This document shows, one piece after another, positions 1 to 32,701 of a DNA stretch of 32,701 nucleotides (positions are counted from its first letter, which is position 1; the number at the start of each line of letters is the position of its first letter). The DNA lies in NCBI GenBank assembly GCA_027028665.1, contig JALVIU010000206.1, positions 1-32,701 of the forward strand. Direction: 5' to 3'. Below the pieces are notes generated by a model. It did not search any database. It saw only the letters and a program-made list of their open reading frames with translations, and was not told the DNA's origin. The DNA comes from Candidatus Atribacteria bacterium. GTDB lineage: Bacteria > Atribacterota > JALVIU01. The position numbers and the translations under genes were made by a program.

Positions 1-737
<737 letters not shown>

Positions 738-764
738 TTTGCACCTCCATAATTTCTATTAACT

Positions 765-793
765 ATTATAACATTTTATCGTGAGATTGCGAA
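765..793 (-). promoter_or_regulatory. Promoter of the lipoprotein-GH13 unit
   Basis: On the reverse strand TTCGCA (788-793), a 17-nt spacer and TATAAT (765-770) fit a sigma70-type promoter, with an exact -10 box. The expected start is about 757, leaving a short leader that holds the GGAGG site. Confidence 0.6.
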
Positions 794-860
794 GAGTTCC
801 TTAGTGTTTAGAGCAATAATGTAATGATTTTTGAAATAAATAAAATGGCTTATCTTTTTA

Positions 861-869
861 TGATATAAT
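861..869 (+). promoter_or_regulatory. Extended -10 promoter of the esterase gene
   Basis: TGATATAAT is an extended -10 (TGnTATAAT). The matching -35 region (around 841-846, TAAAAT) is poor, as is common when the extended motif is present. It lies 32 nt before the start codon. Confidence 0.55.
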
Positions 870-900
870 ATTTTAAAAATAAACAAGGGAGAAGATATGT

Positions 901-1665
901 ATGAAAAAAGAAAATATAAATATACTTCCAGAGGGTGAACCCCTTTCCCATATAGGGGACAGTAATGTAGGTATTCTTTTTATCCATGGTTTTACCGGTA
1001 TGCCTGAGAGTATGAGAGATGTAGCTATTTATTTTGCAGATAAGGGATATCATGTGGAGCTTCCAAGGTTAAGGGGGCATGGTACAGATAACTGGAGGGC
1101 CCTAAAAGATGTGACATATAAGGATTGGGAAGAGGATGTAGATGAGGCCTTTCTTTCCCTTACAAAACGTGCAGATTCCCTGTTTGTGGTGGGCCTTTCT
1201 ATGGGTGGGACCCTTACACTATATCTTGCAGAGAAATATCCTGATGATGTAAAGGGCATAGTCCTCATAAACCCTGTAATATTTGTCCATGATAAGCTTG
1301 TGCGCTTTGTTCCTATTTTGAAATATATATTGCCTCCCCATCCAGGTATCGGTTCTGATATAAAGAAGGATGGGGTATTTGAGCCTGCATACAAAAAGTT
1401 TCCTGTGGATGCGGCGTATGAACTATTCAGACTTGTAGAACATGTGCGAAAAGACCTTAAAAAGGTGGTGGCCCCCCTTCTTATGGTGGCATCTGAACAT
1501 GATCACCTTGTGCCTGTGATTGATAAGAAGCATATATATGGAAATGTTTCATCTGAGGTAAAAGATATTATTGTACTTGAGGATTCTTATCACGTTGCTA
1601 CAATGGATAATGACAGGGAAAAAATCATAAAAGGAATAGAGGAGTGGATTCAAAAGAATAAATAA
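901..1665 (+). CDS. Alpha/beta-hydrolase, carboxylesterase or monoacylglycerol lipase type
   Basis: This 254-residue cytoplasmic protein has the alpha/beta-hydrolase layout of the Est30/monoacylglycerol lipase group. The oxyanion motif HGFTG is at 29-33, the nucleophile elbow GLSMG has Ser100, the acid is probably Asp201 in SEHDHLVP, and the catalytic His is His231 in DSYHVATMD. The length is normal for the family (about 250). It should hydrolyse short or medium acyl esters. The start ATG at 901 follows AAGGGAGA. The gene stands alone between a promoter and an AT-only terminator, so context does not help with its natural substrate. Confidence 0.88.
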   Translation: MKKENINILPEGEPLSHIGDSNVGILFIHGFTGMPESMRDVAIYFADKGYHVELPRLRGHGTDNWRALKDVTYKDWEEDVDEAFLSLTKRADSLFVVGLSMGGTLTLYLAEKYPDDVKGIVLINPVIFVHDKLVRFVPILKYILPPHPGIGSDIKKDGVFEPAYKKFPVDAAYELFRLVEHVRKDLKKVVAPLLMVASEHDHLVPVIDKKHIYGNVSSEVKDIIVLEDSYHVATMDNDREKIIKGIEEWIQKNK

Positions 1666-1684
1666 AATTTTATTTATTTTTTTT
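1657..1684 (+). terminator. AT-only hairpin with T-run after the esterase gene
   Basis: A 22-bp perfect palindrome (1657-1678, centre AAAATTTT) is followed by six T. The stop codon TAA (1663-1665) is inside the left arm. All pairs are A:T, so the stem is weak, but the placement and T-run fit a rho-independent terminator. Confidence 0.45.
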
Positions 1685-1695
1685 GTATTTTTTTC

Positions 1696-1724
1696 TTGAC
1701 TTTTGGTTTTTTTATTTCTATAAT
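1696..1724 (+). promoter_or_regulatory. Promoter of the allH-fdrA-allG-arcC operon
   Basis: TTGACT (1696-1701), a 17-nt spacer and TATAAT (1719-1724) make a near-consensus sigma70 promoter. The first transcribed base should be about 1731, right at the ATG at 1732, so the mRNA is predicted to be leaderless. The TTG in the -35 box is in frame with allH and could be mistaken for its start codon. Confidence 0.8.
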
Positions 1725-1731
1725 TAAATTA

Positions 1732-2649
1732 ATGAAAAAAAAGGCCTATTTTTTCAGTAAAAAAAGTACAAACTTACTTGATGAGCTAAGATCTGGGGGA
1801 GAGGTGCATTCTGTTTTTGACACCTCTCTTAATATACTCATTCCCCCTTCCTCCTTCCTTACCCTTCTTGCAAAGAAAAAGGAGATCTATAGAAATCCTA
1901 TATCTATTGTAATAGATGTAGATTCTTTTAGAGGCTTGTCCATACTACCAGAAGACCCGGTGATCTATACAGGAGATACTATCATAATTGGAGATAAGAA
2001 ACTTATTATAGATACGAAAGATAGGATTACATGGGATGCCTCTTTTAGATATTTTGGCCCTCTTTTATCTCCTTCTTCAATTGAAAAAAATGTAGATACC
2101 CTGAAATTTTTTATTAAAATCATGAATTGGAACAAAGGGATGTTGCCCCTTGTTATAGAAGAATTTCCCCATAGCCACTATACACAAAAGGCAAAATTTG
2201 CAATAGAACGCCTAAGAAGGGAGGATATACTGTCTGAAGCCAGGCTTTCCTTTGTGGGAGAGGGACTTATAGGACTTGGGGATGGACTTACCCCATCTGG
2301 TGATGATTTTCTCTCCGGGTTTTTGGTGATCCTTTATTATTTTGCAAAATATTTGGATCTTGAAGATGTGATAGGGAAGAAGATAAAAGAGATACTTTCC
2401 CGGGTTTTTGTCCGTACAAACCTTTTAAGTGCTGTATTTCTTACCCTTGCAGGACAGGGATATGCCTTTTTCCTCCTAAGGGAGATTATAAAAGATCTCC
2501 TTGGACGAAGGGGATTTGATATGGAGAACATAAGAAATCTCATAGAGTATGGAGATTCATCTGGGGCAAGTATCCTTGCAGGTCTTATATTTGGGATTGA
2601 GTATACTTTAAGATATCTATACAGAGAAACCAAGGAGGTACTTGTATGA
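1732..2649 (+). CDS. allH: DUF2877 protein, AllH/YlbF-like oxamate carbamoyltransferase component
   Basis: A 305-residue protein of the DUF2877 family (E. coli YlbF, renamed AllH). The family motif is clear as GLGDGLTPSGDDFLSG at about 181-196, and a second conserved patch, GDSSGASILAGL, is near the C-terminus. In E. coli AllF, AllG and AllH are together needed for oxamate carbamoyltransferase activity (oxalurate + phosphate to oxamate + carbamoyl phosphate). I chose the ATG at 1732: a longer reading from the TTG at 1696 would begin inside the promoter. No SD precedes the ATG. The 3' end overlaps the fdrA start (ATGA). It is the first gene of the operon, whereas it comes later in the E. coli cluster. 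Confidence 0.82.
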   Translation: MKKKAYFFSKKSTNLLDELRSGGEVHSVFDTSLNILIPPSSFLTLLAKKKEIYRNPISIVIDVDSFRGLSILPEDPVIYTGDTIIIGDKKLIIDTKDRITWDASFRYFGPLLSPSSIEKNVDTLKFFIKIMNWNKGMLPLVIEEFPHSHYTQKAKFAIERLRREDILSEARLSFVGEGLIGLGDGLTPSGDDFLSGFLVILYYFAKYLDLEDVIGKKIKEILSRVFVRTNLLSAVFLTLAGQGYAFFLLREIIKDLLGRRGFDMENIRNLIEYGDSSGASILAGLIFGIEYTLRYLYRETKEVLV

Positions 2650-4202
2650 TAGTCAAGACACTGGTGAAGAAAAACGCGTATTATGATTCAGTAACACTTA
2701 TGATTATTACAAATGACATCAAAAAGCTCGATGGTGTGGAAGAGGTCCTTGTAGGTATGGGCACAGAGCATAATATAAGCCTTGCGAAAGACCTCGGGCT
2801 ATTCACAAAAGAGCTTGAAGATGTAACAGCAAATGACCTCATCATCTCCATGAAGGTAAAGGATGAGGGTGTATTTAGTGAAGCTGTTTCTAAAGTTGAA
2901 GAGCTTCTCTCGGCCAAGCAAGAGGAAGAAGAGAGTGAAGAGGTAAAACCACAATCTATCGATTCTGCAATGGATGCAAATCCCGATGCAAATCTTGTAC
3001 TTATCTCCGTTCCTGGCCAGTTTGCTGCAAGAGAGGCAAGAAAGGCACTTATGGGTGATAGGCATGTACATCTTTTCAGTGATAATGTCACCATTGAAGA
3101 GGAATTGGAGCTTAAAAAACTTGCTCATGAGAGAGGCCTATTAGTAATGGGTCCTGATTGTGGAACAGCCATTATAAATGGTGTTGCCCTTGCATTTGCA
3201 AATGTAGTTACAAAGGGACCTATTGGAATAGTTGCTGCATCTGGTACAGGTGCACAGGAGACATCTACTATTATTGCTAAAAATGGTAGTGGTATAACCC
3301 AGCTTATTGGGACAGGGGGAAGAGACCTTAAAGAAAGTATCGGTGGTATAATGATGATCGATGGTATAAAGGCGCTTGCCGAAGATCCTGATACAAAGGT
3401 AATACTGCTTGTTTCCAAGCCTCCTGCAGAATCTGTTGCAAGGAAGGTCCTTGAAGTGGCAAAGGATACAGGAAAGCCTGTTGTAGTACACTTTATTGGT
3501 GGTACAGCAGAGCTTGTAAGTGAATATGGACTTGTATTCTCTGAAAGTTTAGAGGATGCAGCGCTTAAGGCAGTGGCCCTTTCGAAAGGGGAAGCTCCGA
3601 AAGATGCACCAGAATTTTCTATACCTGAGGAAAAGGTGAAGGAGATAGTAGAGAAAGAAACCAAAGGTATGAAACCAGAGCAGAAGTATATAAGGGGACT
3701 TTACTCTGGAGGAACCCTTTGTGATGAGGCTATGTTGTTTATGACAAGGGAGTTTGGTGGTGTATACTCCAATGCGCCTTTATCTCCTGAATTTAAGCTG
3801 GAAGATTCATTGAAGAGCAAAGAACATACTGTAATTGACCTTGGTGAAGATGAGTTCACAGTGGGTAGGCCACATCCTATGATAGACTCTACTCTTCGTT
3901 CAGAAAGAATTATAGCTGAGGCAAAAGATCCAGAGGTTGCTGTAATCCTTCTTGATGTGGTATTGGGTTATGGTTCAAATCCGGATCCTGCAGGTTCCCT
4001 TCTGGATGCTATAAAGAAGGCAAAGAAAGAGGCAGATGCAGATGGTAGATATCTCTCCATTGTAGCATCTGTATGTGGAACAGAGGAAGATCCACAGCCA
4101 CTTTCTGAACAGGTAGCAAAGCTTGAAAGTGCTGGTGTTGTGGTGATGCCAAGCAATATACAAGCAGTGAGAATGGCTATGAAGATTGCGAAAAGGGGGT
4201 GA
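2646..4202 (+). CDS. fdrA: FdrA (AllF), acyl-CoA synthetase-like oxamate carbamoyltransferase component
   Basis: A 518-residue FdrA-family protein, related to the alpha subunit of succinyl-CoA synthetase. Residues 1-90 form a small N-terminal domain (AYYDSVTLMIITNDIKKLDG), then an acidic linker at 91-110. A Rossmann CoA-ligase-like region follows, with MGPDCGTAIINGVALAF at 168-184 and GIVAASGTGAQE at 194-205, then a C-terminal ligase-like domain (VILLDVVLGYGSNPDPAGSL). E. coli FdrA (AllF) is needed for oxamate carbamoyltransferase activity. The start ATG is preceded by AAGGAGG and overlaps the allH stop. The length is close to the E. coli protein. The substrate carbamoylated in this organism is not known. 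Confidence 0.92.
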   Translation: MIVKTLVKKNAYYDSVTLMIITNDIKKLDGVEEVLVGMGTEHNISLAKDLGLFTKELEDVTANDLIISMKVKDEGVFSEAVSKVEELLSAKQEEEESEEVKPQSIDSAMDANPDANLVLISVPGQFAAREARKALMGDRHVHLFSDNVTIEEELELKKLAHERGLLVMGPDCGTAIINGVALAFANVVTKGPIGIVAASGTGAQETSTIIAKNGSGITQLIGTGGRDLKESIGGIMMIDGIKALAEDPDTKVILLVSKPPAESVARKVLEVAKDTGKPVVVHFIGGTAELVSEYGLVFSESLEDAALKAVALSKGEAPKDAPEFSIPEEKVKEIVEKETKGMKPEQKYIRGLYSGGTLCDEAMLFMTREFGGVYSNAPLSPEFKLEDSLKSKEHTVIDLGEDEFTVGRPHPMIDSTLRSERIIAEAKDPEVAVILLDVVLGYGSNPDPAGSLLDAIKKAKKEADADGRYLSIVASVCGTEEDPQPLSEQVAKLESAGVVVMPSNIQAVRMAMKIAKRG

Positions 4203-4390
4203 TTACCATTTCTAAGATAAATGAGACCCTATTTGGGAAAAAGTTAAAGGTAATAAATCTTGGCCTTGAAAGCTTTGCAGAGGATCTGAAGAGGCAGGGT
4301 GTAAAGGTAGTAGAGGTAGATTGGAAGCCGCCTGCAAAGGGAAAGAAGGAACTTTTAGATCTGCTTGATAAATTAGAGGCTATTAAATAA
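4199..4390 (+). CDS. Small protein matching the N-terminal segment of AllG/DUF1116
   Basis: Up to 63 residues, with the core KVINLGLESFAEDLKRQGVK and then VVEVDWKPPAKGKKE. This pattern (GLESFAxxLxxQGxxVVxVDWxPPAxG) is usual at the front of longer DUF1116/YlbE proteins, so this looks like a separate gene for a piece that is fused to AllG in E. coli. The GTG at 4199 overlaps the fdrA stop, but it lies inside AAGGGGGTGA (4193-4202), a 9/10 match to the full SD. An SD there would better place initiation at the ATT codon at 4208, giving 60 residues. Which start is used is open. The gene ends 10 nt before allG, which has its own AAGGAGG. Confidence 0.8.
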   Translation: MITISKINETLFGKKLKVINLGLESFAEDLKRQGVKVVEVDWKPPAKGKKELLDLLDKLEAIK

Positions 4391-4400
4391 GGAGGCTATC

Positions 4401-5648
4401 ATGGCTATAAGTATTGAAAAGGCAAATAAAGAAGCCATAGAAAGGATGCAAAAGAGTCAGCCTACACTGGTAGGACTTGATATTGCTGGTAATGTTGTTC
4501 CCGGAATGAAAAAGAAGATGATCCTCCATGCAGGTCCACCTATTACATGGGATAGGATGTGTGGACCTTTGAAAGGAGCAGTAATTGGTGGTCTCATATA
4601 TGAAGGACTTGCAAAGAACGAAGAAGAGGCAATAGAGCTTGCATCATCTGGTGAGATAGAGTTTTCCCCATGGCATCACCACAATGGTGTGGGACCTATG
4701 GCAGGTGTTGCTACATATTCTATGCCTGTCTTTATTGTGGAAAATACCACTTATGGCAATAAGGCATATTGTACCATGAATGAAGGACTTGGAAAGGTGC
4801 TTCGTTATGGTGCATATGATGATGAAGTAATTTCGAGACTCAAATGGATGGAGGAAGAACTCTATCCTGTACTTCGTGATACATTGAAGCTTTCAGGTCC
4901 TATAAACCTTAAAAACCTCATTGCACAGGCACTTCAGATGGGTGATGAGTGTCATAACAGGAATAAGGCAGGTACATCTTTGTTTATAAGAGAGATTGCA
5001 CCATATCTTGTAGAGACAGATTATTCTGAAGAGGTAAAATCTCGTGTATTAAAGTTTATACATGGAAACGACCACTTCTTCCTGAATCTGTCTATGCCTG
5101 CAGGTAAGGCAACAACCCAGGCAGCAGAGTGGATAGAAGGGAGCACTATTGTGACTACTATGGCAAGAAATGGTACAGATTTTGGTATAAGGGTAAGCGG
5201 TCTTCCTGATCAGTGGTTTGTAGGTCCTGCCCTTCAGGTAAAGGGACTTTTGTTCCCTGGGTTTACAGATGATGATGCAAACCCAGATATTGGTGATAGT
5301 ACCATTACAGAGACTGCAGGATATGGTGGTTTTGCTATGGCATCTGCACCTGCTATTGTACAGTTTGTAGGTGGTACACCAAAGGATGCTATGAACTTTA
5401 CATTGAAGATGTATGAGATTACCGCAGCGGAAAATGAGACATATAAGGTACCATATCTCAATTTCCGTGGCACACCAACGGGAATAGATATAAGAAAGGT
5501 TATAGAAAAGGGTATACTTCCTCAGATAAATACAGGTATTGCTCATAAAAAACCAGGTGTTGGTCAGGTGGGTGCAGGCCTTGTAAATCCACCTGAAAAT
5601 ATATTTGAAGATGCTTTAAGGGCATTTGTTGAAAAATATGTGGGATAA
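4401..5648 (+). CDS. allG: DUF1116 protein, AllG/YlbE-like oxamate carbamoyltransferase component
   Basis: A 415-residue DUF1116 protein (E. coli YlbE, renamed AllG). Conserved blocks are HAGPPITWDRMCGP (43-56), the His-rich SPWHHHNGVGPMAG (89-102) and MGDECHNRNKAGTSL in the middle; the C-terminus has HKKPGVGQVGAGL. With AllF and AllH it should form the carbamoyltransferase that makes carbamoyl phosphate by phosphorolysis. The usual N-terminal segment is missing from this chain and is encoded by the small gene just upstream. The SD AAGGAGG is 6 nt before the ATG. The gene is followed 15 nt later by carbamate kinase, which uses the product. Confidence 0.9.
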   Translation: MAISIEKANKEAIERMQKSQPTLVGLDIAGNVVPGMKKKMILHAGPPITWDRMCGPLKGAVIGGLIYEGLAKNEEEAIELASSGEIEFSPWHHHNGVGPMAGVATYSMPVFIVENTTYGNKAYCTMNEGLGKVLRYGAYDDEVISRLKWMEEELYPVLRDTLKLSGPINLKNLIAQALQMGDECHNRNKAGTSLFIREIAPYLVETDYSEEVKSRVLKFIHGNDHFFLNLSMPAGKATTQAAEWIEGSTIVTTMARNGTDFGIRVSGLPDQWFVGPALQVKGLLFPGFTDDDANPDIGDSTITETAGYGGFAMASAPAIVQFVGGTPKDAMNFTLKMYEITAAENETYKVPYLNFRGTPTGIDIRKVIEKGILPQINTGIAHKKPGVGQVGAGLVNPPENIFEDALRAFVEKYVG

Positions 5649-5663
5649 AGGAGAGATGTGAAG

Positions 5664-6611
5664 ATGGCAAGGATCGTTGTGGCACTGGGAGGAAATGCTA
5701 TACTGCAACCAGGGCAAAAGGGGACATATGAAGAACAACTTACAAATGTAAAGAATACAACTACACAGATTGCAAAGATGGTACAAGAGGGACATGAAGT
5801 AGTCATAACACATGGAAATGGACCACAGGTAGGTGCAATACTTTTGCAAAATGAAGCTGGAGAGAAGCTGTATAATGTACCATCTATGCCTATGGATGTG
5901 TGTGGTTCTGAGACTCAGGGTTTTATAGGTTATATGATACAGCAATCACTTATAAATGAGTTTGTAAAAGAAAATATTAAAAAACCTGTAGCAACAGTAG
6001 TTACCCAGGTTCTCGTAGATAAGGATGACCCTGCATTTTCTCATCCTACAAAACCTGTAGGCCCTTTCTATACAAAGGAAGAGGCAGAAAAGAGGCAGAA
6101 GGAGCACCCAAATGAGGTCTGGATAGAGGATGCAGGTAGGGGATATAGAAGAGTAGTCCCATCCCCTGACCCAAAGGCGATAGTAGAAAAAGATGCGGTA
6201 AACTGTCTTGTGGCAAATGGAAGTATAGTTATTGCATCAGGCGGCGGCGGCATTCCTGTAATAAAAGAAGTAGATGGTACATATAAAGGGGTAGAAGCAG
6301 TGATAGATAAAGATCTTGCAGGGGAGAGACTTGCACAAGAGGTGGGTGCAGATATATTACTCATTCTCACAGATGTACCAAATGCCTATATAAATTATAA
6401 AAAGGAAAATGAAAAGGCCCTTGGCGAAGTTAAAGTGGAAGAAATTGAAAAATATCAAGAAGAGGGCCATTTTAAGGCGGGAAGTATGGGGCCGAAGGTA
6501 AAGGCAGCCATTCGTTTTGTGAAAGACGGTGGCAAAATGGCTATTATTACAGCACTTGAGAAGGCAGTGGATGCACTTTCAGGTAAGGCAGGCACAAGAA
6601 TAGTCCCGTAA
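5664..6611 (+). CDS. arcC: Carbamate kinase (AllK/ArcC family)
   Basis: A carbamate kinase of the amino acid kinase fold, about 315 residues, the normal length. Motifs seen are VALGGNAIL near the N-terminus, [46 protein letters not shown] and [10 protein letters not shown]. The enzyme converts carbamoyl phosphate + ADP to carbamate + ATP, so it is the energy-yielding last step of this operon. It corresponds to AllK (YbcF) in E. coli. The start is slightly uncertain: a GTG at 5658 is only 4 nt from the AGGAG core, and the ATG at 5664 is 10 nt away. I chose the ATG because it gives the usual [12 protein letters not shown] beginning. A GC-rich hairpin follows the stop. Confidence 0.95.
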
Positions 6612-6623
6612 TTTATAGAGAAA

Positions 6624-6640
6624 GGGGGCTTTATGCCCCC
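6624..6640. terminator. GC hairpin between convergent carbamate kinase and ABC ATPase genes
   Basis: GGGGGC (6624-6629), a 5-nt loop and GCCCCC (6635-6640). It sits between two converging genes and could end transcription from both sides. The T-tracts are poor (CCTCCTTT on the plus side), so its efficiency is uncertain. Confidence 0.55.
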
Positions 6641-6680
6641 CCTCCTTTAATTAATAAGTCTATCTCCTATTAAGAAACAC

Positions 6681-7745
6681 CTATTCTTTTATAAAGTAAA
6701 GATCTCTGTTTAATACCTTTATTCCTACTTTTTCCCCTGCAGGGAATACTCCTTCCTCCATGGTATAATCCACGACAGAGAGCTCTCCCCATGGACTATC
6801 AAGAAGGTATTCTGCTATCTGTCCGAGATAGAAAGAGGTCTTAACAGTAGCTTCAACCCCTGTCTTTTCTTTGGTAAGTCTTATGCTTTCGGGTCGTATT
6901 ACTACTACCCCTTCTGTTCCAGGAGAGAATTCCTTATCTATATCAAATTCTATTTCAGTTCCTTCAAGTGCTATCTTTACCTTTCCATTATCGTATGATA
7001 CGACCTTTCCATTTACCAGATTGGCCTCTCCGATAAAGTCTGCAACAAACTTATTGGCGGGACGCCTGTAGAGGGTTTCAGCATCTCCGATCTGTTGGAT
7101 CTTACCCTGAGACATGACCACAATCATATCTGACATGGACATGGCCTCTGATTGGTCATGTGTTACATATACTGCAGTAATACCAAATTGTTGCTGTATA
7201 TTTCTTATTTCTCCACGCATCCTCCGTCTCAGTTTTGCATCGAGATTGGAAAGAGGCTCATCAAAGAGGATTACCTTTGGTCTTAGGATCAATGAACGTG
7301 CAAGTGCAACACGCTGTTGCTGTCCCCCTGAGAGCTCTCTTGGAGACCTATTTTCAAGACCAGAAAGACCCATAAGCTCCAGGATCTCTCGTACCATATC
7401 TTTTATCTCTTGTTCTTTATATCCTTTTATTTTAAGACCATATGCAATATTGTGATACACGGTAAGATGTGGGAAAAGTGCATAGGATTGGAAAACCATG
7501 GTAACATCTCTTTCATTTGCCAGGAGTCCTGTTACATCGTCATCACCGATAAATACCCTTCCTTTGGTTACCTCTTCAAGCCCTGCTATAATGCGAAGGG
7601 TAGTAGTTTTTCCACACCCTGAAGGCCCGAGGAGTGTATAAAACTTTCCTGCTTCGATCTCAAGGGTTATGCCATCTACTGCCTTTACATTCCCAAAATA
7701 TTTATATACATTATCCAAATAGACTCTTGATGCCTCTATTTTCAT
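6681..7745 (-). CDS. ABC importer ATP-binding protein, AfuC/FbpC/PotA type
   Basis: A 354-residue ATPase with Walker [10 protein letters not shown] (40-48), Q-loop Gln86, signature LSGGQ (138-142), Walker B ILFDEP (159-164) and switch His197. The last ~90 residues look like a TOBE domain, as in the FbpC/PotA/UgpC group. It powers the membrane subunit encoded directly upstream, whose stop overlaps this start by 4 nt (ATGA). It should bind the two cytoplasmic EAA loops of that fused permease. Nothing in this subunit tells the substrate; ferric iron, phosphonate, polyamine and thiamine importers all use such ATPases. Confidence 0.93.
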
Positions 7746-9757
7746 AAGCTAATCTCCTGTCTTACCCCAATTTTGTTTACCAGGGAGTACATGATAAGGA
7801 TAACCGCAAGTATAATAGCTATTAAAACTGTACTATATGCGGATGCAACCCCCAATGTACCTGCCTCTATACGATTTAAGATAACCACTGTTGCAACTCT
7901 TGTTCTTGCTGTGGTTAAGAATATAACTGCACTTATTGCTGTAATAGAACGTACAAATCCAAACACCCATCCTGAGACAATTGCAGGTTTTATAAGAGGA
8001 AATACTACCTTAAATAATGTATCTGAGTTTTTCCCTCCCAGTGTAGTAGATGCCTCTTCAAGGGATGGGTCAAGTTGTGAAAGTGAAGCAATACCTGATC
8101 GTATCCCCACAGGCATATATCTAAATATAAATGAAAGTATTACAATGGTTGCTGTACCTGTAAGCATAAGGGGATATCTATTAAATCCTATAAGATATCC
8201 TATACCAATAACGGTTCCTGGTATTGCAAAGGATAAAAGTGACGAAAATTCAAGATAACCTCTGCCCGGGAATCTTTGTCGTGTAATAAGGTATGAAATC
8301 ATTATGCCTATTGCGGCTGTGATAAATGCTGATATGAATGCAAACTTCATTGTAATCCACAATGTATCTGTGTATTCGTTGAAAAACCTTGCATAATGGG
8401 CAAAGGTGAATTTATTATTTATTCCCCAGAGTTTCACGAAACTACCATATATTACTGTACCGTATAGAATGGCTGTAAATGAGAACCATGCAACCATGAT
8501 TGTAGTAATTGTGGATTCAAATGTTTTGGGTAGAGGAATAAACCTTCCTCCTGCAGGCTTTCCTGTAACAGTTATATAGGATTTCTTACCAATCCAGTAT
8601 TGTTGCAATAGGAATATAAAGAGTGTTGATGCAAGAAGTACTATACCCAGTGTTGATGCAAGGGTTTCATCATATCTTCCTACTATACTAAAGTAAATTT
8701 CTGTGGCAAGTACGTCGTAGTCTCCACCAAGTACGATAGGGTTTCCAAAATCTGCCATGGATTCTATAGCTGTAAGTAAAAAGGAGTTGGCCACTCCTAT
8801 ACGCAAAAGGGGCCATACCACCTGGGTAAAGGTCTTCCATCTGTTTGCCCCTAATGTAGTAGATGCCTCTTCAAGAGAGGGGTCGAGGGATTTGATAAGC
8901 CCATCTAAGAGCATGTATGATATAGGAGCAAATGACAGAGTCTGGGCAAGTATAAGACCATTTAGACCAAATATTGCCTTTGTGTGTAGATGTAGTAAGG
9001 TTTTTGTTACAAATCCCTGTACGCCAAACATATATATAATTGCAAGACCTATAAGAAAAGGTGGTGTAATTATAGGTAATAAGGAGAAAACAGATATGAC
9101 CTTTCCTATCCACTTTATCCTGGATCTATTTGCCAAAAGGGCGAAAATAAATCCTAACAGAGTAGATGTTACCCCAACGATGGCTGCCAGGGTAAATGTA
9201 TGCCTTAGTACCCTGAAGAGCTGGAAGTATCCCTTTAAGGTGGTAATAAACTGCTTAGGTACCAAAACCCCATATTGTGTAGTGATACTCCTTATGAGTA
9301 TAACTATAAGAGGATAGACTATAAACATTGTTACAACAAGCATGGATACCCAGATAGACCAGGATAGAAATCTATCTCCCTTTATAAAGGAGATGTCAGA
9401 AAGAGAAAAGGCAAAAATAGAGTAAAAAATAGAGAATATTAACGTAGAGCCAAATCCGAACGCCTCTTCTTTAGTAGGTCCAAATACGAGATACACAGTA
9501 ATTGCTGCACCTAATACAGATATAATAAGAGAGATATATCCCTTTGCCTTTTTGTTTTTCAAAAACAGTGGAATAATAAATAGAAGTAGTAAAATACCAA
9601 CTACATAAAATAGAGGGATCCTTGTCCCATATTTTATTGCAGCCTTTGCGGGATCAAAAAAATGATAGAATTTTTTATCATAATTTGCCCATGGTAGGGC
9701 TATATAAGCATATAGCCCTACCAATAAGGAAATAAGTATTCCCTTATCCAGTTTCAT
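7742..9757 (-). CDS. ABC importer permease, two fused permease domains (AfuB/FbpB type) with an extra N-terminal membrane region
   Basis: A 671-residue inner membrane protein with two binding-protein-dependent permease domains in one chain. Each has an EAA loop with the same core DPSLEEASTTLG (about 292-303 and 563-574), pointing to an internal duplication. Residues 1 to about 140 add several extra hydrophobic segments (for example PLFYVVGILLLLFIIPLFL) before the first permease domain; typical FbpB proteins are about 500-560 residues and lack most of this. The start ATG at 9757 follows AAGG and is 1 nt past the stop of the upstream binding-protein gene. It pairs with the ATPase downstream. 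Confidence 0.92.
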   Translation of the reverse strand: MKLDKGILISLLVGLYAYIALPWANYDKKFYHFFDPAKAAIKYGTRIPLFYVVGILLLLFIIPLFLKNKKAKGYISLIISVLGAAITVYLVFGPTKEEAFGFGSTLIFSIFYSIFAFSLSDISFIKGDRFLSWSIWVSMLVVTMFIVYPLIVILIRSITTQYGVLVPKQFITTLKGYFQLFRVLRHTFTLAAIVGVTSTLLGFIFALLANRSRIKWIGKVISVFSLLPIITPPFLIGLAIIYMFGVQGFVTKTLLHLHTKAIFGLNGLILAQTLSFAPISYMLLDGLIKSLDPSLEEASTTLGANRWKTFTQVVWPLLRIGVANSFLLTAIESMADFGNPIVLGGDYDVLATEIYFSIVGRYDETLASTLGIVLLASTLFIFLLQQYWIGKKSYITVTGKPAGGRFIPLPKTFESTITTIMVAWFSFTAILYGTVIYGSFVKLWGINNKFTFAHYARFFNEYTDTLWITMKFAFISAFITAAIGIMISYLITRQRFPGRGYLEFSSLLSFAIPGTVIGIGYLIGFNRYPLMLTGTATIVILSFIFRYMPVGIRSGIASLSQLDPSLEEASTTLGGKNSDTLFKVVFPLIKPAIVSGWVFGFVRSITAISAVIFLTTARTRVATVVILNRIEAGTLGVASAYSTVLIAIILAVILIMYSLVNKIGVRQEISL

Positions 9758-9758
9758 T

Positions 9759-10793
9759 TTACCTTGGTAAAGAGTATATCTCTTTTGTCCATTTATCTAC
9801 GATTTCTTTTCTGTGCTCTCCCGCCCACTTGAAATCGTATTTTATAAGTTTTACATCATCAAAGGATACACCATACTTCCTTATAACTTCAGGAAGAGGT
9901 GCTTTTTTGTTACTTGGAAGCTGATAAGATTCTGCCTTTGGTGCAAGTGCCTGGATATCTGGACGAAGTACAAAATCTACAAACTGCTTTGCAACCTGTG
10001 GATGTGGGCACCAGTTTATAATACTTAATCCACCGATCTCATAACCTGTTCCATCTGCAGGAGGAATAGGAACTATAGGATAACCCTGTTCTGCAAACTT
10101 AACTACATCGTGGAGGAAGATAATAGAGATTGCAATCTCTCCCTTTCCAGCCATAGGACCAGATGCAGCACCAGACTTTGTATAGACTGCAATGTTTTTA
10201 TGGAGTCTTGCAAGGTAGTCCCAACCTTTTTCCCATCCCATAAGCTGTAATATGGTAGAAAGTGTAGTAAATGCGGTACCTGAGGTATTTGGATTTGCCA
10301 TACCTATAAGGCCTTTGTAACATGGTTTTGTAAGATCTTCCCATACCTTTGGAATAGGAAGTCCTTTAGATTTTAAGAGCTCTACATTTACACCCCAGCC
10401 AAGAGGACCTGCATATAAACCCTTTACCATATAAGCAATAGCAGGGTTCTTTGCCCAATCTCTGAGCTCAGGGATCATTGGAGATGTTGGATATGGCTGT
10501 AATAATCCCTCAAGTGCTGCTTCATAGTGAGGGTCAAGGGTACCACCAAACCATACATCACCTTGAGGATTGTTCATCTCTGCTTTGATCTTTGCCAGGG
10601 TCTCACCGGAGGATCTTCTTGTCCAGTCAACAGGGATACCTGTTGCTTTGGTGAATTCATGTGCAACAAGTGCAACCCACTTCTCTGCAGGGCTACCATA
10701 AAGTACTAATCTCTTTTCCCCTGCAAATGCAGAAAATGAAAAGGCAAAAATCAAAAGTAATGAAACGAGTAAGAATACCTTAAAGGTACGCAT
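9759..10793 (-). CDS. Extracellular solute-binding protein, family 1 (paralogue A)
   Basis: A 344-residue periplasmic/extracellular binding protein with a signal peptide (MRTFKVFLLVSLLLIFAF, cleavage probably after AFA) and no lipobox. The mature part starts GEKRLVLYGSPAEKW and has TRRSSGETLAKI, GDVWFGGTLDPHY, GMANPNTSGTAFT and SGPMAGKGEIAI, typical of the AfuA/phosphonate-type family 1 proteins. I do not see the adjacent Tyr-Tyr pair of classic FbpA iron proteins, so the ligand is open. The start is the ATG at 10793, preceded by AAAAGGAGG; a further upstream ATG at 10823 would put the SD inside the gene. It is about 84% identical to the next gene upstream and lies just before the permease gene. 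Confidence 0.92.
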   Translation of the reverse strand: MRTFKVFLLVSLLLIFAFSFSAFAGEKRLVLYGSPAEKWVALVAHEFTKATGIPVDWTRRSSGETLAKIKAEMNNPQGDVWFGGTLDPHYEAALEGLLQPYPTSPMIPELRDWAKNPAIAYMVKGLYAGPLGWGVNVELLKSKGLPIPKVWEDLTKPCYKGLIGMANPNTSGTAFTTLSTILQLMGWEKGWDYLARLHKNIAVYTKSGAASGPMAGKGEIAISIIFLHDVVKFAEQGYPIVPIPPADGTGYEIGGLSIINWCPHPQVAKQFVDFVLRPDIQALAPKAESYQLPSNKKAPLPEVIRKYGVSFDDVKLIKYDFKWAGEHRKEIVDKWTKEIYSLPR

Positions 10794-10828
10794 AATAAAA
10801 ACCTCCTTTTGTAATTTATTCATCTTTA

Positions 10829-10857
10829 ATTATACTTCTTGTGAAAATCTTTGTCAA
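10829..10857 (-). promoter_or_regulatory. Consensus promoter of binding-protein gene A
   Basis: On the reverse strand TTGACA (10852-10857), 17 nt, TATAAT (10829-10834): both boxes are exact. It means this second binding-protein gene can be transcribed without its upstream twin, together with permease and ATPase. Confidence 0.85.
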
Positions 10858-10891
10858 GGAGGTAACATGCCCTATTCTATTTTTTCTGTTG

Positions 10892-11926
10892 TTACCTTGG
10901 TAAAGAGTATATCTCTTTTGTCCACTTATCAAGTATCTCTTTTCTGTGCTCTCCCGCCCATTTGAAGTCGTATTTTATAAGTTTTACATCATCAAGAGAT
11001 ACCCCATATTTTGTCATAACAGGGGGAAGAGGTGCTTTTTTATTGCTTGGAACTTGATTTGCCTCTGCCTTTGGTGCAAGTGCCTGGATATCTGGACGAA
11101 GTACAAAATCTACAAACTGTTTTGCAACATGTGGATGCGGACACCAGTTTATAATACTTAATCCACCGATCTCATAACCTGTTCCATCTGCAGGAGGTGT
11201 AGGCTTTAGAGGATAACCTTTTTCTGCAAATTTTACTGCATCATCTAAGAAGATAATTGCAATAGCAATCTCTCCCTTTCCAGCCATAGGACCAGATGCT
11301 GAACCAGATTTTGTATAGACTGCGATGTTTTTATGCAGTTTTTTTAGATAATTCCAACCCTCATCCCAACCTTTTAATTGTAGAATAGTGGCGAGTGCAG
11401 TAAATGCGGTACCTGAAGTATTTGGATTTGCCATACCTATAAGGCCTTTGTAACATGGTTTTGTAAGATCATCCCATACCTTTGGAATAGGAAGTCCTTT
11501 GGACTTTAAAAGTTCTACATTTATGGCCCAACCAAGAGGTCCAGCATATAAACCCTTTACCATATAAGCAAAGGCTGGATTTTTTGCCCATTCCTTAAGT
11601 TGCGGAATCATTGGGGATGTTGGATATGGCCATAATAATCCCTCAAGTGCTGCTTCATAGTGAGGGTCAAGGGTACCACCAAACCATACATCACCTTGAG
11701 GATTGCTCATCTCTGCTTTAATCTTTGCCAGGGTCTCACCTGTAGATCTTCTTGTCCAGCTTACTGGAATGCCAGTTTGCTTCTGAAATTCCTGAGCAAT
11801 AAATGAGACCCAGGTTTCCTCAGAACTGCCGTAAAGTACAAGCCTTTTTTCCCCGGCAAGTGCAGAAATAGTAAACATGAAGATAAATGCTAAAAGAAAA
11901 ACTAAAAAGATTTTAAAAATACGCAT
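10892..11926 (-). CDS. Extracellular solute-binding protein, family 1 (paralogue B)
   Basis: A 344-residue twin of the following gene, with its own signal peptide (MRIFKIFLVFLLAFIFMF, cleavage probably after ALA). Long blocks are identical in both proteins (GDVWFGGTLDPHYEAALEGL, GMANPNTSGTAF, DGTGYEIGGLSIINWCPHP, NKKAPLP). Differences gather in the signal peptide, the first 40 mature residues and a few patches, for example IFLDDAVKFAEKGYPLKPTP against IFLHDVVKFAEQGYPIVPIP. Both end in KEIYSLPR. It has no permease of its own and presumably feeds the same AfuB-type permease. The SD is AAGGAGGGGG. The two may bind different but related ligands, or one may be a higher-affinity version. Confidence 0.92.
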   Translation of the reverse strand: MRIFKIFLVFLLAFIFMFTISALAGEKRLVLYGSSEETWVSFIAQEFQKQTGIPVSWTRRSTGETLAKIKAEMSNPQGDVWFGGTLDPHYEAALEGLLWPYPTSPMIPQLKEWAKNPAFAYMVKGLYAGPLGWAINVELLKSKGLPIPKVWDDLTKPCYKGLIGMANPNTSGTAFTALATILQLKGWDEGWNYLKKLHKNIAVYTKSGSASGPMAGKGEIAIAIIFLDDAVKFAEKGYPLKPTPPADGTGYEIGGLSIINWCPHPHVAKQFVDFVLRPDIQALAPKAEANQVPSNKKAPLPPVMTKYGVSLDDVKLIKYDFKWAGEHRKEILDKWTKEIYSLPR

Positions 11927-11960
11927 TTTGTAACCCCCTCCTTTAAAATTTATTTAATAA

Positions 11961-11989
11961 ATAATACATCTTATAAAAGTTTTTGTCAA
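11961..11989 (-). promoter_or_regulatory. Promoter of binding-protein gene B
   Basis: On the reverse strand TTGACA (11984-11989), 17 nt, TATTAT (11961-11966). A strong sigma70-type promoter, only about 40 nt after the end of the preceding AEC gene. Confidence 0.82.
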
Positions 11990-11995
11990 CAATAA

Positions 11996-12012
11996 TTAAA
12001 AAATTTTTTTAA
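11996..12012 (-). terminator. Possible AT-only hairpin after the AEC transporter gene
   Basis: TTAAAAAAATTTTTTAA read on the reverse strand is a self-complementary AT stretch about 20 nt after the AEC stop. The stem is weak and the support is only its position. Confidence 0.3.
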
Positions 12013-12029
12013 ATTTACTTTTAACTGCT

Positions 12030-12983
12030 CTATATCCCAGATATTTTTATAGCGAGCATTACAAAGAAAGGGAAAGTAATAAGACTTAACATGTACATGA
12101 TAAATGCAGATTGACTTGCAATTACGTCGTTTCCTCCATAGAAACGGATATACACGCTTACACTTATAGCAACAGGGGATGCCCCTTCCATTATAAGCAT
12201 AAATTTTAGATATCCTGGCATGGGGATAAGTATAGCAATAATGAGGAAAATAGTAGGTATAATAATAAGCTTTAAAAAACTTGCCCAGAGTGCATGGGAA
12301 TAATCTATTGGTCTTTTATTTTCAAATGAATAATAGAGAATACCACCCAATGTAAATAGTATAATAGGTATAGTTATGTTGCCCACTCGTTCAAATGCAT
12401 TCATAAGGACTTTGGGCATGTAATTATTAAAATGCAGGAAAACAAAGAGAAGGGCAATAGTAAGCGCTATAATAGGCATGCTGAGGAAGGTTTTTATCCC
12501 TATACCATCCTTTTTCTCTGGTGCAAAAAAGAATTTTGTGGTAGAGATGATAATGGGCCCATAGAACATACAGAACAAAAAAATGTATACGAAAAATAGG
12601 GAAGCCTTTTCAGGAGAAAATAGAGAAGAAACTACTACAAGCGGAAGATATGCTCCATTTTGAAAGGCAGAAAGCATGATAAATTCTCTTTTATAGGTTA
12701 TCTTTTTATTAATTTTTAAGAAAATATAGGCAATGATTACTCCGCCAAACATTACCAGTATGTTTGCAAGAGGTAATAGATACCAGTAGGGGGTAGAACT
12801 TGCCTGGGAAAACTTTTTAGTAATATTTACAAATATTAATAAAGGATATGTAAGATTTACGGTAAGTGCTCCCAGGTGTTTGGTATCCTCTCTGGATAGC
12901 CATCCAAAGTGAAAGGCCAAGACTCCTAATATTGCAACAATAGATATTTCAATTATCGCTTTGAATACTACCCAGATTGTCAT
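12030..12983 (-). CDS. AEC family transporter (auxin efflux carrier-like permease)
   Basis: A 317-residue integral membrane protein with about ten hydrophobic segments arranged in two halves, matching the length and pattern of the AEC family (Pfam Mem_trans). Characteristic parts are LGVLAFHFGWLSREDTKHLGALTVNLTYPLL near the start (residues about 19-49) and the late segment with GASPVAISVSVYIRFYGGN. Bacterial members export or import small organic anions such as malate and malonate, or amino acids; the substrate here is unknown. The SD GGGAGGG precedes the ATG. The gene is transcribed alone from an extended -10 promoter and ends shortly before the binding-protein gene B promoter. Confidence 0.85.
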   Translation of the reverse strand: MTIWVVFKAIIEISIVAILGVLAFHFGWLSREDTKHLGALTVNLTYPLLIFVNITKKFSQASSTPYWYLLPLANILVMFGGVIIAYIFLKINKKITYKREFIMLSAFQNGAYLPLVVVSSLFSPEKASLFFVYIFLFCMFYGPIIISTTKFFFAPEKKDGIGIKTFLSMPIIALTIALLFVFLHFNNYMPKVLMNAFERVGNITIPIILFTLGGILYYSFENKRPIDYSHALWASFLKLIIIPTIFLIIAILIPMPGYLKFMLIMEGASPVAISVSVYIRFYGGNDVIASQSAFIMYMLSLITFPFFVMLAIKISGI

Positions 12984-13003
12984 ATTTCCCTCCCTTACTT
13001 TTT

Positions 13004-13012
13004 ATTATATCA
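13004..13012 (-). promoter_or_regulatory. Extended -10 promoter of the AEC gene
   Basis: The reverse strand shows TGATATAAT (TGnTATAAT) about 20 nt before the start codon. The -35 position holds only TTTATT. Confidence 0.55.
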
Positions 13013-13089
13013 TGAAGTTTGATTTTAATAAATGGTAAAAATATAAAAGGTTATATTTAATAGTGAATAATATAAGCTTTTATAAAAAG

Positions 13090-13129
13090 GGAAACTTTAT
13101 GGTGTATTTAGGTTTCCTTGTGTTATAAT
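13090..13129 (+). promoter_or_regulatory. Promoter of the aldo/keto reductase gene with an overlapping inverted repeat
   Basis: An extended -10, TGTTATAAT (13121-13129), lies 23 nt before the ATG. An inverted repeat GGAAAC (13090-13095) / GTTTCC (13112-13117) covers the -35 region, where no good -35 box is seen. It could be an operator, but 6-bp arms can also arise by chance. Confidence 0.5.
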
Positions 13130-13152
13130 AGATAAAAAATGGGAGGAGGAAT

Positions 13153-14277
13153 ATGGAAAAAAGGAGTTTAGGGACCAGTGGTATTGAGGTATCCATTTTG
13201 GGTCTTGGTGGCTTTCATCTCCTGGAAATAAAGACAGCACAGGTGGCACAACTTGTTGATTATTTTATAGATCAAGGTGGTAACTATTTTGAAACAGCAG
13301 CAGAATATGGAAATGGAGAGTCAGAGAAAAAACTTGGATATACACTAAAAGGAAAGAGAGATAAGATTGTGCTTGCATCTAAAGTACATAAAAGGGATAA
13401 AGAAGGGGCAAGGCACTATCTTGAGAGGACTTTAAAGAATTTAGATACAGATTATCTGGATATATGGTTTTTACATCATGTAGTAACACCAGATGACCTC
13501 TCTTCACTTCTGGATAGGCCTTCTGCGCTGGATGTGGCTCTATCTGCAAAAAAGGAGGGTAAGATAAGGCTTATAGGTGTATCTACCCATGGAAGGCCAG
13601 ATTTTGCCATGGAACTTATAGAGAAAACAGGCGAGATAGATGTGGTTATGACACATTTTAATTATTTCGATAAGTTTAATTTTCCCAAGATAGAGGATGA
13701 GCTTATTCCTCTTGCAAGGGAGAAGGGAATGGGTATAGTGGGTATGAAGGCATTTGCAGATGGCTTTTTGCATAGGCATCCAGAAGATGCCTTAAGATAT
13801 GCCCTATCTTTGGATGTTGACACTATGGTAGTTGGTGCAAATAATATAGAGCTTCTAAAAAAAGATATAGGGATCCTGAATAACTTTACTCCTATGTCTA
13901 AGGATGAGATGGAAGAACTTTTTCTAAACGCAGAAGAGCTGGGAAACTATGTATGTAGACAGTGTGATAAGTGTCTTCCATGTCCAGAGGGTATAGAAAT
14001 ACCAGAGATATTTAAATACGAGGGCTGGTATGATAGACAGATGAGAGATTATAATATACACCCTATCGAAGAGCATATAATGAGGGAACACCTTGCATTC
14101 TGGTTTAATGGTGATTACAAGGATGCACCGATAGAGGCATACAAAGAGCTTAAGGTAAATTACCTTGCATGTACACATTGTAATATATGTAGTAGTCGCT
14201 GTCCTTACAATATAGACATACCTGAAAAGCTAAAGATCGTACATAAAAAACTTGCAGAAGGAGAGCTTCTTATATAA
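13153..14277 (+). CDS. Aldo/keto reductase with C-terminal 2[4Fe-4S] ferredoxin domain
   Basis: A 374-residue protein. Residues 1-255 form an aldo/keto reductase barrel: SGIEVSILGLGG at the start, YFETAAEYGNGESEKKLG with likely catalytic Tyr52, the barrel Lys in ASKVHK, His108/109 in FLHHV, and GVSTH. Glu47 stands where many members have Asp. The C-terminal part has two cluster motifs: Cys268, 271, 274, 277, and Cys340, 343, 346, 350, followed by PYNIDIPE. Such fused proteins are common in anaerobes and probably couple ferredoxin-type electron flow to reduction of a carbonyl compound. The substrate is unknown. The SD is GGAGGAGG. It is a single-gene unit that converges on the cytochrome b5/ferritin operon. 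Confidence 0.93.
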   Translation: MEKRSLGTSGIEVSILGLGGFHLLEIKTAQVAQLVDYFIDQGGNYFETAAEYGNGESEKKLGYTLKGKRDKIVLASKVHKRDKEGARHYLERTLKNLDTDYLDIWFLHHVVTPDDLSSLLDRPSALDVALSAKKEGKIRLIGVSTHGRPDFAMELIEKTGEIDVVMTHFNYFDKFNFPKIEDELIPLAREKGMGIVGMKAFADGFLHRHPEDALRYALSLDVDTMVVGANNIELLKKDIGILNNFTPMSKDEMEELFLNAEELGNYVCRQCDKCLPCPEGIEIPEIFKYEGWYDRQMRDYNIHPIEEHIMREHLAFWFNGDYKDAPIEAYKELKVNYLACTHCNICSSRCPYNIDIPEKLKIVHKKLAEGELLI

Positions 14278-14279
14278 AA

Positions 14280-14308
14280 AAGGATTGAGGGGGTAGCCCT
14301 CAATCCTT
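14280..14308 (-). terminator. Terminator of the ferritin-cytochrome b5 operon
   Basis: A 12-bp perfect stem AAGGATTGAGGG / CCCTCAATCCTT (14280-14291, 14297-14308) with a short loop. On the reverse strand it is followed by TTTTTATAT, so it works for the minus-strand genes. It overlaps the last codons and stop of the cytochrome b5-like gene and may also slow plus-strand transcripts from the aldo/keto reductase gene. Confidence 0.8.
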
Positions 14309-14533
14309 AAGTACCCCTACCATGGGGAACCTCTTAATGAATTCTGATCCATGAGGTGCATCTTTTAGTGCATCTGTAAGGTCTTCTCCTGCCCTATGTA
14401 AGGCCTGGTGTTTTCCACCCATCCAGAGAAAGCTCTTTGTAACATCATATACTTTTCCTTCAAAGGCTATATAGGAAGGTTTACCATTTTCACCATTGAA
14501 GTAAGAAAGCTCTTCCTTTGTAAATATCTTCAT
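14300..14533 (-). CDS. Cytochrome b5-like heme-binding domain protein
   Basis: A single-domain 77-residue protein: FTKEELSYFNGENGKPSYIA, then FEGKVYDVTKSFLWMGGKH, RAGEDLTDALKDAPHG and a short tail. This is the bacterial short cytochrome b5 family, in which His46 or His42 and His61 are the likely heme ligands. The usual HPGG is replaced by MGGKHQALH, as in other short bacterial members. No signal peptide or membrane segment is present, so it is probably cytoplasmic. It follows the ferritin-like gene by 4 nt and shares its promoter, which suggests a role in electron transfer to or from the ferritin-like protein or in oxygen and peroxide defence. That partnership is inferred from position. Confidence 0.85.
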   Translation of the reverse strand: MKIFTKEELSYFNGENGKPSYIAFEGKVYDVTKSFLWMGGKHQALHRAGEDLTDALKDAPHGSEFIKRFPMVGVLKD

Positions 14534-14537
14534 GTTT

Positions 14538-15089
14538 TTACCTTAAAAATTTTGATACAAAGGGTGATGTCTCTCCACGTCTTAAGAAATGTCCAGATGG
14601 CCCCTCTCCTAAGAACTCAGAAAACCAGGATTCATGTTCAATCTCCTCATGGAGTATGGAAAGTGCAAGATCGTATGTTCTGTGATCTTTCCCTGCTGTC
14701 ATATTACAGATCTGGGTATATCCTCTTACTGCACATCTTTCTGCCTCTACCAATATCTTCAGGATTCCCTCTACATCATTAGGTGAATCTGGAAGATTTG
14801 CTGGGGGACATGCAGACATATCATGAAATTCTTTCATGCTGTTTGGGAGGCTCCCTCCAAGCTCATAGATCCTGGGAACTAATGCCTCAAAATGATTTCT
14901 GTCTTCAATTCTTGCAGTTTCTGCAATCTCTTTTAAGCCCTCTCCTTGAAGTCCTATGAGATTTACCCTTAGTATCGTGTAGTAGTAAAATGTTGTAAGC
15001 TCTGCTGCTGCGTTTTTAACCAAAAGTTCTACCAGCTTATCTACATTTACCCCGGATCTTTCCACCATTTCCCGTGTTACTTTAGCCAT
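14538..15089 (-). CDS. Dps-like ferritin (DPSL/thioferritin type)
   Basis: A 183-residue four-helix protein. Diiron ligands can be placed at Glu30, the EDRNH segment (Glu62/Asp63 and His66), Glu115 or Glu117, and the HEEIEHE segment (Glu149, His152). Cys94 in ACPPANL and Cys119 in ERCAVRG are 25 residues apart, the same spacing I recall for the Cys pair of Sulfolobus DPSL, which marks the thioferritin group. These dodecamers take up iron using hydrogen peroxide and protect DNA. The SD AGGAGG precedes the ATG. The gene is read from a TTGACA/TATAAT promoter, and a large palindrome in the leader suggests PerR/Fur-type control. Confidence 0.88.
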   Translation of the reverse strand: MAKVTREMVERSGVNVDKLVELLVKNAAAELTTFYYYTILRVNLIGLQGEGLKEIAETARIEDRNHFEALVPRIYELGGSLPNSMKEFHDMSACPPANLPDSPNDVEGILKILVEAERCAVRGYTQICNMTAGKDHRTYDLALSILHEEIEHESWFSEFLGEGPSGHFLRRGETSPFVSKFLR

Positions 15090-15111
15090 AATATTGACCT
15101 CCTTATAGTGT

Positions 15112-15139
15112 ATAATTATTCTTAACTAAGAATAATTAT
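15112..15139. promoter_or_regulatory. 28-bp palindrome, probable PerR/Fur-type operator
   Basis: ATAATTATTCTTA, two bases (AC), then TAAGAATAATTAT: 13-bp perfect arms. It lies just after the -10 box, about +6 to +33 of the ferritin-like transcript. The segment 15110-15124 matches 12 of 15 positions of the Bacillus PerR box TTATAATTATTATAA. A Fur-family repressor there would block the ferritin/cytochrome b5 promoter. Confidence 0.65.
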
Positions 15140-15151
15140 TAGTTGATATAT

Positions 15152-15179
15152 ATTATACTATAAATTTTCTATTTGTCAA
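15152..15179 (-). promoter_or_regulatory. Promoter of the ferritin-cytochrome b5 operon
   Basis: On the reverse strand TTGACA (15174-15179), 16 nt, TATAAT (15152-15157): both boxes are exact. The palindrome at 15112-15139 follows directly. Confidence 0.82.
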
Positions 15180-15200
15180 GGGGTTTGTTGTAAATTTTTT

Positions 15201-15243
15201 AAAAAATTAGGTGGCAATTAGACATAGAGCCCTTTTGCCACCT
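15201..15243 (-). terminator. Terminator after rhamnulokinase
   Basis: On the reverse strand AGGTGGCAA (15235-15243) pairs with TTGCCACCT (15209-15217), 9 bp, followed by AATTTTTT. The first arm is within the last codons of rhaB. It ends the kinase-racemase-rhaB operon. Confidence 0.7.
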
Positions 15244-16693
15244 CAAATGCCTTATCCCAGGATACCTTATGCTGTGAAGGTGTAAACTCTTCCATAGGAA
15301 ATGATGTACTCACTATAGCCCTTCCCTCTTTTAGATCTTTTATTAAACCTAAGGATATAGCTTGAACGAGGATATTTCCTATAGTAGTTGCCTCTTGGGG
15401 TCCTGTTATAACTCTTTTTCCTATGGCATCTGCTGTAAATTGTGAGAGTAGCCTATTCTTTATACCACCACCTACGATATGAAGAACTTCTATTTCCCTT
15501 TCTGTTATTTCTTCTAAGAGTTCAAATATGTATCGATACTTTAGGGCAAGGCCTTCAAGTACTATCCTTACAATACTTCCAAGGTCAGATGGTACCTTTT
15601 GTCCTGTCTTTTTGAGGTATTCTTTCACTGCATCTATCATGTCAGGAGGGTTAAAAAATATGGGGTTATCAGGATCTATGATACCAATAAATGGTTCTGC
15701 CTTTTTCGCAAGTTTTACCAATTCATCGTATGACTTTTCATCTCCCCTTTTCCCTGCAGAGCGCTTTATCCCCTGCATAAGCCATAGGCCCATTATATTT
15801 TTTAGAAGCCTTATATTTCCGAGTACACCACCTTCATTTGTAAAGTTATATTTATATGTTTTATTATTTATAATAGGTTTATCTATCTCTACTCCCATTA
15901 ATGACCATGTACCTGAACTGAGATATGCCCAATTTTCACCCTCTGCAGGCACAGAGGCTACTGCAGATGCGGTATCATGTCCTCCTGGTAATATAACAAT
16001 TCCAGAATTTATGCCGAGTTCTTTCTTAATATATGGAAGAGGTTCTCCCTGTTTTTCGCCTGCGGCCTTTATAGGTGGAAAGAGGTGTTTTGGTATCTCT
16101 AATGCATCTATGAGTTCCCAATGCCAATCGTTGTGTGTATAATCATATAACTGAGTAGTAGAAGCTATGGTAAACTCTACCTCCTTTTTCCCTGTGAGAA
16201 AGTAGGAAAATAGATTTGGCATCAAGATTAGTTTATCTGCAATCTCAAGCCCAGGGTCTTTATTTGTAACCATTGAAAAGAGCTGAAATATAGTATTAAG
16301 TTGCATAAATTGAATGCCTGTTTTAAAAAACACCTCTTTTCTGGGGATTATCTCAAATACTTTATCCATTATGTTATTTGTGCGAGAATCCCTATAGTGA
16401 TAAGGGTTTCCTATAATATTTCCCTGTCTATCCAGTAGACCAAAATCTACCCCCCATGTATCTATACCCAGTGAGGCCATTTTATCCCCATATGTAAGCT
16501 TAAACTTTAAAAGACCTTCCTTCATACTCTGAAACAGTCTTAGCACATCCCAAAATAGATGCCCGTTTACATATACAGGGATATTGGGAAATCTATGTAT
16601 CTCTTCTATTATTAGTCTATTTTCCTTTAATTTTCCTGCTACCAACCTTCCACTTTCTGCACCAAAATCAAAGGCAAGTATGTATTTATCCAT
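15218..16693 (-). CDS. rhaB: Rhamnulokinase
   Basis: A 491-residue FGGY-family sugar kinase. The N-terminal ATP motif is FDFGAESGRLVAG (8-20), followed by the RhaB-like IHRFPNIPVYVNGHLFWDV, DTWGVDFGLLD, PYHYRDSRT, LPGGHDTASAVASVPA, LSSGTWSLMG and HIVGGGIKNRLL. Together these fit rhamnulokinase (L-rhamnulose + ATP to L-rhamnulose-1-phosphate) better than xylulo- or glycerol kinase. The length is normal. The start codon directly abuts the stop of the larA-like gene. Neither rhamnose isomerase nor the aldolase is in the window, so they must be elsewhere, or the kinase acts on another 6-deoxy-ketose. Confidence 0.9.
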   Translation of the reverse strand: MDKYILAFDFGAESGRLVAGKLKENRLIIEEIHRFPNIPVYVNGHLFWDVLRLFQSMKEGLLKFKLTYGDKMASLGIDTWGVDFGLLDRQGNIIGNPYHYRDSRTNNIMDKVFEIIPRKEVFFKTGIQFMQLNTIFQLFSMVTNKDPGLEIADKLILMPNLFSYFLTGKKEVEFTIASTTQLYDYTHNDWHWELIDALEIPKHLFPPIKAAGEKQGEPLPYIKKELGINSGIVILPGGHDTASAVASVPAEGENWAYLSSGTWSLMGVEIDKPIINNKTYKYNFTNEGGVLGNIRLLKNIMGLWLMQGIKRSAGKRGDEKSYDELVKLAKKAEPFIGIIDPDNPIFFNPPDMIDAVKEYLKKTGQKVPSDLGSIVRIVLEGLALKYRYIFELLEEITEREIEVLHIVGGGIKNRLLSQFTADAIGKRVITGPQEATTIGNILVQAISLGLIKDLKEGRAIVSTSFPMEEFTPSQHKVSWDKAFEVAKGLYV

Positions 16694-17980
16694 CTATTTT
16701 CCCTCCTTTGCTACAGGTATTACATATGGTCCTTCAGGGATAATGGCTATTTTTACATCATCTCCAAAGCTCTCTTTCGCAATAGTTATCCCCTCTTCTA
16801 TACTTTTTATCCTTTTTGTAAATGTAAGAGATTGATCATTATCTGAAAGAGAGGAATACATATATATCTTATCTGTCACCTTTAATACCTTTACAAGTTC
16901 TTCTACCTCCCATTGGTCAGGTACGAATTTTTCCATATCATATAGACGTTTGAGAAATTTATCATAATCTCCCATCTCTTTTAATTCTAAAAGTACATCT
17001 ACAAAATATTTGCTCCCAAGACCCTCACTGCATTCAGAAGCAATAATTACCATTCCCCCGGGTTCGAGGATATCCAGTGTACCCACAAGCCCTTTTACCG
17101 TCTGGTAATATGTTTTATCAAGGGGATATCCTGCTGATGTGGTGATCACCGCCTTTACCCTTTCATCTACCTCTATTGTAGAGTATTTCTTTGCAAATTC
17201 TACTCCCTTTAGATAGGCCTTTTTAAGGTCTCCTGTAAATATCCCCCCTATATTTCTCTCCTCATCTACCACTACATTTACAATAAAATCTACACCAGCA
17301 AGTTCTGCAATCTTTGTTGCACCTTCGTGGAATGGATTATCTTCTAATACAAGATTTCTTGCATTTTCTGATTCAAGTACATATGGGCTATGATAATATT
17401 TTACTGTCTCAAAAGAAGAGATGCCAGGAAGTACAGATTTTCTCCCCCCAGAAAATCCTGCCATAAAGTGTGGCTCTATGAGGCCTGTAAGGATTTTAAG
17501 TTCTGCATTTAAAAAGTATTTGTTTATGTATACATCTACATCCCCTGTTTTTCCCACATACCCCATATCATCCATATTCATTGCATTATGATTTATTATT
17601 CTGTAGCTGTTTGCAATCTCTTCTCCCACAAGTTCGATAAGTTCATCCCCTATATTTGGGCGGTGAATCCCTGTAGCAATTAAAATAGTGATTCCCTCTT
17701 TTTTTATACCTGCCTTTTCAAGGGTAGATAGTATAGGGGGTAATATAATTTTATTGGGTACAGGCCGTGTGATATCAGATATAACGATGGTTGCATTCCT
17801 TTTCCCTTTTGCAAGCTCTATGAGAGGAGGGCTTTCAATAGGGGAGGAGAGTGCCTGTTCTAAGGCCTTTGTAGGTTCTTCTACAATAGGCATCTCCCTT
17901 TTCCTTATTATCTTATATACATTCCTGGACGGGATAGAAAAATTAATACCTTCTTTTCCATATAGGAGTTTTATATCCAT
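16694..17980 (-). CDS. larA: LarA family nickel-dependent 2-hydroxyacid racemase
   Basis: A 428-residue protein of the LarA (DUF2088) family. It shows SDITRPVPN (68-76), ATGIHRP with His106, and EPHFMAGFSGGRKSVLPG (169-186) with His171 and Lys181, then His197. These line up with His108, His174, Lys184 and His200 of Lactobacillus LarA, which hold and use the nickel-pincer cofactor. LarA homologues racemise or epimerise various 2-hydroxyacids and sugar acids, so lactate is only one option. The cofactor genes larB, larC and larE are not in the window. I chose the ATG at 17980 because AAGGAGGGG is just upstream; an ATG at 17995 overlaps the previous stop and precedes the SD. Confidence 0.88.
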   Translation of the reverse strand: MDIKLLYGKEGINFSIPSRNVYKIIRKREMPIVEEPTKALEQALSSPIESPPLIELAKGKRNATIVISDITRPVPNKIILPPILSTLEKAGIKKEGITILIATGIHRPNIGDELIELVGEEIANSYRIINHNAMNMDDMGYVGKTGDVDVYINKYFLNAELKILTGLIEPHFMAGFSGGRKSVLPGISSFETVKYYHSPYVLESENARNLVLEDNPFHEGATKIAELAGVDFIVNVVVDEERNIGGIFTGDLKKAYLKGVEFAKKYSTIEVDERVKAVITTSAGYPLDKTYYQTVKGLVGTLDILEPGGMVIIASECSEGLGSKYFVDVLLELKEMGDYDKFLKRLYDMEKFVPDQWEVEELVKVLKVTDKIYMYSSLSDNDQSLTFTKRIKSIEEGITIAKESFGDDVKIAIIPEGPYVIPVAKEGK

Positions 17981-17991
17981 TATCCCCTCCT

Positions 17992-18915
17992 TCATTTTAT
18001 ATTTTTGAGATTTTCCATTACTTCATCACTCAATATACCAATCATTTCAAAACTCATAAGCAGGGCACCGCCTATAGGTGTAAGTACAGGTTCTCTAAGT
18101 TCAAAACCTAAGATTCTTAATTTTTCCTTGACTATCTTTTTATAATATGAAGATGTGAAAACTCCACCTGCATATGAGATATAGTCATCCTTTATCCCGC
18201 GTTTTACAGGTCCTACGCCCTTAAGGAGCTTTTCTATATTCTCTTCTATAATAGTTCTTGCTACAAAATCTCCTTTTTCTGCAGTGTTTATTACATGTGG
18301 AGCGAAAGAGGCCACCTTTTTTCTTCCTGCCTTTTTTATATAGAAAAAATTTACTACATCTGTGATGGTAGAAAGCCCAAAATGTTCTCTTAATGCTCCT
18401 TCGAGTGCTGTAGCAGGACCCATGCCCTCCCAATAGCTCATTACACTCCTTATGGCATCATACGATATACGAAAACCACTTCCCTCATCACCTAATAGAT
18501 GGCCCCATCCACCTGCCTTGTAGTGTTTTCTGTTTTCATCTATCCCTATTATCATAGAACCTGTGCCAGATAGTACAATCATACCCTTTTTCCTTCTACC
18601 TATTGCTCCAATAGTTGCTATGTAACAGTCATTTCGAACCTCTATTTTCTTTGATTTCACTACCTTTCCAAGCTCTTTGGCAAGATATATGTTCAATTCT
18701 CTTTCAAATCCAGCACCGCCAATTCCTGCAACTACTGCATCAAATTCTCTGTATTCAAAAGATGAGAGAGCTTCTTTTACTGAGTTTACCATTCCTTCTA
18801 CGCCTACTACAAGGTGATTTGATGGACCTCCCTTACCCTCATAAAGTAGGTTTCCCTTCTCATCTGTAACTGCCACCTTCGTTTTTGTGCCTCCACCATC
18901 TATTCCTAAGAACAA
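17992..18915 (-). CDS. BadF/BadG/BcrA/BcrD family ATPase, N-acetylglucosamine kinase-like
   Basis: About 307 residues of the ASKHA fold: phosphate-1 motif GIDGGGTKT near the N-terminus, AGIGGAGFERE, a phosphate-2 region VRNDCYIATIGAIG, LSGTGSMIIGID, GWGHLLGDEGSGFRI and the adenosine motif TPIGGALLMS. This matches bacterial and eukaryotic GlcNAc kinases and related sugar kinases more than the activators of benzoyl-CoA-type enzymes, since no Cys-ligated Fe-S motif is seen. I chose the TTG at 18915, 8 nt after AAGGAG; a TTG at 18936 would place the SD inside the gene. It is first in the operon with larA and rhaB, whose starts overlap or abut, so it probably phosphorylates an amino sugar or related sugar. 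Confidence 0.85.
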   Translation of the reverse strand: MFLGIDGGGTKTKVAVTDEKGNLLYEGKGGPSNHLVVGVEGMVNSVKEALSSFEYREFDAVVAGIGGAGFERELNIYLAKELGKVVKSKKIEVRNDCYIATIGAIGRRKKGMIVLSGTGSMIIGIDENRKHYKAGGWGHLLGDEGSGFRISYDAIRSVMSYWEGMGPATALEGALREHFGLSTITDVVNFFYIKKAGRKKVASFAPHVINTAEKGDFVARTIIEENIEKLLKGVGPVKRGIKDDYISYAGGVFTSSYYKKIVKEKLRILGFELREPVLTPIGGALLMSFEMIGILSDEVMENLKNIK

Positions 18916-18949
18916 ATTTAACCACTCCTTTCCCAAGACTTCTTTTATA

Positions 18950-18978
18950 ATAGTAGCATATTACAAAAGATACCGCAA
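18950..18978 (-). promoter_or_regulatory. Probable promoter of the kinase-larA-rhaB operon
   Basis: On the reverse strand TTGCGG (18973-18978), 17 nt, TACTAT (18950-18955). Each box has one or two departures from consensus, and the position before the TTG start fits. Confidence 0.5.
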
Positions 18979-19084
18979 TTTTTTTGCTAATTTTTTCTAT
19001 AAGGATGGATCTATTGACAATATAGAAAAATATATGCTATCTTTCTTATGTAAAAGGTTTGTTTAGAATAATTTCTTAGATACC

Positions 19085-19113
19085 TTGACAAATATTTTTA
19101 CTTATTTTAAAAT
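19085..19113 (+). promoter_or_regulatory. Promoter of cheW
   Basis: TTGACA (19085-19090), 17 nt, TAAAAT (19108-19113). A second TTGACA at 19014-19019 lies upstream with only a weak -10 (TATCTT, 18-nt spacer) and may be a minor start. Confidence 0.75.
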
Positions 19114-19154
19114 GAAATAAAGGCGTAAAAAGTATGAAAGGGGGAAGGAGAGGT

Positions 19155-19682
19155 ATGGATGAAGAAAAAAGAGATGTAGTCGAGCTTCAACTTGTAGTTT
19201 TTAAAATTGGAAGTGAAGAGTACGGTGTAGAGATCTCGGAAGTGCAAGAAATCAATAGAATGATTGAGATTACCAAGATTCCAAGAGCACCTGAGTTTGT
19301 AGAGGGTGTTATAAATCTCCGTGGTAAAGTTATCCCTGTGATTGACTTGAGAAAGAGATTTGGTATGCAGAAAAAAGAATATGATAAAAACTCCAGAATT
19401 ATAGTAGTGGAGATAGATGGCAAACTCGTAGGGATGATAGTAGATGCGGTTACAGAAGTATTAAGGATTACAAGTGATAATATAGAGCCTCCACCTCCTA
19501 TCATTGCAGGTATTGGTTCAGAATATCTAAAAGGTGTAGGAAAGTTAGATAATAGAATGCTTATCCTCCTTGACCTCTCTAAGGTGCTTACAGATGTAGA
19601 AAAGGAACATCTCCTTGAGCTCCAGGAAAGAAAAGATCTGGGAGCAGAAGAGGAGAAACAGGAAGCAGAAGTTACTACATAG
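19155..19682 (+). CDS. cheW: CheW chemotaxis coupling protein
   Basis: A 175-residue single-domain CheW. Typical parts are VVFKIGSEEYGVEISEVQEI, TKIPRAPEFVEGVINLRGKV, VIDLRKRFGM, RIIVVEIDGKLVGMIVDAVTEVLRI (19358-19470 region) and LDNRMLILLDLSKVL. The last ~25 residues are acidic and Glu-rich. CheW links chemoreceptors to the CheA kinase at the inner membrane. The ATG at 19155 is chosen because GGGGAAGGAGAGG lies directly before it; an ATG at 19134 would put that SD in the coding part. It has its own promoter and terminator and no che neighbours, so partners must be encoded elsewhere. Confidence 0.93.
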   Translation: MDEEKRDVVELQLVVFKIGSEEYGVEISEVQEINRMIEITKIPRAPEFVEGVINLRGKVIPVIDLRKRFGMQKKEYDKNSRIIVVEIDGKLVGMIVDAVTEVLRITSDNIEPPPPIIAGIGSEYLKGVGKLDNRMLILLDLSKVLTDVEKEHLLELQERKDLGAEEEKQEAEVTT

Positions 19683-19719
19683 ACTTAACAAAAACTTTAT
19701 AAGATAGGGTTAGTTTTCA

Positions 19720-19758
19720 TTAACTAAAGGGGCAGATGCCCCTTTAGTTAATTTTTTT
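19720..19758 (+). terminator. Strong terminator of cheW
   Basis: A 14-bp perfect stem TTAACTAAAGGGGC / GCCCCTTTAGTTAA (19720-19733, 19738-19751) with loop AGAT, then seven T. It overlaps the stop codon of the convergent DGC-protein gene. Confidence 0.93.
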
Positions 19759-20155
19759 CCTTTATTTTATTTATAATCTTATTAGATATTCTTTCTACAT
19801 CTTTTTCGTCAAAATCAAGTGTAGGAACCTTTTCTATACCTTCTTCTGAAACAGTAATTTCATAGTATGGTTTGATCCCTTTATCCTTAACTACCTTTGA
19901 TGCACACTTTAATGGACATCCATTTATTACTATTAATTTTGGAGATTTTTTTGCAATATCTACATGAAGCTTAGAACCCGCAGCAATTGCAGTAATGCAA
20001 CACATCCTTGCAGCCTCTATCTCTTTTGTGAGTTTTACAGCTACCATATGGCCTATTTGCCCTACACTTGATGCCCCATCGCATGCAACTATTATATCTA
20101 AGCGTTCTGCTTCTTTTCCGCAGTTTGGCAAAATTTGCCAGCCATTTTTTGTCAT
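19748..20155 (-). CDS. DGC-domain putative zinc-binding protein
   Basis: A 135-residue protein of the DGC family (named for its conserved Asp-Gly-Cys), annotated as putative zinc-binding. Cys residues are at about 12, 25, 52, 53, 80 and 84: VACDGASSVGQIGHMVAVKL, ARMCCITAIAAG and VINGCPLKCASKVV. The family is small, cytoplasmic and has no proven function; it often appears near redox or metal genes. The SD AAGGAGGG and the ATG at 20155 are both inside a predicted hairpin whose other arm is the end of the upstream leader ORF, so its translation is probably controlled. The gene converges on cheW and shares the overlap with its terminator. Confidence 0.78.
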   Translation of the reverse strand: MTKNGWQILPNCGKEAERLDIIVACDGASSVGQIGHMVAVKLTKEIEAARMCCITAIAAGSKLHVDIAKKSPKLIVINGCPLKCASKVVKDKGIKPYYEITVSEEGIEKVPTLDFDEKDVERISNKIINKIKEKN

Positions 20156-20210
20156 AGTATATCCCTCCTTTTTGGATTAATAATATGGTAGAAGGGGGAA
20201 TATACTATGA
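20152..20210 (-). promoter_or_regulatory. RBS-sequestering hairpin between leader ORF and DGC gene
   Basis: In the minus-strand RNA TCATAGTATAT (20200-20210) pairs perfectly with ATATACTATGA (20152-20162). After a 1-nt bulge, CCC pairs with GGG (20163-20165), and after a mismatch three more pairs reach into AAGG. The 3' arm covers the SD and the ATG (20153-20155) of the DGC gene. The 5' arm contains the leader's Ser codon and its UAG stop. Confidence 0.7.
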
Positions 20211-20267
20211 ACCTACCCAACAGCAGTGACAGTGTTTATGTTTGCATTTAGACCTTATTTTTTTCAT
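20205..20267 (-). CDS. 20-residue Cys/His-rich leader peptide
   Basis: The reverse strand encodes a very short peptide, MKKIRSKCKHKHCHCCWVGS, then TAG. It has four Cys and three His in ten residues, an arrangement that could bind Zn or another soft metal, or could sense Cys/His supply through ribosome stalling. No SD precedes the ATG. A TTGACA/TATCAT promoter puts the transcript start about one base before the ATG, so it would be translated as a leaderless mRNA. Its last codons form one arm of the hairpin that hides the start of the DGC zinc-binding gene. The coding nature is inferred from this layout and the unusual composition; I know of no named homologue. Confidence 0.5.
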   Translation of the reverse strand: MKKIRSKCKHKHCHCCWVGS

Positions 20268-20274
20268 TATTAAT

Positions 20275-20303
20275 ATGATATATTGTAAATTGTTTTTTGT
20301 CAA
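20275..20303 (-). promoter_or_regulatory. Promoter of the leader peptide-DGC transcript
   Basis: On the reverse strand TTGACA (20298-20303), 17 nt, TATCAT (20275-20280). Seven nt separate the -10 box from the ATG of the leader ORF, the same distance as at allH. Confidence 0.72.
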
Positions 20304-20304
20304 G

Positions 20305-20328
20305 CGAATATTCGAAGATTCGAAAATA
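20305..20328. repeat. Three tandem 8-bp repeats between divergent promoters
   Basis: CGAATATT, CGAAGATT and CGAAAATA follow each other without gaps. The first two also create the palindrome CGAATATTCG (20305-20314) and two copies of TTCGAA. They sit 1 nt upstream of the -35 box of the leader/DGC promoter and 23 nt upstream of the uxaC extended -10, so they may bind a regulator of either unit. Confidence 0.55.
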
Positions 20329-20351
20329 AATATTTATTGTAATCCTATTTA

Positions 20352-20360
20352 TGATATAAT
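20352..20360 (+). promoter_or_regulatory. Extended -10 promoter of uxaC
   Basis: TGATATAAT matches TGnTATAAT exactly. The -35 position holds only ATTTAT. It lies 33 nt before the uxaC start. Confidence 0.6.
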
Positions 20361-20393
20361 TGAGAAGATTTAATTGAGATAAAGGAGGGAGAT

Positions 20394-21758
20394 ATGGGAT
20401 TTTTAGGTGAAAACTATTTACTTACAAATTCTTATGCCAGGATACTCTTTGATACCATAAAGGATATGCCCATAGTAGATCCTCATAACCATGCAGATAT
20501 AAAGGAGATCGTGGATAATACTCCATGGACAGACATATGGGAGGTAGAGGGGGCTACAGATCATTATGTATGGGAACTTATGAGAAAAAGGGGTATCCCT
20601 GAGGAAAAGATTACAGGGAATGCAACAAATAAAGAAAAATGGATGGCATTATGTGAAGTATTTCCAGAATTTGTCGGAAACCCCGTTTATGAATGGGTAC
20701 ATCTGGATCTAAAACATATATTCGGTATAGATGATGTTATATCTTCTTATACAGCTGAAAAGATCTGGCAGGAGACTTCTCGTATCTTAAAAGAGGACAG
20801 GATGAGACCCCAGAGCCTTTTAAAATTAATGAATGTTGAGATATTATCTACCACAGATGACCCTACAGATGACCTTGCCTATCACGAAAGGGCAAGGGAA
20901 TTAGAGGGAGTACACATTACTCCTACATGGCGCCCAGATAAGGCAATGAACATAGAAAGCAAGGGATGGAGAGAGTATGTAAAGAGATTAGGTGATGCAA
21001 ACGGTAGAGATACCTCTACCTTTGATGGCTTCTTAGAGGCACTTTCTGTAAGCCATCAAAGATTTGCAGAACACGGGTGTGTGGCAAGTGATCATGGCAT
21101 ACTAAGACCCGTTTCTTTTCCTGTGGATAAAAAAGATATAAGTAAAATTTTTGATAAGGCAGTTAGAGGCGAAAAACTTAGCTCCCAGGAAGTTCTTTCT
21201 TTTAAATCTTATATGCTTCTGACGTTTGGAAAAATGAATAAAGAGAGAGGCTGGGTAATGCAGCTTCACATAGGGGCCCTTAGAAACTACCGGGATAGCC
21301 TATATAGAAGTTTGGGCCTTGATTCAGGTGGTGATATATCTACAAATGCATTGGATATAGCAGGAAATCTCCGTTATTTCCTTAATCAGTTTGACGGAGA
21401 GCTTAAAATAGTACTTTATGTACTTGATCCTACACATCTACCTACTATTGCCACTATTGCAAGGGCGTTTCCCAACGTGAGTCTTGGTGCTGCATGGTGG
21501 TATAATGATACACCCTTTGGCATGAAAATACACCTTGAATACATAGCTACCGTAGACCTTTTATATAACTTTGCTGGTATGGTAACAGATTCTCGAAAGC
21601 TCTTGTCTTATGGTTCTCGTACAGAGATGTTCAGGAGGGTGCTCTCCAGTGTGGTAGGGGAGTGGATAGAAAGAGGACAGATACCGCTGAAAGAAGGCAT
21701 GAGACTTGTAGAAGAGGTAAGCTACTATAGACCTCGTAAACTTTTTTACGGAAAATAA
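20394..21758 (+). CDS. uxaC: Glucuronate isomerase (uronate isomerase)
   Basis: A 454-residue amidohydrolase-fold protein. The zinc motif DPHNHAD (29-35, ligands His31 and His33) is followed by the UxaC-like parts LSTTDDPTDDLAYHERA, ITPTWRPDKAMNIE, GCVASDHGI, MQLHIGALRN, LGAAWWYNDTPFGM and GMVTDSRKLLSYGSRTEMFRR (split here only by normal sequence). It converts D-glucuronate to D-fructuronate, or D-galacturonate to D-tagaturonate, the first step of hexuronate catabolism. The length is normal. The SD GGAGGGAG precedes the ATG. No other uronate gene is next to it. It is divergent from the leader/DGC unit and is followed by a perfect palindrome. Confidence 0.95.
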   Translation: MGFLGENYLLTNSYARILFDTIKDMPIVDPHNHADIKEIVDNTPWTDIWEVEGATDHYVWELMRKRGIPEEKITGNATNKEKWMALCEVFPEFVGNPVYEWVHLDLKHIFGIDDVISSYTAEKIWQETSRILKEDRMRPQSLLKLMNVEILSTTDDPTDDLAYHERARELEGVHITPTWRPDKAMNIESKGWREYVKRLGDANGRDTSTFDGFLEALSVSHQRFAEHGCVASDHGILRPVSFPVDKKDISKIFDKAVRGEKLSSQEVLSFKSYMLLTFGKMNKERGWVMQLHIGALRNYRDSLYRSLGLDSGGDISTNALDIAGNLRYFLNQFDGELKIVLYVLDPTHLPTIATIARAFPNVSLGAAWWYNDTPFGMKIHLEYIATVDLLYNFAGMVTDSRKLLSYGSRTEMFRRVLSSVVGEWIERGQIPLKEGMRLVEEVSYYRPRKLFYGK

Positions 21759-21800
21759 GATTAAGTAGTATATGACTTAAAATTATAATATGTAAAGGAT

Positions 21801-21830
21801 AGGAGACTACTCTTATAAGAGTAGTCTCCT
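21801..21830. terminator. 30-bp perfect palindrome between convergent uxaC and DUF4332 genes
   Basis: AGGAGACTACTCTTA is directly followed by its reverse complement, giving a 13-bp stem with a TTAT-type loop. It lies between two converging genes and probably ends transcription from both, although neither strand has a run of T after it. Confidence 0.6.
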
Positions 21831-21836
21831 AATGTA

Positions 21837-22241
21837 TTAGTAGTTTATTATGCGGGGAAGCTCTTTTGCCTGTGCTATCCAATCCTCTACCTGTGAAAGG
21901 GAGGGAAGTTTGCGTACAAGTTTTTTCTTCTCATTTATTTCAGTCATCTTCTTCAGCAGGTTTTCAGGATTTCTCTGGGCAAGTTCAGGTACAGTGTCAA
22001 CTCCTGCAATCTCCAGTAGGTCTGCATACTGGGTACTTATTCCCTTTATCCTGGCAAGATCTGCCCTATTTACCCACTTTAATATGAGTTTTTCACTTAT
22101 ACCTGATTTCTCTGCTATCTCTTTGCGCCCTTTTCTTGTACTTCCCTTTTCCAGAAGTTCTTCAATGCTGCTGATCCCGATCTCTTCAAGTTTTTTTGCA
22201 TAGACCTCTCCTATGCCTTCGATATCTGCTAATTTAGCCAT
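21837..22241 (-). CDS. DUF4332 protein with helix-hairpin-helix-like repeats
   Basis: A 134-residue cytoplasmic protein. The N-terminal ADIEGIGEVYAKKLEEIGIS and the middle ARIKGISTQYADLLEIAGVD are two helix-hairpin-helix-like repeats (xxIxGIxxxYAxxLxxxGI), followed by PELAQRNPENLLKKM. This is the DUF4332 family, related in fold to DNA polymerase beta/RuvA-type HhH modules, so nucleic-acid binding is possible but not shown. The SD AAGGAGGAG precedes the ATG. It has its own TTGACA promoter and ends at a perfect palindrome, so it is a one-gene unit. Confidence 0.85.
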   Translation of the reverse strand: MAKLADIEGIGEVYAKKLEEIGISSIEELLEKGSTRKGRKEIAEKSGISEKLILKWVNRADLARIKGISTQYADLLEIAGVDTVPELAQRNPENLLKKMTEINEKKKLVRKLPSLSQVEDWIAQAKELPRIINY

Positions 22242-22272
22242 AAATTCTCCTCCTTTTTGGATTCTTACAATG

Positions 22273-22301
22273 AGGATAAAATAAAATTAATAAAATGTCA
22301 A
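22273..22301 (-). promoter_or_regulatory. Promoter of the DUF4332 gene
   Basis: On the reverse strand TTGACA (22296-22301), 17 nt, TATCCT (22273-22278). The -35 box begins only a few bases after the T-run that ends the upstream LVIVD gene. Confidence 0.65.
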
Positions 22302-22304
22302 TAT

Positions 22305-22323
22305 AAAAATAGAAAATTTTCTA
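22305..22323 (-). terminator. AT-rich hairpin at the end of the LVIVD gene
   Basis: The palindrome TAGAAAATTTTCTA (22310-22323) begins with the stop codon TAG and is followed on the reverse strand by TTTTT. Its layout matches the terminator of the esterase gene at 1657-1684: stop codon inside an A:T-rich palindrome, then T. Confidence 0.5.
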
Positions 22324-24219
22324 CTTTATCTCAATAGTGTGTGCAGAAAACCAATCGAGGTCTTTTAGCTCCTTTGGGGTGGTGATATCAGATATATCAT
22401 AGACTACAATACCGTTTTCCCCATCTGCTATCCATAAAATATCCCCATCAATTACTATATTCCATGCATAACCCTTTGTGTCTATTGAGGAGGCCAATGT
22501 AGGAACAGTATATACAGAAGTTATCTTCAGTGCCTTTACACCCCCTTCTCCCAGTGCCAGAAAGAGATAATTACCATCTTTTTTTATCCTTACAATAGGG
22601 GATGTAAACTTCATGGTACCTATAACTTCGATCTTTTTTGGATTTTCAAGAGATATGATCTCTAATGTTCCATTTTTTTCTCCCAGATATATAATATCAT
22701 CTATCTTATAAATTGAGGTAACAGGGGATTTTGTTTTATATCTTCTTAAGACTTTTATACCCTTTTTATCTGTTATATCAATTACAAAAAATCCTGCCTT
22801 ACCATCTGCCATATATATGATATTACCTTCTGGATAAAGGTCGTATAAATTGCCATCTGTAGCATATTTTTTTACAAGTTCTGGAGCAGTTTTATCCTTT
22901 TTCGTACTGTAAAAGAAAAGCCCATAATCCAGTGCGCATACATATATATCATCTTCCTTTTTATACAATCGAAAGGCCCTTGGTGGAATATTTGATATAC
23001 CATCTATTCTATAAGGCTCTCCATCTTCCTTAATACTTAGGGCGCTTAAATACCCCTTTTGTAAAAAATATCCGTATTTTTTATCCTTGTAGAAATCCAC
23101 TGCTCCTTTTAACGTTCTATACCAGTTTATCGGCACCATTTTCTTTTTATCTAAAATGATTAAACCATCTTTTTCATCTACTGCATAGATGAATTTATTA
23201 TCTTTTGTAATTGATATACAGTCTGTATATAGATTGAGGGTTTTCTTTTTGAATATGCGTTCTATATTGTCAATATTTACTATCTCTATGCCATATTTCC
23301 CCATAGAAAGATAAATGTAGTTCATGAGATACACAAGGTCTTCTATGGAATGATTTGCCTTAAATATACCTACCTTTTTTATCTTTGCAGAGACCTCTGT
23401 ACCCTTTTTTGTCTTTTTCTTGTTTATCTGAAGCTCAAAGACCCTTAAGGTAAAGCCATTATCATCTACTGCAAATAGATAATCCTCATACAGTAAGAAA
23501 TATTCTATATTATCCCCTACCTTTTTGCTCTTTATGAGTTTGGGTGTTTCAGGTTCTCTAATATCATATATAGATAGTGTATCCCTCTTTACCACAAATA
23601 AATAGTTGTCTCTTACAGAAAGATGGAAGGAAAAAGGGGCATCTTTTTTTGTTTTAGGTATCAGGACAGTTACTTTTTTGGGGTTTTTGGGCTCTTTTGC
23701 ATTTATAATAACAAGGCCTTCAGAGGATGCAGTATATATATACCTATCCCTTGCTACCACATCATAGAATATATTATTATCATTGTATATACCCATTTTT
23801 GATGGTACCTTTTTATCCCTTAGATCTACAATTAATATACCTGATATGCCGTAAGGTATATACATCCTGTTTCTCTCTATAAATATCTTATGTGGATAGG
23901 AAGAGGGGTAGGGATACTTTTCTATTTGAGGTACAAACCTACTTATAAGCTCTGGATTTTCTGGATCTTTCAGTGAGTATATATAGACCCCGTTTTTATC
24001 CCCTATATATAGATAGTTATCTTCTACGTGTGTTGTAATGATCCCTGTATCTTTTAGAAGGTGTTTTTTTATCTCTAACTTATCTATTTTTTTAAATTTT
24101 ACTATATATAAACCTTCTTTACCACCTATATATAAGTGGTTTTTTATAGGTTTTTCTCCATATGCAATATTACATAATAAGAAAATGGTAAAAATTAAGG
24201 CCAATATGCCCTTTTTCAT
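22321..24219 (-). CDS. LVIVD-repeat beta-propeller protein, secreted
   Basis: A 632-residue protein with a signal peptide (MKKGILALIFTIFLLCNIAYG, cleavage probably near residue 21) and then many repeats of about 40-55 residues of the LVIVD type: DNYLYIGDKNGVYIYSLKDP, GISGILIVDLRDKKVPSK, SSEGLVIINAKEPKNPKKV, and at the end GENGIVVYDISDITTPKEL. These form one or two beta-propellers outside the cytoplasmic membrane. No catalytic motif or anchor is visible, so a scaffold or binding role is likely. The start overlaps the HAD gene stop (ATGA), so the two are co-translated. Lys content is high. Confidence 0.8.
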   Translation of the reverse strand: MKKGILALIFTIFLLCNIAYGEKPIKNHLYIGGKEGLYIVKFKKIDKLEIKKHLLKDTGIITTHVEDNYLYIGDKNGVYIYSLKDPENPELISRFVPQIEKYPYPSSYPHKIFIERNRMYIPYGISGILIVDLRDKKVPSKMGIYNDNNIFYDVVARDRYIYTASSEGLVIINAKEPKNPKKVTVLIPKTKKDAPFSFHLSVRDNYLFVVKRDTLSIYDIREPETPKLIKSKKVGDNIEYFLLYEDYLFAVDDNGFTLRVFELQINKKKTKKGTEVSAKIKKVGIFKANHSIEDLVYLMNYIYLSMGKYGIEIVNIDNIERIFKKKTLNLYTDCISITKDNKFIYAVDEKDGLIILDKKKMVPINWYRTLKGAVDFYKDKKYGYFLQKGYLSALSIKEDGEPYRIDGISNIPPRAFRLYKKEDDIYVCALDYGLFFYSTKKDKTAPELVKKYATDGNLYDLYPEGNIIYMADGKAGFFVIDITDKKGIKVLRRYKTKSPVTSIYKIDDIIYLGEKNGTLEIISLENPKKIEVIGTMKFTSPIVRIKKDGNYLFLALGEGGVKALKITSVYTVPTLASSIDTKGYAWNIVIDGDILWIADGENGIVVYDISDITTPKELKDLDWFSAHTIEIK

Positions 24220-25001
24220 TTTTTCTCCAGTATAGATGGGATCTCCTTTAATGAAAGAATCATATAGTCTGGCATAAATTCAAATATATCATCTCTCTGC
24301 AGGATCTCTTTTTTCCATGCCTCTTTATAAAATGGAATAAAATCGGGATGAGATACTCTTTCCCATGGGGAAAGTTCCTTTAGACTCTCTGGTACATCAA
24401 ATCTATAGATCCATATAAATTCTGCACCCACCCTCTTTGTTGGTATCATATCAAAATATAGCCAGTCTCCTACATATAGATGTCTTTCTCCTTTTTCCCT
24501 CATAAGGGTTTTTTCAAGGTAGTCTTTTATAGGTTTTCCGTATCCTACCATATCATTTGTATAGATTTCCTTAAAGTACTTATCAAGTCCTCTGCTTTTG
24601 AGTACAGGTATCTGGTAGGCAGTATAGCCATTTGTTATAAGGATCATGGTAAGGTCTTTTCTTTGACTCAAAAGTTCAAGGGTATCTTTTACATCAGGAT
24701 ATACATATACGGCATCTTCATTTTGCACCGCCTTTTTAACCCAATCTGATAGCTTTTCCTTAAATTCTATTTCGTATTTTTCCGCGATCTTTTTTACAAT
24801 GTCGTCCCAATCAAAAGGATATACAAATTTTTTGGATACATTAAGCCTTCTTCTATGTTCTTCTATGATTTCATTTATTATTTCCCTCTCTTCCTTATCT
24901 ACCCCGTTTTCTTTAAAATATTTTACAATCCAGGGAAATATATAGGGTCTAAAAGGTCCACGTACAAGTACACCATCCATATCAAATCCAAGTATTATCA
25001 T
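24216..25001 (-). CDS. HAD-superfamily hydrolase
   Basis: A 261-residue phosphatase-like protein. Motif I is FDMDGVLVRG with Asp7 and Asp9, motif II is LITNG, a conserved Lys is in YGKPIKDYLEK, and motif IV is probably YVGDWLYFDMIPTKRVGAEFIW, where the second Asp is displaced (GDWLYFD rather than GDxxxD). It resembles haloacid dehalogenase-like phosphatases acting on small phosphorylated metabolites; the substrate is unknown. I chose the ATG at 25001 because AAGGAG is 7 nt upstream; an ATG at 25037 has no SD and would put this one inside the gene. It overlaps the start of the LVIVD gene. Confidence 0.85.
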   Translation of the reverse strand: MIILGFDMDGVLVRGPFRPYIFPWIVKYFKENGVDKEEREIINEIIEEHRRRLNVSKKFVYPFDWDDIVKKIAEKYEIEFKEKLSDWVKKAVQNEDAVYVYPDVKDTLELLSQRKDLTMILITNGYTAYQIPVLKSRGLDKYFKEIYTNDMVGYGKPIKDYLEKTLMREKGERHLYVGDWLYFDMIPTKRVGAEFIWIYRFDVPESLKELSPWERVSHPDFIPFYKEAWKKEILQRDDIFEFMPDYMILSLKEIPSILEKK

Positions 25002-25037
25002 TTGTAAACTCCTTATTTTTATATTAAAGTTGTTCAA

Positions 25038-25066
25038 ATTTTATCATATAAATTCTTCTTTTACAA
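25038..25066 (-). promoter_or_regulatory. Promoter of the HAD-LVIVD operon
   Basis: On the reverse strand TTGTAA (25061-25066), 17 nt, TAAAAT (25038-25043), with TG before the -10 box (TGATAAAAT, extended type). Confidence 0.55.
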
Positions 25067-25312
25067 GTTTACTATAAAGAAGTTGTCTTTTGTTATGTTA
25101 TCTTTTTGGAGGTATAGATTTTTATATTTGCATCTTTATATTTATGATTATTCCAGCAAAATTTGTATTTTATAATAAAAACTATAAAAAAACCAAAAAA
25201 ATAAAGATTGGCAAAGATATGTTTTTCTTAAGATATTAAGGCAATCCTTATTCCTTATTATACATAAATAGGTTATAAGAAAAAATAATTATTTAACAAT
25301 TGATTTGCAATA
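25067..25312. other. AT-rich intergenic stretch with no gene seen
   Basis: Between the HAD promoter and the DUF917 promoter no ORF with an SD was found on either strand, nor any tRNA-like or riboswitch-like structure that I can recognise. An isolated GGAGG at 25108-25112 is followed by no usable ORF. One copy of AGGTTATAA (25270-25278) repeats a sequence found over the -10 box downstream. Confidence 0.5.
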
Positions 25313-25342
25313 TTGACAAGAAGAGTGATTAAAGGTTATAAT
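25313..25342 (+). promoter_or_regulatory. Promoter of the DUF917-Dpp-M29 operon
   Basis: TTGACA (25313-25318), 18 nt, TATAAT (25337-25342): both boxes are exact. AGGTTA (25333-25338) and TAACCT (25358-25363) form an inverted repeat around the -10 box and start site, a candidate operator. Confidence 0.8.
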
Positions 25343-25381
25343 TATTTACAATAACGTTAACCTAATCTGGGAGATGGATAT

Positions 25382-26428
25382 ATGAAGAGGAAGATCGATC
25401 CTTATTTTGCCAGGACTCTTGTGTATGGTGGCGCGGTGCTTGGTGGAGGAGGCGGGGGAAATATCGAAGAAGGCCTGGAATTTATAGATGAGCTCTCCAG
25501 GTATAAAAATCCGCTTCTTTTATCTCCAGATGAGATAGATGATGGATATATAGTAACTGTTGCGATGGTAGGTGCTCCTTCTTCAAAAAAGAAGCTTTCC
25601 TCATCTATTATTATCTCTTCATTTGAATTCTTTAGAGAAAATTTCAAACAAGAAATATCAGGTATTATTACAAATGAAATGGGTCCATTTGCCTCTGTAA
25701 ATGGGCTCTTACAATCTGCCTTCACCCTGGTTCCAATTATTGATGCACCTGCAAATGGGAGGGCTCATCCCCTTTCTGCTATGGGAGCCATGGGCTTGAG
25801 CAAGTTAAAGAACTATGTATCTTATCAGTCAGGTGTAAGTGATCTCCTCAAAGTCTATGTAGAAGGAGATATAAACACCACCTCTCAACTTATGCGGAGT
25901 GCCTCTGTGGTTTCAGGGGGTATTATATCTATTACAAGAAACCCGGTAGATATTGGATATCTAAGGGAAAATGGTGCAGTAGGGGCTATAGATTTTACCC
26001 ATAAACTTGGAGATATCTGGCTAAGCAGGAAAGAGCCCATGGAGAAGATAGATGGGTGTATATCTTTCCTAAAAGGTAATAATCTGGGCAGGTTCTCTAT
26101 AGATAATGTAACCTTATCTCAGGAGGGTGGTTTTGATATAGGAAGAGTAACCTTTGGAGATTTTGAGCTTATCTTCTGGAATGAATACATGACCCTTGAG
26201 AAAAAGGGAATACGAATAGCTACATTTCCCGATCTTATTGTACTCTTTGATCCTTTGACAGGGCTTCCTCTTTCATCCTATGAACTCACAAAGGGACAGG
26301 AGATTGTGGCTTCATATACAAGCTATAAAAACATTATTCTTGGAAGTGGCATGAGGGATAAAACCCTTTTTGAATATACAGAAAAGGTCATAGGTAAGGA
26401 TCTTATAAGATACCTTGACCTATTTTAA
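25382..26428 (+). CDS. DUF917 family protein (S-methyl thiohydantoin desulfurase-like domain)
   Basis: A 348-residue DUF917 protein. The N-terminal glycine cluster LGGGGGGNIEEGLEF (20-34) is the family hallmark, followed by TNEMGPFASVNGLLQSA, PIIDAPANGRAHPLSAMG and, near the C-terminus, FPDLIVLFDPLTGLPLSS. The family is tied to hydantoin and related ring compounds by gene context, and Pfam names the fold after S-methyl thiohydantoin desulfurase. The length is normal. It is the first gene after a strong promoter and lies 18 nt before the binding protein of a Dpp-type importer, so it probably acts on the imported compound or a product of it. The SD is GGGAG. Confidence 0.88.
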   Translation: MKRKIDPYFARTLVYGGAVLGGGGGGNIEEGLEFIDELSRYKNPLLLSPDEIDDGYIVTVAMVGAPSSKKKLSSSIIISSFEFFRENFKQEISGIITNEMGPFASVNGLLQSAFTLVPIIDAPANGRAHPLSAMGAMGLSKLKNYVSYQSGVSDLLKVYVEGDINTTSQLMRSASVVSGGIISITRNPVDIGYLRENGAVGAIDFTHKLGDIWLSRKEPMEKIDGCISFLKGNNLGRFSIDNVTLSQEGGFDIGRVTFGDFELIFWNEYMTLEKKGIRIATFPDLIVLFDPLTGLPLSSYELTKGQEIVASYTSYKNIILGSGMRDKTLFEYTEKVIGKDLIRYLDLF

Positions 26429-26446
26429 AGAAGGAGGTGTAGGTTT

Positions 26447-28033
26447 ATGAAGAAGTTTTTGGTATTCTCTTTGGTATTAACACTTGTTTTGACCTCATTT
26501 GCACTTGTAGGATATGCAAAAGAGGTGGTATTTAAATATGCAACAGGGCAGGAAACTATGTGTTTTGATCCAGCACTTCATAGAGATGAGACACAGTCTG
26601 CAAATGTCTTCAACCTTTATGATCCACTGTTTTATCCTGTAAGAGGTGGGGCACCTATTCCATGGCTTGTAGAGTCTTATAAGGTCTCAGATGATGGAAA
26701 AGTCTATACCTTCAAACTGAAAAAAGGTGTAAAATTTCATGATGGAACAGAGATGACAGCAGAAGATGTTGCATTTTCTATGTTGAGAATGATAAAAATC
26801 AATCAGGGATTTTCCTGGCTATGGAAGGGTATAGTGGATCCAGAGAAGATAGAAGTATTGGATAAATACACGGTAAAGTTTGTATTGAACAAACCTTATG
26901 GTCCATTCATTGCAACACTTGTACAGTTTCATGTGGTAAATAAGGATCTACTTATGAAGAATAAAAAACCTGGTGATTGGGGTGAATACGGAGACTTTGG
27001 TATGGCATATCTCCAGGACCATGATGCAGGCTCAGGTCCATTTACCCTTGAGAAGGTACAACTTGGTGATAGGCTCACATTGAAGAAGTTTGATGGGTAT
27101 TTCAAGGGCTTTAAGGAAAATTCCCCTGATGTGGTGAACTGGCTTGTAGTTCCAGAGAAAGCTACATATGTAGCTATGCTCAAAAAGGGAGAAGTTGATA
27201 TGATAGATCAATGGCTCTCTCCTGAGAACTTTAAAGACCTTGCAAAAACAAAGGGTGTTGTGGTTCAGGAAGATCCAAATGTGCAACTCTTCTTCCTCCA
27301 GATGAACAATAAAAAGAAACCCCTTGATGATGTAAATGTAAGAAAAGCAATATCTTATGCATTTGATTATAAAGTGGCAGTAAATGATATATTTAAAGGT
27401 GGAAAACAGGCAGAAGGTCCTGTTCCTATCCTTATGCCAGGACATGCAAAAGATGTGACAGTTTATCATAAAGATCTCAAAAAGGCAAAAGAATACCTTG
27501 CAAAATCCAAGTATTCCAAAGCCGAACTTAAAAACATGGAACTTACATATGTATATGTAAATTCTCTTGATCTTGAGAGAAAAATAGGTCTTTTGCTTGC
27601 CAATGATCTTGCACAAATTGGTCTGAAGGTTAAGATAAAAGGTGAAACATGGTCAAGAATTACCCAGCTTGCAAAATCTCCTGATACTACACCACACTTT
27701 ACGGCTATATTCCATACTGCAAAATATCCATCCCCAGATAGCCATACATATCTTATGTACAATAAACATGCATGGGGTACCTATATTTCTATGAGTTGGT
27801 ATGATAATCCAAAGGTAGATGAACTTACCGAAAAGGCGAGACAGACCATTGATGTAAATGAGAGATATAAATTATATGAAGAAGTCCAGAGAATAGTAAC
27901 AGCTGATGCAGCATCTCTGTATATTGTAAACCCACTTCATAGGATCGCATTTAGAGATTGGGTAAAGGACTATAATTATGTAGGAATCCTTGGATACGAT
28001 CTTGAATTTGATCATTTGAAGATAGAAAAATAG
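26447..28033 (+). CDS. Peptide/nickel-type ABC substrate-binding protein (SBP family 5)
   Basis: A 528-residue secreted binding protein of the DppA/OppA family (SBP_bac_5). It has a signal peptide (MKKFLVFSLVLTLVLTSFAL, cleavage probably after GYA) without a lipobox. Typical motifs are YTFKLKKGVKFHDGTEMTAEDVAFS, GSGPFTLEKVQLGDRL, PLDDVNVRKAISYAFDY and the C-terminal YEEVQRIVTADAASLYIVNP. The SD AAGGAGGTG lies 9 nt before the ATG. A strong hairpin follows the stop, which probably protects this part of the mRNA so that binding protein is made in excess over the membrane subunits. The ligand could be a peptide, a hydantoin-like compound or a metal chelate; sequence alone cannot decide. Confidence 0.93.
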   Translation: MKKFLVFSLVLTLVLTSFALVGYAKEVVFKYATGQETMCFDPALHRDETQSANVFNLYDPLFYPVRGGAPIPWLVESYKVSDDGKVYTFKLKKGVKFHDGTEMTAEDVAFSMLRMIKINQGFSWLWKGIVDPEKIEVLDKYTVKFVLNKPYGPFIATLVQFHVVNKDLLMKNKKPGDWGEYGDFGMAYLQDHDAGSGPFTLEKVQLGDRLTLKKFDGYFKGFKENSPDVVNWLVVPEKATYVAMLKKGEVDMIDQWLSPENFKDLAKTKGVVVQEDPNVQLFFLQMNNKKKPLDDVNVRKAISYAFDYKVAVNDIFKGGKQAEGPVPILMPGHAKDVTVYHKDLKKAKEYLAKSKYSKAELKNMELTYVYVNSLDLERKIGLLLANDLAQIGLKVKIKGETWSRITQLAKSPDTTPHFTAIFHTAKYPSPDSHTYLMYNKHAWGTYISMSWYDNPKVDELTEKARQTIDVNERYKLYEEVQRIVTADAASLYIVNPLHRIAFRDWVKDYNYVGILGYDLEFDHLKIEK

Positions 28034-28036
28034 GAA

Positions 28037-28067
28037 ATAAATAAGGGGGGCTTCCCCCCTTATTTAT
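28037..28067 (+). terminator. Strong hairpin between binding-protein and permease genes (attenuator/stabiliser)
   Basis: A 14-bp perfect stem ATAAATAAGGGGGG / CCCCCCTTATTTAT with loop CTT. No T-run follows, and the next gene starts 3 nt later, so it is more likely an mRNA-stabilising or partial terminator element than a full stop. Confidence 0.75.
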
Positions 28068-28069
28068 AA

Positions 28070-29074
28070 ATGATTATGAACATAAAAAGTAGATTAATTC
28101 AGATAATATTTACACTTTTTGGACTTTCTGTGCTTATCTTCTTTCTTGCCCGTGTTATGCCTGGAGATCCTGCAAGATTGGCATTGGGACCTGAGGCTAC
28201 ACAGGAACAGGTTGAGGATCTGCGGCATAAGTTGGGACTTGACAAGCCACTTCCATATCAATATTGGGAGTTTCTGAAGGGACTTGCCCATGGAAAGATG
28301 GGGATCTCTCTTATTACAAAGAGAGATGTTTCAAAAGATATAAAAGATAGGCTCCCTGCAACCCTTGAGCTTATAATATTTGCGATGACATTCTCTGTCA
28401 TTGTAGGTGTACCTCTTGGAATCGTGGCTGCCTTAAAAAAAGATAAGTTTTTGGACAATTTTACAAGGGTATTTGCTTTTTCTGGGGTATCTTTTCCAAG
28501 ATTTTGGATAGGTATAATGTTTCAATTGATCTTTGCATATGCCTTATCGCTTTTACCCCTTACAGGAAGAATATCTGGTGACCCCCCTACCCATATTACG
28601 GGTTTTTATGTATTGGATAGCCTGCTTACTCTTAACTTTTCTGCCCTCTGGGATGCACTTTTACACCTTGCCTTACCTGTACTTACTTTGTCTTTGTCAC
28701 CTATTGCACAGATTACAAGGCTTATAAGGGCAAATATGGTGGAGCAGATGAGAAAGGACTATACTCTTGCTTTAAGGGTAAATGGTTTACCTGAAAATCT
28801 CAATATATATAAATACATGTTGAAAAATGCCTTTACATCAACCCTTACAATTATCGGTCTTTTATTTGGCTGGCTTTTAGGAAATGCATTTGTAGTGGAG
28901 ACTGTATTTGCATGGCCTGGTATGGCAAGATATGGTATAAATTCTGTTATTAGAAAGGATTTTAACGCAGTTGTAGGGGTTACTCTTGTGGTAGGGATTA
29001 CTTATGTTATTATAAATCTTATAGTCGATATATTATACAGATATCTTGATCCAAGGATAGGGCTTGAAAAATGA
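28070..29074 (+). CDS. Dipeptide/oligopeptide ABC permease, DppB type
   Basis: A 334-residue inner membrane protein with the DppB layout: N-terminal LIQIIFTLFGLSVLIFFLARVMPGDPA (amphipathic start, TM1 and the family PGDP motif), EDLRHKLGLDKPLPYQYWEFL, five further membrane segments, and an EAA loop in DYTLALRVNGLPENLNIYKYMLKNA, where Val-Asn replaces the more usual Ala-Lys-Gly. The start is at 28070 or possibly the second Met at 28076; neither has an SD, because the upstream bases are taken up by the hairpin. The stop overlaps the next permease gene (ATGA). Confidence 0.9.
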   Translation: MIMNIKSRLIQIIFTLFGLSVLIFFLARVMPGDPARLALGPEATQEQVEDLRHKLGLDKPLPYQYWEFLKGLAHGKMGISLITKRDVSKDIKDRLPATLELIIFAMTFSVIVGVPLGIVAALKKDKFLDNFTRVFAFSGVSFPRFWIGIMFQLIFAYALSLLPLTGRISGDPPTHITGFYVLDSLLTLNFSALWDALLHLALPVLTLSLSPIAQITRLIRANMVEQMRKDYTLALRVNGLPENLNIYKYMLKNAFTSTLTIIGLLFGWLLGNAFVVETVFAWPGMARYGINSVIRKDFNAVVGVTLVVGITYVIINLIVDILYRYLDPRIGLEK

Positions 29075-29931
29075 AGAAATTTAAAGAGAGTTCTCTATAT
29101 CTTCCCTTATATAGGTTTTTTCAAAATAGACTATCGGTGGTGGGTGCAATTATCATAATAGTGGTGGTACTTATTTCTATATTTGCTCCTTATCTTGCGC
29201 CATATCCAGAGGATGCAGGGGGGGCAATTCATTTCTCTGATACATTTCAACCTCCAAGTAGAAAACACCTTCTTGGCACAGATGATGTAGGAAGAGATGT
29301 GTTATCAAGAATACTTATAGGATCACGTATATCACTTCTTTTAGGGGTGGTGGTTCTAACTATTGCCGTGCTTATTGGCATCCCACTGGGACTTATTGCA
29401 GGATATTTTGGAGGACTTACAGAGAAGATCATAATGCGTACCACAGATATATTTCTCTCTATTCCCCCTCTGGTTCTGGCCCTTGCTGTAAGTGCTGCCT
29501 TTGAACCAAATTTGAGAAATAGTATGATAGCTATAGCTTTTTCCTGGTGGCCCTGGTATACAAGGCTTGCATATGGTGAAACACTTTCCATAAAGGAAGA
29601 GGATTTTATAGAGGTGGCAGAATCCTTAGGTGCAAGTAAGTGGTACATAATATTTAGAGAGATCTTGCCAAATATGACATCTACCCTTGTTGTGAAGATA
29701 AGTCTTGATTTTGGTTATGCGATCCTGACAGGTGCAGCACTGGGATTTTTGGGTCTCGGTGCACAGCCTCCTACGCCTGAGTGGGGTACAATGGTGAGTC
29801 TGGGCAGAGAATACTTACCAAATGTATGGTGGATCTCTACATTCTCCGGTCTTGCCATATTCATTACAGTTCTCGGATTTAATCTCCTGGGTGATGGTCT
29901 AAGAGACTTTTTCGATGTTGAGGTAAACTGA
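29071..29931 (+). CDS. Dipeptide/oligopeptide ABC permease, DppC type
   Basis: A 286-residue partner permease. N-terminal RFFQNRLSVVGAIIIIVVVLISIFAPYLAPY is the usual DppC signal anchor, followed by PPSRKHLLGTDDVGRDVLSRIL, which is highly typical, and the EAA loop EVAESLGASKWYIIFREILPN. The C-terminus GFLGLGAQPPTPEWGTMV and FNLLGDGLRDFFD also fit. Together with the DppB-type subunit it forms the channel. It overlaps the preceding stop by 4 nt and its own stop shares one base with the start of the first ATPase gene. Confidence 0.94.
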   Translation: MKKFKESSLYLPLYRFFQNRLSVVGAIIIIVVVLISIFAPYLAPYPEDAGGAIHFSDTFQPPSRKHLLGTDDVGRDVLSRILIGSRISLLLGVVVLTIAVLIGIPLGLIAGYFGGLTEKIIMRTTDIFLSIPPLVLALAVSAAFEPNLRNSMIAIAFSWWPWYTRLAYGETLSIKEEDFIEVAESLGASKWYIIFREILPNMTSTLVVKISLDFGYAILTGAALGFLGLGAQPPTPEWGTMVSLGREYLPNVWWISTFSGLAIFITVLGFNLLGDGLRDFFDVEVN

Positions 29932-30929
29932 TGGATGCATTGTTAAAGGTAGAAGATCTCCATGTAAATTTTAAAACACCTTTTGGTATGGCAAAGGTAC
30001 TAAACGGTGTCTCTTTATACATAAAGCCCCAGGAGATCGTCTCTCTGGTGGGAGAGACAGGATGTGGAAAAAGTATTACTGCAAAATCTATCCTTGATGT
30101 TCTTCCTGAAACCTCAATAATCTCTGGTAAAATATCTTTAAAAGATAAGGATTTCCTTTCTATAGGGAAAAAAGAGAGAAGAACCCTTATAAGGTCACGA
30201 ATAGGATATATACCACAAAATCCTATGACCTCGTTAAATCCTGTATTTACTATAGGGGAGGTATTTTTTGACCTTATAAAATGGCATGGGAAAGAGATTG
30301 TACCTTGGAGGGCATATAGGAAATGGAAGAGGCATATAAAAGAAGAGAGAGATATTGCTATAGAACTTTTGAAAAAAGTGCATCTTCCACAGCCAGAAGA
30401 TGTGCTTAGTAAGTATCCTACTCAGCTTTCAGGGGGTATGAGGCAGAGGGTTCTTATCGCTATGTCTATGATAGGTAATAGAGAGTTTCTCATTGCTGAT
30501 GAGCCTACTACAGCCCTTGATGTAACAATTCAGAAGGGGATTGTAGAGCTTATAAAAGAAAAAGTAGAAGAAGAGAGATTATCGGTACTGTATATAACAC
30601 ATAATCTGGGAGTAGCAAAATACTTAAGTAATAGGATATATGTAATGTATGCAGGAGATATTGTGGAGTTTGGGCCATCTGAATCCCTTCTTAGAAATCC
30701 TCTTCATCCATATACGCAGGGTCTTCTAAATTCCATTCCAAAACTTGTAAAAACAGGTTTTTCTGGTATTCCTGGAAGGCTTCCATCATATATTACACCT
30801 CCTGAAGGTTGTAGATTTTCACCAAGATGTCCAAAGAGTATGGAGATATGTAATAATATAAAACCTCCCCTTAAGGAGGTGGAGGAAGGTCATTTTGTAA
30901 GGTGTCATTTATATGGAAAAGATAATTGA
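29931..30929 (+). CDS. Dipeptide/oligopeptide ABC ATPase, DppD type
   Basis: A 332-residue ATPase with Walker A GETGCGKSI (41-49), signature LSGGM (166-170), Walker B LIADEP (187-192) and the switch His in ITHNLGV. The C-terminal oligopeptide/dipeptide transporter domain carries CRFSPRCPKSMEIC and a last Cys in FVRCHLYG, the four-Cys site that binds a [4Fe-4S] cluster in several homologues. It works as a heterodimer with the next gene, whose start lies 17 nt inside this one. The SD is GAGGT. Confidence 0.94.
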   Translation: MDALLKVEDLHVNFKTPFGMAKVLNGVSLYIKPQEIVSLVGETGCGKSITAKSILDVLPETSIISGKISLKDKDFLSIGKKERRTLIRSRIGYIPQNPMTSLNPVFTIGEVFFDLIKWHGKEIVPWRAYRKWKRHIKEERDIAIELLKKVHLPQPEDVLSKYPTQLSGGMRQRVLIAMSMIGNREFLIADEPTTALDVTIQKGIVELIKEKVEEERLSVLYITHNLGVAKYLSNRIYVMYAGDIVEFGPSESLLRNPLHPYTQGLLNSIPKLVKTGFSGIPGRLPSYITPPEGCRFSPRCPKSMEICNNIKPPLKEVEEGHFVRCHLYGKDN

Positions 30930-31866
30930 GGTAAAGGCATTATCAAAACATTTTAAAACTAAAAAGGGTCTTACAGTTAAGGCTGTAGATGAGGTGGATT
31001 TTTTTCTGGAAAAAGGTAAGACCCTTGCAATAGTGGGTGAGTCAGGTTCAGGAAAGACTACCCTTGGAAAAACCTTGCTTAAGATATATGAACCCACTGG
31101 AGGAAGGATATATTTCGAAGGTAAGGATATAACAAATTATTCTAAGGATAAGATGAAAGAATTAAGGGCAAATCTCCAGATGGTATTTCAAGACCCTACA
31201 TCTTCCTTAAATCCAAGAAAGAGTATAGGGAATATTATATCTTTACCCCTTAAAATCCATACAAGGATGACAAAAAAAGAGATAAAAGAAAAGGTGATAT
31301 GGCTTTTAGAACAGGTAGACCTTTCGCCTGCCTTTTATTCTCGTTATCCAAATGCCCTATCTGGAGGACAAAAACAGAGGGTAGGTATTGCTCGAGCGCT
31401 TGCCCTTAACCCAAAACTTATCGTTCTTGATGAGCCCACAGCATCTTTGGATGTCTCTGTCCAGGCAAAAATTTTAACTCTTTTGGAAGAGTTAAAAAAT
31501 CGCTTTGGCTTAAGTTACATATATATAACCCACGACCTTGGAGTTGTGAGAAATATGGCAGATTTTACACTTGTTATGTATCTCGGAAGGGTTATGGAAT
31601 ATGCATCTACAGAGGAGCTTTTTAGAAATCCTCTTCACCCTTATACTGTAGCCCTATTATCTTCTATACCTACTATAATGGATGAAGAGAAAAGTACTAT
31701 CCCTTATGAAATTACTCTATCAGGCGATATCCCATCCCTTACAGAGATTCCAGATTATTGTAGATTTTATTCCAGGTGTTATAAAAAAGAAAAGGAATGT
31801 ATGGAGAAAGAACCCGAATTAAGAGAGATGCTCTCAGGTCATTGGGTAAGATGCATAAGAGTTTAA
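30913..31866 (+). CDS. Dipeptide/oligopeptide ABC ATPase, DppF type
   Basis: A 317-residue second ATPase: Walker A GESGSGKTT (42-50), Q-loop in VFQDPTSSLNPR, signature LSGGQ (149-153), Walker B IVLDEP (170-175) and ITHDLGVVRNMAD. The C-terminal domain also keeps the Cys set (CRFYSRCYKKEKEC and WVRC). With the DppD-type subunit it completes a full five-part importer in one operon. Its start overlaps the previous gene by 17 nt, and it is followed 12 nt later by the aminopeptidase-like gene. Confidence 0.94.
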   Translation: MEKIIEVKALSKHFKTKKGLTVKAVDEVDFFLEKGKTLAIVGESGSGKTTLGKTLLKIYEPTGGRIYFEGKDITNYSKDKMKELRANLQMVFQDPTSSLNPRKSIGNIISLPLKIHTRMTKKEIKEKVIWLLEQVDLSPAFYSRYPNALSGGQKQRVGIARALALNPKLIVLDEPTASLDVSVQAKILTLLEELKNRFGLSYIYITHDLGVVRNMADFTLVMYLGRVMEYASTEELFRNPLHPYTVALLSSIPTIMDEEKSTIPYEITLSGDIPSLTEIPDYCRFYSRCYKKEKECMEKEPELREMLSGHWVRCIRV

Positions 31867-31878
31867 AGGAGGAGTAAT

Positions 31879-32701
31879 ATGAAATTTGATTGGGAAGTCA
31901 AAAGTGCTGCTTTTAAAGTAATAAATGATATGTGCAATCTCAAAAAGGGTGAGCATTTACTCATATATGCAGATACAAAAGTAGATCAAGATGTGCTCTC
32001 TGCAATAGCTGAGGCAGGACATGTAGCAGGGGGAGAAGTAGGTGTATACCTTTACAGGACAAGGGAAGAGGTGGGTATGGAGCCTCCTCCGCCTTTGAGA
32101 GAGGCAATGAAGGCATCAGATGTCATAATAGAGCTTGCAGAAAAATACCTCATACATACAAAAGCATATCATGATGCGTTGGATAATGGTTCGAGAAATC
32201 TCTGTCTTACAGGGATGGATAAGGATATGCTTACGAGGTGTATTGGGGATATAAACTATAAAGCAATGGTGGAATTTGGGGATAAACTTATGGAGATCCT
32301 GTCCAGAGGAAATAAGATGGAGATCACAACACCAGCCGGGACACATCTTGTATCAGAGATAGGCGGGAGGCCATTTTACCATAACTCAGGTATCATAGAT
32401 AGCCCTGGCCAGCAGAGTTTTTTAGGTGGACAAATATCATGGGCACCTATTGAAGAGACGATAAATGGAACAATGGTGTTTGATGGTTCTGTTTGGCCCC
32501 CTGATGAATTGGGACTCTTAAAAGAACCTATAGTTATGAAAATAGAGAAAGGTAGAGTAGTTGAAATAGAGGGCGGAAAAGAGGCCATGATATTTAAAAA
32601 ATGGCTTGCAAGTTTTAATGATCCCAATATGTTTATGATTGCCCATTTTTCATACGGTTTTAACCCTGGTGCAAGGCTCACAGGTAAGATATTGGAAGAT
32701 G
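31879..32701 (+). CDS. M29 aminopeptidase-like protein, 3' end outside the window
   Basis: The first 274 residues of a protein of the M29 (thermophilic leucyl aminopeptidase) superfamily, which also includes 2,5-dihydroxypyridine 5,6-dioxygenase (NicX). The N-terminal fold starts VINDMCNLKKGEHLLIYADT (14-33). The family block WAPIEETINGTMVFDGSVWP (188-207) includes likely metal ligand Glu192 or Glu193. The remaining ligands (His, Asp) would be beyond the end. The SD AAAGGAGGAG precedes the ATG. As the seventh gene of the operon it probably processes what the importer brings in, as a peptidase or as a metal-dependent ring-cleaving enzyme; the visible part does not decide. Confidence 0.85.
   Translation, partial: MKFDWEVKSAAFKVINDMCNLKKGEHLLIYADTKVDQDVLSAIAEAGHVAGGEVGVYLYRTREEVGMEPPPPLREAMKASDVIIELAEKYLIHTKAYHDALDNGSRNLCLTGMDKDMLTRCIGDINYKAMVEFGDKLMEILSRGNKMEITTPAGTHLVSEIGGRPFYHNSGIIDSPGQQSFLGGQISWAPIEETINGTMVFDGSVWPPDELGLLKEPIVMKIEKGRVVEIEGGKEAMIFKKWLASFNDPNMFMIAHFSYGFNPGARLTGKILED

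Follow-up and report, generated by a model that had tools for sequence, protein, structure and literature searches.

A cysteine- and histidine-rich leader and a start-burying hairpin as a candidate translational switch upstream of a DGC-domain gene in Candidatus Atribacteria

In a genome of Candidatus Atribacteria, the gene for a DGC-domain (putative zinc-binding) protein begins inside an 18-pair hairpin, the opposite arm of which includes the end of a 20-codon open reading frame (ORF) rich in cysteine and histidine. Our preferred reading, held tentatively and at somewhat less than even probability, is that the two elements act together by translational coupling, with a leaderless leader and a hairpin that keep the DGC gene off when ribosomes stall at the Cys/His codons. 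The locus, present in one genome, is a good candidate variant of known leader-peptide switches. The analysis covered a window of 32,701 nucleotides, i.e. the whole stretch of DNA under study, together with further sequence from the same genome and a set of other genomes.

Results

Gene, promoter and transcript boundaries

The DGC gene matches the Pfam family PF08859 with E = 1.7e-30 (105.6 bits against a cut-off of 27), and the six cysteines of its product are all invariant across eight aligned sequences. No solved structure is related to DGC by sequence, the best matches having E = 0.3. DGC proteins are widespread, cysteine-rich and poorly understood. In Pseudomonas, AnvM has been described with a DGC sequence predicted to bind zinc (PMC6650552).

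All the elements of the DGC control region lie on the minus strand of the window (Table 1). The promoter named in the sequence-only reading, TTGACA (20303-20298) and TATCAT (20280-20275) with a spacer of 17 nt, was confirmed as the top-scoring of the four sites within 19500-20600 and agrees with the consensus at 11 of 12 positions. Seven bases separate the TATCAT box from the leader ATG at 20267, and this spacing places the predicted transcription start at the leader ATG or just before it. At the other end, the gene stops at a terminator-like hairpin common to the convergent cheW, so that DGC is apparently transcribed alone. On the upstream side the diverging gene is uxaC, at 20394.

Between these two diverging genes, TTCGAA-type tandem repeats resemble a repressor operator. 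The pattern TTCGAANNTTCGAANNTTCG has no second exact copy in the genome, where the other sites carry three mismatches and are no commoner than a control pattern; the repeats were rejected as a regulon marker, since the genome is without other good copies.

Table 1 Features of the DGC locus, with window coordinates
Feature	Position	Strand	Remarks
DGC-domain (putative zinc-binding) protein gene	19748..20155 (20155-19748)	-	135 aa, six cysteines
3' hairpin arm AAGGAGGGATATACTATGA	20152..20170 (20170-20152)	-	DGC Shine-Dalgarno and ATG
Hairpin loop	20171..20191	-	21 nt
5' hairpin arm	20192..20210 (20210-20192)	-	includes leader Ser20 codon and stop codon
Leader ORF, MKKIRSKCKHKHCHCCWVGS followed by stop	20205..20267 (20267-20205)	-	20 codons, apparently leaderless, without Shine-Dalgarno
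Codons of the Cys/His run CKHKHCHCC	20220..20246	-	7 of 9 residues Cys or His
Predicted transcription start	20267..20268	-	at leader ATG or 1 nt before; from -10 spacing
Sigma-70-type promoter TTGACA-17 nt-TATCAT	20275..20303	-	consensus 11/12
Operator-like tandem repeat TTCGAATCTTCGAATATTCG	20305..20324	-	directly upstream of -35 box, between diverging DGC and uxaC
Terminator-like perfect hairpin	19719..19752	. (scored on +)	between convergent cheW and DGC

A short ORF dense in cysteine and histidine codons

The 20-residue ORF with the run CKHKHCHCC is present as first claimed. Across its six frames the window has a single nine-residue stretch with seven Cys or His, and 60 shuffled windows had none. 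The peptide has four cysteines, of which C15-C16 form the sole adjacent pair, five codons from the stop, with three histidines interspersed; it lacks proline, a signal peptide and any known arrest motif, whether Pro-rich, RAPP or other. In the source genome, neither a second exact match to the coding pattern of the run nor a second copy of the leader was found. Moreover, among the matches listed from 386 genomes, the pattern C-x-H-x-H-C-H-C-C had no exact coding match outside the window, and on this comparison the exact leader peptide does look new. A one-mismatch match in the same phylum (L091) was rejected as a leader, its frame not being a short ORF upstream of DGC.

The predicted transcript start falls at the leader ATG, which leaves the leader without a Shine-Dalgarno (SD) sequence; it would therefore have to be translated by leaderless initiation. 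That the leader would be leaderless, given the predicted transcript start, is an addition to the sequence-only reading.

A long stem that encloses the DGC start

The hairpin was recovered as proposed, with an 11-bp stem, the Ser and stop codons of the leader in its 5' arm and both the SD (AAGGAGGG) and the ATG of DGC in its 3' arm. Its uninterrupted part is longer than the 11 bp first stated: the 11 Watson-Crick pairs are followed by U-G, C-G and C-G, then by one mismatch and four further pairs, which gives 14 consecutive pairs with G-U counted and 18 of 19 positions paired. When the start-site arm was held fixed and the upstream part was dinucleotide-shuffled in 5000 trials, at least 14 consecutive pairs arose in six trials and 18 of 19 pairs in none. 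The window has 27 gene starts in all; at none of the remaining 26 is either value reached. The fold of the entire 151 nt is moderately unusual (z = -2.2; 5/200 shuffles), and as this whole-region score is modest, it is the precise overlap of the stem with the start site that carries the argument.

The hairpin ranks first among the inverted repeats listed in the window. On the scale of the genome, a background of 20 contig stretches (174 kb) holds eight inverted repeats with at least 17 of 19 complementary bases, among which the DGC hairpin is the sole one seen over a start site, the contexts of two of the other seven having been checked. No second copy of the hairpin was found in the genome. 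Another strong hairpin of the same genome (L028:2371-2427; 17 of 19 pairs, 19-nt loop) adjoins a P-type-ATPase-like gene and apparently does not cover a start codon.

Folding returned one strong hairpin with weak pairing beside it, and no alternative pairing of the classical-attenuator type was found. A search of Rfam gave nothing at the gathering score; the weak matches, all to microRNA precursors, reflect a generic hairpin. In the folding model, pairing of the SD holds at about 82-84% between 25 and 80 °C, and that of the ATG is still about 87% at 80 °C. Predicted occlusion lasting to such temperatures argues against an RNA thermometer, which was rejected on the predicted stability of the SD/ATG stem.

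Opening of the start site by ribosome position

Accessibility of the start site was modelled for each leader codon in turn: everything upstream of the 3' ribosome edge was hidden and the RNA refolded, with the edge assumed to lie 15 nt beyond the first P-site base. For all A-site codons up to Cys16, the free fraction of the DGC ATG was at most 0.05 at 37, 60 and 70 °C; with Trp17 in that site, it was 0.98-0.99. The model thus places the switch where the Cys/His run ends, a further addition to the sequence-only reading, and this point would move by one codon if the true ribosome edge differs by a few bases. The last Cys codon lies one ribosome edge from the base of the stem. In later states the ATG was partly re-paired at 37 °C (free fraction 0.55, falling to 0.11 once the stop codon was reached) and mostly free at 60-70 °C (0.55-0.99). 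A ribosome at the leader stop codon was needed before the SD became substantially free (0.41-0.68).

In the proposed mechanism, the DGC mRNA would begin at or beside the AUG of the leader, which would be read by leaderless initiation while the SD and AUG of DGC are locked in the hairpin. A ribosome completing the leader would cover the 5' arm, and DGC would be translated mainly at that moment, by coupling. If charged tRNA-Cys or tRNA-His ran low, decoding of the Cys/His codons would slow and DGC would stay off, because the stem is still intact when a ribosome waits at the last Cys codon and starts to open one codon later; a pause between Trp17 and the stop would instead turn DGC on.

The ribosome exit tunnel holds roughly 30-40 residues. 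The signal would most simply be the charging of Cys or His tRNAs, because the 20-residue chain remains within the tunnel. For the same reason, the alternative signal that had been offered, a metal bound by the nascent peptide, is not supported and is less likely than Cys or His supply.

Relatives of the gene and of its upstream region

DGC orthologues were compared in seven bacterial (L050-L054, L104, L105) and five archaeal (L007-L011) loci with readable upstream regions, about 35-68% identical to the window protein. Two loci were left out as not comparable, L103 because its DGC frame runs into upstream permease-like sequence and L055 as a partial match. Both the Cys/His leader and the hairpin are absent in all 12, each of them from a distant genome, and the leader is therefore specific to the source lineage as far as seen. 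The longest complement to the start-site region in these orthologues is 5-12 consecutive pairs, versus 14 in the window. Predicted occlusion of the ATG is not distinctive by itself, being found also in the archaeal L007 and L011, which are without the long stem.

The bacterial orthologues are scattered and share 54-65% identity with the window protein (68% for L105, a partial match), and the archaeal ones 35-53%. Within the same phylum the DGC proteins are distant, 30-36% identical, and lie inside permease/thioredoxin-like clusters; no close relative of the source genome was among the genomes compared. Plasmids likewise yielded matches to DGC proteins that are distant (about 30-34% identical). 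A search of 45 and 136 genomes from two more bacterial phyla gave no match, and no relative was found in viral contigs.

The sequence-only reading had proposed that the leader gates the DGC start and had pointed to conservation in related genomes as a check. In the model, a ribosome past Cys16 frees the ATG, and the geometry of hairpin and leader supports gating; conservation, on the other hand, does not back it, as neither ORF nor hairpin occurs in the 12 distant orthologues.

Named by eye, genes adjoining the DGC orthologues look like ArsR-type (L054, L105), PadR-type (L050) and Suf-type (L053) genes. The ArsR-like regulator gene lies upstream of the orthologue in both L105 (G564) and L054 (G306), and the DGC copy of L105 is broken by a TGA. 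In a Desulfurococcales genome (L007:322-2975) the orthologue comes after an aldehyde ferredoxin oxidoreductase-like gene, and in L008:1429-2312 a MoaD-like gene comes after DGC; judging from these neighbours, a link with tungsten/molybdenum enzymes is possible.

Discussion

Relation to described systems

By analogy, the locus shares features with mycobacterial polycysteine ORFs, CutF, CruR and the erm leaders, and it is a candidate variant of leader-peptide translational control. The earlier statement that no described system has this peptide stands for the exact sequence; as regards the type of control it is too broad, mycobacterial polycysteine ORFs and CutF having already been described.

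Cysteine-responsive leaderless polycysteine short ORFs are known from mycobacteria (PMC9094748; Canestrari et al. 2020, as cited in PMC9031893), where leader candidates for cys operons had been predicted earlier, with no conserved terminator hairpins upstream (PMC1262725). As far as the citing account of that work describes them, the present locus may resemble these ORFs: its reading frame is short, apparently leaderless and directly upstream of the gene that it would regulate, its Cys codons come close to the stop, and cysteine supply would be read as ribosome speed. On the same account, the present case differs in phylum and downstream gene and in having cysteines mixed with histidines instead of a Cys tract, and its expected logic is apparently the opposite, a stall keeping DGC off. 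Furthermore, a defined SD/ATG hairpin is found here, whereas no conserved terminator hairpins were reported at the mycobacterial cys operons (PMC1262725).

In Rhodobacter capsulatus, cutF acts in cis and is needed for cutO expression only with the SD-shielding stem-loop intact; CutF, which is exported, has a signal peptide and a Cu-binding motif, as well as a proline-rich stalling-like motif at its C-terminus (PMC9973294). The DGC locus is similar in that the SD of the next gene is shielded by a stem-loop preceded by an upstream ORF. Membership of the CutF group was rejected, the leader having 20 residues and neither signal peptide nor proline-rich stalling motif. CruR (DUF2946) of Bordetella pertussis, with a CXXC motif, a RAPP arrest motif and Rho-dependent termination (PMC9426467), is also a Cys-containing upstream ORF, the nascent protein of which controls downstream genes; here too membership was rejected, as the leader lacks CXXC and a C-terminal RAPP. 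In the erm leaders (ermC, ermB), the position of the ribosome relative to an SD-hiding hairpin decides whether the start is free (PMC5118997). A leader ORF and an SD-sequestering hairpin are common to both, but in the present case the 3' end of the leader itself sits in the anti-SD arm, there are no strong competing or mutually exclusive stems, and there is no link to a drug.

Alternative explanations

The most serious rival, unlikely but with a real claim on attention, is that the hairpin alone controls DGC translation or mRNA stability, whether by protein or small-molecule binding, autoregulation or damping, and that the Cys/His ORF is an untranslated bystander. The stem is statistically solid by itself, the ORF is absent in every relative examined, and a leader without SD would need leaderless initiation. 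Against a bystander speak the position of the ORF, which begins at the predicted transcript start and ends inside a hairpin arm, the last Cys codon standing a single ribosome edge away from the base of the stem, and its improbable composition; no Rfam family at threshold accounts for the hairpin. It is rather improbable that the peptide arrests the ribosome as a sensor of metal or thiol, a bound or modified CKHKHCHCC halting it between Trp17 and the stop and holding the hairpin open with DGC on. The Cys/His composition would suit metal binding, the ATG opens in the masking model when the ribosome pauses at Trp17 or beyond, metal-responsive upstream ORFs exist in CruR (PMC9426467) and CutF (PMC9973294), and the orthologues L054 and L105 lie near ArsR-like regulator genes; the short chain, however, stays in the exit tunnel, lacks any Pro-rich, RAPP or other known arrest motif, and has no conservation behind its sequence.

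Quite improbable as well is an inverted repeat without a regulatory role in the RNA, i.e. a DNA operator or an evolutionary accident such as a template-switch palindrome. The locus is known from a single genome, and the same genome has the strong L028 hairpin in a different context; yet the arms of the DGC hairpin coincide with the SD, the ATG and the leader stop, and the other gene starts of the window have no comparable upstream complement. Least probable, and very much so, is a functional metallothionein-like micropeptide co-expressed with DGC, with a hairpin that merely couples the two translations: four Cys and three His in nine residues beside a cysteine-rich DGC gene would fit it, but the peptide has only 20 residues, is absent beside all the orthologues examined and has no second copy in the genome. 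Coupling through a leaderless Cys/His leader and the start-burying hairpin remains the reading that we prefer.

Implications and further features of the window

If the preferred reading is true, leaderless leaders that read codon supply extend beyond actinobacteria. DGC proteins would gain a regulatory clue, their production being tied to cysteine, histidine or metal status, and the locus would be a compact system in which to ask whether an on/off switch is set by where one codon stands with respect to a hairpin. A bolder form of the idea, which we consider doubtful, is an inverse logic: the start of a cysteine-rich protein would open only once ribosomes are past the last Cys codon, and if Cys or His ran short, or were captured by metal or thiol stress, DGC would be shut off with one-codon precision, a control of which none has been described in this lineage.

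Elsewhere in the window, a perfect 14-bp hairpin with a C/G run (28037-28067, plus strand) lies just before the ATG of a transporter permease gene at 28070, after a binding-protein gene, and is possibly an intra-operon terminator or an mRNA-stabilising element. On the minus strand, two adjacent and closely similar substrate-binding-protein genes (9759-10823 and 10892-11926) stand beside one ABC transporter, which suggests that the pair arose by tandem duplication.
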